A stretch of 64,000 bases of DNA from Gammaproteobacteria bacterium (lineage in GTDB: Bacteria > Pseudomonadota > Gammaproteobacteria > Burkholderiales > Rhodocyclaceae). The translations under genes and the position numbers were made by a program. Positions 1 through 64,000 of the stretch are shown piece by piece. The stretch's first letter is position 1, and the number at the start of each line of letters is the position of its first letter. The notes beneath the pieces are model-generated. The model made no database searches. It saw nothing but the letters and a program-made list of their open reading frames with translations, and had not been told where the DNA came from. The DNA lies in NCBI GenBank assembly GCA_018825305.1, contig JAHJEO010000024.1:124001-188000 (forward strand). The letters are read 5' to 3'.

Positions 1-397
1 CCTTGGCCTTCTCCGCCATGATGTCGAAGGCCTGGTTCCAGGTGATGGGCTTGAAGTCGCCGTTCTTGTCGTACTTGCCGTCCTTCATGCGCAGCAACGG
101 CTGCGTCAGGCGATCCTTGCCATACTGGATCTTGGACAGGAAATAACCCTTGATGCAGTTGAGTCCCTTGTTCACCGGCGCGTCGGGATCGCCCTGTGTC
201 GCCACGATGCGACCTTCCTTGGTTCCGACCAGCACGCCGCAACCCGTACCGCAATAGCGGCACGCGCCTTTGTCCCAGCGAACGCCGTCCGCTGCCGACT
301 GCGCAATCGCTTGCGCCCCGGGAACGGTCATACCGGCGACGCCCGCCGCGGCAACGACGGCATTGGACTTGATGAATTCACGACGCGTCAGTTTCAT
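1..397 (-). CDS. napA: Periplasmic nitrate reductase catalytic subunit NapA (N-terminal part, cut by window edge)
   Basis: This is the first 132 or so residues of the molybdopterin nitrate reductase that reduces nitrate to nitrite in the periplasm. The N-terminus [12 protein letters not shown] carries a twin-arginine (Tat) signal, followed by an alanine-rich segment ending near AQA. The mature start holds the [4Fe-4S] motif CRYCGTGC and, further on, [14 protein letters not shown], both typical of NapA. The ATG at 397 lies one base past the napD stop codon, so the two are surely co-translated. The remainder of the gene and any napGHBC genes lie outside the window. Identification is firm; only completeness is unknown. 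Confidence 0.96.
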
Positions 398-398
398 T

Positions 399-647
399 TC
401 AGATCTCCTTGTCTGGATCGGATTCCGTCTGGTGATAAACCATGGCCGTCGACATGACGTGATCCATCTGGCTGATGGCCCCGAAGGTGTCGGCGGTTTC
501 CCGGTCGCCCGGGCTTTCGATGGTGATGATCAGCTTGCCTTCGTCGGAAACTGCATGAATCTCGACGCCGTCGAAAGACTCAAGCGCGGCGCGCACAACC
601 TCGGCATGGCCCGGCTGCGCATGGATGATCACACTGGAAATATTCAC
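399..647 (-). CDS. napD: NapD, Tat-signal chaperone of NapA
   Basis: This 82-residue cytoplasmic protein binds the twin-arginine signal peptide of NapA and holds export back until the molybdenum cofactor is inserted (family knowledge). The sequence begins [14 protein letters not shown] and continues with the ferredoxin-like pattern of alternating strands and helices of NapD, including [18 protein letters not shown]. Its length matches the family (about 80-90). It is the first gene of the operon seen here, directly upstream of napA with one base between. There is no napE, napF or other nap gene between it and the promoter region, so the operon starts napDA. Confidence 0.93.
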
Positions 648-689
648 GGCAAGTTGCTCCTATTCCCTGTTTCGATCAGGGATAAGAAC

Positions 690-731
690 ATCCTAGAGAA
701 TCGGGACGCGCAACTTATTGACGCGAGTCAA
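690..731 (-). promoter_or_regulatory. FNR/Dnr-type site and promoter of napDA
   Basis: TTGACGCGAGTCAA at 718-731 is a perfect inverted repeat of the FNR/CRP-family form TTGAC-N4-GTCAA (consensus TTGAT-N4-ATCAA). Reading towards napD on the minus strand, TAGGAT at 690-695 is a fair -10 box. A transcription start about seven bases further on (near 683) would put the dyad centre at about -41.5, the class II activator position. A second, looser dyad (TTGAG-N7-CTCAA, 744-760) lies upstream. Anaerobic or nitric-oxide activation of nap is the expected role; the regulator is not in the window. Confidence 0.6.
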
Positions 732-773
732 CTAATCTGAATGTTGAGAAATACACTCAACTAAAGTCATACA

Positions 774-810
774 GGCCCGCGGGCGGGCCGAAGACGGGGC
801 GGGACCCGCC
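774..810 (-). terminator. Hairpins downstream of the DUF3460 gene
   Basis: Two GC-rich dyads follow the DUF3460 stop codon: GGCGGG/CCCGCC around 798-810 and GGCCCGC-GG-GCGGGCC at 774-789. On the minus strand the second is followed by a weakly T-rich stretch (TGTATGACTTTAG). This is a plausible end for the gmk-rpoZ-spoT-DUF3460 transcript, though without a strong T-run. Confidence 0.4.
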
Positions 811-819
811 TGACGCCGT

Positions 820-1008
820 TCAGTTGACGTCGTAGTAATAAGCCTTCTGCGGCACATGTGCCGCAGCGGTGCAGCGCTGCGCGTCGGGCGACTGGACGGG
901 CTTGTCCCACCACAAGGCACGGCCACGCCGCTGCTCTTCGAGTTCCTGCGGATGCTGCGCCAGCCATTCGCGCATCCATTTGGTGTGATCCGATTCATAC
1001 ATGGCCAT
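820..1008 (-). CDS. DUF3460 family small protein
   Basis: This 62-residue protein has no known function. MYESDHTKWMREWLAQHP, RGRALWWDKP and the C-terminal VPQKAYYY are typical of DUF3460, a family I know from Betaproteobacteria (from memory, not searched). I chose the ATG at 1008 because AGGAG lies six bases upstream; a longer frame from 1032 would put that Shine-Dalgarno inside the gene. No signal peptide or membrane segment is seen; the protein is rich in Trp, Glu and Arg. It starts 21 bases after spoT and probably shares its transcript. Confidence 0.75.
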   Translation of the reverse strand: MAMYESDHTKWMREWLAQHPQELEEQRRGRALWWDKPVQSPDAQRCTAAAHVPQKAYYYDVN

Positions 1009-1028
1009 ACATAACTCCTGTTGTCGAT

Positions 1029-3233
1029 TCAATTCCGGGTTGTTTCCCTGACGCGCGCAATACGCACCACGTCGGGAATCCGCCGCAGGCTGCGCAGGAT
1101 GCGCGCCAGATGCTGGCGGTCCGACACATTGAGGGTGAAATAGATCGCCGTGGTCGCGCCGTCATCCTCTTCCATGCTGACGTTGATGATATTGGATTCC
1201 GCCTCGGCAATCCCGGCTGCCAATTTCGCCAACACGCCGCGCACATTCTGGGCGACGACGCGGATTCCGGCGTCGAACAGGCGGTTGATGCCCGGTTCCC
1301 ATTCGACATCGACCCACTCGGCCTTCGAGCCGACAAGCTTGGCCAGGGTCTGGCAGTCATGGGTATGCACTACCAGGCCCTGCCCCTTGCGGATCATGCC
1401 GACGATCGGATCGCCGGGTATCGGCTGGCAGCACGGCGCAAGCTTGACCGCAACGCCTTCCGTGCCACGAATCAGCACCGATGCAACATTGTGCACCGCG
1501 TGCTGCAGGGTATCGTCGCGGGCCATGAGACGCCGCGCCACCACCGAGGCCAGACGCAAGCCGATACCGATATCGGAATAGATTTCCGGGCGCGAACGTA
1601 CCCCCGTGTCATTGAGGAAGCGCTCCCAGGCCGAATCGTCGACCATTCCCGGCGAAAATCCCAGCTCCGCCAACGCCCGGCTGAGCAGGCGTTCGCCCAG
1701 AGCCGAGGATTCCTCGTTCTGCCGCGTCTTCAAAAAATGTCGGATTTGTGCGCGCGCCTTGCCGGTTCGCACATAGGACAGCCAGGCCGGATTGGGGCTG
1801 GCATGCGCGGCGGTGACGATCTCGACTCGATCGCCGTTGCGCAGTTCCGTGCGCAACGGCATCGGCTCGAAGTTGATCTGGCAGGCGACGCAACGATTGC
1901 CGATATCGCTATGCACGGCATAGGCAAAATCGACCGGGGTAGCGCCTCGCGGCAGCGACAGAATCTTGCCCCGCGGCGTAAAGACGTAGACATCGCTGGG
2001 GTACAGATCCAGCTTGACGTGTTCGAGAAACTCCGCCGTCTCGTTCGACGCCGACTGCAGGTCAAGCAGCGACTTCAACCACTTGTGCGTCTTGCGCTGC
2101 AGTTCGGGCAGCGATTGCGTGTCCTTGTAAAGCCAGTGCGAGGCAACCCCGGCCTGCGCCACGTGGTGCATCTCGGTAGTGCGAATCTGCGCCTCCACCG
2201 GCGTGCCGTACGGCCCGATCAGGGTGGTATGCAGCGACTGGTAGTCATTGGCCTTCGGAATGGCGATGTAGTCCTTGAATTTGCCGGGGATTGGCTGGTA
2301 GAGCCCGTGCAGCGCGCCCAGAACCAGATAGCAGTTCGGAACATCCTTGACGATGATGCGAAAACCGTAGATGTCGAGCACCTGCGAGAATGACAAATGC
2401 TTGTCACGCATCTTGCGGTAAATGCTGTAGAGATGCTTTTCTCGCCCCTGTACCTGCGCTTCGATGCCGCACTCGGGCAGACGCTGCTCGATGGCTTGAA
2501 GAATCTTGCCGACGACCTCGCGGCGGTTTCCGCGCGCCGCCTTGACCGCCTTCGACAGCACCTGGTAGCGCAGCGGATGCATGTGGCGAAACGCCATTTC
2601 CTGCAAGTCGCGGCAAAGGGGATTGAGGCCGAGGCGGTTGGCGATCGGGGCATAGATCTCCAGCGTCTCACGGGCGATGCGCCGCCGCTTGTCCGGGCGC
2701 ACGGCGTCGAGGGTACGCATGTTATGCAGGCGATCGGCGAGCTTGATGAGAATGACGCGCACGTCGCGCGCCATCGCCAGCAGCATCTTGCGGTAGTTCT
2801 CGGCCTGGGCTTCCTCGTAGGACTGGTGTTCGAGGCGATCGAGCTTGGAAACGCTATCGACGAGTTCCGCCGTGACCTTGCCGAAACGCTCGGCAATGTC
2901 GGCCTTGCTGATGGCAGTGTCCTCCACCACGTCGTGGAGCAGTGCGGCACAAAGTGCCTGCGTATCGAGGTGCCAGCCGGCCAGCGTCTCGGCCACGGCC
3001 AGCGGATGCGAAACGTAGGGTTCGCCACTGATGCGGAACTGGCCGAAATGGGCGTCGGCCGAAAACTGGTAAGCCGCGCAGACGCGCTCCAGATCCTCTT
3101 CCTTGAGATAGGTCGAGAGTTTGTCGCGGAATCGGCTGAGATCCTCCGGCAGGTCGACGGGAGGATGCATGTCGCCGGGTATTACCGCCGGTTCGTCTGT
3201 CGGCAATATGGAGGATGGAACGAAGGACGCCAT
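1029..3233 (-). CDS. spoT: Bifunctional (p)ppGpp synthetase/hydrolase SpoT
   Basis: This 734-residue stringent-response enzyme makes and degrades (p)ppGpp. In order it shows the HD hydrolase domain (LLHDVVEDT, with the HDxxED residues needed for hydrolysis), the synthetase domain (HLYSIYRKMRDK, FRIIVKD, YQSLHTTLIG), a TGS domain (VYVFTPRGKILSLPRGATP) and a C-terminal ACT domain. The charge-switch motif is KFKD (PGKFKDYIA). Bifunctional enzymes have RxKD and RelA-type synthetases ExDD, so this is of the basic, bifunctional kind with Arg changed to Lys. The ATG at 3233 has GGAG five bases upstream. It follows rpoZ by 25 bases in the classical gmk-rpoZ-spoT order. Confidence 0.97.
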   Translation of the reverse strand: MASFVPSSILPTDEPAVIPGDMHPPVDLPEDLSRFRDKLSTYLKEEDLERVCAAYQFSADAHFGQFRISGEPYVSHPLAVAETLAGWHLDTQALCAALLHDVVEDTAISKADIAERFGKVTAELVDSVSKLDRLEHQSYEEAQAENYRKMLLAMARDVRVILIKLADRLHNMRTLDAVRPDKRRRIARETLEIYAPIANRLGLNPLCRDLQEMAFRHMHPLRYQVLSKAVKAARGNRREVVGKILQAIEQRLPECGIEAQVQGREKHLYSIYRKMRDKHLSFSQVLDIYGFRIIVKDVPNCYLVLGALHGLYQPIPGKFKDYIAIPKANDYQSLHTTLIGPYGTPVEAQIRTTEMHHVAQAGVASHWLYKDTQSLPELQRKTHKWLKSLLDLQSASNETAEFLEHVKLDLYPSDVYVFTPRGKILSLPRGATPVDFAYAVHSDIGNRCVACQINFEPMPLRTELRNGDRVEIVTAAHASPNPAWLSYVRTGKARAQIRHFLKTRQNEESSALGERLLSRALAELGFSPGMVDDSAWERFLNDTGVRSRPEIYSDIGIGLRLASVVARRLMARDDTLQHAVHNVASVLIRGTEGVAVKLAPCCQPIPGDPIVGMIRKGQGLVVHTHDCQTLAKLVGSKAEWVDVEWEPGINRLFDAGIRVVAQNVRGVLAKLAAGIAEAESNIINVSMEEDDGATTAIYFTLNVSDRQHLARILRSLRRIPDVVRIARVRETTRN

Positions 3234-3258
3234 GCTGGCTCCATCCTCAGGGCATGGT

Positions 3259-3465
3259 TCAGGCCTGGCCGCGGTTGAGGATTTCCATGCCCACCTTGCC
3301 GGCAGCCAGTTCGCGCAGGGCGATCACGGTGGGTTTGTCGCGATCGACCTCGACCTGCGGCGTGCTGCCCATGGCGATCTGGCGAGCGCGACGCGCGGCG
3401 ACCAGGGTCAAATCGAAGCGATTGGGAATACGCTTCAGGCAGTCATCGACGGTTACGCGGGCCAT
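3259..3465 (-). CDS. rpoZ: RNA polymerase omega subunit
   Basis: This 68-residue subunit helps assembly of RNA polymerase by binding the beta' C-terminus, and with beta' forms a (p)ppGpp site in proteobacteria (family knowledge). [19 protein letters not shown] and the following VAARRARQI are the standard omega N-terminal motif, and the length is at the short end of the family. It sits between gmk and spoT, the arrangement conserved in proteobacteria, which places a ppGpp target beside the ppGpp enzyme. Confidence 0.96.
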
Positions 3466-3484
3466 GATTCATCCAATCCAGAAG

Positions 3485-4096
3485 TCAGTCAAGAAAATGG
3501 AACATCTCGGGGTAGCGCGCCTTCTGCCGGGCAAAGCGCAACCGTGATGTCAGCACGGCAGCCCGCAATTCACTGAGGGCCACCTGCAAGTCGTTGTTGA
3601 TTATAACAAAATCAAACTCGCCAGCGTGCCGCATTTCGCCCAGGGCAGCAGCGACGCGGCGCTGGATCACTTCCTCGCTATCAAGTCCGCGTTTCCGCAG
3701 GCGATTCTCCAGTTCGGCCATAGACGGCGGCATCACGAAGATGCCGATAGCGTCGCGAAAACGGCCGCGCACCTGCTGTGCGCCCTGCCAGTCGATCTCC
3801 ACCAGCATGTCGTTGCCCGACTGCATCTGCTCCTCGAGCCAGATACGCGAAGTGCCGTAGAAATTGCCATGGACCTCGGCCCATTCCAGGAACTCGCCCC
3901 GATCACGCATGGCTACGAAGGTCCGGACATCGACGAAATGGTAGGCCACGCCATCGACCTCGCCGGCACGCGGCGTCCGCGTGGTGTAGGAGACGGATTG
4001 GCGCACATTGCTGTCGTGGTCCAGCAGTAGCTTGACCAGGGTGGTCTTGCCCGCGCCCGACGGCGCGGTAACGATGAAAAGGCTTCCAGGGGTCAT
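3485..4096 (-). CDS. gmk: Guanylate kinase
   Basis: This 203-residue enzyme phosphorylates GMP to GDP with ATP. The P-loop APSGAGKTTL is near residues 11-20, followed by SYTTRTPRAGEVDGVAYHFV, which contains the GMP-binding Ser/Arg/Tyr residues of the family, and later QRRVAAALGEM of the lid and core. I set the start at the ATG at 4096 (MTPGSLFIVTAPSG), preceded by GGAG nine bases away. This gives the usual length of about 205; the upstream in-frame start at 4141 would add 15 unconserved residues. It is first in the gmk-rpoZ-spoT operon and divergent from the outer-membrane gene at 4214. Confidence 0.96.
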   Translation of the reverse strand: MTPGSLFIVTAPSGAGKTTLVKLLLDHDSNVRQSVSYTTRTPRAGEVDGVAYHFVDVRTFVAMRDRGEFLEWAEVHGNFYGTSRIWLEEQMQSGNDMLVEIDWQGAQQVRGRFRDAIGIFVMPPSMAELENRLRKRGLDSEEVIQRRVAAALGEMRHAGEFDFVIINNDLQVALSELRAAVLTSRLRFARQKARYPEMFHFLD

Positions 4097-4142
4097 TTGT
4101 ATCTTCTCCGCAACACCGAGGATTGGCGACCCCAAGCGCATA

Positions 4143-4171
4143 TTGACGCCGCCAAATCGGCCATCTAGACT
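4143..4171 (+). promoter_or_regulatory. Sigma-70-like promoter of the outer-membrane barrel gene
   Basis: TTGACG at 4143-4148 and TAGACT at 4166-4171 are separated by 17 bases. The transcript would start near 4178, 36 bases before the ATG at 4214. It lies in the 117-base gap between gmk and the barrel gene. Confidence 0.5.
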
Positions 4172-4213
4172 GATTTGGTGATGTTATCAATATCTCTGCC
4201 CGGGAGTACCACC

Positions 4214-4912
4214 ATGCAAACAAAGATTGCCCTTGCCATCGCACTAGGCTGCGCCAGTTCCATCAGTTTTGCGCAAATGAACAAAACCGTCGACGTCGGC
4301 CCCTACGCCGGCATCAGTGGCGGACGCGCAACAACCGCCTTCGCCACCCAGGATTTCAGCACCAACGCCTATATCGCACGTTTCCCCGCGGCCGCGGCCG
4401 GTGGCCTTTCCGACACGACCGACACCCACAATACGGCTTGGCGAATTTTCCTCGGTTACAAGTTCGACCAGAACTGGGCTATCGAAGGGGCCTATACCAG
4501 TTTAGGAGAAACCAAGTACACCCTGAACGGGACAGCCGGCGCCTATGCAGGCAACACCGCCCAGTTCCGGGTCGACAACAACGCCTGGTCGCTCGCCGCC
4601 AAGGGTACGCTGCCTGTCAGCAAGGAATTCGACCTCTTCGCCCTGCTCGGCGGAACATCGAATTACTCCAAGACGAACATGGGTGCCACCGGCGGCTTTG
4701 CCACCGACATGGGCGTCACTGCATCAGCATCGAAAACCCGCGGCTACGGCATGTTCGGCGTCGGCGTCGAGTACAAGCCGACCGCAAACATCGGCATTCG
4801 CGGCGAGTACCACAACTACGGCAAGTTCGGCGACAAGATCACCAACGCCTCCAACAATACCGGCCGCACCGAGATGGATGCCTGGCTGGTTGGCGTCAGC
4901 ATCAAGTTCTGA
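4214..4912 (+). CDS. Outer-membrane beta-barrel protein (OmpA-like N-terminal barrel type)
   Basis: This 232-residue exported protein has a clear signal peptide, MQTKIALAIALGCASSISFA, then a small barrel of alternating strands (YAGISGG, WRIFLGYKFDQNWAIEGAYTSLGETKY, TRGYGMFGVGVEYKPTANIGIRGEYHNYGKFGDK). It ends WLVGVSIKF, with the C-terminal Phe used by the BAM machinery. It lacks the peptidoglycan-binding OmpA C-terminal domain, so it is a barrel-only protein like OmpX or OmpW-class porins. The ATG at 4214 follows GGGAG by seven bases. It is monocistronic, with its own promoter and a strong terminator. The specific function is unknown. Confidence 0.85.
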   Translation: MQTKIALAIALGCASSISFAQMNKTVDVGPYAGISGGRATTAFATQDFSTNAYIARFPAAAAGGLSDTTDTHNTAWRIFLGYKFDQNWAIEGAYTSLGETKYTLNGTAGAYAGNTAQFRVDNNAWSLAAKGTLPVSKEFDLFALLGGTSNYSKTNMGATGGFATDMGVTASASKTRGYGMFGVGVEYKPTANIGIRGEYHNYGKFGDKITNASNNTGRTEMDAWLVGVSIKF

Positions 4913-4932
4913 CGATCGTCAGTCGGCGTTGC

Positions 4933-4958
4933 AAAGGCGGGCTTCGGCCCGCCTTTTT
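4933..4958. terminator. Strong rho-independent terminator with TTCG loop
   Basis: A ten-base-pair stem AAAGGCGGGC/GCCCGCCTTT (4933-4942 and 4947-4956) closes a TTCG tetraloop and runs into a T-tract on the plus strand and an A/T-flanked stem on the other. It ends the barrel gene and touches the yicC stop codon, so it probably serves both convergent genes. Confidence 0.88.
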
Positions 4959-5824
4959 CATTCCAGGTTCTGCACCTGTTCGCGCATCTGCTCGATGAGC
5001 AATTTCAGTTCGAGGGCGATTGCGGTCACTTCGGTCGACACCGACTTAGAAGCCAGCGTATTGGCCTCGCGGTTAAGTTCCTGCATCAGGAAATCGAGGC
5101 GCTTGCCAACGGCACCGCCCTTCTTGAGGACCCGCTCCGCCTCGCCCAAGTGGGTCGTCAACCGCCCCAGCTCCTCGGCGACATCGATGCGCGCGGCGAA
5201 CAGGCCCATCTCCTGACGGATGCGATCCTCGTCGTTGGCGGAAAGTACCTCGCGCAGCTTGGCAGCCAGGCGCGCTTCGTAATCGGCCAGCGCGCGCGGC
5301 AGGATCGGCCCGACCGCGGCAACATGGTCGCGCATGCGGCTCGTCCGCTCATGCAGGATGTCGGCCAGTCGCCCCCCCTCGCGCGCGCGGCTGGCGAGGA
5401 AGTCGGCAATTGCGACATCGGCAAGCGCCATGCACTCCGCCTGCAACCGGCCCTGGTCGATTGCATCATCGGCCAGCACACCGGGCCAGCGCAGCACCTC
5501 GGCCACGGTCAGCGGCGTCGCGCCCGGCAGCGCATCGCGCACGGCGCGCTCCATGCCGGCGAGTTGCTCGATCGCGGTCCGGTTCGGCGAACGTTCGCGC
5601 GGGGCAGTCGCCTGCGCCAGCAGATTGATCCGACATTCGAGCTTGCCGCGCGACACGGCCGCCGCGATCTTCTCGCGCAGCGGCATTTCGAGAAAACGCA
5701 CCTCCTCGCCGCTGCGGAAAGCGATGTCGAGATAGCGCGAATTGACGCTTTTCAACTCGATGTGCAACACCGCATCGCCGAGGTCGCGATGCGCCGCAGC
5801 GTATCCTGTCATGCTATGGATCAT
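4958..5824 (-). CDS. yicC: YicC family endoribonuclease-like protein
   Basis: This 288-residue protein belongs to the YicC/YloC family, whose E. coli member is an endoribonuclease linked to RNA turnover (family knowledge). The N-terminus MIHSMTGYAAAHRDLG and ELKSVNSRYLDIAFR are the family signature. The C-terminal half carries EMGLFAARIDVAEELGRLTTHL and FLMQELNREANTLASKS, also characteristic. The length fits. Its stop codon overlaps the shared terminator with the barrel gene. It is divergent from the kinase operon that begins at 5910, an order often seen in proteobacteria where yicC neighbours gmk. Confidence 0.94.
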   Translation of the reverse strand: MIHSMTGYAAAHRDLGDAVLHIELKSVNSRYLDIAFRSGEEVRFLEMPLREKIAAAVSRGKLECRINLLAQATAPRERSPNRTAIEQLAGMERAVRDALPGATPLTVAEVLRWPGVLADDAIDQGRLQAECMALADVAIADFLASRAREGGRLADILHERTSRMRDHVAAVGPILPRALADYEARLAAKLREVLSANDEDRIRQEMGLFAARIDVAEELGRLTTHLGEAERVLKKGGAVGKRLDFLMQELNREANTLASKSVSTEVTAIALELKLLIEQMREQVQNLE

Positions 5825-5909
5825 TTAGACGTAATTCCGTATGGGATAACCGCCTTTACAGCCCGGCGGCGAATCAGGACAATCGCGGCAGTATAGTCAT
5901 CCAACCACC

Positions 5910-6854
5910 ATGCCGCCACCGCAGGCCAACCAGCCGCTGCCCCCGGGTTACCAGCTCGAAGACTACCGCATCGAGCGCCAGCTCTCGATGGGCGGATTTT
6001 CCATTGTCTACCTGGCCTACGATGCGCAGGACACGCCGGTGGCGATCAAGGAGTATCTGCCCAACTCGCTGGCGCTGCGCACTGCCGGCAACATCCTGCC
6101 GATGATCTCCGAGGAGAACCGCTCCACCTTCCGCCACGGCATGAAGTGTTTCTTCGAGGAAGGCCGCTCGCTGGCCTACCTCAACCACCCCAACGTCGTG
6201 CGCGTGCTCAACTTCTTCCGCGCCAACGAGACCGTGTACATGGTGATGCAGTACGAGCGTGGCCGCACGCTGCAGGAGCACATCAACAAGCACAAGGGCG
6301 AGATCCGGGAGAGCTTCATCCGCAATGTCTTCGCGCGCCTGCTCAACGGCCTGCGCGAAGTGCACACCCACAAGCTGCTGCACCTGGACATCAAACCGGC
6401 CAACATCTACCTGCGCATCGACGGCAACCCGGTGCTGCTCGACTTCGGCGCCGCACGCCAGGCGCTCGAAAGCGAAGGCCCCAGCCTCAAGCCGATGTAC
6501 ACGCCTGGCTACGCTGCGCCGGAACAGTACAAGGCACCCGACCAACTCGGGCCGTGGACGGACATCTACGCCGTCGGCGCCAGCATGTACGCCTGCCTCG
6601 GCGGCACGGTGCCGCAACCCGCCATCGACCGCCTGGAGAAGGACCGCTTCGAGCCGGCATCGCGGCAGTGGGCGGGCAAGTACTCGGCACAGTTGCTGGA
6701 AACCATCGACTGGTGCCTCGACCTCGACTATGTTGAGCGCCCCCTGTCCGTCTTCGCCCTGCAGAAGGTTCTCACCGAACAACAGCATGCCGTGCATGAG
6801 TCGACCTGGATCGACAGCCTCAGCCAACGCCTGAGAGGACTAGTCCGCAAATGA
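5910..6854 (+). CDS. Cytoplasmic Ser/Thr protein kinase (Hanks type)
   Basis: This 314-residue eukaryotic-type kinase shows every core element: Gly-rich loop LSMGGFSIVY (residues 25-34), ATP Lys in VAIKEYL (K47), catalytic loop HLDIKPAN (158-165, with HLD in place of HRD), metal-binding DFG (178-180) and an APEQYK P+1-loop motif. There is no transmembrane segment or sensor domain, so it is soluble. Its stop overlaps the start of the PP2C phosphatase gene (ATGA), so kinase and phosphatase are made as a pair. No secretion or FHA genes surround it; its targets cannot be read from the sequence. The start at 5910 lacks a strong Shine-Dalgarno. Confidence 0.9.
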   Translation: MPPPQANQPLPPGYQLEDYRIERQLSMGGFSIVYLAYDAQDTPVAIKEYLPNSLALRTAGNILPMISEENRSTFRHGMKCFFEEGRSLAYLNHPNVVRVLNFFRANETVYMVMQYERGRTLQEHINKHKGEIRESFIRNVFARLLNGLREVHTHKLLHLDIKPANIYLRIDGNPVLLDFGAARQALESEGPSLKPMYTPGYAAPEQYKAPDQLGPWTDIYAVGASMYACLGGTVPQPAIDRLEKDRFEPASRQWAGKYSAQLLETIDWCLDLDYVERPLSVFALQKVLTEQQHAVHESTWIDSLSQRLRGLVRK

Positions 6855-7768
6855 AGTTCACCATCTATCAAGAAAGCCGCGTCGGCAAGCGCCGCAACAA
6901 CCAGGACCGGTTGGCCCACTGCTACTCGCGCGAGGCGCTGCTGATGGTCGTCGCCGACGGCATGGGCGGCCACCTGCACGGCGAGGTGGCGGCGCAGATC
7001 GCCGTGCAATATCTCACCGAAGCCTTCCAGCGCGAAGCCAAGCCGCGGCTGTCCGACCCATTCATGTTCCTTGCCGGCGGCCTGCAGAACGCCCACCAGG
7101 CCGTGCAGGACTACGCGCTGGCCAAACGCCTGCCCGAGGCCGAGTCGCCCCGCACCACCTGCGTCGCCTGCATCGTTCAGGACAGCATCGCCTACTGGGC
7201 GCACGCTGGCGATTCGCGCCTTTACGCATTGCGCGACGGCCGCATCCTGACCCGGACCCGCGACCACTCGACCGTGCAGTCGATGATCGATGACGGCCAG
7301 CTGACGCCGGCGGAGGCGATGCACCACCCGCTGCGCAACCGCATCTATTCCTGCCTCGGCGGCCAGCAGAACCCCCAGTTCGACTTCTCGCGCAAGACCA
7401 CCCTGCAAAGCGGCGACGTGATCGCCCTGATGAGCGACGGCGTGTGGGGCCCGCTTGAAGACCTGCAGATCACGTCGGCCCTGTACGGCCGCGACGTCAT
7501 GCAGGCCGTGCCGGCGCTGATCGACGAGGCAGAGAAGAGCGGCGGCGCAAACTGCGACAATCTCTCCCTCGTCGCCATGAGTTGGGGCGAGAACTATGGC
7601 GAGGAGACGCTGCAGGCGATCGAGACGCAATCGCTGCCGCTCGACGGCCACAGCACCCAGATGCCCGAATTCGACCGCCGCTCGGCGCCATTGCCCGAGC
7701 TCACCGACGAGGACATCGAGAACGCCATCGACGAGATCCGCAACGCCATCCAGAAACATTCCAAGTAG
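6851..7768 (+). CDS. PP2C-family protein phosphatase
   Basis: This 305-residue metal-dependent Ser/Thr phosphatase is the natural antagonist of the kinase just upstream. PPM motifs are visible: RRNNQDR (metal Asp near residue 19), VVADGMGGHLHGE (Asp36/Gly37), AHAGDSRLYALRDG, ALMSDGVWGPL and NCDNLSLVAM with the last metal Asp. The catalytic domain ends near residue 245. The remaining 60 or so acidic residues (PELTDEDIENAIDEIRNAI) form a charged tail. It overlaps the kinase stop by four bases and lies 14 bases before rph. Confidence 0.92.
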   Translation: MKFTIYQESRVGKRRNNQDRLAHCYSREALLMVVADGMGGHLHGEVAAQIAVQYLTEAFQREAKPRLSDPFMFLAGGLQNAHQAVQDYALAKRLPEAESPRTTCVACIVQDSIAYWAHAGDSRLYALRDGRILTRTRDHSTVQSMIDDGQLTPAEAMHHPLRNRIYSCLGGQQNPQFDFSRKTTLQSGDVIALMSDGVWGPLEDLQITSALYGRDVMQAVPALIDEAEKSGGANCDNLSLVAMSWGENYGEETLQAIETQSLPLDGHSTQMPEFDRRSAPLPELTDEDIENAIDEIRNAIQKHSK

Positions 7769-7782
7769 GAGCAGACTAAGCA

Positions 7783-8501
<719 letters not shown>

Positions 8502-8505
<4 letters not shown>

Positions 8506-9092
8506 AACAGATCGTTCTCGCCTCCGGCAACCCGGGCAAGCTGCGCGAATTCGCCGAGATGCTCGCCAGCGTCGACTTTGAAGTGATTCCACAGTCGCAG
8601 TTCAACGTCCCCGAGGCCGACGAGCCCCATTTCACCTTCGTCGAAAACGCCCTGGCCAAGGCGCGCCACGCCGCCAAACTCACCGGCCTGCCGGCGCTGG
8701 CTGACGACTCAGGAATCTGCGTCGAAGCGCTGGGCGGCGAGCCCGGCGTGCACTCGGCGCGCTACGGCGGCGAACCGAAATCCGACGAGCGCAACAATCA
8801 GAAGGTCATCGCCGAATTGCAGGACAAGGCCGACCGCCGCGCCCATTACGTCGCCGTGCTGGTCTTCGTTCGCCACGCCGACGACCCGCAGCCACTGATC
8901 GTCGAGGGCGAGTGGCACGGCGAGATCATCGACACGCCGCGCGGCGCCAACGGCTTTGGCTACGACCCCTATTTCCTCGTGCCCGACCTCGGCCAGACCG
9001 CGGCCGAGATTTCCTCGGCCGACAAGCACGAGCGCTCGCATCGCGGCAAGGCGCTGCGCGAACTGGTGGCCAAGCTGCGCGCCCGCCATTGA
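8502..9092 (+). CDS. rdgB: dITP/XTP pyrophosphatase
   Basis: This 196-residue enzyme hydrolyses non-canonical purine triphosphates (dITP, XTP) and keeps them out of [20 protein letters not shown] is the substrate-binding N-terminus. [29 protein letters not shown] carries the catalytic Asp pair, and [17 protein letters not shown] and [10 protein letters not shown] complete the Ham1 signature. The start ATG lies inside the rph stop and the stop overlaps the hemW start (TGATG), so translation is coupled on both sides. Confidence 0.96.
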
Positions 9093-10225
9093 TGGAAGCG
9101 CCGCCGCTTGCGCTCTACGTCCATTTTCCGTGGTGCGTGAAGAAGTGTCCCTACTGCGACTTCAACTCGCATCAAAGCCGTGGCGGCATCCCCGAAGCCG
9201 ACTACCTCGCGGCGCTGATCGCCGACCTGGATGCGGCGCTGCCGCTGCTCGGCGGCCGCACATTCGCCAGCGCGTTCTTCGGCGGCGGCACGCCGAGCCT
9301 GATGGCCGCCGAATCGGTTGCAACTCTCCTATCGGCGTGCCGCCAGCGCCGACTTTTCGCCGACGATGACGTGTGCGAAGTCACGCTCGAAGCCAATCCC
9401 GGCACGGTCGAGGCGGCGAAGTTCGCCGGCTTTCGCGCCGCCGGCGTGAATCGCCTGTCGCTGGGCATCCAGAGCTTTGACGACGCCAAGCTCAAGGCCC
9501 TCGGCCGCATCCATTCCGCCGCCGAGGCGCACACCGCCTTTGAACTGGCGGCGGCGCATTTCGATAACGTCAATCTCGACGTGATGTACGCGCTGCCCGA
9601 ACAAACGCTGGATGAAGCCCAGCGCGACATCGAAACGGCCATCGCGCTCGGCCCGACCCACATCAGCGCCTACCACCTGACGCTCGAACCCAACACGCCC
9701 TTCCACCACGCGCCGCCGCCGTTGCCCGACGACGACCTCGCTGCCGACATGCAGGACATGGTCGAGGAAACGCTCGCCACTGCCGGTTACGAACACTACG
9801 AGACCTCGGCCTTCGCCCGACCCGGCCGGCAATGTCGCCACAACCGCAACTACTGGGAGTTCGGCGACTACCTCGGCATCGGCGCCGGTGCGCATTCGAA
9901 ATTGAGCCAGGCTAACGGCATAGTGCGCGATGCCCGGCCGCGCGGCCCGAAGGAATACCTTGGCGATCCGGCAAGCCGATCCTGGCAGGCGGTATCGAAT
10001 GACGAACTGCCCTTCGAGTTCCTGATGAACGCCCTGCGTTTGGCCGATGGAGTCAGCCAGGCATTGTTCGAACGCCGCACCGGGCTGCCGCTGTCCATCA
10101 TCGAAAAATCGGCGCTGGCGGCACGGCGCGATGGACTGCTGGAGATGGCGGACGACCGCATCCGCGCGACGGTGCGCGGCCGCCGTTACCTCAATGCGCT
10201 GCTTCGGGATTTCTTGCCGGCTTGA
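9092..10225 (+). CDS. hemW: Heme chaperone HemW (radical SAM, formerly HemN-like)
   Basis: This 377-residue radical-SAM-fold protein binds heme and delivers it to respiratory proteins; it lacks true coproporphyrinogen dehydrogenase activity (family knowledge). The [4Fe-4S] motif is HFPWCVKKCPYCDFN with Cys15, Cys19 and Cys22. FFGGGTPSLM, EANPGTVE, RLSLGIQSF and QTLDEAQRDI follow in the expected order, and a C-terminal HemN domain contains EFLMNALRL. It contains one exact copy of the 17-mer repeat (read as RQRRLF, residues 84-89) and one near-copy (EKSALAARR). Its 3' end overlaps the convergent diguanylate cyclase gene by 35 bases. Confidence 0.95.
   Translation: MEAPPLALYVHFPWCVKKCPYCDFNSHQSRGGIPEADYLAALIADLDAALPLLGGRTFASAFFGGGTPSLMAAESVATLLSACRQRRLFADDDVCEVTLEANPGTVEAAKFAGFRAAGVNRLSLGIQSFDDAKLKALGRIHSAAEAHTAFELAAAHFDNVNLDVMYALPEQTLDEAQRDIETAIALGPTHISAYHLTLEPNTPFHHAPPPLPDDDLAADMQDMVEETLATAGYEHYETSAFARPGRQCRHNRNYWEFGDYLGIGAGAHSKLSQANGIVRDARPRGPKEYLGDPASRSWQAVSNDELPFEFLMNALRLADGVSQALFERRTGLPLSIIEKSALAARRDGLLEMADDRIRATVRGRRYLNALLRDFLPA
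9341..9357 (+). repeat. Dispersed 17-mer repeat, exact copy 1 (inside hemW)
   Basis: CGCCAGCGCCGACTTTT, preceded by GGCGTGC as in the copy at 57087. It is read in hemW as RQRRLF, just before the conserved EVTLEANPG strand, in a loop that varies in length across the family. Confidence 0.85.
10104..10120 (-). repeat. Dispersed 17-mer repeat, near-copy (one mismatch, inside hemW)
   Basis: Complement of the 17-mer with a single G-to-A change (AAAAATCGGCGCTGGCG), followed by GCACGGCG, which also matches the flank of the exact copies. It encodes KSALAA in hemW, a frame different from that of copy 1. Confidence 0.6.
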
Positions 10226-11447
10226 GCAGCGGCACCAGTTCCGGTGGCGGCACTGCGGCACGACTGACGCCGTTACGGCCGGCCGCCTTTGCCGCGTATA
10301 AGGCAGCATCGGCGCGACCGATCAGCTTGTCCCAGGATTCGGAGGCGAGCTCATGGGTCGCGACGCCGATACTTATGGTGATGGTTTCCCTGGTCTGGTC
10401 GCCACAGTCGAAGGGCGCGGTGGCGATCGCCTGCCGCAGACGCTCGGCAGCGAGTAGCGCCTCTTCCGGGCCGGTGGCGGGAAGCATTGCGCAAAACTCC
10501 TCCCCTCCGAATCGCGTCACGATGTCCTCGGTGCGGGCCACCCGCCGCAAGGTGTCGGCGACGTGGATCAGCGCCGCGTCTCCGAGCAGATGGCCATGGG
10601 CATCATTGAAGCACTTGAAGTGGTCGATATCCATCAGCAGCAGCGAGAAAGCCGGTCCGCCGCGACTGCGGCGGGCGATTTCGCGGTCCAGCATCTCCTG
10701 CAGGGCGCGACGATTGAGCAGGGTGGTGAGTAGATCGTGACGTGACTGGTAGTGCAGCTTTTCTGCGGTATGTGCCAGGTTCGTGCCCAGCAGCAGTGCA
10801 AAGGCGACATTGAGCCCGACCAGGTTGGCGAAAATGATCAGGAACAGGATGACATTCAGCGGCCCGCTCTCATCGACGAAAGCCAGGCTTTCGGAGGCCG
10901 GGAGGATCATCAAGGCCATCGCCCGCAGCAGGGCAAAACCGCCCAGGACCAGCTTCGGTGCAATGACGGCCAGCCGCAGCAAGCGTGACATGCGCACCCG
11001 CAGCGCGTCATAAAGTTGCCAGGCATGGCGCAGCAACATCCAGGCGACAACACCGAAGAATGCCGCTCCCCCGAGTCGCGGATCGCCTTCGGGGAAAGCG
11101 GTGGCGAGCATGGGCAGTACCACCAGGGCAAGCGCCACGGCCGGCTCGCGCAGCCCGTGGCGCAGATGCAGCAGGATGGCCGTGCCGCGATTCCAGACAT
11201 GGATACTGATCACCACCAGCGCGGCGAGAACAACGCTGCCGGCGAGGCTCCCGAGATAGTCGCGCTCCGCGACCAGCACCATCGCGGTGACAAAGATCAG
11301 ATTGGAGGCGCCGATGTGCGCCAGAACAATGCGGTCACGCGGGAAAGCAGCAGCAGCCAACAGCATTCCGCCCCCGAAAAGCAGGGCCGTCAGGGCGCAC
11401 AGCCGCAACAAAGTCATCAAATCGATGGTGAACAAACTGGAAAACAC
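10191..11447 (-). CDS. Membrane-bound diguanylate cyclase (GGDEF)
   Basis: This 418-residue protein would make c-di-GMP from two GTP. About 240 hydrophobic N-terminal residues form roughly seven membrane helices (LCALTALLFGGGMLLAAAAF, VVLAALVVISIHVW, LFLIIFANLVGLNVAFALLLG). A C-terminal GGDEF domain follows: LLNRRALQEML, LMDIDHFKCFND, and the active-site motif GGEEF. The I-site RTED lies five residues before GGEEF, so product inhibition is likely intact. No EAL domain is present. The signal sensed by the membrane part is unknown. It is convergent with hemW and 229 bases downstream of a second cyclase gene. Confidence 0.92.
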   Translation of the reverse strand: MFSSLFTIDLMTLLRLCALTALLFGGGMLLAAAAFPRDRIVLAHIGASNLIFVTAMVLVAERDYLGSLAGSVVLAALVVISIHVWNRGTAILLHLRHGLREPAVALALVVLPMLATAFPEGDPRLGGAAFFGVVAWMLLRHAWQLYDALRVRMSRLLRLAVIAPKLVLGGFALLRAMALMILPASESLAFVDESGPLNVILFLIIFANLVGLNVAFALLLGTNLAHTAEKLHYQSRHDLLTTLLNRRALQEMLDREIARRSRGGPAFSLLLMDIDHFKCFNDAHGHLLGDAALIHVADTLRRVARTEDIVTRFGGEEFCAMLPATGPEEALLAAERLRQAIATAPFDCGDQTRETITISIGVATHELASESWDKLIGRADAALYAAKAAGRNGVSRAAVPPPELVPLLKPARNPEAAH

Positions 11448-11676
11448 GACGGGCCTGGCTGACTCAAGTGCTGCGCTACGCTACCGTGAACTTTACGTGG
11501 CGATAATACCCATGCCGCCCAGCGGGCCACCAATCAAATGGTCAACAACGAAAATCAGTTGGCCTTATGGATGAATAAGCTAAATCCCACCCTACCCCGA
11601 AGCTCGGGCCCAAGACTCCGGGCGCTGGCATCGAACCTGCCCTGCAGTCGGAAGTCGCAGCGCGGGTGGCGCTGCT

Positions 11677-12858
11677 TCAATGCCCGGCTGACGCGCTTTC
11701 AGCCGCGTCAGCCGCGTCGCCGGCGACCTCGACCCGATTGCGGCCATTGGCCTTGGCCTGATAGAGCGCCTGGTCGGCGGCCATCAGCAAGGCATTGAGC
11801 GGCATGCCGGGATAGGCCCGGGCGGCGCCGATGCTGACGGTATAGGCCGGCAGGTCGTCACTGCCGCCCAATCCCCGGCAAATGCGCTCGGCGGCATTGC
11901 GGGCTTCGTCGAGTCCGGTTTCGGGCAGCAGTGCGACGAACTCCTCCCCGCCGTACCGTCCAAGCATGTCCTGACGGCGCAGGATGCTCTGCGTGCGGCG
12001 CGCAAAGTCAGAAATCACGCGGTCGCCAACCAGATGGCCATAGCGGTCATTGATGGCCTTGAAGTGGTCGAGGTCGAACATCAGCAATGCCAGTGGACGG
12101 CCGTGCCGCAGCGAGCGGGCGAGTTCGGCCTCGGCCATTTCGAGAAATGCGCGGCGGCTGAAGGCGCCCGAAAGAAGGTCGTGGGAGGCGATGTGCTCGA
12201 CTGTCTCGCGCAGACGATCATTGGCCATCAGGATGAAGCCGAGGGTGGATATCAGCGCCGTGACGTTGAAGGCGGCAAGGTAGAGCATCTGGAATGTGGT
12301 CTTGTCGAACAGGCTCTGCGGTGTATCAAGTGCAAGCAGGGTGCTGCCGAAACGGAGGGCAGCGAACAGTGCAGTGGTTCCGCTGGCCAGCGCCGTCACG
12401 CCGGAGGCGAAGCTGCCCTTGCCGACTCGCCACGCCAGCAGCGCCAAATGACCAAATAGCAGCGTAAGGATGAAAGTCACGATCAGCAGTCGCGCCGGAT
12501 AAAGCGGCTGACCGTAGGTAAACCACGCCATCGCGGTCGCCAGTAACGCCAGCCCGCCAACGACCAGCCAGCGCGGAAGCCGGGGTAGCTCGCCAAAGCG
12601 GCGCAGGGCAACGAGCATGGCCAATGCGGCCCCGACCAGCATGGTGTTGGCAAGGACAATCGAGAAAAAGTCGGGGATCGTGCCACGCAAGCCGAACAGC
12701 AGCCCGCAGACCACCATGGCCACGGTGGCCCAGGCCCAGGTGGCCAGGCCGGCGATGCTGCGCGGGAAACTGCGGCGCAGGGCGAACATGATGATGACGC
12801 AAATCAGCGCCAGCAGGCCGGCGATGACGATCAGGGAACGTGGGTCGAGCCCGTCCAT
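11677..12858 (-). CDS. Membrane-bound diguanylate cyclase (GGDEF)
   Basis: This 393-residue cyclase has about six membrane segments (LIVIAGLLALICVIIMFAL, LVVGGLALLATAMAWF, LIVTFILTLLFGHLALLAW and others). The GGDEF domain begins near residue 215: HDLLSGAFSRRAFLEM, LMFDLDHFKAINDRYGH, active site GGEEF, with I-site RRQD five residues upstream. It is the last gene of the thiS-thiG-exported protein-trmB chain, starting one base past the trmB stop, which is an odd partner for thiamine genes. The 229 bases between it and the next cyclase hold no gene or RNA that I can see. Confidence 0.92.
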   Translation of the reverse strand: MDGLDPRSLIVIAGLLALICVIIMFALRRSFPRSIAGLATWAWATVAMVVCGLLFGLRGTIPDFFSIVLANTMLVGAALAMLVALRRFGELPRLPRWLVVGGLALLATAMAWFTYGQPLYPARLLIVTFILTLLFGHLALLAWRVGKGSFASGVTALASGTTALFAALRFGSTLLALDTPQSLFDKTTFQMLYLAAFNVTALISTLGFILMANDRLRETVEHIASHDLLSGAFSRRAFLEMAEAELARSLRHGRPLALLMFDLDHFKAINDRYGHLVGDRVISDFARRTQSILRRQDMLGRYGGEEFVALLPETGLDEARNAAERICRGLGGSDDLPAYTVSIGAARAYPGMPLNALLMAADQALYQAKANGRNRVEVAGDAADAAESASAGH

Positions 12859-12859
12859 G

Positions 12860-13549
12860 TCAGGCCCCGCGGCGGAATATCACGTCCCAGACGCCATGGC
12901 CGAGCCGCAGGCCGCGCGCCTCGAACTTGGTCTGCGGCCGGTAATCGGGACGCGGCGCGAAGCCATCGGCCGTGTTTGCAAGCGAGGGTTCGCCGGACAA
13001 CACCGCCAGCATCTGGTCGGCATATTCCTGCCAGTCGGTGGCGCAATGGAAATAGCCGCCGGGGGCCAGCCGCGAAGTCAGCAGGGAGACGAAGGGCGGC
13101 TGGATCAGGCGCCGCTTCTGCTGGCGCTTCTTCGGCCAGGGATCCGGAAAAAATACGTGGATGCCGGCGAGCGTACCGGGGCCGATCATGTCGCGCACCA
13201 CCTCGACGGCGTCGTGCTGGACCACCCGCAGGTTAGAAAGCTCGCGCGTGGCGATTTCCTTCAGCAGGCTGCCGACGCCCGGCGTATGCACCTCGATGCC
13301 GAGGTAGTCGTTTTCCGGATGGGCGGCGGCGATGTTCGCCGTGGTCTCGCCCATGCCGCAGCCGATTTCCAGGATTTTCGGTGCCACGCGGCCGAATGTG
13401 GCGACAAGGTCGAGCGGCGCGGCGCGATAGGGGATGCCCCACTGCGGCATGCCCTCTTCGTAGTAGCGCGCCTGGGCGACGGAGACGCGTCCCTGGCGCA
13501 GGACGAAGCTGCGGATGTGATCGTGGCGCGGTGCCGGCTGGTCGGTCAT
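12860..13549 (-). CDS. trmB: tRNA (guanine-N7)-methyltransferase
   Basis: This 229-residue SAM-dependent enzyme methylates G46 of tRNA. The SAM site is [17 protein letters not shown], then [14 protein letters not shown], and the signature [15 protein letters not shown] of TrmB. The N-terminus contains [13 protein letters not shown], also conserved. It overlaps the preceding gene by four bases (ATGA), and the diguanylate cyclase gene starts directly after its stop, so the three are translationally linked. Confidence 0.96.
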
Positions 13550-14352
13550 GGCATTTGCTCCGGTGGCGGCGCGAAAACGTTGCGCAACGCGGCCCGCGGC
13601 TGCTTGAGTTGTTGGGAAAACGTGGCGCAGTCGACACTGCGGCCGCGCAGCGAAAGATCACGGTTCAACAGTTCCTGCCACGCAGATAGTGATTCGGCGG
13701 GGGCTTCGGTTGGCCAGTCGCTTTGCAACGCCGTCGTTGCCCGTTGCAGGCGTGGCTCGTTGATCTCGCGCCATACCGCATAGCGCGCATCGAGCAGGAT
13801 GCGCTCGTCGCCGGCGAGGTGCTCGCGGCACCTGGTCCAGCGCAGCTCTGCCTCGATTCCGGCAGTGGCCTCGGCCAGCAGCCCCTGCTGGCGGAACTGC
13901 GTGCCGAGGTCGTAGCGCGGGCGGCGCAATGCTTCCGGCAGGGTCTCGCAGGCGGCAGCGAGTTCGTCCGATCCCGGCGCAAGTTCCAGGCGGTTCCTGA
14001 GATTCAGCGCGCGCACCAGGTCGGGCCAGCGCGCCTCCGCCGCACGCGGGCCGAAGTAGTGGCGCGACAGGTCGAACTGGGCCAGGGCGATGGAATTTTC
14101 CTGGGCCTCGCGCCATGGCACGTAGGCGGCCAGCGTGGCATCGATGCGCTCGGGCTGGTCCATGCAGGCGGAGACAAGCAAGGAAACGCCGTGGGCCAGC
14201 CCAAGCAGGCGCTGCTGAACCAGTACCCGCGGCTGGGCGAAGGCGTAGCCAGCCTCGCGCGGCTGCAGGGGCGGGATTTCATCCTGGGAAAAAGTCGGCG
14301 CTGGCGCCACGGCGGCGAGTGCTAGCAACACCCGGGCCAGATGGCGGCGCAT
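13546..14352 (-). CDS. Exported protein of unknown function
   Basis: This 268-residue protein has an N-terminal signal sequence ([22 protein letters not shown]) and no further membrane span. The mature part is helical and rich in Arg, Leu and Glu, with Trp and three or more Cys residues (SACMDQP, AACETLP, TRCREHL). I do not recognise the family. The ATG at 14352 overlaps the thiG stop (TGATG); a GTG one codon earlier is the alternative. Its stop overlaps trmB. An exact copy of the 17-mer repeat encodes APAPTFS at the end of the signal peptide. Confidence 0.7.
14290..14306 (-). repeat. Dispersed 17-mer repeat, exact copy 2 (inside the exported-protein gene)
   Basis: Minus-strand copy of CGCCAGCGCCGACTTTT with the extended flank GCCGTGG before it and TTCC after it, as in the copy at 50334. 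It encodes PAPTF at the end of the signal peptide of the exported protein. Confidence 0.85.
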
Positions 14353-15140
14353 CACTTGGGCGAGATCAGCCCCGTCGTCGGTGAGCTGGGACTGGCGCTG
14401 TAGAGCTTCTTCGGCATGCGCCCGGCGCGGAAGGCCTCACGGCCGGCCTCGACGGCCTTCTTCATCGCGCCGGCCATCAGCACCGGATCCTTCGCGCCGG
14501 CAATCGCGGTATTCATCAGCACACCGTCGCAACCGAGTTCCATCGCGATGGCGGCATCCGACGCCGTGCCGACGCCGGCATCGACCAGCACCGGCACCGT
14601 GGCCTTCTCGATGATGAGAGAGAGGTTCCACGGGTTGAGGATGCCCATGCCGGAACCGATGAGGGAGGCCAGCGGCATCACCGCGACGCAGCCCATCTCC
14701 TCCAGCTGCCTGGCCTGGATCGGGTCGTCCGCGCAATACACCATGACCTTGAAGCCGTCCTTGACCAGCGTCTGCGCGGCCTTGAGCGTCTCGGGCATGT
14801 TGGGGAACAGCGTCTGCGGATCGCCCAGCACTTCCAGCTTCACCAGATCGTGGCCGTCGAGCAGTTCGCGCGCCAGGCGCAAAGTGCGGACCGCATCGTC
14901 GGCCGAATAGCAGCCGGCGGTGTTCGGCAGGTAGGTGAACTTGGTGGGCGGCAGTGCGTCGAGCAACGAGGGCTGGCCCGGCTCCTGGCCGATGTTGGTG
15001 CGGCGGATCGCCACCGTGACGATCTCGGCGCCGGAGGCCTCGACGGCGCGGCGGGTCTCGTCGAAATCCTTGTACTTGCCGGTACCCACGAGCAGCCGCG
15101 AACGGTAGCCCTTGCCGGCGATGGTCAGCATGTCGTCCAT
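14352..15140 (-). CDS. thiG: Thiazole synthase ThiG
   Basis: This 262-residue TIM-barrel enzyme forms the thiazole phosphate ring of thiamine from deoxyxylulose phosphate, dehydroglycine and ThiS thiocarboxylate. Family motifs include [63 protein letters not shown] (with the Schiff-base Lys), [14 protein letters not shown] and [27 protein letters not shown]. It lies 15 bases after thiS and overlaps the next gene. Dehydroglycine would come from ThiO or ThiH, neither of which is in the window. Confidence 0.97.
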
Positions 15141-15155
15141 ATTGTTTCTTTCCGT

Positions 15156-15359
15156 TCAGCCGCCGCCGACAGCGACGACGATTTCGAGGCGGTCGCCCGC
15201 TTCGAGTTGTATTTCGGCGTGCCGGCTTTTGGGCACGATCTCGCCGTTGCGCTCCACCGCCACGCGCTTGCCGGCCATGCCCTGCCGTTCCAGCAGGGCT
15301 GCGACGGAAAACCCGGTGTCGAGCGCCAGCGGCGCACCATTGATGATGACTTCGATCAT
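15156..15359 (-). CDS. thiS: Sulfur carrier protein ThiS
   Basis: This 67-residue ubiquitin-fold protein carries sulfur as a C-terminal thiocarboxylate for thiazole synthesis. MIEVIINGAPLALDTGFSVA and RVAVERNGEIVPKSRH are the family pattern, and it ends VAVGGG with the required terminal Gly-Gly. It is directly upstream of its partner thiG. No THI-box riboswitch is visible in the 57 bases between it and the tRNA gene. Confidence 0.96.
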   Translation of the reverse strand: MIEVIINGAPLALDTGFSVAALLERQGMAGKRVAVERNGEIVPKSRHAEIQLEAGDRLEIVVAVGGG

Positions 15360-15377
15360 CCGGCGATTTTACCGGGA

Positions 15378-15406
15378 TTCACAATACCCCCGCACTTGCC
15401 TACAAT
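15378..15406 (+). promoter_or_regulatory. Promoter of tRNA-Gly
   Basis: TTCACA at 15378-15383 and TACAAT at 15401-15406 with a 17-base spacer form a near-consensus sigma-70 promoter. The start would be near 15412, a few bases before the mature tRNA. Confidence 0.75.
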
Positions 15407-15416
15407 GCCGCATCGA

Positions 15417-15490
15417 GCGGGTGTCGTATAACGGCATTACCTGAGCTTCCCAAGCTCATGAAGAGGGTTCGACTCCCTTCACCCGCTCCA
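15417..15490 (+). tRNA. tRNA-Gly (anticodon CCC)
   Basis: The 74-base cloverleaf has acceptor stem GCGGGTG/CACCCGC, a D arm with TATAACGGCATTACC, anticodon arm TGAGC-TTCCCAA-GCTCA with anticodon CCC, T arm AGGGTTCGACTCCCT and an encoded CCA (15488-15490). It reads GGG codons. It has its own promoter and is followed within 20 bases by the ssrA promoter. Confidence 0.96.
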
Positions 15491-15509
15491 CGCATCTGTG
15501 CCATGAGCC

Positions 15510-15538
15510 TTGAAACCGGGGCACTTCGGACCCATAAT
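15510..15538 (+). promoter_or_regulatory. Promoter of the permuted ssrA gene
   Basis: TTGAAA at 15510-15515 and CATAAT at 15533-15538, 17 bases apart, place transcription start near 15545, immediately before the acceptor piece of the tmRNA. Confidence 0.75.
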
Positions 15539-15545
15539 GTCTGCA

Positions 15546-15801
15546 TGGTTGTAACTCCGGCAAACTGGAGGCGTTCTGGACAGGGGTTCGATTCCCCTCA
15601 CCTCCACCCAAGAGTATTGATGGCAAAGTTTTCTTGGGTGGGGGTGCACTGGCTTCGACAGGGCGAACGAAGGTAAGCAGGCAACTCGTCAGGCGATCGA
15701 CGTTAATGAAGCAAATCTCTAAACGCCAACGATGAGCGTTTCGCAATCGCCGCTTAAGGCCTTTGCCGAGGCTGCTTGAGCCTTGTTACCAAAGAAAAGC
15801 C
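15546..15801 (+). ncRNA. ssrA: Two-piece (circularly permuted) tmRNA
   Basis: tmRNA rescues stalled ribosomes and tags the nascent peptide for proteolysis. The order is permuted. The acceptor piece comes first, with T arm AGGGG-TTCGATT-CCCCT (15582-15598) and 3' acceptor strand CACCTCC-A (15599-15606). A short excised spacer follows. The coding piece then begins GGGGGTGCACTGGCTTCGACA at 15640, whose first seven bases pair with CACCTCC. The tag frame at 15725-15757 reads ANDERFAIAA then TAA, the betaproteobacterial tag type. Ends are approximate. Permuted tmRNAs are known in Betaproteobacteria; this copy shows the arrangement directly. Confidence 0.93.
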
Positions 15802-15804
15802 GGT

Positions 15805-15842
15805 GGGGGCACAGTTTCGACTGTGTCCCCATCGTCATTTTT
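15805..15842 (+). terminator. Rho-independent terminator of ssrA
   Basis: The stem GGGGGCACAG/CTGTGTCCCC (15805-15814 and 15821-15830, loop TTTCGA) is followed by ATCGTCATTTTT. It ends the tRNA-ssrA region before the convergent binding-protein gene. Confidence 0.8.
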
Positions 15843-15858
15843 GACCCGCCTGTTTCGC

Positions 15859-17034
15859 TTACTCGCCGACCAGGCGCCAGCCGTGATCGCGGATGGTGAG
15901 CATGACGCGGCCGCGCTGGTCGAAGCCGGAGTGGTCTTCGGCGCTCATGTTGTACACGCCCTGCGTCGCCACGAATTCCTTCGTCTGTTCCAGCGCGTCA
16001 CGCAGCGCGGCGCGGAACTCGGCGCTGCCCGGCTTGCCTTTCTGCGCGGCCAGCGGAATCGCGCGCTTGAGCAGCAGCCCCGCGTCATAGACATTGGCGC
16101 CGAAGGTGGCGGCCTTGGCGCCGTGCAGCTTCTCGTAGGCGGCGATATAGCCCTGGGCGACCGGCTTCGACGGGTTGCTGTCGGGAATCTCGTTGAGCGC
16201 CAGCATCAGGCTGGCAGCCATGAAGGAGCCCTCGACCTTCTTGCCGCCGAGGCGGATGAACTCGGGCGTGGCGGCGCCGTGGGTCTGGTAGATCGCGCCC
16301 TTGTAGCCCTGGTCGACAAGCGTCAGATGCGGCAACACGGCCGGGCCACCGGTGCCGGCGACCAGCACGGCATCGGGCTTCGCCGCGAGCAGCTTGAGCA
16401 CCTGGCCGGTCACCGACTGGTCGGTGCGCTGGTAGCGCTCGACCGCGGACAGGGCGATTCCCGCCTTCTGCGCCTGGGCCGAGAATTCCTTGAGCCAGCT
16501 CTCGCCGTAGGGATCGTTGTAGCCGATAAAGCCGACCGTGCGGACACCACGCTTTTTCATATGGCCGATCAGCGCCTCGGCGATGAGGCCGTCGTTTTGC
16601 GTGGTCTTGAACACCCAGCGTTTCTTCTCGTCCATCGGCAGCACCACGGCAGTGGTGCCGACCGGTGCCAGCAGCGGCACGCCGGCCTCGGCGACGAACG
16701 GGATCACCGCCATGGCATTGGGCGAGCCGGTCGGGCCGATGATGGCATCGACCTTGTGCTCCGAGATGAGTTTCTTGAACAGGGTGACGGTCTGCGTCGC
16801 GTCCGAGGCGTCGTCGTAGGCGATGTAATCGACGGTGAGGTCACCGATCCTGCGCGGCAGCAGCGCCACCGTGTTCTTCTGCGGAATGCCGACGACGGCG
16901 GTGGGCCCGGTGGCGGAACTGACCACCCCGACCCTCACCTGCGCCCATGTCGGCCCTGCCAGAACGGCGAGCGCGGCGCAGGACGCCGCCAGCCAGCGGC
17001 TACAATTCAAGGCTTTCCGGAACGTCTTTTCCAC
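15859..17034 (-). CDS. Periplasmic branched-chain amino-acid-type ABC transporter binding protein
   Basis: This 391-residue exported type I periplasmic binding protein (LivK/Peripla_BP_6 class) has a signal peptide to about residue 31 ([18 protein letters not shown]), then [50 protein letters not shown] and [18 protein letters not shown], all typical. The ligand cannot be inferred; related proteins bind Leu/Ile/Val, amides, urea or aromatic acids. No permease or ATPase genes are beside it, so it works with a transporter encoded elsewhere. The start is a GTG at 17034 with GGGAG six bases upstream, only 11 bases from the divergent purT start. Confidence 0.9.
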
Positions 17035-17045
17035 GGAGTTCTCCC

Positions 17046-18284
17046 ATGCGCCTAGGCACCATTGGCACGCCGCTTTCCCCCTCCGCCACCCGCGTCATGC
17101 TGCTCGGCAGCGGTGAACTCGGCAAGGAAGTCATTATCGCACTGCAGCGTCTGGGCTGCGAGGTGATCGCCGTGGACCGCTATGCCGACGCACCGGGCAT
17201 GCAGGTGGCACATCGCAGTCATGTGATTTCGATGACCGACGGTGCCGCCCTGCGCGCGCTTCTCGAGAAAGAGAAGCCGCAGCTGGTGGTGCCCGAGATC
17301 GAGGCCATCGCCACCGAGATGCTGGTGGAAATCGAACAGGCCGGGCTCGCCGAGGTGATTCCGACGGCACGTGCGGCGCGCCTGACCATGAACCGCGAGG
17401 GCATCCGGCGGCTGGCGGCCGAGGAACTCGGCCTGCCGACCTCGCCCTACCGGTTCGCCGATTCGCTGGATGAGCTGCAGGCCGCCATCGACTCGGGCAT
17501 CGCTTACCCCTGCATCGTCAAGCCGGTGATGTCGTCCTCGGGCAAGGGCCAGTCGCTGATCAGGACGGCAGCCGACGTGAAACAGGCCTGGGACTACGCC
17601 CAGTCGGGCGGGCGTACCGGGCAGGGCCGCGTCATCGTCGAGGGCTTCATCGACTTCGACTACGAGATCACCCAGCTCACGGTGCGCGCACGCGGCGCCC
17701 AAGGCGCCGACCAAAAAGAGGGCGCCGGCGGCGCTGTCGAGACATTCTTCTGCGATCCGATCGGCCATGTGCAGGTGAACGGCGATTACGTCGAGTCGTG
17801 GCAGCCGATGGCGATGAGCGCAGTCGCCCTGCAGAAGTCGCGCGACATCGCGGCGAAGATCACCGGCAACCTCGGCGGACGCGGCATCTTCGGCGTCGAG
17901 CTGTTCATCAAGGGCGACGATGTGTGGTTCTCCGAAGTCAGTCCGCGCCCGCACGACACCGGGCTGGTGACGCTGGCGACGCAACGCCAGTCGGAATTCG
18001 AGCTGCACGCCCGCGCCATCCTCGGCCTGCCGGTGGACGCATCCCTGCGCGAGACCGGCGCCTCCGCGGTGATCTACGGCGGGCTCGAAGAGAAAGGCAT
18101 CGCCTTCGAGGGCGTCGCCGAGGCGCTGGCGGTGCCGGGCTCGGACCTGCGCCTCTTCGGCAAGCCCGAGAGCTTCCTCAAGCGGCGCATGGGCGTGGCC
18201 GTGGCCACCGGCGCAACGACCGACGAAGCGCGGGCGCGGGCCAAGCTCGCGGCCTCGCGCGTCAAGCCCGTAAAAGGTAACTGA
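17046..18284 (+). CDS. purT: Formate-dependent phosphoribosylglycinamide formyltransferase PurT
   Basis: This 412-residue ATP-grasp enzyme formylates GAR using formate and ATP in purine synthesis, as an alternative to folate-dependent PurN. It opens [29 protein letters not shown] and shows [19 protein letters not shown], the ATP-grasp segments [31 protein letters not shown], and [27 protein letters not shown]. The length matches the family. The start ATG at 17046 has GGAG seven bases upstream. It is divergent from the binding-protein gene and four bases before mutY. Confidence 0.97.
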
Positions 18285-18288
18285 GGGC

Positions 18289-19320
18289 GTGAGCGACTTT
18301 GCGGATCGGCTGATCCGCTGGCAGAGGAAGCACGGCCGCCACGACCTGCCATGGCAGAACACCACCGACCCCTATCGTGTCTGGCTGTCGGAAATCATGC
18401 TGCAGCAGACCCAGGTGGCGACGGTGGTTCCGTATTACGCGCGCTTCCTCGACCGCTTCCCGCGGCTTGCCGATCTGGCGGCTGCGCCCGTCGATGAGGT
18501 GATGGCGCTGTGGAGCGGCCTGGGCTACTACGCCCGCGCGCGCAACCTGCACGCCTGTGCGCAAGCCGTGATGGCAAACCACGGCGGGCAGTTTCCGCAG
18601 CGACCGGAAGAACTCTCTGCACTGCCCGGAATTGGCCGCTCCACCGCGAATGCCATCGCCGTGTTCTGCTTCGGCGCACAACTGCCCATCCTCGACGGCA
18701 ACGTCAAGCGCGTGCTGGCCCGCTGCCTCGGCATCGACGGCTTTCCCGGCACGGCAGCGGTGGAAAGTCGGCTCTGGCGACACGCCGAATCGCTGCTGCC
18801 GGCAAAGCACCTGCCGGCCTACATCCAGGGCCAGATGGACCTCGGCGCAACCATCTGCACGCGCGGGCGACCGCGCTGCGATGCCTGCCCGCTGGCGGAA
18901 ATCTGCGTCGCCCGCCGCGACGGCCGCGTGGCCGAGCTGCCGACGCCGCGCCAGACCAGGCCGCTGCCCGAGCGTATGGCCACGCTGCTGGTGCTGCGCC
19001 ACAATGATCGCGTGCTGCTTGAACAGCGGCCGCCGACCGGCATCTGGGGCGGCCTGCTGTCGCTGCCCGAACTGCCCGAGGGCGCCGACCCGGCGCGCCA
19101 TGCCGCTGAGCATCTTGGTACCCGCATAACCGCCGTGTCGCCAGCGCCGACTTTTGTACACATCTTCACGCATTTTCGTTTGCACATCAGTCCGCTGCTG
19201 TGCGAAGCCGAACCCTTGCCACACTCGGCTGAAGCGGGCTTGCGCTGGGTCGATCGCGCAGCGCTGGCCGCCACGGGACTGCCGGCGCCGGTGCGGCGGA
19301 TACTTGCCGCACCGGACTGA
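18289..19320 (+). CDS. mutY: A/G-specific adenine DNA glycosylase MutY
   Basis: This 343-residue base-excision enzyme removes adenine opposite 8-oxoguanine. The catalytic Glu lies in [13 protein letters not shown], and the helix-hairpin-helix is [16 protein letters not shown], with the catalytic Asp in [13 protein letters not shown]. The [4Fe-4S] ligands follow C-X6-C-X2-C-X5-C ([17 protein letters not shown]). A NUDIX-like C-terminal domain recognises 8-oxoG and includes VHIFTHFRL. The start is GTG at 18289, the only good choice after the purT stop. An exact 17-mer repeat supplies SPAPTF just before VHIFTHF, and a diverged copy lies near 18773. Confidence 0.95.
19139..19155 (+). repeat. Dispersed 17-mer repeat, exact copy 3 (inside mutY)
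   Basis: CGCCAGCGCCGACTTTT preceded by CCGCCGTGT. It encodes PAPTF at a domain-internal loop before the conserved FTHFRL strand of MutY. Confidence 0.85.
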
Positions 19321-19409
19321 TCGAAGCGCGACTTCTCGACGAAGGCGCACTCGATGGTGACATCGGGCGGCGGGGGATTCAGGATAGGATGGCAAAAATA
19401 GGAGGAGTC

Positions 19410-20792
19410 ATGACCGCCCCGATTTCCGATGCCCTGGTGTTGTTCGGCGCGACCGGGGATCTTGCCTGCAAGAAGATCTACCCGGCGCTGCAGCAACTGG
19501 TCAGGCGCGGCGGCCTCGACATTCCCGTGGTCGGCATCGCGCGCGGCGGCTGGAACCTCGACCGCCTGCGCGCCCGCGTGCACGACTGCCTGAAAAGCCG
19601 CAGCGACTTCGACGCAGCGGCGGTCGCCAGGCTGTCGGACCTGCTTCGCTTCGTCGACGGCGACTACGATGATCCGGGCACCTACGACCGCCTGTGCGCG
19701 GCCTTGGCCGGCGCGCAGCGGCCGCTGTTCTATCTGGCGATTCCGCCGAGCATGTTTCCCGCCGTGGTCGGCGGCCTCGGCGGGCTGCCCTGCGCCGCCG
19801 ACAGCCGCGTCGTGGTGGAAAAGCCCTTCGGCCGCGACCTCGCTTCGGCGCAGCATCTCAACCGGGTGCTGCACAAGGAATTCGACGAGGCGGCGATCTT
19901 TCGCATCGACCACTACCTCGGCAAGGAACCGGTGCAGAACCTGCTGTTCTTCCGTTTTGCCAATTCATTCCTCGAGCCGATCTGGAACCGCAACTACGTC
20001 GAAAGCGTGCAGATCACCATGGCCGAAGACTTCGGCGTGGGCAGTCGCGGCCGCTTCTACGAGGAAGTCGGTGCCGTGCGCGACGTCGTGCAGAACCACC
20101 TGCTGCAGGTCATCGCCAACCTGGCGATGGAACCGCCGGTCGGCGAGGGCAGCGAACCCCTGCGCGACGAGAAGGCCAAGGTGTTCCGTGCCATTCGCCC
20201 TCTCACCGGACGCAGCCTGGTGCGCGGGCAGTATCGCGGCTACCGCGAGGAGGCCGGCGTCGCGGCGGATTCGCGGGTGGAAACCTTCGCCGCCATGCAG
20301 ATCCACCTCGACTCCTGGCGCTGGCAGGGGGTGCCGTTTTTCATCCGTGCCGGCAAGGGCCTGCCGGTGACCGCCACCGAAGTCATGGTGGCGCTACGCC
20401 GGCCGCCGCAGCAGGTGTTTGCCGAGTCCATTCCGGCGCGATCGAACTACCTGCGCTTTCGCCTCGGCCCACGCCAGGTCTCCATCGCCATTGGCGCCCG
20501 CGTCAAGCGCCATGGTGTTGAAAACGTCGGCGACGAAGTCGAGCTCTACGTCTGCAACACCCACGACGACGAAATGGAAGCCTACGAACGACTCATCGGC
20601 GATGCGCTGAAGGGCGATGCCACGCTGTTTGCGCGGCAGGACAGCGTCGAATTGGCCTGGCGCATCGTCGACCCGATACTGGCTATGACCACGCCGGTCC
20701 ATGAATATGCCGCGGGCAGTTGGGGGCCGTCAGAGGCGGGGGCGATGATCGATGAATTTGGCGGCTGGCACAACCCGCTGGCAGCGGGCTGA
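19410..20792 (+). CDS. zwf: Glucose-6-phosphate 1-dehydrogenase
   Basis: This 460-residue enzyme oxidises glucose-6-phosphate to 6-phosphogluconolactone with NADP. The Rossmann N-terminus is [19 protein letters not shown], the active-site signature [13 protein letters not shown], and [11 protein letters not shown] and [16 protein letters not shown] follow. I start at the ATG at 19410 because AGGAGG lies just upstream; an earlier ATG at 19389 would include it. It is somewhat shorter than the usual 480-490. No pgl, edd or eda gene adjoins it, so it is a stand-alone gene convergent with the beta-CASP hydrolase. Confidence 0.95.
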
Positions 20793-20817
20793 GCGGGGCG
20801 GCGGCCGGGGCAGTTTC

Positions 20818-22248
20818 CTATAGCGTGTAGCTGGCGAGCGGTGCCGGCGCTTCCGTCGGCCAGCCCAGTTTCTCATTCACCAACCGGGCGAACTCCTGCG
20901 CGGTGGCGGCTTCACCATGGACGACGAAGGTGCGCGCCGGTGCTTTCTTGAAGCCGCCGAGCCAAGCCAGCAGCGCCGCCTGGTCGGCATGGGCCGAAAG
21001 GCCGCCGATGGTGTAGAGGCGGGCACGCACGGCAATGTCGTTGCCGAATATCTTGACCCGGCGCGCGCCATCGACCAGCCGCCGCCCCAGCGTGCCTGCG
21101 GCCTGGAAGCCGGTGATGAGGATGCCGCTTTCGGCACGCGGCAGGTTGTGGCGCAGGTGGTGCTTGATGCGGCCGGCATCGCACATGCCGCTGGCCGAAA
21201 CAATAATGGCGCCGCGCAGATCGTTGAGCCGCATCGACTCCTCGACGCTTTCGGTGAAGCGGATGCGCGGCCGCCGGCCATTTTTCTTCTCCTTCTGCCA
21301 CGCCATCAGCTCGCGCATTTCATCGTCGGTGACGTGCAGGTGGCGCTGGGTTATTTCCGTCGCCCGCGTGGCCATGGGCGAGTCGACGATGATCTCGATA
21401 TCGGTCGATATTTTCTGCTTTCGCATCAGGTCGGCGAGGATGTAGAGCACCTCCTGCGTGCGGCCGACGGCGAAGGCCGGCACGATGAGGTTGCCGCCTC
21501 GCGGCAGGGTTTCGGCGATGGCCTGGATGAGTTCCGTCTCGCTGTCGCCGAGGTTCTTGTGCAGGCGGTTGCCGTAGGTGGATTCGACCAGCAGGATGTC
21601 GGCCTCGGCGATCGGCGTCGGGTCGCGCACGATGGGCCGGTCGGGCTGGCCGAGGTCTCCGGAGAACACCAGCTTGCGCGCGGCACCGTGATCCTCGGCC
21701 CATAGCTCCAGAATCGCCGAGCCAAGGATGTGGCCGGCATCGCGCAGGCGGCAACGCATCGACGGCACGGGTTTGAACTCGGTATCGTAATCGACCGGCC
21801 GCAGGCGCCGCAGACAGTCCTGCGCCTGGGCGACCGTGTAAAGCGGCACGCTCTCCGCCCCGGCGCGACCACGACTACGCTCGGAGCGCGCCTGCCGTGC
21901 GCGATGCCGGTGGCGGTTTTCGCGCTCGGCCTCCATCTCCTGGATGTGGGCCGAGTCAGGCAGCATCACTTCCAGCAGGTCGCAGGTCGCCGCGGTGGCG
22001 TAGATCGGCCCGCGAAAACCCAGCGCCACGAGGCGTGGTAGCAGACCGGAATGGTCGATGTGTGCATGCGTCACCAGGACGCAATCAATGTCGCGCGGAT
22101 CGAAGGCCAGCGCTTCGCGATTCTTGCGGCGGGCTTCGCGCCCGCCCTGGAACATGCCGCAGTCGACCAGGATGCGGCTATCGCCGCTTTCCAGCAGGTA
22201 ACAGGAGCCGGTGACTTCGCGGGCCGCACCGAGAAAGGTGATCTTCAT
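20818..22248 (-). CDS. MBL-fold beta-CASP ribonuclease-like protein
   Basis: This 476-residue zinc hydrolase is of the beta-CASP (RNA-type) metallo-beta-lactamase group, COG1236-like. The metal motif is LVTHAHIDHSGLLPRL (HxHxDH), with further ligands at RDAGHILGSAILEL and FSGDLGQPDRPI. The beta-CASP part has ESTYGNRLHKN, PAFAVGRTQEVLY, IIVSASGMCDAGRIKHHLRHNL, and the C-terminal HADQAALLAWL and FVVHGEAATAQ. RNA processing is the family role; the substrate is unknown. The ATG at 22248 is preceded by AGGAG; the open frame upstream (to 22434) lacks family sequence. It lies 52 bases downstream of the carbonic anhydrase gene. Confidence 0.9.
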   Translation of the reverse strand: MKITFLGAAREVTGSCYLLESGDSRILVDCGMFQGGREARRKNREALAFDPRDIDCVLVTHAHIDHSGLLPRLVALGFRGPIYATAATCDLLEVMLPDSAHIQEMEAERENRHRHRARQARSERSRGRAGAESVPLYTVAQAQDCLRRLRPVDYDTEFKPVPSMRCRLRDAGHILGSAILELWAEDHGAARKLVFSGDLGQPDRPIVRDPTPIAEADILLVESTYGNRLHKNLGDSETELIQAIAETLPRGGNLIVPAFAVGRTQEVLYILADLMRKQKISTDIEIIVDSPMATRATEITQRHLHVTDDEMRELMAWQKEKKNGRRPRIRFTESVEESMRLNDLRGAIIVSASGMCDAGRIKHHLRHNLPRAESGILITGFQAAGTLGRRLVDGARRVKIFGNDIAVRARLYTIGGLSAHADQAALLAWLGGFKKAPARTFVVHGEAATAQEFARLVNEKLGWPTEAPAPLASYTL

Positions 22249-22300
22249 GGGGTATCTCCTTCCCCTGAAGAATACGCCGGCAGATGCCGGCGATCCAGCC

Positions 22301-23848
22301 TCAGCGCGTTTCCTTGACCAAGCGATCGTTGGCTGGCTGCACCGGCCGTGCGTTGTTGCGGTAGAGCTTGGAGAAGATGGCAACCTGCTGATCGGTAACG
22401 ATGATCGGCTTCTTGAACACCATCCACAGCACATCCTCGGTACACGGCGGCGTGGTCAACGAACCCATGTAAGTGTAGTAGGAGCGCTCCTCGGGCAGGA
22501 TGCGGTTGAGGTCGATGGCTGTGGATGGCGCCAGATCCTGCCCCACTTCCAGTGGCATGTTGTTCCACAGCGTCTGGATCAGCGGATGCTCGGTGCCGCC
22601 TTTCTCCATCAGCACGGCGACCACGGCGAGATGACCATCGTAGTCCTTGTGCACCAGGTGGGCGACCATATCGTAGGTCTTGCCGCGCACCCTTTCTTCG
22701 GACGGTCGATGGAAGTGGAACTGCACCAGCTGGTAGGTTCGGCCCATCACCGTGATGGTGCTGCCCTCGCCGACATTGACCTGGACGGTATGGCCATTGT
22801 CGATAATGCGGAATTGCGACCACTTGTAGTCGAACTGGATGGATTCGAGATCGACCTTGATGCCCTCGCGGATGTCGATCGGCGACTGGCGCTTGCCGCT
22901 GGCGCAGGTCGAGTATTTCGGATCGAGCTTGGACCAGTTGGCCGGCGCCCCTTCGCCCTCGTAGCTCCAGTGGATATGGCGATGTTCGATGATGGCCTCG
23001 GGTTCGGCCGGCTTGGGTTCTGGCTTGGGCGCGGGCGCCGCCTTTTTCCGCACCACCTTGCGCGGACCGGAGGTCGCGTACTGGCGCTCGAGTTCCTGAC
23101 GATTGGCCACTGGCGCCGGCTCCTGGGCCGCCGCGGCAGCCGCGGCCTTGGCCACCTCGCGGATGTCGGGGGCGCGAGGCTTGGTTTCCTTGGCAGCCTT
23201 TGTAGCCTTGGTGTCTTTCGCGGGCGAAGCGTCCTTGGCCGGTTCCGCCATCTTGGCGCCAGGCGACTTGTGCGGGTCTTCGACTTGCGACTTGTCGATC
23301 TTCGGCAGCTCGATGAAGCGCGGCCGGTCGCCGGGGGCGCCATCGGCAACCGGCGTGGTTTTGGCCTTGGCACCATCGCCGGCGCTGCGCATGTCGGCGT
23401 GCATCACGCCGGGCTTGCCTTCACCCGCAACCACGGTGCCGGGCGGCAGGCGGCAGGCCTCGGCCAGCATCCGGGCGTCATTGCTGCCGGCTTCGGCCGG
23501 CAGTTCGGCTGGTTGCGCGATCGGTTCCTCTCGCACCAGTTGGCCATCGCGCCGCCAGACGCGCTTCAGCGTGGTGAAGCTGCCCTTGCCACAGTCGTAG
23601 CGGTTGAAGGCTTCAACCGCGGTGTAGCGCATGCCGTATTCGTCGATATAGATGCCGTCGCGCGCCAGACGAGTCCAGGCCGTGGCTCGGCCACCAGCCT
23701 GCTGGGCAATGCGGGCGCGGTCGATCTCGACCTTGTCGCCGTTGGCGGTCGCGACGGTCTCCCACTTGGCGGCCAGCGCCGGTTGCACGGCCGCGAGCAT
23801 GGCGGTGACGGCGGCAACGGAAAAAATCGTCGCGGATCGGAATTTCAT
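22301..23848 (-). CDS. Exported alpha-carbonic anhydrase fused to a surface-adhesin-E-like domain
   Basis: This 515-residue protein has a signal peptide (TIFSVAAVTAMLAAVQPALA). An N-terminal domain of about 100 residues (KWETVATANGDKVEIDRARI, YDCGKGSFTTLKRVWRRDGQ) resembles surface-adhesin E (Pfam Adhesin_E). A charged Ala/Lys/Pro linker of roughly 160 residues follows, then a full alpha-carbonic anhydrase from about residue 285 (HWSYEGEG, RQSPIDIREG). The three zinc His residues are present (FHFHRPSE and AHLVHKD), as is SLTTPPCTEDVLWMVF. Alpha-CAs are normally about 250 residues, so the fusion is unusual. It should hydrate CO2 in the periplasm or at the outer surface. The start at 23848 has GGGGAAG upstream. 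Confidence 0.9.
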   Translation of the reverse strand: MKFRSATIFSVAAVTAMLAAVQPALAAKWETVATANGDKVEIDRARIAQQAGGRATAWTRLARDGIYIDEYGMRYTAVEAFNRYDCGKGSFTTLKRVWRRDGQLVREEPIAQPAELPAEAGSNDARMLAEACRLPPGTVVAGEGKPGVMHADMRSAGDGAKAKTTPVADGAPGDRPRFIELPKIDKSQVEDPHKSPGAKMAEPAKDASPAKDTKATKAAKETKPRAPDIREVAKAAAAAAAQEPAPVANRQELERQYATSGPRKVVRKKAAPAPKPEPKPAEPEAIIEHRHIHWSYEGEGAPANWSKLDPKYSTCASGKRQSPIDIREGIKVDLESIQFDYKWSQFRIIDNGHTVQVNVGEGSTITVMGRTYQLVQFHFHRPSEERVRGKTYDMVAHLVHKDYDGHLAVVAVLMEKGGTEHPLIQTLWNNMPLEVGQDLAPSTAIDLNRILPEERSYYTYMGSLTTPPCTEDVLWMVFKKPIIVTDQQVAIFSKLYRNNARPVQPANDRLVKETR

Positions 23849-23990
23849 GAAGCTTCCCCTGGTTGGCGTTCTTGTCATTACGACGATGACAGCAAATACT
23901 TTAACTCTTCGACACAAGGGTTGCATTCCCAAAGGGATTCCAGTAGCTTCGACCCTCTACCTGCGCGGCCCGCTGCCCCGTAGCCTTTAG

Positions 23991-25861
<1,871 letters not shown>

Positions 25862-25862
<1 letters not shown>

Positions 25863-26560
25863 TGGCCGGCAGCCGGCGCATTCACTATCGTCTTGGCCCG
25901 CCGGGCCAGCCCGGCGCGGAAATCACTGTTGCCATCGATACTGACACCCTGGCGTGTCTCGAACCAGTGGCAGAAGCCCTGCCCTGGACGGCGCTCGCGC
26001 ATCACCAATGTGCGGGCTGCCCGCTCGACCCGGCCACGGTGCCCCTGTGCCCATTCGCGGCGCGACTTGCCGCCGTGGTGCGCCATGTCGGCGAAATGCT
26101 GTCCTTCGAGACCGTCGATGTCGACATCGAAAGCGGCGCTCGCCGCATTCACGGCCGCGTGCCGGTGCAGACGGCGGCACGCTCGCTGATCGGCCTCATC
26201 GCCGCAGTTTCGGGCTGCCCACGCACGGCTTTCCTGCGCCCGCTGGCGTGGTTTCATTTGCCGCTGGCCGACGAGGAGGAGACCCTGTTCCGTGCCGCCT
26301 CCAGCTATCTGCTGGGCCAGTACCTGAAGGCCCGCGCCGGCAGCACGCCCGACTGGACGCTCGACGGCCTTGCCGCGGCCTACCGGGAGTTGCACACAGT
26401 CAATGTCGCCATGGCGCAGCGGCTGCGCGACGCCAGCGGCCAGGATGCGGCCGTCAATGCGGTGGTGCTGCTCGACCTGTTCGCCAAGGCCGTACCGTGG
26501 TCGATCGAGGAATCGCTGGAGTCACTCGGCCCTCTCTTCGCCGGCGCCGACGCCGCCTGA
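25862..26560 (+). CDS. Conserved uncharacterised protein with CxxCPL...CP motif
   Basis: This 232-residue cytoplasmic protein has an N-terminal strand-rich part with the motif CAGCPLDPATVPLCPFA (near residues 50-66) and another Cys in SGCPRTAFLRPL. A helical C-terminal half follows with EEETLFRAASSYLLGQYLKA, YRELHTVNVAMAQRLR and NAVVLLDLFAKAVPWSIEESLE. I think this is the DUF6901 family, from memory and not checked. The clustered Cys residues suggest metal or redox binding, which is inference. The ATG shares its A with the thiC stop, and its own stop overlaps the YkgJ-like gene, so the three are coupled. Confidence 0.75.
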
Positions 26561-26793
26561 TGGACTGCCGTCCCGGCTGCGGCGCCTGCTGCATCGCCCC
26601 GTCGATCAGCACGCTGGGCAAGCCGGCGGGGGTGACTTGCTCCCATCTCGCCGCAGACTATCGCTGCACCGTCTTCGGCAGGCCGGAAAGGCCTGCGTGC
26701 TGCGCCGGGCTGAAACCCTCGCCGGAAATGTGCGGGGGGCATCGTGACGCTGCACTTGCCTGGCTGGCAGAACTCGAAACAGCCACCGAGTAA
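26560..26793 (+). CDS. YkgJ-family cysteine-cluster protein
   Basis: This 77-residue protein has eight Cys residues: MDCRPGCGACCIAPSIST carries the CxxxCxxCC cluster, followed by VTCSHL, YRCTVFGRPERPACCAG and SPEMCGGH. This is the pattern of the YkgJ/UPF0153 family, thought to bind a metal or iron-sulfur cluster; the function is unknown. The start overlaps the previous stop (TGATG), and a symmetrical terminator follows five bases after its stop. It completes a thiC-led operon of three genes with clustered cysteines. Confidence 0.85.
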   Translation: MDCRPGCGACCIAPSISTLGKPAGVTCSHLAADYRCTVFGRPERPACCAGLKPSPEMCGGHRDAALAWLAELETATE

Positions 26794-26797
26794 AACG

Positions 26798-26823
26798 GGA
26801 AAGGCGGCCGAGGCCGCCTTTCC
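26798..26823. terminator. Bidirectional terminator between the thiC operon and the FecR gene
   Basis: A perfect 12-base dyad GGAAAGGCGGCC/GGCCGCCTTTCC (26798-26809 and 26812-26823), flanked by A-rich and T-rich ends on either strand, lies between the convergent YkgJ-like and FecR-domain genes. Confidence 0.75.
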
Positions 26824-26847
26824 ATTCGATCAAGCGGCCCCAGTAAA

Positions 26848-28305
26848 TCAGTAGGCCGTACTTGCCTTATATACCTGAACCGTAGCCGTAGTCTGTGGAT
26901 AGCCGCCGAATTCCGCGTAGGTCGCAACCCCGATGGCCAATCCTTTCGCCGGGCTGCCAAAACCTGTGCCGTCCGAAGTCGCCACCCCTGTTGGACAGGC
27001 GGGCGTACAGCTAACGGTTGTTGTCCCGGCACTTCCGGTAATGCTACCGCTGATGCTGACAAGATAATCGACATTTGCACCACCTGCGAGCTGCGGCCTC
27101 GGAATTGTGTAGCCAATGCTTCCGGTAACGGTATTTGCCGTAAAGTTGAGCTCGAAGGCGGGAGTGTTAAGAGATGATGCGGAGTATCCCTCATTATTCT
27201 TTGGAGTAGTTCCGCCGATGCGGTTGAAAAGGTACGTACCGGTGGTCGGCAATACCGTCATCCCTTCACCATAGGCCCAGTGCTCGCCGGGTGTGCCAGC
27301 AACGGGAATCACCCCCCAGTGCACATTGCCGGCCGCGACGCGATCGATTGCTTCCTGGGTCGTGTAAGTGTGTTCGTAACTCGCCAGGACGGATGTGGCG
27401 ACGTTGAACTGCGTGGCGGTAAATGATTCGCTGAGTGGCCCCGTGCCATCCGACCAGATACCCCCCGGACTCAAGTAGTCAGCGCCAGCCGCCGCCCACG
27501 AAACCAGTACCGACTGGTTGATCACCGGGTCGATAACATATGGCTTGTCCACAATCACCGGCTGCGGCGCCACGGCCAGCTGCGTCGTCGTCGAGGTGTT
27601 GCCCGACGCCTGGGCCGTATCGCCGCCCTCTCCGCCGTCCTTGCCCTTGCCCTTCGACTTGGCCTGTCCTTCCAGCCGGTCGCGCAGGAAGGATGGCGGC
27701 GCGATGAGGCCGGCCGGCAGCGCATCCCGCGATGCGACGAAGAAGAACTCGTTCTTGCCGAACTCGCGCTCGCCGGCATTGTTGGTCACCGCGATGCGGC
27801 CGTCGGTCACGCCGCCGAAGGTGCCGTTCTGCCCGATCGAGCCATCCGGATTGCGGCAGTCGTTATTGCAATGGACGATATTGAAATGGGTGCCGCGGAT
27901 GCCGATGGTCGAGGTCTCGGCCTTTACTGCGTAGTTTTCGCGACTGTTGCGGCCGATGAAGCCGGTGATGGTGCGCAGGCCGCCCTTGAGCAGGCTGAAG
28001 ATGGATTTGTCGCTCTCCGCCTTCCGGGTGAAGGCGTAGTCATCGATGCGCATGGTGGTGTTCGGGCGCAGCGCCATGATGGCTTCATCGGTGAAGCGCA
28101 CCTGCAGGTTGCTTGCATCGCCGACACGCAGCGTGTCGCCGGTCTCGACCGGGGTGCCCGCCACCAGCCTGATCTCGCTGCCGGCCCGCAAAGCGGTGGC
28201 ATCGCCCACCGCCACCAGCACGCGACCGGCCACCTCGGCATGGGCTGCACTCCCCCAAGCCAGGAGCAGGCCCAGGGAGATTCTCGTCAGAGTCTTGAGT
28301 CTCAT
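26848..28305 (-). CDS. FecR-domain exported protein with C-terminal beta-barrel-like domain
   Basis: This 485-residue protein starts with a signal peptide (ISLGLLLAWGSAAHA) and no lipobox Cys. A FecR domain spans about residues 28-140 (VETGDTLRVGDASNLQVRFTD, MALRPNTTMRIDDY, LLKGGLRTITG, STIGIRGTHF). A low-complexity linker (KSKGKGKDGGEGGD) follows, then a C-terminal domain of about 225 residues rich in Gly, Thr and Ser with strands such as FELNFTANTVTGSIGYTI. That strand pattern recalls the small barrel of TbpB-like and hemophilin-like proteins (inference). The 3' half is visibly less GC-rich than its neighbours. It lies ten bases downstream of the Slam-like gene. Confidence 0.8.
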   Translation of the reverse strand: MRLKTLTRISLGLLLAWGSAAHAEVAGRVLVAVGDATALRAGSEIRLVAGTPVETGDTLRVGDASNLQVRFTDEAIMALRPNTTMRIDDYAFTRKAESDKSIFSLLKGGLRTITGFIGRNSRENYAVKAETSTIGIRGTHFNIVHCNNDCRNPDGSIGQNGTFGGVTDGRIAVTNNAGEREFGKNEFFFVASRDALPAGLIAPPSFLRDRLEGQAKSKGKGKDGGEGGDTAQASGNTSTTTQLAVAPQPVIVDKPYVIDPVINQSVLVSWAAAGADYLSPGGIWSDGTGPLSESFTATQFNVATSVLASYEHTYTTQEAIDRVAAGNVHWGVIPVAGTPGEHWAYGEGMTVLPTTGTYLFNRIGGTTPKNNEGYSASSLNTPAFELNFTANTVTGSIGYTIPRPQLAGGANVDYLVSISGSITGSAGTTTVSCTPACPTGVATSDGTGFGSPAKGLAIGVATYAEFGGYPQTTATVQVYKASTAY

Positions 28306-28315
28306 CTGTATCCCC

Positions 28316-29695
28316 TTACTTGAAGTCGTAGCGGGCCTTGAGGCCGACGACATAGCGATCGTAGTTGAACAGGCCGACATTGGATTGCTGCGCCATCGCA
28401 GCCGCCTCCATGCGCAAGGTCAATTCGCGCGAATAGGAGTAGGCGAGCGACATGTCCAGCGTCGCCATCTGGTCGTTGCGCTTGGCAGCGCCGCCGACAA
28501 AGGTCGCCTTGTAGTGGTTGTCCTGGAACCCCAGGCCCATCGCCAGGCCCCACTTCGGCGCCGGGGTCAGGCTCAGGCCGATCTTTGCGCCATAGATGTC
28601 GCGCGACAGATCCTTGCGCCCGGTGCTGTTCTCCTCGTTCCCCACGTTGGCCGTCAGGCTCAGGACCGGGAGATATTCCATGTTGAAGCTGCGCGTCCAG
28701 CCCGCGGTGAGCGCAGTGAAGGTCGAATCCCTGACGGGGCGCGGAAACTCGGTCCGGACCTTGGCGCCCGACTTGTTGAGGGTCGTGTATACCTGCACCT
28801 CGCGATAGTCCAGTTGCGCGTACTGCGCCCCGACCGAGAAGCGGTTGAACTGGTCGTATTGGTGCTGCCAGTCGCCGAAGAGGCTGGCCGTCGTCAGATA
28901 GTTCTGCGTTTCGGCCGAGATGTAGGCCCCGGAATAGCCGAGGCCGACCTTGTACAGGTTGCTGTCACGCAGCAGGCTGATGCCCCCCGAGCCGCCAAGA
29001 TTGACCTGGTTGAACTGGTCATAGGCATTTCTGTGCTGGAAGCGCCCGTCGAAACCAAGCCCGCCGAAAGCGGCGACCCCGGCGGCGACCGGGTAGGTTC
29101 CCTGCACGCCGCCCGCCAGCGAAGTATGCGAATCGGCGGACTTTGCCATCACCGACAATGGCGACAACACCAGCGTGCCGCCACCGGGAATGGAGAACGA
29201 GGAGCCGCCGGGAATCCCCGAGTTGATGTTGGTGTCGTAACCCAGGCCAGCCTCAAGGTAGCCAGTCGCCGTCGGCGTGTAGCGCCCCTCGCGCGCCTTG
29301 ATCGCATCGAGGAAGCGCTCGGCGGCAACCTTTTCGGTGCCGGCGGCATCGACCAGCAACTGCTGGAACTCCTCGCGCGCCCGCTGGTCCTCGCCGAGCA
29401 CATAGTAGCCGCGCGCCAGCTGGAATCGCGCCGAGCGGTTGTCGGGAAAACTCAGCAGGTAGCGCTCCAGGGCCAGCACGCCCTCGCCGGCATGACCGGC
29501 GTCGATGGCTGCGATGCCATAGAAGAAGTCGAAAACAGGATTGCCCAGTTGGTCGGGGCTGGCCCGGCCAAGGTTGTAGGCCTCGATTGGCTTCTTTTGT
29601 TCCAGCAAAGCCCTGACGTCGTCCGCTGGCGCCGCCTGCGCGACGCCAGACACGACAATGGCGCCGACCAGCGCCGCCAAAATGGATTTTTTCAT
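28316..29695 (-). CDS. TPR plus outer-membrane barrel protein, Slam-like (DUF560-like)
   Basis: This 459-residue outer-membrane protein has a signal peptide (MKKSILAALVGAIVVSGVAQA). It has about 110 residues of TPR-type helices (FDFFYGIAAIDAGHAGEGVL, ARFQLARGYYVLGEDQRAREEF), then about 320 residues of barrel strands beginning GYLEAGLGYDTNINSG and ending GLKARYDFK. This order is that of the Slam family, which moves lipoproteins or soluble cargo to the cell surface. The next gene encodes a signal-peptide protein with a possible C-terminal barrel, a plausible cargo. The start is the ATG at 29695 with GGGGG upstream. Assignment as Slam is inferred from architecture; it could be another TPR-barrel protein. 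Confidence 0.75.
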   Translation of the reverse strand: MKKSILAALVGAIVVSGVAQAAPADDVRALLEQKKPIEAYNLGRASPDQLGNPVFDFFYGIAAIDAGHAGEGVLALERYLLSFPDNRSARFQLARGYYVLGEDQRAREEFQQLLVDAAGTEKVAAERFLDAIKAREGRYTPTATGYLEAGLGYDTNINSGIPGGSSFSIPGGGTLVLSPLSVMAKSADSHTSLAGGVQGTYPVAAGVAAFGGLGFDGRFQHRNAYDQFNQVNLGGSGGISLLRDSNLYKVGLGYSGAYISAETQNYLTTASLFGDWQHQYDQFNRFSVGAQYAQLDYREVQVYTTLNKSGAKVRTEFPRPVRDSTFTALTAGWTRSFNMEYLPVLSLTANVGNEENSTGRKDLSRDIYGAKIGLSLTPAPKWGLAMGLGFQDNHYKATFVGGAAKRNDQMATLDMSLAYSYSRELTLRMEAAAMAQQSNVGLFNYDRYVVGLKARYDFK

Positions 29696-29802
29696 TTGTG
29701 CCCCCAATGACTACAGCCCGCGTTTCGCGGCATCGAAGGTGATGCTATACCCATTTTCGCTACGCGGCCATACCCCTTGTTGCGGGTTCGCAACAGCACT
29801 GC

Positions 29803-31014
29803 CTACGTCGTCGCCCAGAGCTCGTCCAGGTTTTTGATGCCCCATGTCGCGGCATCCTCGCGGCCGACGATCTTCTCGTTGGTGCCGGGACGGGAAAGGT
29901 CGATCGCCTCGGGCGGGACATAGACATTCGACTTGGTCGAGAAGAAAGCCTTGACCCGCGGTGCCAGCAGCGATTTTTCCGATTGCTCGACCACCACAGC
30001 CAGGCGGCCGGACGTCAGCTTGACCAGGGAGCCGGTCGGGTAGATGCCGATGCTCTTGACGAAAGCCTGAAAGACGCGGGCATCGAAATGCCCTTTCGAC
30101 CATTCCGTCATCTTGCGGATCGACTCGGCCGGATCCCAGCCGGCCTTATAGGGGCGGTTCGAGGTGATGGCGTCATAGACATCGCAGACCGCGCCCATCT
30201 TGGCGTGAAGGCTGATCTTGTCGTCCGCCAGCCGGTGGGGATAGCCGCTGCCGTCGACCTTCTCGTGATGATGCAGGCAAACGTCGAGCACGATGGCGCT
30301 GGCGCTCTTGCCCTCGACCAGCAAGCGGTGGCCTTCGACCGGGTGGCTCTTGATGATGGTGAATTCCTCGTCGGTGAGCTTGCCCGGCTTGTTGAGGACC
30401 TCCATCGGCATCAGCGCCTTGCCCAGGTCGTGCAGCAGGCCGGCCATGCCGGCCTCGCGCGTTTCCTTCTCGTCGAGATTCAGCTGCCGCGCCAGCGCCA
30501 CCATCAGGGCGCAGACGGCGACGGAATGCATGTAGGTGTAGTCGTCGGCGGTCTTGAGCCGGGCCAGGCTGATGAGCGCACCGGGGTTGCGCAGCACCGA
30601 CGAAGAAATCTCGTCGACCAGGGCGCCGGCGGCGGAGGCCGAGATGGCATTGCCCATCCGCACTTCCTGGAACATGGAGACCACGGCCGCCTTGCCATTG
30701 GCGCATATCCTGGCGGCACGCTTGACCTCCTCGGCCATCGGTACCGGCTTCGGCGTCTGGTCCCGCTCGGCTACCTGAAGCAACGTCTCTGTCACGGCCT
30801 GCTCGGCCTGCACCTTGGTGGTGCCGGGCACGTCGAGGCCCTTGGCGACGTCGATCCAGACTTCGGTGATGCCGCTGTCGAGAATCCGGCCGACATCGGC
30901 AGGGTCGGTGAGCGTGAACTTGGTGCGCCAGAACGGATGCTCCATCCACGACCCGCAAAGCTCGTGCAGATGCATGCCCAGTTGCAGGTCCTTGGCGTTG
31001 ATTTTCTTGAGCAC
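29803..31014 (-). CDS. HD-GYP domain cyclic-di-GMP phosphodiesterase
   Basis: This 403-residue cytoplasmic enzyme is expected to hydrolyse c-di-GMP to GMP. The N-terminal domain (MLKKINAKDLQLGMHLHEL, GITEVWIDVAKG) is DUF3391. The HD-GYP domain has HSVAVCALMVALAR, the HD pair GLLHDLGKALMP, and HHHEKVDGSGYPHRL with the GYP signature, then DVYDAITSNRPYK. All metal ligands appear present. It opposes the two GGDEF cyclases of this window. A small perfect hairpin (GTTGCG-GGTT-CGCAAC, 29779-29794) lies after its stop, without a T-run. Confidence 0.93.
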   Translation of the reverse strand: MLKKINAKDLQLGMHLHELCGSWMEHPFWRTKFTLTDPADVGRILDSGITEVWIDVAKGLDVPGTTKVQAEQAVTETLLQVAERDQTPKPVPMAEEVKRAARICANGKAAVVSMFQEVRMGNAISASAAGALVDEISSSVLRNPGALISLARLKTADDYTYMHSVAVCALMVALARQLNLDEKETREAGMAGLLHDLGKALMPMEVLNKPGKLTDEEFTIIKSHPVEGHRLLVEGKSASAIVLDVCLHHHEKVDGSGYPHRLADDKISLHAKMGAVCDVYDAITSNRPYKAGWDPAESIRKMTEWSKGHFDARVFQAFVKSIGIYPTGSLVKLTSGRLAVVVEQSEKSLLAPRVKAFFSTKSNVYVPPEAIDLSRPGTNEKIVGREDAATWGIKNLDELWATT

Positions 31015-31153
31015 GATGGGGCCAACGGATGAGGGTTGCGAACGCCCATTCTATGGCAATCCGCTGGTCCCGGCCGGCCCTGCTGCAGGAAAGGTCGCCC
31101 GGCCCGCGTGATAAACTCGCGGCCCCCGAATCACCCTGGCGACCACCTCGCCC

Positions 31154-31978
31154 ATGGACCCAACCCTGCTGCTGCACGCGCTGATCCTCGGCATCGTCGA
31201 GGGCCTGACCGAGTTCCTGCCCGTCTCCTCCACCGGCCACCTGATCCTCGCCGGCGACCTGCTCGGCTTCAACGACGAGCGTGGCAAGCTGTTCGAGATC
31301 GTCATCCAGTCCGGCGCCATCCTTGCCGTCTGCTGGGAATACCGGCAACGGCTGGCAGCCGTGATCGGCGGCCTGCCACGCGAGCCGGCGGCGCAGCGTT
31401 TCGTTCTCAACCTGTTCATCGCCTTCCTGCCGCTGGCCATCCTTGGCCTGCTGTTCGGCAAGATCATCAAGGCAACGCTGTTCAACCCGGTGGCGGTGGC
31501 GACGGCATTCATCGTCGGCGCCTTCGTCATCCTCTGGGCCGAGAAGCGCGAGCACACCATCCGCATCGAAAGCGTCGACGACCTGTCGCCGATCGATGCG
31601 CTCAAGCTCGGCCTGGCCCAGGCCTGCGCACTGATCCCCGGCACCTCGCGTTCGGGCGCCACCATCATCGGCGGCCTGCTGTTCGGCCTCTCGCGCAAGG
31701 CCGCCACCGAGTTCTCCTTCTTCCTCGCCATCCCGACGCTGCTCGCCGCAACCGCCTATCAGCTCTACAAGGAGCGCCACCTGCTGTCGGCAGACGATCT
31801 CGGCATGTGGGCGGTGGGCTTCGTCGCCGCCTTCGCTTCGGCCTTTCTCTGCGTGCGCTGGTTGCTGCGCTACATCAGCAGCCACGACTTCACGATCTTC
31901 GCCTGGTATCGCATCGCCTTCGGTATAGCGGTGCTTGTCACCTGGCAATTCGGGCTGGTCAACTGGACCGCCCCCTGA
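31154..31978 (+). CDS. uppP: Undecaprenyl-diphosphatase UppP (BacA)
   Basis: This 274-residue membrane phosphatase recycles undecaprenyl diphosphate for cell-wall synthesis; overproduction gives bacitracin resistance in relatives. The two signature motifs are [17 protein letters not shown] (residues 15-31) and [21 protein letters not shown], and about seven to eight hydrophobic helices are seen. It is divergent from the HD-GYP gene across 139 bases and runs directly into yqiA, whose GTG is one base past its stop. Confidence 0.97.
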
Positions 31979-31979
31979 C

Positions 31980-32555
31980 GTGATTCTCTATTTGCACGGT
32001 TTCACCAGCGGGCCGCAATCGATGAAAGCCCGGATACTGGGCGAGCGCGCGGCGCAGCGCGATCGCGAATTCGTCTGCCCGCAGTTGCCGCACTCGCCCA
32101 AAGCAGCCATCGCCCTTGCCGAGACGTTGATTTCCGAAAAAGTCGGCGCGGGCGGCACGGCGGCAGTAGTCGGTTCCTCCCTCGGCGGCTACTACGCCAC
32201 ATACCTCGCCGAGAAGCACCGCCTGCGGGCGGTGCTGGTCAATCCCGCCGTGGTTGCCCATGTCGCGCTGGAGCAATTCATCGGCCCGCAGCAGAACCTC
32301 TACAGCGGCGAGCACTTCGACTTCACCCGTGAGCACATCGCCGAACTGCGCGCGCTGGAAGTGCCGCGTCTCTCCCATCCCGAAAACTTCTGGCTGCTGG
32401 TCGAGACCGGCGACGAAGTGCTCGACTACCGCCAGGCCGTGGCCCGCTATGCCGGCGCCCGCCAGACCATCATCAAGGGCGGCGACCACAGCTTCACGCG
32501 CTGGGCCGACTGCCTCGACCAAGTGATTGCATACACCGATGAACATCCTGTTTGA
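31980..32555 (+). CDS. yqiA: YqiA/YcfP-type alpha/beta-hydrolase esterase
   Basis: This 191-residue esterase-like hydrolase starts at GTG 31980 (VILYLHGFTSGPQSMKAR), giving the canonical N-terminal HGF oxyanion motif. The nucleophile elbow is VVGSSLGGYYA, the acid lies in VETGDEVLDYR and the His in IKGGDHSFTRW. The physiological substrate of the family is unknown; E. coli YqiA cleaves short acyl esters. Its end overlaps the RNB gene by 17 bases. A near-copy of the 17-mer repeat (32139-32155, one mismatch) encodes KVGAGG. Confidence 0.88.
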   Translation: MILYLHGFTSGPQSMKARILGERAAQRDREFVCPQLPHSPKAAIALAETLISEKVGAGGTAAVVGSSLGGYYATYLAEKHRLRAVLVNPAVVAHVALEQFIGPQQNLYSGEHFDFTREHIAELRALEVPRLSHPENFWLLVETGDEVLDYRQAVARYAGARQTIIKGGDHSFTRWADCLDQVIAYTDEHPV

Positions 32556-34482
32556 AGAAGACGGCGCCTTCAAGGCCGGCGTCGTGCTCGCCGACAACAC
32601 CGCCTCGCTGCAAGTGGAACTGCCCTCGGGCAAGCGCTCCAAGGTCAAGGCCGCCAACGTGCTGCTGCGCTTCGAGGCCCCGCCGCCGGCGGAACTGATC
32701 GAGTGCGCCGAAGCCCAGGCCGGCGCAATCGACACCGACTTCCTGTGGGAGGTCTGTCCGGACGGCGAATTCGGTTTCGAGGAGCTGGCGACCGATTATG
32801 TCGGCGCCAGGCCAATGCCGGTCGAGGCTGCTGCCGTGCTGCTGCGCCTGCACTCGGCACCGATCTATTTTCATCGCAAGGGCCGCGGCCGCTTCCGCAA
32901 GGCGCCGCCCGAAATCCTGCAGGCGGCGCTGGCCGGGCTGGAGAAGAAACGGCAGGTCGCGCTGACCATCGAACGCATGGCCGGCGAGCTCAAGGCCGGC
33001 ACGCTGCCCACCGAGTTTGCGCCGCTGCTGCGCGAACTGCTCTACAAGCCGGACCGCAACAAGCCCGAGACCAAGGCGCTCGAAGCCGCTTGCGCCGAGA
33101 CCGCGCAATCGGTGCCGCGCTTGCTGGAGAAATGCGGCGGCATCAGCGACACCCACGAGTACCACCTCGGCCGCTTCCTCTTCGAATATTTCCCGCAGGG
33201 CAAGGGCGGCACCGGCTTCGGCGAGTTCGCCCCGCCGGCCGGGCAACAAGAAGAACTGCCCGAAGCCAATGTGCGCGCCTTCTCCATCGACGACGCCCAC
33301 ACCACGGAAATCGACGATGCCTTCTCGCTGGTTTCGCTGGCAGATGGCGGCATGCGCGTCGGCATCCACATCGCCGCGCCGGGGCTGGGCATCGCGCCCG
33401 ATTCCGACCTCGGCCGCATCGCCCGCAACCGGCTGTCCACCGTCTACATGCCGGGGCGCAAGATCACCATGCTGCCGGAGGACGTGGTCGAGCGCTTCAC
33501 CCTCGCTGCCGGCCACACCGTGCCGGCCGTCTCGCTCTACCTTGACGTCGCCGCCGACCTGCGCATCCTCGCCAGCGAAACCAGGCTGGAACGTGTTCCG
33601 GTCGTCGCCAACCTGCGGCATCACGACATCGAGCCGCTATTCAACGAGGAAACGCTGGCCGATGATGGGCCGGGCCTGCCCGACTTCCCCTTCCGCGACG
33701 AGCTGAAGCGGCTATGGGAACTCGCCACGGTGCTCGAGGCCGGGCGCGGCGCAGCGGGCAAGCAGAACCGCAAGGACTACAACTTCGTCGTCGATTGGTC
33801 GGCCGCCACGGCACAGGGCACGGGCCGCATCGCCATCGACGAGCGACAGCGCGGCAGCCCGCTCGACACTCTGGTGGCCGAGCTGATGATCGTCGCCAAT
33901 TCGACCTGGGGCGGCCTGCTGCGCGACGCCAAGGTCGCCGCCATCTACCGCGCCCAAACTGCCTTCAAGACCCGCATGACCACCGTCGCCGCGCCGCACG
34001 AAGGGCTCGGCGTCGATTGCTATGCCTGGTCGAGTTCGCCGCTGCGCCGCCATGTCGACCTCATCAACCAGTGGCAGCTGATCGCCCACCTGCGCAACGA
34101 GACACCACCCTATACCGCGAAGTCGGCCGACCTGCTCGCCGCGCTGCGCGACTTCGAGCTGACCTACGCCGCCTACGCCGAGTTCCAGCGCGACATGGAG
34201 CGCTACTGGTGCCTGCGCTGGCTGGCGCAGGAGGGTGAGCGCACGGTAGAGGCCGCCTTCATCAAGGAAAGCCTGGCGCGACTCGACCGCATTCCGCTGG
34301 TGGTCAAGACCATGTCGCTGCCCGATCTGCCGCGGGGCACGCGGGTACGTCTGGCCGTCGACGCCATCGACCTGCTGGGCGCCGAGATCACCGTGCGCTA
34401 TCTCGAATCGCTGGAATTGCCGCCACAGGCCGCCCCTGATGCGGCGATCGACGAAGCCGGGGAGGCCGAGGCCGCGGGTTAA
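32539..34482 (+). CDS. RNB-domain 3'-5' exoribonuclease (RNase II/R family)
   Basis: This 647-residue ribonuclease has a catalytic RNB domain whose Asp cluster is visible in FSIDDAHTTEIDDAFSL. It is followed by GIHIAAPGLGIAPDSDLGRIARNR, STVYMPGRKITMLPE, and YAWSSSPLRRHVDLINQWQL, which contains the conserved RRxxD region. The N-terminal third is not a classical cold-shock domain but begins with an SH3-like MNILFEEDGAFKAGVVL. It is shorter than RNase R and resembles the betaproteobacterial RNB proteins. The start is the ATG at 32539; the same frame opens 12 bases earlier without a better site. Confidence 0.88.
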   Translation: MNILFEEDGAFKAGVVLADNTASLQVELPSGKRSKVKAANVLLRFEAPPPAELIECAEAQAGAIDTDFLWEVCPDGEFGFEELATDYVGARPMPVEAAAVLLRLHSAPIYFHRKGRGRFRKAPPEILQAALAGLEKKRQVALTIERMAGELKAGTLPTEFAPLLRELLYKPDRNKPETKALEAACAETAQSVPRLLEKCGGISDTHEYHLGRFLFEYFPQGKGGTGFGEFAPPAGQQEELPEANVRAFSIDDAHTTEIDDAFSLVSLADGGMRVGIHIAAPGLGIAPDSDLGRIARNRLSTVYMPGRKITMLPEDVVERFTLAAGHTVPAVSLYLDVAADLRILASETRLERVPVVANLRHHDIEPLFNEETLADDGPGLPDFPFRDELKRLWELATVLEAGRGAAGKQNRKDYNFVVDWSAATAQGTGRIAIDERQRGSPLDTLVAELMIVANSTWGGLLRDAKVAAIYRAQTAFKTRMTTVAAPHEGLGVDCYAWSSSPLRRHVDLINQWQLIAHLRNETPPYTAKSADLLAALRDFELTYAAYAEFQRDMERYWCLRWLAQEGERTVEAAFIKESLARLDRIPLVVKTMSLPDLPRGTRVRLAVDAIDLLGAEITVRYLESLELPPQAAPDAAIDEAGEAEAAG

Positions 34483-34491
34483 AATTATCCG

Positions 34492-35385
34492 ATGGTGAAG
34501 CTGTCGTTATCGAATCTCTCCTTCGGCGATTTTGTTGCAGCACATAGTCTTGCACTTGGCATTACAGTTTCGGTGCTACTGCATGGCACGACGCTGTCTG
34601 TCAATTTCGTTTTCCCTGGCACGCCAGCTACCAAGGAACGCGCCCTCGACGTCATCCTCGTCAATAGCAAGAGCACCACCCGGCCGACCAATGTCCAGGC
34701 CAAGGCCCAGGCCAACCTCGACGGCGGCGGCAATACCGACGAGGATCGTCGCGCCACCACGCCGCTGCCGGTGTCGAAGCAGACCAAGGAAGGCGACAGC
34801 CTGGTCGACGCCAAGCGCCGCGTCGCCCAGCTCGAAGCGCAGCAGCGCGAGATGATGACGCAGCTCAAGAGCCCAAAGGCCACGGCGGCGGCGGCCAAGC
34901 ACAACGACCCGATACCGCCGGCGCCGCTGACGCCGCCCAATGTCTCCGGCCTCGACCTCGCCAGCAGCGCCATGGCGGTGGCCCGGCTCGAAGGCCAGAT
35001 CGCCCGCAACATCGAGGAATACAACAAGCGCCCGCGCAAGAAGTTCATCGGCGCCCGCACCGAGGAGTACCGCTTCGCCCAGTATGTCGAGGACTGGCGG
35101 CAGAAGGTCGAGCGCATCGGCAACCTCAACTATCCCGAAGCCGCGCGCGGCAAGATGTACGGCAGCCTGGTGCTGACGGTGATCATCAAGGCTGACGGCA
35201 CGCTCGAGCGTGTCGACATCAACCGGCCGTCGGCGCACAAGGTGCTCGACGACACGGCGCGGCGCATCGTGCAGATGGCCTCGCCCTACGCGCCCTTCCC
35301 CTCGAACATCGCGCGCGACACCGACATCCTCGAAATCACGCGCACCTGGACCTTCACCAGCGCCGACCAGCTGCGCTCGGACTGA
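34492..35385 (+). CDS. tonB: TonB-like energy transducer protein
   Basis: This 297-residue inner-membrane protein has one N-terminal membrane span (SLALGITVSVLLHGTTLSVNFVF, about residues 19-41) and a periplasmic linker with proline patches (PIPPAPLTPPNVSG) and a coiled-coil-like stretch (AKRRVAQLEAQQREMMTQL). A C-terminal TonB domain follows (NYPEAARGKMYGSLVLTVIIKADGTLERVDINRPS). It should pass proton-motive force to outer-membrane receptors. No exbBD or receptor gene is nearby. The gene is followed directly by intercistronic repeat copy A, which leads into aroE. Confidence 0.85.
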   Translation: MVKLSLSNLSFGDFVAAHSLALGITVSVLLHGTTLSVNFVFPGTPATKERALDVILVNSKSTTRPTNVQAKAQANLDGGGNTDEDRRATTPLPVSKQTKEGDSLVDAKRRVAQLEAQQREMMTQLKSPKATAAAAKHNDPIPPAPLTPPNVSGLDLASSAMAVARLEGQIARNIEEYNKRPRKKFIGARTEEYRFAQYVEDWRQKVERIGNLNYPEAARGKMYGSLVLTVIIKADGTLERVDINRPSAHKVLDDTARRIVQMASPYAPFPSNIARDTDILEITRTWTFTSADQLRSD

Positions 35386-35389
35386 TGAT

Positions 35390-35467
35390 ATGGCCCCCAC
35401 GCTCACATTCGTTCGCTGCCCCCACTGGGGGCGCATGACCTCTTGGGGCGGCCCGGCGAGGTCATGA
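35390..35467 (+). repeat. Intercistronic coupling repeat, copy A (tonB-aroE)
   Basis: This 78-base element fills the gap between tonB and aroE. Its ATG (35390) opens four bases after the tonB stop and encodes a 25-residue frame ([15 protein letters not shown]...) whose TGA (35465-35467) overlaps the aroE ATG (ATGA). It contains CCCCC-ACT-GGGGG and a second stem CATGACCTC (35434-35442)/GAGGTCATG (35458-35466) around a TTGGGGCGGCCCGGC loop. The second stem includes the aroE start codon. It is the most diverged copy of the three. Confidence 0.8.
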
Positions 35468-36261
35468 CCGACCGCTACGCCGTCTTCGGCAACCCGATAG
35501 GACACTCGAAGTCACCCCGCATCCACGCGCTGTTCGCGCAGCAGACTGGTCAGGACATGGACTACGCGGCGATCCTTGCCTCGGTCGATGGCTTCGCGGC
35601 GAGCATTCGTGACTTCGTCGCAGGCGGCGGCCGCGGCGCCAATGTCACCGTCCCCTTCAAGGAAGAGGCCTTCCGCCTCGCCACCGAACTGACGCCACGC
35701 GCCCAGGCAGCCGGCGCGGTCAATACGCTGAGCTTTGACAGCGGACGGATTCGTGGCGACAACACCGACGGCGCGGGCCTGGTGCGCGACATCGCGGCCA
35801 ATCGCGGGGCAACCATCGCCGGCAGCCGCGTCCTGATTCTCGGCGCTGGCGGCGCGGCGCGCGGGGTGATCCTGCCGCTTCTGGAACAGCAGCCCGCCGC
35901 GGTTTTCGTCGCCAACCGCACGGCGGAAAAAGCCGCCGGACTCGCCACGACCTTCGCGGTCGGCGGTGGCGGTTTCGACGCACTGGCCGGCCGCGCCTTC
36001 GACCTCGTGATCAACGCTACCTCTGCAGGGCTGGCCGATGCCGCCCTGCCGCTGCCGGCAGCCGTGTTCGCCCCCGGCTGCCTCGCCTACGAAATGCTCT
36101 ACGGCCGCGACACGCCTTTCATGGCCCAAGCCAGTGCAGCGGGTGCCACGGTCGCCGACGGACTCGGCATGCTGGTCGAGCAGGCGGCCGAGGCCTTCTT
36201 CGTCTGGCGTGGCGTGCGCCCCGACACGGCGCCGGTACTGGCGGAACTCCGGCAGGGATGA
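35464..36261 (+). CDS. aroE: Shikimate dehydrogenase
   Basis: This 265-residue NADP enzyme reduces 3-dehydroshikimate in aromatic amino-acid synthesis. The N-terminus is [20 protein letters not shown], the catalytic Lys is K66 in [11 protein letters not shown], and its Asp partner is in [10 protein letters not shown]. The NADP loop is [16 protein letters not shown], and [12 protein letters not shown] and [14 protein letters not shown] complete the family pattern. The ATG at 35464 sits in the repeat-A hairpin and overlaps the mini-ORF stop. Its own stop overlaps mtgA (ATGA). Confidence 0.96.
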
Positions 36262-36953
36262 AGCCTGCGCCAGCCTGGCTCAAGCGCGGCCTGCTGGCGC
36301 TGTTGGCGCTCGTCGTACTCTGGCAGGGCTGGTACGTCGGCTGGGTGGTCTGGTGGAAATGGGCCGACCCCGGCATGACCAGCTTCATGAGCCGTCGCCT
36401 TGACGAACTGCGCGAGAAGAATCCCAAGGTCCAGCTACGCCACCAGTGGGCACCTTACGGCAAGGTGTCCACACATCTGAAGCGCGCGGTGATCGCCGCC
36501 GAAGACGACAAATTCATCGACCACGAGGGCTTCGACTGGGTCGGCATCCAGAAAGCCATCGAGAAGAACCAGAAGAAGGGCAAGGTGGTCGCCGGCGGCT
36601 CGACCATCACCCAGCAACTCGCAAAGAACCTGTTTCTCTCCGCCTCGAAAACGCCCTGGCGCAAGGCACAGGAGGCGGTCATCACCGTCTGGATCGAGTT
36701 GCTGTGGGACAAGCGCCGCATTCTCGAGGTCTACCTCAATGTGGTCGAATGGGGCGAGGGCCTGTTCGGTGCCGAGGCAGCCGCAAAACGCTATTTCGGC
36801 ACCACGGCGGCTGGCCTCGGCGCCGAGCAGGCGGCACGCCTGGCCGTCATGTTGCCGGCACCGCGGCGCCTGGAGAAAAATCCCTATTCCGATTTCATGA
36901 ACGGCCGCACCCAGCTCATTCTCGGCCGCATGCCCCATTCCGAGATTCCCTGA
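36258..36953 (+). CDS. mtgA: Monofunctional peptidoglycan glycosyltransferase MtgA
   Basis: This 231-residue inner-membrane GT51 enzyme polymerises glycan strands from lipid II. It has a membrane anchor ([22 protein letters not shown]), then the GT51 motifs [18 protein letters not shown] (catalytic Glu), [33 protein letters not shown] and [17 protein letters not shown]. There is no transpeptidase domain. The start overlaps the aroE stop (ATGA), an aroE-mtgA pairing also seen in related genomes. Confidence 0.96.
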
Positions 36954-37014
36954 CGCACAAGTCGCACCGCAACGACACTTTGGGGAAACTTGAGGGCGTA
37001 GAATCCCTCGCGCC

Positions 37015-38475
37015 ATGAGCGAAGCCGAAGACACCCGGGAAGAACCCCGCCGCCCCGACCAGGACAAGCTGCAGCAGCACCTGAAGGAAGTTCAGGTACT
37101 GCTGGCGCGCCATCGTCGCGTCGAAAACCTGGTGCATCGCCAGGACATGCCGCGTCACGATCTTGTCGAGGGCCTGCTGCACAAGCAGCACCTGGCCGAA
37201 CTACAGACGCGGCTGGATGGCTACCACTCGGCCGACGTCGCCCACATCCTGGAATCGCTGCCGCTCGACGAGCGCCTGCTGGTGTGGGACATGGTCAAGG
37301 CCGATCGCGATGGCGACATCCTGCTCGAGGTCTCCGACGCCGTCCGGGAATCGCTGATCGAGACGATGGCGCACCACGAGTTGAGCGCCGCAGTCGCCCA
37401 ACTCGACGCCGACGAACTGGCCGACCTGGCGCCCGACCTCCCCACCGAGGTCATGGAAGACGTCTTCCGCAACCTCGACACCGAGGAGCGCCTGCAATTG
37501 CGCTCGGCGATGTCCTACGACGAGAATGCCGTCGGCGCCCTGATGGACTTCGACATGGTGACGGTGCGGGCGGATGTCTCGCTGGAGGCGGTGCTGCGCT
37601 ACCTGCGCCGCTTCGACGAACTGCCGGACCAGACCGACCAGATCTTCGTCATCGACCGCGAGGATCACCTGCACGGCGTGCTGCCGGTCAACACGCTGCT
37701 CATCAAGGACCCGGACACCCTGGTGGAAAGCGTGATGCGACGCGACGCGCTGACACTGCGTCCTGAGGACAAGGCCGATACCGCGGCACAGGCGTTCGAG
37801 CGTTACGACCTGGTGTCGGCGCCGGTGGTCAGCGCCGACGACAAGCTGATCGGCCGCGTCACCGTCGATGCGGTGGTGGACTACATCCGCGAAGAGGCAG
37901 AAGCCGAACAGCTGGCGCAGGCCGGCCTGCGCGAGGAGGAAGACATTTTCGCCTCGGTCTGGGACTCGGTGAGAAACCGCTGGCAATGGCTGGCACTCAA
38001 CCTCGTCACCGCCATCATCGCCTCGCGCGTGATCGGTGCCTTCGAAGGCACCATCGAGAAGCTGGTCGCACTGGCCGCATTGATGCCCATCGTCGCCGGC
38101 ATCGGCGGCAACTCCGGCAACCAGACCATCACCATGATCGTCCGCGCGATCGCGCTGGGGCAGATCGGCGAGGAATCCCAGCGCCGCCTCTACCGCAAGG
38201 AACTCAAGGTCGCCCTCATCAACGGCGTGGTCTGGGGCGGGCTGCTCGGCATCATTGCCTGGTGGCTCTATGCCGACTGGCGCCTCGGGCTGGTCATGAC
38301 TTCGGCGATGACCCTCAATCTCGCCGTCGCCGCCCTCATCGGCGTGATGATCCCGATGACCCTGCAGAAGCTCGGCCGCGACCCCGCCATCGGCGGCTCG
38401 GTGATGGTGACCGCCGTCACCGATTCCGGCGGCTTCTTCATCTTCCTCGGGCTGGCGACGCTGTTCCTGCTGTAG
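37015..38475 (+). CDS. mgtE: Magnesium transporter MgtE
   Basis: This 486-residue Mg2+ channel-transporter has a cytoplasmic N domain of helical repeats (HVAHILESLPLDERLLVWDMV is typical in form), two CBS domains (about residues 170-300, with MRRDALTLRPEDKADTAAQ and DAVVDYIREEAE) that gate by Mg2+, and five C-terminal helices. The membrane part includes LMPIVAGIGGNSGNQTITMI, the pore-lining signature, and VTAVTDSGGFFIFLGLATLFL. The length is close to the family average of about 450. It is a single gene between mtgA and a chemoreceptor. Confidence 0.94.
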   Translation: MSEAEDTREEPRRPDQDKLQQHLKEVQVLLARHRRVENLVHRQDMPRHDLVEGLLHKQHLAELQTRLDGYHSADVAHILESLPLDERLLVWDMVKADRDGDILLEVSDAVRESLIETMAHHELSAAVAQLDADELADLAPDLPTEVMEDVFRNLDTEERLQLRSAMSYDENAVGALMDFDMVTVRADVSLEAVLRYLRRFDELPDQTDQIFVIDREDHLHGVLPVNTLLIKDPDTLVESVMRRDALTLRPEDKADTAAQAFERYDLVSAPVVSADDKLIGRVTVDAVVDYIREEAEAEQLAQAGLREEEDIFASVWDSVRNRWQWLALNLVTAIIASRVIGAFEGTIEKLVALAALMPIVAGIGGNSGNQTITMIVRAIALGQIGEESQRRLYRKELKVALINGVVWGGLLGIIAWWLYADWRLGLVMTSAMTLNLAVAALIGVMIPMTLQKLGRDPAIGGSVMVTAVTDSGGFFIFLGLATLFLL

Positions 38476-38574
38476 TCAATACGGGCAGCATAACCATTGG
38501 GGTCGCGTGGGTGCTATTCTGCGGCCCGCAGGCGGTGCAACAGACACTGTCGCTTGACCAACCGGGGACCCAAA

Positions 38575-40221
38575 ATGAATAACTTTTCGATCGGGCAGCG
38601 CATCGCCATTCTCATGATGGCTGGCGGCGTCCTGCTGCTGAGCATCGCCTTCATCGGCTGGAAAAACGAACGCGCCGCGGTTGCCGCGCTGCAATCGGTT
38701 TACGACGATCGCACCGTTCCGCTCAAGGACTTGTCGAAGATCGCCGACCTGCTCAGCGACAATACCCTGGACCTGGTGATCTCGCTGCAGCACGATCCGC
38801 GCTCGCCGCTCGTCGCCGCCCACAACCACCCGGTGGACATGCATGTCGACAATTTCGCCAAGCGGCGCGGCGAAATCACCGTGCTCTGGGATAAATACAT
38901 GGCGACCTACCTCACCCCCGAGGAAACCCGCCTTGCCGCGGATTTCGCCGAGAAGCGCAAGGCGTGGGTCGCCACGGCCGCCGCCCTGCTCGATCGCATC
39001 AAGAACGGCGACTATTCCCCGGACCTGATGCGCGAGGTGCTCAAGGGCCTCAATGGCGAAGGTCGTGCCGCCCGCGACGCGCTCGATGCGCTGATGCAAC
39101 TCCAGGCAAGTGTCGCCCAGGAGGCGTATTTGGAGGCACAGGCCACGCACCAGACGGGCATGCTGCTGTTCACGCTCATCATTGTCGGCGGCATGTCAGC
39201 CGCCGGATTTTTCTCCTGGTACCTCGCCCGATCGATCACTGCGCCGATCGGCGCCTCGGTACGCATCGCCGAATCCATCGCCGCCGGCGACCTGACCCAG
39301 GCGGTTCCGCCTGGCGGCAGGGACGAGGCCGGCCGCCTGCTCACTGCCTTCGCCACCATGCAGCAAGGCTTGCGCAGCATGGTCGGCGGGGCGCAGCAAA
39401 GCGCGCAGGCGCTATCCCGCGCCGCCGGCGAACTGGCCGCGGCGACCCAGCAATCCGCCCAGGCTTCGGCGGAACAAAGCGAAGCCGCCGCAAGCATGGC
39501 GGCTGGGGTCGAAGAAATGTCGGTGTCGATCGACCAGGTGCGCGACCATGCGCGCGACGCGCGCGGCGTGGCCAGCGGGGCCGGCGACGAGTCGCGTGCC
39601 GGAGCGCAGGTGGTGCACTCCAGCGCCGATGAAATGCGTCATGTCGCCGAGGCCGTCAATAGCGCTGCCGGCACCATCCGCGAACTGGAAAACTACTCAA
39701 ACGAAATCTCCGCGATCATCAACGTAATCCGCGAGGTTGCCGACCAGACCAACCTGCTGGCGCTCAATGCCGCCATCGAGGCAGCTCGCGCCGGCGAGCA
39801 GGGACGGGGCTTCGCGGTCGTCGCCGACGAAGTGCGCAAGCTGGCCGAACGCACTTCGGAATCGACCCACACCATCGCCAGCGTCATCGAGAAGGTTCAG
39901 GCCGGTGCGCGGCGCGCGGCCCACGAAATGGAGGGCGGCGTCGCCCGCGTCGAAGGTGGCGTCAAGCTCGCGCACCAGGCAGCCGACTCGATCAACGGCA
40001 TTCAGGAAAGTGCAGAGCGCGTGGTTGCCGCCGTCCGCGACATCGGCAGCGCCCTCGATGAGCAGTCAGCCGCCGCGCAGGACATCGCCCGCGGCGTCGA
40101 GCGCATCGCCAGCATGTCGGAAGAAAACAGTGCCAGCGTGCGCCAGACCTCGGCCGCCACCGAGAAACTGCGCGAACTGGCGACCGAGCTCGAAGGCTCG
40201 GTCGTACGCTTCCGCATCTGA
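38575..40221 (+). CDS. Methyl-accepting chemotaxis protein
   Basis: This 548-residue transmembrane chemoreceptor has TM1 ([20 protein letters not shown]), a periplasmic four-helix-bundle-type sensor of about 150 residues, and TM2 ([23 protein letters not shown]). A HAMP domain ([21 protein letters not shown]) and a signalling hairpin with tip [22 protein letters not shown] follow. Alanine- and Glu/Gln-rich methylation helices flank the tip. No C-terminal CheR-docking pentapeptide is evident. Its ligand is unknown and no che genes adjoin it, but the pilGHIJ-chpA system lies 3 kb downstream. Confidence 0.93.
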
Positions 40222-40260
40222 CAACCGCCGCATCGGCGGAAGGCGCCGCGCGCGGCGTCC

Positions 40261-40277
40261 CGCCAGCGCCGACTTTT
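40261..40277 (+). repeat. Dispersed 17-mer repeat, exact copy 4 (between chemoreceptor and hemL)
   Basis: CGCCAGCGCCGACTTTT preceded by GGCGTCC lies in the 55-base gap between the convergent chemoreceptor and hemL genes, touching the hemL stop codon. It is the only exact copy outside coding sequence. Confidence 0.85.
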
Positions 40278-41545
40278 TAGAAACAGGCCTCCGCGGCCGC
40301 AACGGTAGCGGCGATGTCGGCGTCGGAATGCGCGGCCGAGACGAAACCGGCCTCGAAGGCCGAGGGTGCCAGATAGACACCCTTTTCCAGCATGGCGTGG
40401 AAAAAGCGGTTGAAGGCTTCCTTGTCGCAGGCCATCACCTCGTCGAAGGATGTGGGGACCCGGTCGGAGAAATAGACGCCGAACATGCCGCCGACCGACT
40501 GGGCGCAGAATTTGACGCCCTTCTTCTGCGCCGCCACCGTCATGCCGTCGACCAGCGCCCTGGTCTTCGCCGCGAGCGCTTCGTAGAAGCCGGGCTGCAT
40601 GACCTTGTTAAGCGTCGCCAGACCGGCCGCGACCGACAGCGGGTTGCCCGAGAGGGTGCCGGCCTGATAGACCGGACCGAGCGGGGCGATCTTCTCCATG
40701 ACCTTGCGGCGACCACCGAAGGCGCCGAGCGGCAGACCGCCGCCGACCACCTTGCCGAAGGTCGACAGGTCGGGCCTGATGCCGAACAGGCCCTGCGCCG
40801 AACCGGCCCCGACGCGGAAGCCCGTCATCACCTCGTCGAAAATCAGCAGCGCTCCGTGCTGGTCGCACAGATGCCGCATCGCCTTGAGGAACTCGGGCGT
40901 GGGACGGATCAGGTTCATGTTGCCGGCCACCGGTTCGACGATGACGCAGGCAATGTCGCGACCATGTTTGTGGAAGACGTGCGCCAGTTCGGCCGCATCG
41001 TTGTAGTCGAGCACCAGGGTGTGCTTGGCGAGGTCCGGCGGCACGCCGGCCGACGAAGGATTGCCGAAGGTCAGCGCACCCGAGCCGGCCTTGACCAGCA
41101 GGCTGTCGGCGTGGCCGTGGTAGCAGCCTTCGAACTTGACGATCATGTCGCGGTCGGTGAAGCCGCGCGCCAGGCGAATCGCACTCATCGTCGCCTCGGT
41201 GCCGGACGAAACCAGCCGCACCATGTCCATGCTCGGCACCAGCTTGACAAGCAGTTCGGCCAGGTCGATCTCGGCCTCGGTCGGGGCGCCGAAGGACAAG
41301 CCTTGGGCAGCGGCGGCCTGAACTGCGGCGACGACTTCGGGGTCGGCATGGCCGAGGATCAGCGGCCCCCAGGAACCAACATAGTCGAGGTAGCGTTTGC
41401 CGTCGGCGTCCCACACGCATGAGCCCTCGCCACGGGTGAAGAAGCGCGGTGTACCGCCGACCGAACGGAAGGCGCGCACGGGGGAGTTGACGCCACCGGG
41501 AATGGTTTTCTGGGCACGACTGAAGAGCTCTTCGTTACGGGTCAT
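40277..41545 (-). CDS. hemL: Glutamate-1-semialdehyde 2,1-aminomutase
   Basis: This 422-residue PLP enzyme converts glutamate-1-semialdehyde to 5-aminolevulinate in the C5 heme pathway. [18 protein letters not shown] is the signature N-terminus. The PLP-binding region has [14 protein letters not shown] and the Schiff-base Lys in [33 protein letters not shown] and [10 protein letters not shown] are also family motifs. The ATG at 41545 gives the normal length; weaker GTG/TTG codons lie just upstream. It is the last gene of thiD-thiE-hemL. Confidence 0.96.
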
Positions 41546-41560
41546 TGCATTCACCAACAA

Positions 41561-42193
41561 CTATTTGTTGAAAAGTTTCTGGAAGGCCGTCGCCCGGCCC
41601 TTGATGTCCATGGCGTCGAACAGGTCGCTGACAACGGCGACCATGTCGGCCCCGGCAGCAAGCACAGCAGAGGCATTGTCCAACTTGATGCCGCCGATTG
41701 CCGCAACCGGCAGCTTGACCCGGCGCTTGGTCTCGGTGACAAGTTCCAGCGAGGCTCGCGTCGCCCGGGGCTTGGTCGATGAGGGAAACATGCTGCCAAC
41801 CGCCACGTAATCGGCGCCGGCCGCCTCGGCCGCCACCGCGCGCTCGACGTCGTCGTAGCAGGACACCCCGAGGATGCGCTTGGGGCCGAGCGCCTGTCGC
41901 GCCATCACCGCGTCGGCATCGTCGCGGCCGAGATGGACGCCATCGGCACCGATCTCGATGGCGAGCCAGACATCATCGTTGATGATCAGCCGGGCGTCGT
42001 GGGCGTGACAGATGCGCAGCAGCTCCGCCGCCTGCGAGCGCTTGAGCGGCATCGGTGCATCCTTGTTGCGGTACTGCACCATCCGGACACCGCCCTCGAG
42101 CGCCAGCACCACCAGCGCCGACAAGCGCGGCAGCAGGTTGTCGGCCGGCGTTATGGCGTAAAGGCCTTGCAGCGACTTATTGCTCTTGCCCAT
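41561..42193 (-). CDS. thiE: Thiamine phosphate synthase
   Basis: This 210-residue TIM-barrel enzyme joins HMP diphosphate and thiazole phosphate. LYAITPADN, MVQYRNKDA, LIINDDVWLAIEIGADGVHLGRDD (the substrate and metal site), ILGVSCYDD, ADYVAVGSMFPSSTKP and VAAIGGIKLDNA follow the family order. The ATG at 42193 has GGAGGGGG directly upstream; the open frame extends much further without homology. It overlaps thiD by 17 bases, and hemL follows 15 bases after its stop. Confidence 0.96.
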   Translation of the reverse strand: MGKSNKSLQGLYAITPADNLLPRLSALVVLALEGGVRMVQYRNKDAPMPLKRSQAAELLRICHAHDARLIINDDVWLAIEIGADGVHLGRDDADAVMARQALGPKRILGVSCYDDVERAVAAEAAGADYVAVGSMFPSSTKPRATRASLELVTETKRRVKLPVAAIGGIKLDNASAVLAAGADMVAVVSDLFDAMDIKGRATAFQKLFNK

Positions 42194-43022
42194 CTTCCCC
42201 CTCCCGTGCCCAAAAGAAGCGATCCGGAATGTACTGCCCCATGCCGGGGCGGAAACCTGCTGCCAATGCCTGCCAAGTGTATTCCTGAGCGTCGCGCACC
42301 GCGTCGCCGATGTCGAGCCCCATGGCAAGATTGGCGGCAATCGCCGAGGCCAGCGTGCAGCCCGAGCCATGATAGCTGCCGGACAAGCGCTCCCAGGTAT
42401 CGCTGCGCACCGCGCCATGCGAACCGTAAAGCGTATTGACCACCTGCGGCGTGCCCTCGTGGGTGCCGGTGACCAGGACATAGCTGCAGCCGGCAACGAT
42501 CAGCCGCCGCGCACACTCCGGCAGGTTCGGTGCATCGGCATCGGCATCGTCGAGCGCAAGACGGCGTGCCTCAAGGCTGTTCGGGGTAAGGATCGTCGTC
42601 TGCGGCAACAGCAGCTCGATCATCGCATCGATCATTTCCTCGTCCGCCAGCGCGTCGCCGCGTCCCGAAGTCAGCACCGGGTCAAGCACGCGCGGCACAT
42701 CGGGGTAATCGGCAAGCACCTCGGCAATCGCGACAATCGCCTCGACACTACCCAGCATGCCGAGCTTGAAGGCGGCCACCGGCATGTCCTCGAGCAGGGC
42801 GCGAGCCTGGTCGGCCACCCAGCCGCCATCGATGGCAAGAACGGCCTCGACGCCGGTGGTGTCCTGCACCGTGAGCGCCGTGATGACGGAAAGCGGATGA
42901 CAGCCCATGCTGGCCAGCGTCAACAGGTCGGCCTGCGCGCCGGCACCACTGGTCGGATCGGCGGCCGCAAAACTCAGCACCATCGGCGGCAATGGTTCCT
43001 GGGTGGGTGGTGACATCGGCAT
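42177..43022 (-). CDS. thiD: Hydroxymethylpyrimidine (phosphate) kinase ThiD
   Basis: This 281-residue (or 279 from the ATG at 43016) ribokinase-fold kinase phosphorylates HMP and HMP-P. VLSFAAADPTSGAGAQADLLTLASMG is the N-terminal substrate site, followed by GCHPLSVITALTVQDTTGV, VLDPVLTSGRGDALADEE, LTPNSLEARRLAL, YVLVTGTHEG and the C-terminal SGSYHGSGCTLASAIAANLAMG with the anion-hole/catalytic Asp region (here GSGC). It leads the thiD-thiE-hemL operon and is divergent from pilG across 200 bases. Confidence 0.95.
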   Translation of the reverse strand: MPMSPPTQEPLPPMVLSFAAADPTSGAGAQADLLTLASMGCHPLSVITALTVQDTTGVEAVLAIDGGWVADQARALLEDMPVAAFKLGMLGSVEAIVAIAEVLADYPDVPRVLDPVLTSGRGDALADEEMIDAMIELLLPQTTILTPNSLEARRLALDDADADAPNLPECARRLIVAGCSYVLVTGTHEGTPQVVNTLYGSHGAVRSDTWERLSGSYHGSGCTLASAIAANLAMGLDIGDAVRDAQEYTWQALAAGFRPGMGQYIPDRFFWAREGEDGQEQ

Positions 43023-43222
43023 GCGCGCGGGCGGCTGGGTGCGGTAAGATGCGCCGATTCTAACCTGAAGCTGTCGTCCAACCGTTCGTGGCAAGGGGCG
43101 CACCGCCCGCCTGCAAGGACGACTTCGAGATGATCCAGGTCTGATTGATGTATATTCGCCGAAAATCCGGCGCATGAACGCTGGGTAGGTGGCAAACGGC
43201 ACGAACGGGGGAGGCTTGGCAG

Positions 43223-43618
43223 TTGTCCGAGGGTGATCTGAAGGGCGTCAAGGTCATGGTGATCGATGATTCGAACACCATCCGCAAGAGTGCCGAAATC
43301 TTTCTGGTGCAGGCCGGCTGCCAGGTGCTTGTAGCCGAGGACGGCTTCGACGCCCTGGCCAAAATCGCCGACAACCAGCCGGCCGTCATTTTCTGCGACA
43401 TCCTGATGCCGCGCCTCGACGGCTACCAGACCTGCGCCCTGATCAAGAAGAACCCCCGCTTTTCCGGTACGCCGGTGATCATGCTGTCCTCCAAGGACGG
43501 TTTGTTCGACCGTGCGCGCGGCCGCATGGTCGGCTCCGACGAATACCTGACGAAGCCGTTCACCAAGGAAAGCCTAATTAAAACAGTGGCAACCCACGCC
43601 GGGCGAGCCACTGCATAA
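43223..43618 (+). CDS. pilG: Twitching motility response regulator PilG
   Basis: This 131-residue single-domain CheY-like receiver is expected to take phosphate from ChpA and control pilus extension. VKVMVIDDSNTIRKSAEIFL holds the acidic pair, VIFCDILMPRLDGYQ the phospho-Asp, VIMLSSKDGLFDRARG the switch Ser and DEYLTKPFTKESL the Lys. The start appears to be TTG at 43223 with GGGGGAGG nine bases upstream; no ATG fits. It opens the pilG-H-I-J-chpA operon and is separated by 18 bases from pilH. Confidence 0.92.
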   Translation: MSEGDLKGVKVMVIDDSNTIRKSAEIFLVQAGCQVLVAEDGFDALAKIADNQPAVIFCDILMPRLDGYQTCALIKKNPRFSGTPVIMLSSKDGLFDRARGRMVGSDEYLTKPFTKESLIKTVATHAGRATA

Positions 43619-43636
43619 ACCAGTAAAGGAGATCAG

Positions 43637-44002
43637 ATGCCCATCAAGAAAATCCTCATCGTCGACGACTCGCCGACGGAGCGCCACGTCCTGACCGATC
43701 TGCTGAGCAAGAACGGCTTTCATATCATCACGGCAGAAAGCGGCGAGCAGGCCATCACCGTGGCCAAGGAGCAATTGCCCGACCTCATCATCATGGACGT
43801 GGTGATGCCCGGCATGAACGGCTTCCAGGCCACGCGCACCATCTCGCGCGAACCGGCGACTCAGCATATTCCCGTCATCATGTGCACCACCAAGGATCAG
43901 GAAACCGACAAGATCTGGGGCATGCGCCAGGGCGCCCAGGACTACATGGTGAAGCCGGTCGACCAGCCGGCATTGCTGGCCAAGATCGCCGCCCTCGGCT
44001 AA
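43637..44002 (+). CDS. pilH: Twitching motility response regulator PilH
   Basis: This 121-residue CheY-like receiver is the second output regulator of the Pil-Chp system, associated in Pseudomonas with pilus retraction or as a phosphate sink. ILIVDDSPTERHVLTDLLSK, LIIMDVVMPGMNGFQATR (phospho-Asp), IPVIMCTTKDQETD and YMVKPVDQPALL are the receiver landmarks. AGGAG lies upstream of the ATG. It follows pilG and precedes the CheW-like pilI. Confidence 0.94.
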   Translation: MPIKKILIVDDSPTERHVLTDLLSKNGFHIITAESGEQAITVAKEQLPDLIIMDVVMPGMNGFQATRTISREPATQHIPVIMCTTKDQETDKIWGMRQGAQDYMVKPVDQPALLAKIAALG

Positions 44003-44024
44003 GGACGGACTCGAGCACTAACGC

Positions 44025-44543
44025 ATGGCACGAAGAATCAGTCTGCGGGAATTCCAGGCGGGCCTGTCCGAACGGCTGACATCGGCCAAACGCGGCCAGA
44101 CGGCGCAGGCGCTGCTCGGCATTATTTCCGGCAAGGATCACTGCCTGCTCAAGCTTTCCGATTCCGGCGAAGTCCTGCCGCTGCCACCACTGACCAATGT
44201 GCCGCTGACCAAACCCTGGTTTGCCGGCGTCGCCAACGTGCGCGGTGCACTGTATGGCGTGGTCGACTTTTCCGCCTTTCGCGGTGGCGAAGCCACTCCA
44301 CGCAACAGCGAGGCGCGGCTGCTGCTGATTGGTGCCCGCCACGGCATCAACAGTGCGCTGCTAGTAAATCGAACGCTGGGTCTCAAGAACTTCAGCCAGA
44401 TGCGGGAAGATCCGGCGGCGAGTGGCCCGGTTTCCGCGCCCTGGATCGGAACACACTACAGCGACGCCGATGGCCAGTCCTGGCTTCAACTGCACGTCAA
44501 ACCGCTGCTCGACGACCCGGACTTCCTGAACATCGCGCTTTGA
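44025..44543 (+). CDS. pilI: CheW-like adaptor PilI
   Basis: This 172-residue adaptor couples the PilJ receptor to the ChpA kinase. The CheW fold is recognisable in LPLPPLTNVPLTKPWFAGVANVRGALYGVVDFSAF, where the conserved G-x-x-N-x-RG-x-hydrophobic motif appears, and in ALLVNRTLGLKN. It lies between pilH and pilJ with 22- and 57-base gaps. Identification rests on fold motifs and gene order. Confidence 0.92.
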   Translation: MARRISLREFQAGLSERLTSAKRGQTAQALLGIISGKDHCLLKLSDSGEVLPLPPLTNVPLTKPWFAGVANVRGALYGVVDFSAFRGGEATPRNSEARLLLIGARHGINSALLVNRTLGLKNFSQMREDPAASGPVSAPWIGTHYSDADGQSWLQLHVKPLLDDPDFLNIAL

Positions 44544-44600
44544 CCGAACCGCTACCGACCTCACTTCCAATGACACGCCACATGTACCAGGGGAATCACC

Positions 44601-46703
44601 ATGGCCTTTAAGCTGCCCTTCAAGTTGCCGTCCTTCGACCGCCGCAGCAACCGGGCATCGCCCCAGACCACCGTGATGGGCGATGCGCCGGGCAAGCTCG
44701 CGACCGCAATTCCCGCGCAGGAACGACGTGGCAAAAGCGCGCTGCCGTTGATCGGCCATAAATCGGCCAACATGCAGTTGCAGATACTCGGCGCGGCCGC
44801 CTTCCTCTTTTTGATAGCGCTGGTGTTCGTGCTGTGGCAACAGATTCGGACCACGGAAATCCGCGACAGCCACCGCGCAATCATCGCCGAGATGCGGGTG
44901 TTCTCCCAGGTCATCGGCAAAGGCGCGATTCGCGTGACGACGCAAGGCTCGGCGGCCGACTTCGCCACGCTCCAGACCGGCCGCACCCGCTTCGACAAGT
45001 TGCTCGGCCTGCTCAGCAACGGTGGCGCCGACGCCGGCTTCAATACCGTAGCCGTCGACGACGAACTGCGGCCCGACGTTGCCAAGATCGCCGGGGTCTG
45101 GAAAGCGCTGGACAGCGGACTGGACGCCGTCCTTGCCAAGGAGAAGGCGCTGAAGGGCCTGGCCTCGGCCTCAGACGCGACGGCCGCCGCTGCCCAAACA
45201 ATAGCCAAACTTGCCGAGACGAGCCCGGCCCTGTCCGACATCGCCAAGAGCGCGACCTCCGTCGCGCGGCGCGGCCGGGCCGTGCTGCTGTTGCCCGCCC
45301 CCCTGCACCTGCAGGCCGTCGAAGTGCTCAAGACCGACCTCACCACGGCCTTCCAACAAGCGGAAGCCGCGTCCAAGGCGGTCGATGGTCCGGCCCGCGA
45401 GGCGCTGGAAAAGGCACTCGGCGAAATCGGTGCCGCCGGTGCGCAGATCGCGTCCAGCATCCCCGACCTCGACCTAGCGAAGGCCGGGGGTGCCAAGCTG
45501 CAACCGCAGGCAGAGCAACTGGCCAGCGCGACAGACAACCTGTTCCAGTCGATCGGCATACGCGGCGAGGATACCTACACCACGGCAATCATCGTGGTCT
45601 CCGGGTCAATGGTGCTGCTGCTGCTGGTGCTGATGCTCAAGGTATTCAACGACGACACCCAGTTCCGTCGCCAGGAGTCAGAGCGGCAGCGCCGCGAGGC
45701 CGAGACGGCAAAGAACGTGACCCAGGAAGCCATTCTGCGGCTGATGAACGAGATGGGCGACCTCGCCGACGGCGACCTGACGATACGCGCCACGGTGTCC
45801 GAGGACGTGACCGGCGCCATCGCCGACTCGGTGAACTACACCATTGAAGAACTCGCGGTGCTGGTGCGGCGAATCAACGAGGCGGCAGGCCAGGTGGCGA
45901 CGGCGTCCGAAACCGCCCAGGAAACCTCGAACCAGCTGCTTGAAGCCACCGAGCGCCAGTCGCACGAAATCCAGCAGGCCAGCGAGCAGGTGCTTGAAAT
46001 GGCGCAGTCGATGAGCGAGGTATCGGGCAACGCGCTGGAGTCGGCGCGAGTGGCGCGCCAGTCGCTGGAGGCAGCGCAGAAAGGCGCCGAGGCGGTAGAA
46101 AACTCGATCAAGGGCATGAACGAGATTCGTGGCCAGATCCAGGAAACCTCGAAGCGGATCAAGCGCCTCGGCGAATCCTCGCAGGAGATCGGCGAGATCG
46201 TGGAACTGATTTCCGACATTACCGAACAGACCAACGTGCTGGCGCTCAACGCCGCCATTCAGGCGGCCTCGGCCGGCGAGGCGGGCCGCGGCTTCACGGT
46301 GGTGGCGGAAGAAGTGCAGCGTCTGGCGGAACGTTCCGGCGAGGCGACCAAACAGATCGCAGCGATCGTCAAGACCATTCAGGCGGACACCCACGACGCC
46401 GTTTCGGCAATGGAATACTCGACGCAAGGCGTGGTCGAGGGCGCCAAGCTGTCGGACGCTGCCGGCCAGGCGCTGGAGGAAATCTCCAACGTGTCGAAGA
46501 CGCTGGCCGAACTGATTGCCAAGATCTCGACCGACACCCAGCACCAGTCCGGGGTCGCAACCGGCGTGGCCACCGCGATGGAAGGCATTCGCCAGGTGAC
46601 CGACCAGACGACCGACGGCACCAAGCGCACCGCTGTGTCGATTGGCGAACTTGCCGACCTTGCTGCGGAACTGAAGGGTTCGGTTGCGGGCTTCAAGGTC
46701 TGA
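44601..46703 (+). CDS. pilJ: Twitching motility chemoreceptor PilJ
   Basis: This 700-residue membrane receptor of the Pil-Chp system has TM1 ([22 protein letters not shown], about residues 58-80), a long periplasmic region of about 240 residues with two PilJ-type helical modules, and TM2 ([20 protein letters not shown]). A HAMP-like segment and the signalling hairpin [22 protein letters not shown] follow. In Pseudomonas PilJ senses surface contact through pilin. A bulged GC hairpin (46723-46745) separates it from chpA. Confidence 0.95.
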
Positions 46704-46722
46704 ATCGAATGAACGCTCCCAC

Positions 46723-46745
46723 CCCCCAGCCCCGATAGGCGGGGG
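46723..46745 (+). other. Intercistronic hairpin between pilJ and chpA
   Basis: CCCCC-A-GCC pairs with GGC-GGGGG around CCGATA (46723-46745) with one bulged A. There is no T-run, so it may modulate read-through or mRNA stability rather than terminate. Confidence 0.4.
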
Positions 46746-46759
46746 ACGGTTACCTACTC

Positions 46760-49700
46760 ATGAACATGGCAACTGAACTGGACATCGGCCCGCTGACCTG
46801 GGTCAAGGGTGAAATCGACCTCGCGCTCGAGCGCGCGGGCGAAGCACTTGGCCAGTTTTCCACCAGCCAGGATGCGGCGCTGATTACCCAGGCCCGCAAT
46901 CAACTGCGTCAGGCGCGCGGGGCGCTGACCATCGTCGGCCTTGACGGCGTAACCCAATTCGCCGAGACACTGGAAACATTGCTCGCCAATTGCGAGGACG
47001 GATCGCTTGCTGCCTCACCACAGGTAACGGAGGCAGCACGCAAGGGCCTCGCCGCGATCCGCCACTATCTCGACGACCTGGTCGATGGCCATTCCGATCA
47101 GGCATTGCGCCTGTTCGCGCCTTACCGCGAACTCGCCGTGGCGCGTGGCCTGCCCGAACCCGAACCGTCGGAACTGTTCTTTCCCGACCTGACGCTGCGT
47201 CCGCCGCGGCGCGAGAAGGAACCCGCAGCGCTCGCTGCCGCAGCGCTGGAAGCGCGCCTGAAGGCCGCGCGCCTCGGCTTCCAGCGTGGCCTGCTCAAGT
47301 GGCTCAAGCAAGACCCGCGCGGCGCGGCCGAAATGCGCAGCGCCGTCGCCATGATCGAAATGACCCAGGTGCAACCAGCCAGCCGCGCCTTCTGGTGGGT
47401 CGCCATGGCCTTCTTCGACGCCCTCGCTGGCGGCGGCATCGAGGCCAGCGCCAGCATCAAGAAATTGTGCGGGCGAATCGAGGCGCAGTCGCGCAAGGCA
47501 CTCCAGGGGTCCGGCACCGTCGCCGACCGCCTGATGCGTGACGTGCTTTATCACGTCGCTCGAGCCCCTCGCGGGACCGATCATCTCGAATGCGTGCGCG
47601 CCGCCTACCGTCTTGAAGGCCTGATCCCGCAAGTCGGCGAATCGCAGGACATCACGCCTCTCAAACCGGTGCTGCGGGCCAGTCGCGACCTGCTGGCGAC
47701 GGCCAAGGATCACTGGAACCGCTACTGCGCCGGCACCACCGCGGCCCTGGCACAGTTCCGCGACGGCACCGCCCAGCTGGTGGGACGTATCGGGCAGCTC
47801 GGCCAGCCCGAAGTGTCGCGCCTGGCCGCAGCGATTCAGGAAACCGCCGATGGCCTGGCCACCGCGCCCGCAGGCCAGGGTGACGCCGCCGCACTCGAAT
47901 TGGCCACGGCGTTGCTGCTGCTTGAGGGTGCGCTTGAGCACTTTCCCGAGGTCGGGACCGAATTCGGCCACCAGGTCGATACCGTCGCCGAACGCTTGTC
48001 CGCCCTGCTGCGCGGAGAAACCTTGTCGGCACTGGAGATTCCGCAACTCGACGAAATCTCGCGGCGGGCCCAGGAACGGCTGCTCATGCACCAGGTGGCC
48101 AAGGAAATCCTGGTCAGCCTCGCGGTGGTGGAGCAGACGCTTGACGGTTTCTTCCGCAATCCGGCGCAGCGCGCGGAACTGACTCAACTGACCAAGCCGC
48201 TGATCCAGATCACGGGTGCGCTCACGGTACTCGGCCAGGATCGCGCCGTCGAAGTGCTGCGTGAGTGCGAAACCCGCATCGCCACCTTCCGCGACGAAAT
48301 GTACATGCCGCAGCAGAAGGACTTCGAGGAAGTCGCAGCCAAGCTGTCCGGCCTTGGCTTCTTCGTCGAAAAGCTGCAGTTCGGTCCGGCCGACATCGAC
48401 GCCATTCTCAATCCCGCTCCCACCACTCCCTCACCCGGGGAGGAGGCGGCACCGAGCGTGGAGCAGGAGATCGACAAGGCGCTGACCCATACGCAGATAC
48501 TCGCTGCCCAGTTGAAGGCCGCGCCGCTGGAGGCGCAGGACAAGCTGCGCGAGGAACTCAAGCACAATCTCGAGTCCCTGCGCGACGATGCCAATCTCAT
48601 CGCCGACAGCGGGCTGGCGGAGCAGGCGGGCGCTGCCATCGAGGCCATCGAGGCGGCGCAGTCGCCCGCGGCCGTGGAGGCTGCCATCGAGAAAGTCTCT
48701 CCGGCGGCACCGGCTGTGGCCGAACCCAGCAGCGAAGCCAGCAGCGCCGAGGTCGATGCCGAACTTCTCGCCATCTTCCTCGAAGAAGCGCACGAAGTGC
48801 TGGCCGCCATCGCCGCCAATCTGCCGCAACTCGCCAGCCAGCCGCATGATCGCGAAACGCTGACCACGATGCGCCGCAGCTTCCATACCCTCAAGGGCAG
48901 CGGTCGCATGGTCGGCCTCACCGACCTGGGCGAGGCTGCCTGGGCGATCGAGCAGACGCTCAACAAGTGGCTGCAGCAGGAGCAGGCCGTCACGCCGCCG
49001 CTGCTGGAACTGCTCGAAGCCGCGCACGCCCTGTTCAATGACTGGGTGATCCAGCTCGAAGCCGGCGGTGGCACTTGGTACGACGCCACCGCCCTCATCG
49101 CCCGGAGCGAAGGCCTGCGCAGCGAGGCGGAGGCGCCGGTGGCGCCCGAATTGCCGCTCGAACCGGTCGGCACAGACGAAGAAGTTTCATTGCCCGCCTT
49201 GGTAGCCGTATCGGAAGACGCGGCGCCATCGTTGATCGAAGCGCTCGACGAAATCGCTCCGCTCACCGCCGAACCGGATGAAGGCGAGGCAGTGGTGCAG
49301 CCCCTCGAACTGCCGCCCGAAGTGCCCGTTGCAGCACCCTCCGAGCCGCTCACCGAAGTACCGGCCACCGAGACGGTGATGGTGGGCGACCGCGAATTCG
49401 AGAAGACGCTTTACGAACTTTATCTCGCCGAAGCGCGTGATCATGTGGCCCACTTGCAGGCAGGGCTGGAGGCCGGCAACGACATCAGCCATGAATTGCT
49501 GCGCGTCGCCCATACCCTGGCCGGAAGTTCTGCCACCACGGGCCTGCGCGCGGTGCAGGGCGTCGCCCATGCGCTGGAACTCGCCTTCGAGCGATTCCTG
49601 ATTGCCGGCGTTGCTCCCGACGAGTCGCAGCGGATGCTGCTCGCCCGCGGCGTCGGAGCACTTGAAGGCATGGTCGGCGCCATCGCCGAGCGGCGCCTGC

Positions 49701-52213
49701 CATCGACCGAGGCCGGCCTGTCAGCCGAACTCGACGGCTTGGCTCCGCCTGTCCCGGCAGAAGAGGCCGAGGAAACGGCCGCCGAATCGGGCGACGAGGT
49801 CGGCATATTCAAACTGCCATCGCTGGAAGCGCCACAGGTGCCCCCGGCCGGCGAGGTCGCCGCAGCGGTGCCGGAAGCGCCTGCCGCCATGGAAGAGACT
49901 GCCGAGGAAATACCGGAGGCAAGCGACGAGGACGAGGAACGACGGCAGTCGCGGCTGCGCGACGAACTCGACCCGCAATTGCTGCCCTTCTTCCTCGAAG
50001 AATCCCAGGACCTGATGCGCGATATCGGTGCCGAACTGCGCAACTGGCGCGAGCGGCCCGCCGACGTCGAAATCTCCCAGCAGTTGCTGCGCTTGCTGCA
50101 TACGCTGAAAGGCAGCGCGCGCATGGCCGGCGCCATGAGCATCGGCGAGATCGTGCATGGCCTTGAAACGCGAATTGAGGTTTCGAGCGACATAACGCCG
50201 GCATTCCTCGACGAGGCCGAAGCCTCCTACGACCGCAGCGCGATGCTGATCGACAAGTTGCGCCGCTTCGGCAACGTCGATGCCATCGACGCCGCAGCCG
50301 CCCACGAGGCCGGAGCAGAGCCGACCGCCGTGGCGCCAGCGCCGACTTTTTCCACCGGCGTTCGCCAGGAATCGGCACCGGCATCCGCCGAGGAGGCTTT
50401 GGCACGTCCGAGCCTGCGCGTACGTGCCGACCTCGTCGACAAACTGGTCAACGAGGCCGGCGAAATTGCCATCGCCCGCGCCCGCATCGAGGGCGAGATG
50501 CGCACCGTCAAGGCAGCGCTGATCGATCTGACCGAGAACGTCATCCGCCTGCGCAGCCAGCTGCGCGAGATCGAGATTCAGGCCGAGTCGCAGATGCAGT
50601 CGCAGCTCGCCGAGGCCCAGGCCCACGACGCCAATTTCGACCCGCTCGAATTCGACCGTTTCACCCGCTTCCAGGAACTGACGCGGATGATGGCGGAGAG
50701 CGTGAACGACGTATCCACCGTGCAGCACAACCTGCTGCGCAACCTCGACCACGCCGACGCAGCGCTGGTGGCACAATCGCGCCTCAACCGCGAATTGTCG
50801 CAGGCCTTGATGAGCGTGCGCATGGTGCCGTTCAGCTCGGTGGCCGAACGCCTCTACCGCGTCGTGCGCCAGACCGCCAAGGAACTCGACAAGCGCGCCA
50901 ACCTCGACATCCGCGGCGGCCAGACCGAACTCGACCGCTCGGTGCTCGAAGCCATGACCGGCCCGATCGAGCACCTGCTGCGCAACGCCGTGGCCCATGG
51001 CCTTGAGGGCCGCGAGGCGCGCGCCAGCAGCGGCAAGCCGGTGATCGGCGAGATACAGCTGACACTGGCTCAGGCCGGCAACGAAGTGCTGATCGAGATG
51101 ACCGACGACGGCGCCGGGCTCGACCTCGCCCGCATACGCGCCAAGGCCGTCGATCGCGGCCTGCTCGGGGCCGACGAAGAGGCGGACGATGCCCACATCA
51201 TGGGCATGATTTTCCAGCCCGGTTTCTCGACCGCCAGCGAAGTCACCGAGGTCGCCGGCCGCGGAGTCGGCATGGACGTGGTCAAGAACGAGACCGCCAG
51301 CCTCGGCGGCCGCGTCGAGATCGAATCCGAAGCCGGGCGCGGCGCCCGCTTCCGCATCTACCTGCCGCTGACGCTGGCGGTGACGCAGGCCGTGCTGATT
51401 CGCTCCGGCAGCCACATCTATGCGATTCCCTCGACCATGGTCGAGCAGGTCAGCGAGATGAAGCCCGAGCCGCTCGCCACCATTCGCGAGCAGGCCGGCA
51501 CCGACTGGCTCGGCAACCACTACCCCTGGCATTACATCACCCGCCTGCTGGGCGACCCGGGCGCCCAGCCGCCAGCGGCGCGGAGGCACTGGCTGATGCT
51601 GCTCAAGAGTGGATCGCAGCGCATCGCGCTGGAGGTCGATGCCCTGCTCGGCAACCAGGAAGTTGTCGTCAAGAACATCGGTCCGCAACTGGCACGGGTC
51701 GTCGGCATCGCCGGCGCCACAGTGCTTGCCGATGGCGAAGTGGCGCTGATCATCAATCCGGTCGCCCTCACCAGCCGCAAGGCCGTGCCCGTGACGCTGA
51801 CCCAGACCACGGTGCAGCGCATCAGCGAAGAGGCCGTCGTCGCAGCGACGCCGACCGTGATGGTGGTCGATGACTCCCTGACGGTGCGCAAGATCACCGG
51901 CCGCCTGCTGGGGCGCGAGGGTTATCACGTCGTAACCGCCAAGGATGGCGTCGATGCCCTCGAACAGCTTTCCGAGCTTGTGCCCGACGTCATGCTGGTC
52001 GACATCGAGATGCCGCGCATGGACGGCTTCGACCTCACCCGCAACGTCCGCGCCGACAAGCGCACGCGCGAAGTGCCGATCATCATGATCACCTCGCGCA
52101 TCGCCGACAAGCATCGCAACTACGCGATGGAAATCGGCGTCAATCACTACCTCGGCAAACCGTACGACGAAGAAGAACTGCTCGGTTTGATTTCCGGTTA
52201 CATCAAGAAATAG
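46760..52213 (+). CDS. chpA: Hybrid histidine kinase ChpA (PilL), CheA-like
   Basis: This 1817-residue kinase of the Pil-Chp system has N-terminal helical, degenerate Hpt-like regions followed by three clear Hpt domains: SFHTLKGSGRMVG (about residue 707), HTLAGSS (about 917) and LLHTLKGSARMAG (about 1113). The CheA core shows dimerisation helices, the N box EHLLRNAVAHGLEG (about 1403) and VAGRGVGMDVVKNE. A CheW-like domain and a C-terminal receiver (MVVDDSLTVRKITGRLL, VDIEMPRMDGFD) follow. It phosphorylates PilG/PilH. Pseudomonas ChpA has more Hpt units (about 2470 residues). An exact 17-mer repeat encodes APAPTFS in the linker after the last Hpt. Confidence 0.95.
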   Translation: MNMATELDIGPLTWVKGEIDLALERAGEALGQFSTSQDAALITQARNQLRQARGALTIVGLDGVTQFAETLETLLANCEDGSLAASPQVTEAARKGLAAIRHYLDDLVDGHSDQALRLFAPYRELAVARGLPEPEPSELFFPDLTLRPPRREKEPAALAAAALEARLKAARLGFQRGLLKWLKQDPRGAAEMRSAVAMIEMTQVQPASRAFWWVAMAFFDALAGGGIEASASIKKLCGRIEAQSRKALQGSGTVADRLMRDVLYHVARAPRGTDHLECVRAAYRLEGLIPQVGESQDITPLKPVLRASRDLLATAKDHWNRYCAGTTAALAQFRDGTAQLVGRIGQLGQPEVSRLAAAIQETADGLATAPAGQGDAAALELATALLLLEGALEHFPEVGTEFGHQVDTVAERLSALLRGETLSALEIPQLDEISRRAQERLLMHQVAKEILVSLAVVEQTLDGFFRNPAQRAELTQLTKPLIQITGALTVLGQDRAVEVLRECETRIATFRDEMYMPQQKDFEEVAAKLSGLGFFVEKLQFGPADIDAILNPAPTTPSPGEEAAPSVEQEIDKALTHTQILAAQLKAAPLEAQDKLREELKHNLESLRDDANLIADSGLAEQAGAAIEAIEAAQSPAAVEAAIEKVSPAAPAVAEPSSEASSAEVDAELLAIFLEEAHEVLAAIAANLPQLASQPHDRETLTTMRRSFHTLKGSGRMVGLTDLGEAAWAIEQTLNKWLQQEQAVTPPLLELLEAAHALFNDWVIQLEAGGGTWYDATALIARSEGLRSEAEAPVAPELPLEPVGTDEEVSLPALVAVSEDAAPSLIEALDEIAPLTAEPDEGEAVVQPLELPPEVPVAAPSEPLTEVPATETVMVGDREFEKTLYELYLAEARDHVAHLQAGLEAGNDISHELLRVAHTLAGSSATTGLRAVQGVAHALELAFERFLIAGVAPDESQRMLLARGVGALEGMVGAIAERRLPSTEAGLSAELDGLAPPVPAEEAEETAAESGDEVGIFKLPSLEAPQVPPAGEVAAAVPEAPAAMEETAEEIPEASDEDEERRQSRLRDELDPQLLPFFLEESQDLMRDIGAELRNWRERPADVEISQQLLRLLHTLKGSARMAGAMSIGEIVHGLETRIEVSSDITPAFLDEAEASYDRSAMLIDKLRRFGNVDAIDAAAAHEAGAEPTAVAPAPTFSTGVRQESAPASAEEALARPSLRVRADLVDKLVNEAGEIAIARARIEGEMRTVKAALIDLTENVIRLRSQLREIEIQAESQMQSQLAEAQAHDANFDPLEFDRFTRFQELTRMMAESVNDVSTVQHNLLRNLDHADAALVAQSRLNRELSQALMSVRMVPFSSVAERLYRVVRQTAKELDKRANLDIRGGQTELDRSVLEAMTGPIEHLLRNAVAHGLEGREARASSGKPVIGEIQLTLAQAGNEVLIEMTDDGAGLDLARIRAKAVDRGLLGADEEADDAHIMGMIFQPGFSTASEVTEVAGRGVGMDVVKNETASLGGRVEIESEAGRGARFRIYLPLTLAVTQAVLIRSGSHIYAIPSTMVEQVSEMKPEPLATIREQAGTDWLGNHYPWHYITRLLGDPGAQPPAARRHWLMLLKSGSQRIALEVDALLGNQEVVVKNIGPQLARVVGIAGATVLADGEVALIINPVALTSRKAVPVTLTQTTVQRISEEAVVAATPTVMVVDDSLTVRKITGRLLGREGYHVVTAKDGVDALEQLSELVPDVMLVDIEMPRMDGFDLTRNVRADKRTREVPIIMITSRIADKHRNYAMEIGVNHYLGKPYDEEELLGLISGYIKK
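50334..50350 (+). repeat. Dispersed 17-mer repeat, exact copy 5 (inside chpA)
   Basis: CGCCAGCGCCGACTTTT with flanks GCCGTGG and TTCC, matching the copy at 14290 over about 27 bases. It encodes PAPTF at about residue 1193, in the linker between the third Hpt domain and the kinase dimerisation helices. Confidence 0.85.
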
Positions 52214-52296
52214 GCATTCCCTCTCCCCCGGGACGGGACAACACGGGTGGCGGACCGGCGAATCGTGGCCGCGGGGAATCGGGATAAAATGAACCC

Positions 52297-52878
52297 GTGA
52301 GCCAAGCCATCGACACCAGCGTCAATCTGACCCATCACTTCCTGATCGCCATGCCGGCCATGGCCGATCCGAACTTCTCGCGCACGCTCACCTACATCTG
52401 CGAACACAACGCCGAGGGCGCGCTGGGCATCGTGGTCAACCGTCCGACCGACATGGACCTGGCGACGCTGTTCGAACGCGTCGACATACCACTGGCCACT
52501 GGCGGCCACGCCTTCAGCGGTCTGCCGGTATATTTCGGCGGGCCGGTGCAGACCGATCGCGGCTTCGTGCTGCATCGGCCGATAGGTAGCTGGCAATCGA
52601 CGCTCAAGGTCGACCACAGCATCGCGCTGACCAGTTCGCGCGACATCCTGCAGTCGATGAGCGAATCCGGCGAACCCGGCGAAGTGCTGGTCACGCTAGG
52701 CTATGCCGGCTGGTCGGCCGGCCAGCTGGAATGGGAGCTGTCGCAGAACGCCTGGCTCACCGTCGCCGCCGACCCGCGCATCCTCTTCGACGTCCCGGCC
52801 GCGGAACGCCTGCCGGCCGCGATGCAGTTGCTTGGCGTCGATTTCGCCTCGCTCTCCGAAGTCGCCGGACATGCCTGA
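52297..52878 (+). CDS. yqgE: YqgE/AlgH family protein (UPF0301)
   Basis: This 193-residue protein of unknown biochemical role belongs to UPF0301; the Pseudomonas AlgH member affects alginate expression. [40 protein letters not shown] is the family N-terminus, and [38 protein letters not shown] and [19 protein letters not shown] follow. The start is GTG at 52297; the ATG at 52289 is out of frame. Its stop overlaps ruvX by eight bases, the classic yqgE-yqgF pairing. Confidence 0.95.
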
Positions 52879-53308
52879 CGGCACAATCCTGGCGTTCGAC
52901 TTCGGCACTCAACGTATCGGCATCGCTGTCGGCGAAAGCATGCTCGGCAGGGCCAAAGCCCTGGCCACCATCGACTCCCCTGCCAACGACGCGCGCTTCG
53001 CCGCCATCGGCAAGCTGATCGCCGAATGGCAGCCGGCCCGCCTCGTCGTCGGCCTGCCGCTGGCGCTGGATGGCAGCGAGCATGAAATGACGGCGCGCAG
53101 CCGCCGCTTTGCCCACCAGCTCGAAGGCCGCTATCGCCTCCCCGTGGAACTGGTCGACGAGCGCCTGACCTCCGTCGAGGCAGAGCGCAGCGTCAAGCCG
53201 CCACGTAACAGGGGCGACAAATCCGCCAAGGCCCGGATCGACGCCGAGGCTGCCCGCCTCATCCTCCAGGACTGGTTCGAACATGCCAATGCCAACACAC
53301 CTGCCTGA
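52871..53308 (+). CDS. ruvX: Putative pre-16S rRNA nuclease YqgF/RuvX
   Basis: This 145-residue RNase H-fold protein is implicated in 16S rRNA 5' maturation. [17 protein letters not shown] carries the first acidic residue, [25 protein letters not shown] the second region, and [13 protein letters not shown] and [20 protein letters not shown] the last. It overlaps yqgE upstream and pyrR downstream (26 bases), tying it into the pyr operon. Confidence 0.95.
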
Positions 53309-53789
53309 CGCCGCCGAACTCTGCACGCATCTGGCCGCCGCCATGCGGCCGGAAATCACGCCGCAAACCGCCCTGATCGGCATCCACACCGGCGGCGTCT
53401 GGATCGCCGAATGGCTGCACCGCGAACTCGGCATCCAGCAGCCGCTCGGCAGCATCGATGTCGCCTTCTACCGCGACGACTTCAACCAGCGCGGCCTGCA
53501 CAAGGGCACCAAGGCCTCGAACATTCCTTTCGACGTCGAAGGCGCGCACATCGTCATCGTCGATGACGTGCTCTACACCGGCCGCACCATCCGCGCCGCC
53601 CTCAACGAGCTGTTCGACTACGGCCGGCCGGCGCGGATCGACCTCGCCGTGCTGGTCGATCGCGGCGGCCGCGAACTGCCCATCGCGGCGACCTGGTGCC
53701 CGCAAGCGCTTGCGCTGCCAGCCAGCCAGACCCTGGTGCTGGAGCGCGACGACGCGGCACGGCTTTCCTTGCGGGTGACAGAGAAATGA
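53283..53789 (+). CDS. pyrR: PyrR, pyrimidine regulator/uracil phosphoribosyltransferase
   Basis: This 168-residue PRTase-fold protein has the PRPP motif [20 protein letters not shown] and the upstream [15 protein letters not shown] and FYRDDFNQ segments of PyrR. In Bacillus it is an RNA-binding attenuation regulator; in proteobacteria its regulatory role is less clear and uracil phosphoribosyltransferase activity may matter. It overlaps ruvX (26 bases) and the pyrB start (ATGA). No PyrR-type anti-terminator is obvious upstream. Confidence 0.93.
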
Positions 53790-54760
53790 CGCGAAACCCC
53801 CAGCTCAACAAGCACGGCGAACTGCAGCACCTCATCACCCTCGAGGGCCTGTCGCGCGAGATCCTCGCCGCGATCTTCGATACCGCCGAACCCTTCGCCG
53901 AGGTCGCCGAGCGCGAAATCAAGAAGGTGCCGCTGCTGCGTGGCAAGAGCGTATTCAACCTGTTCTTCGAGAACTCGACGCGCACCCGCACCACCTTCGA
54001 GATCGCCGCCAAGCGCCTCTCGGCCGACGTCATCAACCTCAACATCAGCACCTCCTCCGCCTCCAAGGGCGAGTCGCTGCTCGACACCGTCGACAACCTG
54101 GCGGCGATGCAGGCCGACATGTTCGTGGTGCGCCACGCCTCGAGCGGCGCACCCTACCTGATCGCCCAGCACCTCGCCGCCACCGGCCGCGACCACATCC
54201 ACATCGTCAATGCCGGCGACGGCCGCCACGCCCATCCGACGCAGGGCCTGCTCGACATGTACACCATCCGCCACTACAAGAAGGACTTCACGCGGCTGAC
54301 GGTGGCGGTGGTCGGCGACCTGCTGCACTCGCGCGTGGCGCGCTCCCAGATCCACGCCCTGCAGGCGCTGGGCGTGCCGGAAGTGCGGGTCATCGGTCCG
54401 CGCACCCTGTTGCCCACCGGCGTTGTCGAAATGGGCGGACGCGGCAGCCTGCGCGTCTTCCACGACATGCGCGAGGGCCTCAAGGGCGTCGACGTGGTGA
54501 TGATGCTGCGCCTGCAGAACGAGCGCATGGCGGGCGCCCTGCTGCCCAGCCCGCAGGAGTACTTCAAGTACTACGGCCTGACGCCGGAAAAGCTGGCACT
54601 GGCCAAGCCCGACGCCATCGTCATGCATCCGGGGCCGATGAACCGCGGCATCGAGATCGACTCGGCCGTGGCCGACGGCGCCCATTCGGTGATCCTGCCG
54701 CAGGTCACCTTCGGCATCGCGGTACGGATGGCAGTGATGAGCATGCTGGCAGGGAACTGA
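53786..54760 (+). CDS. pyrB: Aspartate carbamoyltransferase catalytic subunit
   Basis: This 324-residue enzyme forms carbamoyl-aspartate in pyrimidine synthesis. [20 protein letters not shown] holds the carbamoyl-phosphate STRT motif, [13 protein letters not shown] the 80s loop, [12 protein letters not shown] the HPTQ motif, and [11 protein letters not shown] the C-terminal signature. The start overlaps the pyrR stop. It is the class whose ATCase assembles with an inactive dihydroorotase homologue, here encoded next. Repeat copy B separates the two. Confidence 0.97.
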
Positions 54761-54762
54761 TT

Positions 54763-54852
54763 ATGGCCCACCACGCTCGCAAACCCAGCTCGCTGCCCCC
54801 CACCGGGGGGCGTTTGCCTCCTTGGGGCGGCCCTGCGGAGGCAAGACCATGA
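54763..54852 (+). repeat. Intercistronic coupling repeat, copy B (pyrB-pyrC')
   Basis: This 90-base element starts two bases after the pyrB stop. Its ATG (54763) encodes 29 residues (MAHHARKPSSLPPTGGR...) and its TGA (54850-54852) overlaps the pyrC' ATG (ATGA). It has CCCCCC-ACC-GGGGGG, then stem TTGCCTCC (54814-54821)/GGAGGCAA (54837-54844) around a TTGGGGCGGCCCTGC loop. GGAGG in the 3' arm is seven bases before the pyrC' ATG and would be its Shine-Dalgarno. Confidence 0.85.
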
Positions 54853-56144
54853 AAATACATATCAAGAACGGCCGCGTCATCGACCCCGCCAACGCCATCG
54901 ACCGTCGTGCCGACGTCTTCATCGCCAAGGGCAAAATAGTCGGCGTTGGCGACACGGCGCCGGCCGACTGGGGTGGCCATGGCGCCAATGCCACCATCGA
55001 CGCGTCCGACTGCATCGTCTGCCCCGGCCTGGTCGACATCGCCGCCCGCCTGCGCGAGCCGGGTTTCGAATACCGGGCCACGCTCGAATCCGAAATGGCT
55101 GCCGCCGTGGCCGGCGGCGTGACGCGGCTGGCCTGCCCGCCGGACACCGACCCGCCGCTCGATGAACCCGGCCTGGTGGAAATGCTGCGCCACCGCGCGC
55201 GGCTGCCGGGCTTCGCCCACGTGCATCCGGTGGGCGCGCTCACCGTGCAATTGAAGGGCGAGCGCCTCACCGAAATGGCCGAGCTGGCCGAGGCCGGCTG
55301 CGTCGCCTTCGGCCAGGCCAACCGTTCCATCGTCGACACCCAGGTGCTGCTGCGCGCGATGCAGTACGCCGCCACCTTCGGCTTTCCGGTGTGGCTGCAG
55401 CCGCAGGACCCCTTCCTCGCCCGCGATGGCGTGGCCCATGACGGCGAGATCGCCGCCCGCCTCGGCCTCGCCGGCATCCCGGTTGCGGCCGAGACCATCG
55501 CCCTGGCCACCATCCTCCATCTGGCCCGCGAAACCGGTGCCCGCGTGCACCTGCGGCGCATTTCCTCGGCCGCCGGGCTGGAGATGATCGTCGCCGCGCG
55601 CGCCGCCGGCATCGGCGTCAGTTGCGACGTCACCATCAACCACATCCACCTCTGCGACGAGGATATCGGCTTCTTCGACCCGCATGCCCGGCTCGATCCG
55701 CCGCTGCGTGCGGCAAGCGATCGCGACGCCCTGCGCGCCGGGCTGGCGTCCGGCGCAATCAATGCGCTCTGTTCCGATCACACCCCGGTCGACGACGATG
55801 CCAAGCAGACGCCATTCGACGAAGCCGAACCCGGCGCGACCGGACTCGAACTGCTGCTGCCGCTGACATTGAAGTGGGCGACCGAACTGAAGCTGCCGCT
55901 GGCCACCGCGCTGGCGCGCGTAACCGCCGACCCGGCACGCATCCTTGGTGTCGGCGGCGGCACGCTCGCCATCGGCACAGCGGCGGACATCTGTGTCTTC
56001 GACCCACAGGCAACCTCCCGCATCAGCCGCGAAACTCTGAAGAGCCAGGGCAAGAACACGCCCTTCCTCGGGCAGGAACTCAAGGGCCGCGTCCGCTGTA
56101 CCCTGATCGAGGGTCACCTCGCCTACGACGGCGCCTTCGCCTGA
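54849..56144 (+). CDS. pyrC: Dihydroorotase-like ATCase partner PyrC' (probably inactive)
   Basis: This 431-residue amidohydrolase-fold protein is of the dihydroorotase type (MKIHIKNGRVIDPANAIDRR, LREPGFEYRATLESEMAAAV, CSDHTPVDDDAKQTPFDEAEPGATGLELLLPL). The metal motif normally reading DxHxH after PGL is here PGLVDIAARLREPG, so both His ligands are missing. That matches the non-catalytic PyrC' that Pseudomonas-type ATCase needs for assembly (family knowledge). An active pyrC must lie elsewhere. The ATG at 54849 overlaps the repeat-B mini-ORF stop. Confidence 0.9.
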   Translation: MKIHIKNGRVIDPANAIDRRADVFIAKGKIVGVGDTAPADWGGHGANATIDASDCIVCPGLVDIAARLREPGFEYRATLESEMAAAVAGGVTRLACPPDTDPPLDEPGLVEMLRHRARLPGFAHVHPVGALTVQLKGERLTEMAELAEAGCVAFGQANRSIVDTQVLLRAMQYAATFGFPVWLQPQDPFLARDGVAHDGEIAARLGLAGIPVAAETIALATILHLARETGARVHLRRISSAAGLEMIVAARAAGIGVSCDVTINHIHLCDEDIGFFDPHARLDPPLRAASDRDALRAGLASGAINALCSDHTPVDDDAKQTPFDEAEPGATGLELLLPLTLKWATELKLPLATALARVTADPARILGVGGGTLAIGTAADICVFDPQATSRISRETLKSQGKNTPFLGQELKGRVRCTLIEGHLAYDGAFA

Positions 56145-56157
56145 CGCCAGCCCGTAG

Positions 56158-56961
56158 TCAGTTGCCGCCGGGCAGGGGCGACGACAGGTTGATGGCGGAA
56201 TCGACGAAACGGAACAGCAGCGTCGGCGGCCGCCATTCGCGCGCCGGACGCAACACTTTCCTCACCGAATCGTTCAGCTGCAGCTCGACCCGGTAGTTCT
56301 CGGAGAACGTCGTATCCCAGCGCGGCAGGATCTGCTTGAGGTATTCAAGCTCATGGTCCTCGCGGACGATCACCCCCATCGTTTCCAGCATGGTCAGCTT
56401 CGGCCAGTGCTCGCCGCCGGGTCGGCCGTAGGTGACGATGCCCATGAACCGCGCGAAGTCGCCATAGAAAGGCGCCGACGGCTCGATCGTCTTGCCGTTG
56501 GAATAAATGGCATCCATGAAGTAGGTCACGCGCAGGTCGCGCGGCGCCCGTTTCGCCCACTGGTAGAGCACGTCGTGCAGCGTCGTCGACAGGCACATCT
56601 CGAGATGGCCGCCGACGACATAGACATGTGCCGGTGCCACATCGAAGCTGATTTCCCCGCCACCCGAGAAAACCCAGTAGTCGGGATTGCAGTCCTCCAC
56701 GAAATAGAACTGGTCCGGCGTGTCGTCCTGCAGGTAGACCACCGGGATGCCCTGATCCTTGGCAAAACGCACCGCCTCGTCGATGCCGCGCTTGGTCGAG
56801 AAACGGGCATCGTGCGTGGATGTGGCGTGGACCACGATCATCACCGAGTCGCCCCGAAGCTTTACGTCGGCAGGCGCGGCGAACCGGTGCGGCGGGCAGG
56901 CCGCCCAGCCGGTGCCGGAAAGCAGCAGGGCGGCAAGCAGAAGGAACAGGTGGCGAAGCAT
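56158..56961 (-). CDS. Exported protein with degenerate isochorismatase-like fold
   Basis: This 267-residue protein has a signal peptide (HLFLLLAALLLSGTGWAA). The mature chain resembles cysteine hydrolases of the isochorismatase fold: VMIVVHATST in the first strand, AVRFAKDQGIPVVYLQDD, VYVVGGHLEMCLSTTLHDVL with a Cys (C123) where the nucleophile sits, and VTYFMDAIYSN. The usual first-strand Asp appears as His and I see no matching Lys, so catalysis is doubtful. This is fold-level inference from patterns. It is convergent with pyrC' (13 bases apart) and monocistronic. Confidence 0.6.
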   Translation of the reverse strand: MLRHLFLLLAALLLSGTGWAACPPHRFAAPADVKLRGDSVMIVVHATSTHDARFSTKRGIDEAVRFAKDQGIPVVYLQDDTPDQFYFVEDCNPDYWVFSGGGEISFDVAPAHVYVVGGHLEMCLSTTLHDVLYQWAKRAPRDLRVTYFMDAIYSNGKTIEPSAPFYGDFARFMGIVTYGRPGGEHWPKLTMLETMGVIVREDHELEYLKQILPRWDTTFSENYRVELQLNDSVRKVLRPAREWRPPTLLFRFVDSAINLSSPLPGGN

Positions 56962-57039
56962 ATGCGAACGGGCTGGGCGGCGGGAAACGCCCAGCTTACC
57001 TGTTGGCGCGACCAAAGCAAAGCACGCCTGTCGGTTCGA

Positions 57040-57339
57040 CTACCCGACGCCAAGCCGCTGCCGGACATGGGCCGGATCCGGCGTGCCGCCAGCGCCGACT
57101 TTTACCCGCTTGGCGCGTGAGGACTCGCCGCTGACGAGAAGTACCTGTGACTTCGCCACGCCCAGCCGCTCGGCAAGAAATGCCAGCAGGCAGGCATTGG
57201 CCTTGCCATCCACCGGCGGCGCGGCGAGTCGTATCTTCAGGGCTTCGCCGTGGCGGCCGACCACTTCGGTCCGGCGGGCGCCGGGCTGGACGTGCAGTCT
57301 CAGAACGACGCCATCCGGCGTGGCAACGAGCCAGCTCAC
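57040..57339 (-). CDS. yggU: YggU/DUF167 family protein
   Basis: This 99-residue protein of unknown function belongs to DUF167. VVLRLHVQPGARRTEVVG, ALKIRLAAPPVDGKANACLLAFLAERLGV and VSGESSRAKRVKV are the family pattern. The start is GTG at 57339, overlapping the yggT stop, in the conserved proC-yggT-yggU order. The C-terminus (KVGAGG) is encoded by the complement of an exact 17-mer repeat. Confidence 0.92.
   Translation of the reverse strand: MSWLVATPDGVVLRLHVQPGARRTEVVGRHGEALKIRLAAPPVDGKANACLLAFLAERLGVAKSQVLLVSGESSRAKRVKVGAGGTPDPAHVRQRLGVG
57087..57103 (+). repeat. Dispersed 17-mer repeat, exact copy 6 (inside yggU)
   Basis: CGCCAGCGCCGACTTTT preceded by GGCGTGC lies antisense to yggU, which reads its complement as KVGAGG in the weakly conserved C-terminus. 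Confidence 0.85.
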
Positions 57340-57938
57340 ATGCCGAGGCCGAAGGCCATGCCACGCAGGCTGTCGAGAACCATCAGCAGAACCTGCAGCA
57401 GCAACAGCAGGGCCAGCGGCGACAGGTCGATGCCGCCCAGTGGCGGAATCATGCGCTGGAACGGCGCAAGCAGCGGTCGCGCCAACTGGCTGAAAAAGGG
57501 CGCCAGCGGGGCATGGGGGTTGATCCACGACAGCAAGGCGGTAACCAGCACCACCATCATCGCCAGATAGATGGCGAGGCGCGCCACCTCGATCAGGGCG
57601 CTGGCCATCAGCGATACCAGGATGCCGCCGCCCGCACCGGCTGCGCCCATCCAGGTCATGCCCCCCATCGGCCCGAGCGGCGAGAGCGCGTAGGCCAGCG
57701 CCAGAAAGGCGAGTTGCGCCAGCCACGCCAGCAGCAGGCTGGCAAGGTCGAGGCCGAACAGGCCCGGCACCATCCTGCGCAACGGCAGCACCGCCCAGTC
57801 GGTGACGGCGATGACGAACTGGCCGACGGGATTGCGGAAGGACACCCGCGCCCATTGCAGGATGAACCGTGCCAGCAACAGGGCGGCAAGAAAGTCGCAG
57901 GCGACCTGGGCAATGAATAGAACGATGCGGGTCAGCAT
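57336..57938 (-). CDS. yggT: YggT family membrane protein
   Basis: This 200-residue inner-membrane protein has four to six hydrophobic helices in two similar halves (FIAQVACDFLAALLLARFIL, LALLLLLQVLLMVLDSLRG). The repeated motif RFILQWARVSFRNPVGQFVIAVTDWAVLPLRRMVPG and its second-half equivalent LSWINPHAPLAPFFSQLARPLLAPFQRMIPP are typical of YggT/YlmG. Relatives influence cell shape and osmotic tolerance; the mechanism is unknown. Its ATG shares the A of the repeat-C mini-ORF stop. Confidence 0.93.
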   Translation of the reverse strand: MLTRIVLFIAQVACDFLAALLLARFILQWARVSFRNPVGQFVIAVTDWAVLPLRRMVPGLFGLDLASLLLAWLAQLAFLALAYALSPLGPMGGMTWMGAAGAGGGILVSLMASALIEVARLAIYLAMMVVLVTALLSWINPHAPLAPFFSQLARPLLAPFQRMIPPLGGIDLSPLALLLLLQVLLMVLDSLRGMAFGLGM

Positions 57939-58024
57939 CAGTCCATGCCCCGCTGGGCCGCCCCGAGGGGCATGCGCCCCCCCGTGGGGGGCAGCGAGCT
58001 GATTTTGCGAGCGTGGGGGGCCAT
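57938..58024 (-). repeat. Intercistronic coupling repeat, copy C (proC-yggT)
   Basis: This 87-base element fills the whole gap. Its ATG shares the last A of the proC stop (TAATG), it encodes 28 residues (MAPHARKISSLPPTGGR...), and its TGA shares its A with the yggT ATG (TGATG). Hairpin CCCCCC-AC-GGGGGGG is followed by stem CATGCCCC/GGGGCATG around TCGGGGCGGCCCAGC. It is on the minus strand, co-oriented with both flanking genes. Confidence 0.85.
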
Positions 58025-58836
58025 TAGTCTTTCCCCATCAGGTCGCCCAGCTCGCGGCCACGGCGGTCGGCAGCCGTCACGCCGCGACCGATGGCGGCGG
58101 CGATGGCATCGCGCATGAAGGAATCCAGCGCCGCCTCCGTCGTTCCGCCCTTGGAGGTGACGCGCTGGCGCAGCACGGCAATGGACTCGGTGCTGCTTTC
58201 GGCCAGCCTGGATGCGCCGACGAAGGTCTCGACCGCCAGCCGCCGCGCGGCAGCGGCATCGAAGCCGAGTTCGCGCGCCGCCGACTCGAGCGCCTCGATG
58301 AAATAGAAGACATAGGCCGGGCCGCTGCCGGAAACGGCGGTGACGGCATCCATCTTCGCCTCGTCGTCGATCCACAGGGTGGTGCCGACGGCACCGAGGA
58401 TTTTCTCGGCCATGGTGCGGCCCTCGCGATCGACACTGGGGTCGGCATAGAGGCCGCTGATGCCGGCGCCGATCAGCGCCGGCGTATTGGGCATGGTGCG
58501 CACCAGCCGGGTGTAACCGCCGAGCCAGCGGCCGATGTCGGCCAGGCGCAGGCCGGCGGCGATGCTGATGACCAGCTGGCCCGACATGTGACTGGCTAGC
58601 GGCCCCAGCGCCTCCCTCATGGCCTGCGGCTTGACCGAGAGGACCAGCGCTTCGCAGTTCATCGCCGCCGCGTCGGCAGTCGCCGCGCAACGCACGCCGA
58701 AGGCTTCGGTCAGGCGCTCGCGCGCCTCATCCACCGGCTCGACCACCTGGATGCCGGCGACCGAGAAGCCCTGCTTCTTGAGTCCGCCGATAAGTGCGGT
58801 GGCCATATTGCCGCCGCCGAGAAAAGTGATTTTCAC
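58024..58836 (-). CDS. proC: Pyrroline-5-carboxylate reductase
   Basis: This 270-residue enzyme makes the last step of proline synthesis with NAD(P)H. MKITFLGGGNMATALIGGL is the Rossmann N-terminus; ALVLSVKPQAM, VISIAAGLRLADI and VRTMPNTPALIGAGISGLY follow, and DAVTAVSGSGPAYVFYFIEAL is the signature. The start is GTG at 58836, overlapping the yggS stop. The stop overlaps the ATG of repeat copy C. Operon: yggS-proC-repeat-yggT-yggU. Confidence 0.96.
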   Translation of the reverse strand: MKITFLGGGNMATALIGGLKKQGFSVAGIQVVEPVDEARERLTEAFGVRCAATADAAAMNCEALVLSVKPQAMREALGPLASHMSGQLVISIAAGLRLADIGRWLGGYTRLVRTMPNTPALIGAGISGLYADPSVDREGRTMAEKILGAVGTTLWIDDEAKMDAVTAVSGSGPAYVFYFIEALESAARELGFDAAAARRLAVETFVGASRLAESSTESIAVLRQRVTSKGGTTEAALDSFMRDAIAAAIGRGVTAADRRGRELGDLMGKD

Positions 58837-59522
58837 GCGTAGTGCCTTTCGCCAAAGATTGCGGTGCCGACGCGCACCATGGTAGCGCCTTCCAGGATCG
58901 CCGCCTCGAGATCGTGACTCATGCCCATCGACAGGGTGTCGAGCGGCAACCCCGCCGCCATCAGTCGATCGCGCAGCTCGCGCAGGCTGGCGAAGCGCCG
59001 TCGCGCCAGCGCCGAGTTTTCGGTCGGCTCGGGGATGGCCATCAGGCCGCGCAGTCGCAGCCCCGGCAATTGCGCAACAGCCCGTGCCAATTCCAGCACC
59101 TCATCGGGCGCGCAGCCGCTCTTGCTTTCCTCGCCACTGACATTCACCTGCAGGCAGATGTTCAACGGCGGCAGCTCCGGGGGACGCTGCACCGACAGGC
59201 GCTCGGCGATTTTGAGGCGCTCGACCGAATGCACCCAGTCGAAATTTTCCGCCACCGCCCGGGTCTTGTTGCTTTGCAACGGGCCGATGAAATGCCACTC
59301 GGCACACAGCTCGCGCAGCGCCGCGACCTTGGGTACGGCTTCCTGCACATAACTCTCGCCGAAGGCACCCTGGCCAGCCGCTGCCGCTTCGCGCACCGCT
59401 GCCGCCGGCCAGGTCTTGGACACGGCAAGCAGGGTCACATCGGCGACGGGGCGCCCCGCTGCGGCACAAGCGGCAGCGATGCGATTCTCGACGGCTTGCA
59501 AGTTGGCGGCGATTGTTGTCAT
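58833..59522 (-). CDS. yggS: YggS, PLP homeostasis protein (alanine-racemase-like fold)
   Basis: This 229-residue PLP-binding protein (PLPBP/COG0325) controls vitamin B6 balance and has no known enzyme activity. VTLLAVSKTWPAAAVREAA holds the PLP Lys, FGESYVQEAVPKVAAL and WHFIGPLQSNKTRAVAENFDWVHSVE follow, and LSMGMSHDLEAAILEGATMVRVGTAIFGER is the C-terminal signature. It is divergent from pilT across 69 bases, as in many proteobacteria. A near-copy of the 17-mer repeat (59004-59020) encodes NSALAR. Confidence 0.95.
   Translation of the reverse strand: MTTIAANLQAVENRIAAACAAAGRPVADVTLLAVSKTWPAAAVREAAAAGQGAFGESYVQEAVPKVAALRELCAEWHFIGPLQSNKTRAVAENFDWVHSVERLKIAERLSVQRPPELPPLNICLQVNVSGEESKSGCAPDEVLELARAVAQLPGLRLRGLMAIPEPTENSALARRRFASLRELRDRLMAAGLPLDTLSMGMSHDLEAAILEGATMVRVGTAIFGERHYA
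59004..59020 (+). repeat. Dispersed 17-mer repeat, near-copy (one mismatch, inside yggS)
   Basis: CGCCAGCGCCGAGTTTT differs from the exact unit by one base (C to G) and keeps the upstream GCCGTCG flank. It lies antisense to yggS, which reads the complement as NSALAR. Confidence 0.6.
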
Positions 59523-59591
59523 ATAGAGGCCTCAAGTATACCAACCGTACCGCTACCGGATCGCTCGCCGGGACGCTCAGAGGACGCTCGC

Positions 59592-60635
59592 ATGGACATC
59601 ACCGAACTGCTCGCCTTCGTGGTCAAGAACAAGGCCTCCGACCTCCACCTCTCGGCCGGACTGCCGCCGATGATCCGCGTGCATGGCGACGTGCGCCGCA
59701 TCAACCTCCCCGCCATGGAGCACAAGGATGTGCACTCCATGATCTACGACATCATGAACGATGGCCAGCGCAAGCACTACGAGGAAAACCTCGAGCTGGA
59801 CTTCTCGTTCGCGATTCCCGGTCTGGCGCGCTTCCGCGTCAATGCCTTTGTCCAGAACCGCGGCGCCGCCGCGGTGCTGCGGACAATTCCCTCCAAGATC
59901 CTGTCGCTCGAGGATCTCAAGTGCCCGAAGATTTTTGAGGAACTGGCCGACCAGCCGCGCGGCGTGGTGCTGGTCACCGGGCCTACCGGCTCCGGCAAGT
60001 CGACGACGCTGGCGGCGATGGTGAACCACAAGAATGAAAACGAATACGGCCACATCCTCACCGTCGAGGATCCGATCGAATTCGTGCATGAGTCGAAGAA
60101 GTGCCTGATCAACCAGCGCGAGGTCGGCCCACACACCCTTTCGTTCAACAACGCGCTGAAATCGGCGCTGCGCGAAGACCCGGACGTGATCCTCGTCGGC
60201 GAGATGCGCGACCTCGAAACCATCCGCCTCGCGCTGTCCGCGGCCGAAACCGGCCACCTGGTGTTCGGCACGCTGCACACCTCGTCGGCCGCCAAGACCA
60301 TCGACCGCATCATCGACGTCTTTCCCGCCGCCGAAAAGGAAATGGTTCGATCGATGCTGTCGGAATCGCTCAAGGCGGTCATCTCGCAGACACTGCTCAA
60401 GACCAAGGACGGCTCCGGCCGCGTGGCGGCGCACGAAATCATGATCGGCACCCCCGCCATCCGCAACCTGATCCGCGAGGCCAAGGTGGCACAGATGTAT
60501 TCGTCGATCCAGACCGGCCAGCAGTACGGCATGCAGACGCTTGACCAGAACCTGCAGGATCTGGTCAAGCGCAACGTCGTTTCGTCTGCGGAAGCTCGCA
60601 GCAAGGCCGCCAACAAGGATAACTTCCCGGGCTGA
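59592..60635 (+). CDS. pilT: Type IV pilus retraction ATPase PilT
   Basis: This 347-residue hexameric ATPase drives pilus retraction. MDITELLAFVVKNKASDLHLSAG is the N-terminus. The Walker A is TGPTGSGKSTTLAAM, the Asp box GHILTVEDPIEFVHE, the Walker B DPDVILVGEMRDLETIRLALSAAETGH, and the His box FGTLHTSSAAKTIDRIIDVF. AIRNLIREAKVAQMYSSIQTG is the C-terminal AIRNLIRE motif needed for retraction in PilT. It is followed by pilU after 151 bases and complements the pilGHIJ-chpA operon. Confidence 0.97.
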   Translation: MDITELLAFVVKNKASDLHLSAGLPPMIRVHGDVRRINLPAMEHKDVHSMIYDIMNDGQRKHYEENLELDFSFAIPGLARFRVNAFVQNRGAAAVLRTIPSKILSLEDLKCPKIFEELADQPRGVVLVTGPTGSGKSTTLAAMVNHKNENEYGHILTVEDPIEFVHESKKCLINQREVGPHTLSFNNALKSALREDPDVILVGEMRDLETIRLALSAAETGHLVFGTLHTSSAAKTIDRIIDVFPAAEKEMVRSMLSESLKAVISQTLLKTKDGSGRVAAHEIMIGTPAIRNLIREAKVAQMYSSIQTGQQYGMQTLDQNLQDLVKRNVVSSAEARSKAANKDNFPG

Positions 60636-60688
60636 TGCCTGCGATTAATCCTTCGAAGAACTGAACGCACGCCCCTCCCGGCCCCCAC

Positions 60689-60740
60689 GGCAGGCTTTGT
60701 ACAGCCTGCCGGCTGCGGCGGCACGAAGCGGGGCTTCGTG
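60689..60740 (+). other. Two hairpins between pilT and pilU
   Basis: GGCAGGCT-TTGTAC-AGCCTGCC (60689-60710) and CACGAAGC-GGG-GCTTCGTG (60722-60740) lie in tandem in the pilT-pilU gap. Neither has a T-run, so partial termination, processing or mRNA stabilisation is possible. Confidence 0.5.
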
Positions 60741-60786
60741 AAACCCCGGCTGCGCCCCTCGCGGCGAGACGAATGGAGACTGAAAC

Positions 60787-61923
60787 ATGGAACGAGACGA
60801 AGGCCTAAAGTTCATGCACCAGCTTCTGGCCATGATGGTGCAGAAGAAAGGCTCCGACCTGTTCATCACGGCGGGTTTTCCGCCGGCGATGAAGGTCGAC
60901 GGCAAGATGACGCCGGTCACCACCCAGCCGCTGACTCCGCAGCACACCATCGAGTTGTGCCGCGCGGTGATGAACGACAAGCAGGCCGCCGACTTCGAGG
61001 CCAGTCACGAGTGCAACTTCGCCATCAGTCCCGCCGGCATCGGCCGCTTCCGCGTCAATGCCTTCATCCAGCAGGGGCGCAGCGGCATGGTGCTGCGGAC
61101 CATCAACACCACCATTCCCAACTTCGAGGACCTCAAGCTGCCGCCGGTGCTGAAGGACGTGGCGATGACCAAGCGCGGCCTGGTGCTGTTCGTCGGTGGC
61201 ACCGGCTCCGGCAAGTCCACCTCGCTGGCGGCGATGATCGGCTACCGCAACCAGAATTCCTACGGCCACATCATCACCATCGAGGACCCGGTCGAGTACG
61301 TGCATGAGCACAGAAACTGCATCATCACCCAGCGCGAGGTCGGCGTAGACACGGAATCGTGGGAAGCGGCGCTGAAGAACACCCTGCGCCAGGCACCGGA
61401 CGTGATCCTCATCGGCGAGATCCGCGATGCCGAGACCATGGAACACGCCATCGCCTTCGCCGAAACCGGCCACCTGTGCCTGGGCACGCTGCACGCGAAT
61501 TCCACCAACCAGGCGCTCGACCGCATCATCAACTTCTTCTCCGAAGAGCGGCGTTCGCAATTGCTGATGGACCTCTCGCTCAACCTCCGCGGCATCTGCT
61601 CGCAACGCCTGATCCCGCTCAAGGAAGGCAAGGGACGCGCGGCGGCGATCGAGATCCTGCTCAATTCTCCGCTGATCTCCGACCTCATCTTCAAGGGCGA
61701 CGTGCATGAGATCAAGGAGATCATGAAGAAGTCGCGCGAACTCGGCATGCAGACCTTCGATCAGGCCCTGTTCGACCTCTACGAAGGCGGCAAGATTACC
61801 TACGAGGATGCATTGCGCAACGCCGACTCGGTCAACGACCTGAGGCTGCAGATCAAGTTGCACGGCCAGGAGTCGAAGGACAAGGACCTCAGCGCCGGCA
61901 TCCAGCATCTCGACATCGTCTAG
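60787..61923 (+). CDS. pilU: Type IV pilus retraction ATPase PilU
   Basis: This 378-residue PilT paralogue assists retraction through PilT. MHQLLAMMVQKKGSDLFITAGFPPAMK is the N-terminus, the Walker A is GGTGSGKSTSLAAM, followed by GHIITIEDPVEYVHEH, DVILIGEIRDAETMEHAIAFAETGHL and LGTLHANSTNQALDRIINFF. The C-terminus lacks the AIRNLIRE motif of PilT, as expected of PilU. It ends before a strong terminator. Confidence 0.96.
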   Translation: MERDEGLKFMHQLLAMMVQKKGSDLFITAGFPPAMKVDGKMTPVTTQPLTPQHTIELCRAVMNDKQAADFEASHECNFAISPAGIGRFRVNAFIQQGRSGMVLRTINTTIPNFEDLKLPPVLKDVAMTKRGLVLFVGGTGSGKSTSLAAMIGYRNQNSYGHIITIEDPVEYVHEHRNCIITQREVGVDTESWEAALKNTLRQAPDVILIGEIRDAETMEHAIAFAETGHLCLGTLHANSTNQALDRIINFFSEERRSQLLMDLSLNLRGICSQRLIPLKEGKGRAAAIEILLNSPLISDLIFKGDVHEIKEIMKKSRELGMQTFDQALFDLYEGGKITYEDALRNADSVNDLRLQIKLHGQESKDKDLSAGIQHLDIV

Positions 61924-61952
61924 CCGCCTGCGGCAGTCGGCCAAAACCGCCG

Positions 61953-61985
61953 GGGCGTGACGCAAGTCACGCCCTTGGCATTTTT
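61953..61985 (+). terminator. Rho-independent terminator after pilU
   Basis: A nine-base stem GGGCGTGAC/GTCACGCCC (61953-61961 and 61966-61974) with a GCAA tetraloop is followed by TTGGCATTTTT. It ends the pilTU unit. Confidence 0.8.
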
Positions 61986-61993
61986 GCATGGCA

Positions 61994-61999
61994 TATAAT
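61994..61999 (+). promoter_or_regulatory. Consensus -10 box before the small membrane-protein gene
   Basis: A perfect TATAAT lies 35 bases before the ATG at 62034. A -35 is poor: TTGGCA is only 13 bases upstream, inside the terminator tail. Low-to-moderate support. Confidence 0.4.
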
Positions 62000-62033
62000 T
62001 CGCCCTCCGACGAACCGGCATGACCATGGTCTT

Positions 62034-62579
62034 ATGACGGGATATTCCACCACGACAGCGCACGATCAGGCACCCCCGCCATCGCGACACGCGGCGGCGG
62101 TCGAACGGATCCCGCATATCATCGGCAAGATCTGCATGCTCTGGGGCAGCCGCGAGCTAGATGCGTTTTTCAGTCATTTGCTGATGGACTCCCGCGACGG
62201 CAGCCGTCATGGCCTCCCGGTCGAAGTCGCCAACGAAATCCTGTTCCTGATGCAGACCAACAAGCTGGTGCGCGCCTTCCAGTTGATGCGCGGCTCCACC
62301 CTACCGCTCGCCGAAGCCTATCGCCTGGTGGACAGCGGCGACCAGGCACGGCTGGGCGGCGACGCCTTCTCCGATCCACTGGTTTCGCACGACACCATCG
62401 AGCGCCAGTCGCGGCGCGGCGGCGCACACGTGGAGCCGGCTGCGGCCGCAAACGGCAGCCAGCTGGCCGGACTTGGCGAACTGATCATGATGTTCGTGCG
62501 CAGCCGCTGGGTGCTCGGTGCGATATTCATCATACTGAGCAGCAAATTCGTCTGGCCGGTCATCCGCCCACTGATCTGA
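62034..62579 (+). CDS. Uncharacterised tail-anchored membrane protein
   Basis: This 181-residue protein is not recognised. A short polar N-terminus is followed by a helical region (HIIGKICMLWGSRELDAFFSHLLMDSRDG, VEVANEILFLMQTNKLVRAFQLM), a polar segment, and one C-terminal membrane span (WVLGAIFIILSSKFVWPVI), so it looks tail-anchored with the bulk in the cytoplasm. It lies just downstream of pilU with its own -10 box, and convergent with the methyltransferase gene (six bases apart). A link to pili is only positional. Confidence 0.65.
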   Translation: MTGYSTTTAHDQAPPPSRHAAAVERIPHIIGKICMLWGSRELDAFFSHLLMDSRDGSRHGLPVEVANEILFLMQTNKLVRAFQLMRGSTLPLAEAYRLVDSGDQARLGGDAFSDPLVSHDTIERQSRRGGAHVEPAAAANGSQLAGLGELIMMFVRSRWVLGAIFIILSSKFVWPVIRPLI

Positions 62580-62585
62580 CGCTGG

Positions 62586-63728
62586 CTAGCCGCGCGCGCT
62601 GCCGGCAACGATGGGAATGCCGTAGAGCCGGCATTCGAGCGGACCATTGAAGAGCGGGATCTTGCGCTTCGGTTTCAGTCCGATCAGCTTGGGCAGACGC
62701 TGATCCGCCGACAGCAGCCAGCAGTCCCAGCCTGCGAACCTTTTTTTCAGGGCGTCGCCCAGCAGCGGATAAAAGGCCGCCAGTTCGTCCGCCTCGCCGA
62801 GGCGCTCACCATAGGGCGGATTGGCCACCAGCACCCCGGTGGGCATCGGCGGCATACGCTGCAGCAGGTCGGCACGCTCCACCGTCACCAGATCGTCGAT
62901 ACCGGCATAGGCCAGGTTCTGGCGGGCACGGGCCACGGCATCGTCGGACAGGTCGCTGCCAAAAATCGGCAGTGGCGCCACGGCGGCCGACCGTCTGGCG
63001 GCCGCCTCGCTGCGCAGTTTTTTCCACAGGATCACGTCGTAACCCTTGAGCCGGGCAAAGCCGAACTCGCGCTCGTCGCGCGACAGCCCCGGCGCATCGC
63101 CCAGCACCATACCCGCGGCTTCGAGCAGGAAGGTGCCGCTGCCGCACATGGGGTCGAGCAGCGGCACGCCGGGCGTCCAGCCGCTCAGCCGCAGGATGCC
63201 GGCAGCAAGGTTTTCCTTCAGCGGAGCAGCGACCTTGGCCAGCTTGTGGCCGCGCTGCCACAGCGCTTCGCCCGAGGTGTCGACGTACAACGTCGCCGTC
63301 TCGGCGGTAAGAAACAGGTGGATGCGAATGTCCGGTTCGGCACTGACGTTGGGCCGCTCGCCGACCTCGGCGCGGAAGTGGTCGCACACGGCGTCCTTGA
63401 CGCGCAGCGTAACGAACTCCAGGCTTTTCAGCGGCGAGCGTACCGCGGTGACATGGACGCGGATGCTGCGCTGCACGTCGAACAGGCGCGGCCATTCGAC
63501 CTGGCGTGCCATGCGATAGATGTCGTCCTCGGAACGATAGCCGGCGCCGGCGACCCGCCACAGGACGCGGGTCGCGATGCGCGACTCCAGATTGACTCGA
63601 TAACAGGTTTCCCACGTGCCGGCGAAACCGACGCCGCCGGGTACCGGCGCAACGTCCTCGCCACCAGCGGCGGACACGTCCTCTGCCAGCAACGGCTCCA
63701 GTCCGCGCGGACACGGCGCGAAGAACAT
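62586..63728 (-). CDS. rlmL: THUMP-domain 23S rRNA (guanine-N2)-methyltransferase, RlmL N-terminal type
   Basis: This 380-residue class I SAM methyltransferase matches the N-terminal half of RlmL (m2G2445). It has FFAPCPRGLEPLLAEDV, the THUMP domain (YRSEDDIYRMARQVEWPRLF, VRSPLKSLEFVTLRVKDAVCDHF), then LLDPMCGSGTFLLEAAGM, FGSDLSDDAVARARQNL and the catalytic GVLVANPPYGERLGE. There is no RlmK half, so it is a stand-alone enzyme. I place the start at the ATG at 63728, where family homology begins; the frame is open to a TTG at 63854 that overlaps the hemJ stop, so the true start could be earlier. A diverged 17-mer copy lies near 62961. Confidence 0.9.
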   Translation of the reverse strand: MFFAPCPRGLEPLLAEDVSAAGGEDVAPVPGGVGFAGTWETCYRVNLESRIATRVLWRVAGAGYRSEDDIYRMARQVEWPRLFDVQRSIRVHVTAVRSPLKSLEFVTLRVKDAVCDHFRAEVGERPNVSAEPDIRIHLFLTAETATLYVDTSGEALWQRGHKLAKVAAPLKENLAAGILRLSGWTPGVPLLDPMCGSGTFLLEAAGMVLGDAPGLSRDEREFGFARLKGYDVILWKKLRSEAAARRSAAVAPLPIFGSDLSDDAVARARQNLAYAGIDDLVTVERADLLQRMPPMPTGVLVANPPYGERLGEADELAAFYPLLGDALKKRFAGWDCWLLSADQRLPKLIGLKPKRKIPLFNGPLECRLYGIPIVAGSARG

Positions 63729-63850
63729 CTCGCCACGGACCCTCCGCGCTGCGGGCTGCAGCGCCGTCCCGGCGCCGGCAACCCCGGCAGCCGCCACCTT
63801 GCGCACCACCCGCGTGCGGGGGCGAAGCGACTCGAACTCGTGCGGCGCGC

Positions 63851-64000
63851 TCAAAATGGCTTCACCACGACGAGGATGGAAATCGCAACCAGCACCAGCA
63901 CCGGCACCTCGTTGAAGAAACGGAACCAGACATGGCTACGCTCGTTTTTCCCGGCGACAAACTCGCCCAGCAGCCGGCCGCACCAGAAGTGGTAAACGAT
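63851..64000 (-). CDS. hemJ: Protoporphyrinogen oxidase HemJ (C-terminal end only)
   Basis: The last 49 residues of an integral membrane protein reach the window edge. They read VYHFWCGRLLGEF, then RFFNEVPVLVLVAISIL and end VVVKPF, which is the conserved C-terminus of HemJ/UPF0093 (oxidation of protoporphyrinogen IX). The stop TGA is at 63851-63853. The rest lies beyond the window, so integrity cannot be judged. It would be the upstream neighbour of the methyltransferase gene on the same strand. Confidence 0.85.
   Translation of the reverse strand: MVYHFWCGRLLGEFVAGKNERSHVWFRFFNEVPVLVLVAISILVVVKPF

Follow-up and report, generated by a model that had tools for sequence, protein, structure and literature searches.

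The window analysed here, a stretch of 64,000 nucleotides, contains three copies of a short repeat (A, B and C), each located between two genes read in the same direction: a tonB-type gene and aroE, pyrB and pyrC', and proC and yggT, respectively (Table 1). Each copy possesses a mini-ORF of its own. Its ATG lies 4 nt past the tonB stop codon in copy A and 2 nt past the pyrB stop codon in copy B, and shares a base with the proC stop codon in copy C (TAATG). At the distal end, the terminal TGA overlaps the next start codon, as ATGA at aroE and pyrC' and as TGATG at yggT. The three intercistronic copies with their coordinates, the starts at the upstream stop codon and the frames of 25–29 codons running into the next gene had been reported in a first-pass annotation, and all of these features, including the junctions, have been confirmed.

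Table 1. Repeat copies, their hairpins and the flanking genes in the window.
Feature	Position	Strand	Location or basis
Copy A, F1 element with mini-ORF (25 codons)	35390..35467	+	tonB-aroE junction
Copy A, middle hairpin (CCCCC/GGGGG)	35417..35433	+	predicted fold
Copy A, 3' hairpin	35434..35466	+	predicted fold and family covariation
Copy B, F1 element with mini-ORF (29 codons)	54763..54852	+	pyrB-pyrC' junction
Copy B, middle hairpin	54794..54812	+	predicted fold
Copy B, 3' hairpin	54813..54845	+	predicted fold; core TTGGGGCGGCCCTGCG at 54822-54837
Copy C, F1 element with mini-ORF (28 codons)	57938..58024	-	proC-yggT junction
Copy C, 3' hairpin	57944..57974	-	predicted fold
tonB-type gene, upstream of copy A	34573..35385	+	Pfam PF03544 (TonB C-terminus)
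aroE (shikimate dehydrogenase), downstream of copy A	35464..36261	+	Pfam
pyrB (aspartate/ornithine carbamoyltransferase), upstream of copy B	53786..54760	+	Pfam
pyrC' (amidohydrolase family), downstream of copy B	54849..56144	+	Pfam
proC, upstream of copy C	58024..58836	-	Pfam
yggT, downstream of copy C	57336..57938	-	Pfam

The arms of the 3' hairpin of copy A, CATGACCTC and GAGGTCATG, flank the core loop, and the 3' arm of copy B contains GGAGG 7 nt upstream of the pyrC' ATG. The next start codon is located inside the last predicted hairpin in copy A, and 3 nt and 5 nt beyond it in copies B and C. Copy A had been described as more diverged with the geometry retained. The geometry is indeed kept, but the difference is not a simple divergence: copy A represents a distinct subtype, with a head one C shorter and a middle hairpin shorter by two, which reads another frame in the middle of the element and returns to frame at the loop. 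Taken singly, the copies in the window have modest folding z-scores (-1.8, -1.9 and 0.0), and the structural case therefore rests on covariation. Within the window, the three exact core copies alone stand out from shuffled sequences; at three mismatches there is no excess (25 matches against 25.7 in shuffles). An Rfam scan of the window gave no repeat match above the gathering score, only two tmRNA models and one tRNA; a betaproteobacterial tmRNA gene (15496-15837) adjoins a tRNA (15417-15487).

In silico analysis of the host genome (G000; 3.16 Mb in 29 contigs) revealed 42 exact copies of the 16-nt core, TYGGGGCGGCCCNGCG, and 95 matches to the covariance model R1 at E<=1, of which 60 have E<0.001. 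Grouped by the sequence that precedes the core, the copies fall into the subfamilies F1, F1L, F2 and F3. F1 is the element of the first-pass annotation, with units (head to arm) of a mean 73–79 nt and a GC content of 0.74–0.79; F1L is longer, at 98–123 nt, and usually has an additional internal hairpin. The 3' hairpin is common to F1/F1L, F2 and F3, and the heads are unrelated. The loop of this hairpin is near-invariant, whereas its stem varies yet stays paired: in 25 F1 copies, two-sided changes are found at 7/7 outer-stem pairs. Covariation over the whole F1 structure amounts to 0.311, compared with 0.105 for shuffled controls and no more than 0.110 for the slid structure; the corresponding values for F2 (18 copies) are 0.288, 0.137 and at most 0.130. 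The F1 and F2 stems vary even within one genome with complementarity kept, unlike the remainder of the element. No terminal inverted repeat of the MITE kind was seen by eye in alignments A1 and A2. The F3 copies (L006, L034, L045, L049, L057) are about 150 bp long, have the 3' hairpin and mostly begin shortly after a stop codon; they may represent a separate repeat family.

Comparison with sister genomes was attempted at 35 F1, F1L and F2 loci, and the orthologous junction was readable at 30 of them. At all 30 the element is absent from at least one relative. It is an insertion relative to the sister species, and the earlier suggestion of a mobile or spreading element is borne out on an evolutionary timescale. 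The smallest element-free gap is at most 12 nt at 25 of the 30 loci, including 14 overlaps, two of which (-28 and -21) depend on downstream starts called within the element, leaving 12 of the 14 and 23 of the 25 as firm; at the remaining five loci it measures 15–87 nt. The empty pyrB-pyrC' and tonB-aroE junctions in genome G519 read CTGACCATG and CTGAAATG, respectively, and the empty proC-yggT junction in G672 reads TGATG. Since the two genes overlap or lie no more than 12 nt apart in a relative at 25 of the 30 loci, the insertion is one that keeps translation continuous; it does not join the genes, as had been proposed, because they are already this close without it.

A 4-nt overlap is present in element-free relatives at L023, L035, L036, L038, L056 and L064, and gaps at other loci. 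At the F2 loci among these (L035, L036, L038) the single overlap occurs in both G519 and G671, and ATGA flanks the insertion on both sides in the host, which indicates that the overlap was duplicated by the insertion. Most tight F2 copies likewise have an ATGA or GTGA overlap on both sides, and the empty sites read have a single one. The arms of the 3' hairpin gave no match by eye to the empty site at the loci inspected. In G671, the tonB-aroE junction, the site of copy A in the window, holds a 768-nt gap instead (L132), which by eye resembles a vapB/vapC-type antitoxin-toxin pair.

Flanking genes and downstream starts were called with a home-made gene caller that uses codon usage and was trained on the window, and a mini-ORF ending within -15 to +6 nt of the next start was counted as a bridge. 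The F1/F1L set comprised 139 copies from seven genomes, after exclusion beforehand of copies lacking the CCCC..GGG middle hairpin (e.g. L001) and with only some of the 59 R1 matches of G671 analysed. From this set, 105 copies are flanked by co-directional genes that point the same way as the element (34 dropped), 92 of these are tight (13 being far from a gene), and 84 have a start and a separate downstream gene, the other eight having been dropped because the called gene begins within or next to the element. Bridges are formed by 75 of these 84 mini-ORFs: 34/37 in the host genome, 19/20 in G519, 12/16 in G671, 3/3 in G670, 5/6 in G107, 1/1 in G224 and 1/1 in G070. Read from the same start, the two alternative frames bridge in 3/74, 1/40, 2/32, 0/6, 1/12, 0/2 and 0/2 cases, respectively. 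For the genus, represented by the first four genomes, this gives 68/76 bridges against 6/152 in the other frames, so that the preservation of the frame and of both junctions, first claimed for the window, holds across copies.

Permutation of start phases among the 76 genus copies gave 41.4 +/- 3.1 bridges against the 68 observed, a number reached in 0 of 20,000 permutations. By genome, 19.6 were obtained against 34 in the host and 12.1 against 19 in G519; G671 alone is weak (9.4 +/- 1.0 against 12, p=0.03). The eight genus failures consist of three in-frame fusions, a 364-codon run-on (L307), two mini-ORFs ending 22 and 41 nt early, one at -16 and one out of frame. The commonest spacing to the next start in the host genome is -4 (13/34), and all three loop frames are used among the 75 bridging copies (50, 18 and 7). 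Shine-Dalgarno pairing at the downstream starts is slightly stronger, with a median of -6.3 kcal/mol (n=68) against -5.6 kcal/mol for window genes (n=60; p=0.001). A location outside operons, random orientation and broken frames are not the pattern seen for F1 in the genus: 97 of 123 copies lie between co-directional genes in the gene direction and 6 in the opposite one, and 11 are called inside genes. At L001 and L232 the mini-ORF is fused in frame to the downstream gene, by eye ispG at L001, giving it a new N-terminus.

Only eight orthologous pairs with both sites filled occur among these copies, so most copies are separate insertions; they are nevertheless not fully independent, because subfamilies inherit both ends together. 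Five of the eight pairs differ by multiples of three (21, 39, 27, 39 and 24 nt) and one is equal in length. The differences in the last two are not a multiple of three; one of these pairs has a picked ATG followed by an immediate stop, and the other includes the L307 run-on.

The F2 copies follow the same rule in both orientations. Twelve of the 14 co-directional copies in the host genome are tight and all 12 bridge (6 forward, 6 reversed); a search with model R2 in G519 and G671 gave 12 co-directional copies, of which the six tight ones all bridge (4 forward, 2 reversed). Altogether 18/18 tight junctions are bridged, against 0/36 in control frames. Gap length varies between 103 and 181 nt and is congruent to 1 modulo 3 in 17 of the 18, as two 4-nt overlaps require. 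The single gap that does not fit is that of L501, where the left end overlaps by 1 nt and the right end not at all. A 4-nt overlap (-4) is present at both ends in 15 of the 18. Non-tight F2 copies (2 of 14 co-directional copies in the host, 6 of 12 in G519 and G671) have no single-ORF bridge. Two of the latter six form the relay at L502 (G671:C191), where two tandem reversed copies give two successive mini-ORFs in the order gene - ATGA - 38 codons - ATGA - 39 codons - ATGA - gene; the other four are without a bridge. Among F3, 3 of 9 co-directional forward copies bridge and most do not. Under the same rule, 8 of 37 element-free co-directional gaps of 60–200 nt are bridged.

The repeat occurs well beyond the host genome. 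A 15-letter core was found in 57 of 399 genomes of the order, some with a single match, where the reversed control pattern gives single matches in about ten genomes; it was also found in 43 of 121 genomes of the relatives sample. A class-wide R1 search gave matches in 4 of 274 genomes, the host among them. Among the matches listed, named records belong to Hydrogenophaga, Variovorax, Xenophilus, Polaromonas, Acidovorax, Rhodoferax, Comamonas, Trinickia, Azoarcus, Achromobacter (Bordetella family), Sulfurisoma and Curvibacter, and none of the 119 named stretches listed is from Bordetella. Two MAG stretches labelled Desulfovibrionaceae and one labelled Gammaproteobacteria are perhaps mis-binned. 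The first 80 of the 119 named stretches were tested. Of 80 copies in named Burkholderiales, 25 are called inside genes and 18 are tight and co-directional, 11 of these 18 being bridged against 5/36 in the control; the tight-junction rule is strongest in the genus of the window. Tandem arrays are common outside the genus, with copies in 7 of 20 stretches of family f175, which were partly chosen for tandems (periods 60 and 82–91). L094 and L382 also hold tandem copies.

These features point to BRE, the Beta-proteobacterial Repeat Element. According to the accessible text of its description, BRE is GC-rich, 75–91 bp at full length, dispersed as well as arranged in tandem arrays, with some copies reaching a few bases into the end of an ORF and some within coding sequence; it is listed in Polaromonas, Rhodoferax, Acidovorax and Azoarcus, an 80-nt transcript is reported for one Bordetella copy, and its function is said to need further investigation (Hot et al. 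2011, PMC3110155). The length and GC content of the F1 units, the same four genera and tandem arrays with little or no spacer all agree. The difference is that the accessible text contains no mini-ORF, coupling or target site (PMC3110155). None of five sequence motifs sought was present in that text. A published BRE copy adjoins lexA in Bordetella; at 37 LexA-match loci in two genera of family f175, not established as Bordetella, the core was found at none. The repeat is probably BRE, matched by description, together with relatives sharing its 3' hairpin. A full-text literature search returning mostly titles and the beginnings of abstracts gave no description of mini-ORFs in BRE.

An open frame is not in itself evidence of selection. 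In the host genome 5.00 of six frames are open against 5.03 in equally open shuffled sequences (76% GC), and openness was rejected as such evidence since composition explains it. On the sense strand, stop triplets are rarer than in shuffled sequences (25 against 54.5), in contrast to antisense ones (113 against 119). What is unexpected is thus the matching of start and stop frames together with the absence of stop triplets from the sense strand only. The likely explanation is a small, mobile, structured intercistronic repeat that inserts at tight stop/start junctions and keeps the ribosome path intact, from which we infer translational coupling. Insertion at a start/stop overlap would leave such an overlap at either end. 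Provided that the length fits, a ribosome that has finished the upstream gene could then re-initiate on the mini-ORF and cross the element, melting the hairpins; the next start codon lies within the last of these or immediately after it. On stopping in the next overlap, the ribosome would restart on the downstream gene. Selection would remove copies in which this path is broken, because the operon would be uncoupled or polarly silenced, and the repeat could spread at little cost. The selected entity would be the ribosome path and not the peptide.

The mini-ORF may alternatively provide anti-polarity, merely keeping a GC-rich spacer translated against Rho, with the start overlap inherited and idle. 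In-frame fusions and mini-ORFs ending 13–41 nt before the next start (L066, L273, L086, L366, L376, L392), both of which leave the spacer translated without a coupled restart, are in line with such a role, but an idle overlap accounts poorly for the prevalence of the -4 spacing, for the 4-nt overlaps at both ends of tight F2 copies and for the position of the next start in or just past the last predicted hairpin. This reading is possible, though doubtful. It is rather unlikely that the hairpins act in mRNA stability, in processing or as a small RNA with the mini-ORF as a passenger, since in a mere passenger the frames of start and stop would not agree in copies of different length and orientation, and the reversed F2 copies, which give complementary RNA, bridge nonetheless; the strongly covarying 3' hairpins of F1 and F2 and the 80-nt BRE transcript speak for such an activity. 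Very unlikely is coincidence or inheritance, by which one master element happened to fit and GC richness keeps the frame open, with no selection on single copies. The shuffled level of openness, the joint carriage of both ends by subfamilies and the result for G671 alone are compatible with it, against which stand the many lengths, the three loop frames, both orientations and the in-frame length changes at five orthologous pairs. A functional peptide family, suggested by the peptide MAPHARK..SSLPPTGGR..PWGGPA common to copies B, C and many others, is hardly credible and was rejected, as 18/75 bridging copies use the LGAA loop frame and 7/75 LGRP, and the reversed F2 peptides are unrelated. The peptides thus differ among three frames and the reverse strand, and it is the ribosome path that is conserved.

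Mycobacterial interspersed repetitive units (MIRUs) are short mobile repeats with the target DTGA, ends that overlap both flanking genes, tandem copies and a single orientation to genes. As stated in the accessible text of a 2025 review, they insert at start codons, and their internal ORF is coupled at -4 nt with likely minimal impact (PMC12548453). The statement that no such repeat class had been described was consequently mistaken: MIRUs work likewise (PMC12548453), and the repeat itself is probably BRE (PMC3110155). Because MIRUs already couple by an internal ORF, the kind of element is known. The window family resembles them in that (i) its mini-ORF also overlaps the downstream start at -4, the commonest spacing, and (ii) it also inserts at start/stop overlaps at six loci, other loci having gaps. 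It differs in that (i) F1 has nearly one orientation (97 against 6), whereas F2 in the host genome is found in 6 forward and 6 reversed copies, (ii) it belongs to another phylum, and (iii) compared by description, it has covarying hairpins and unrelated heads on one 3' hairpin. Within the literature searched, the bridging in this repeat family, the orientation-independence of F2, the shared 3' hairpin, the length range and the tandem relay appear to be additions.

A bolder, unlikely proposal is that of a SINE-like system in bacteria, in which three or more families differing in their heads would share a 3' hairpin used in trans by the machinery, and either this machinery or later selection would place copies into overlaps either way, duplicating them and extending a coupled mini-gene relay, convergent with MIRUs.

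If the preferred reading of a path-preserving insertion is true, a widespread repeat of Betaproteobacteria lives in operons cheaply by preserving translation across itself, and together with MIRUs it would point to a strategy by which small repeats have more than once managed to survive in densely packed operons. About thirty natural pairs of insertion and empty site are available for coupling tests, including pyrB-pyrC', tonB-aroE and proC-yggT as well as junctions before genes reading by eye as atpG, carB and accC. The repeats would then also provide naturally occurring linkers with which genes could be expressed in a coupled manner.

Other structured repeats are less similar. BOX, ERIC and BIME are operon repeats that can affect mRNA, and some BOX copies form expressed ORFs; systematic bridging of start and stop codons is not described for them in the accessible part of the source (PMC3049150). 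Rickettsia palindromic elements (RPE) are palindromic repeats located in frame within protein genes, according to the portion of text available (PMC10969869). They differ from F1 and F2, which are mainly intergenic with their own start and stop, and are resembled by one locus of the host genome, L050 (G000:C17:22936-23186), where a called gene carries three tandem 81-bp F1 copies in frame. One frame is open through all three of them, with 27 codons each.
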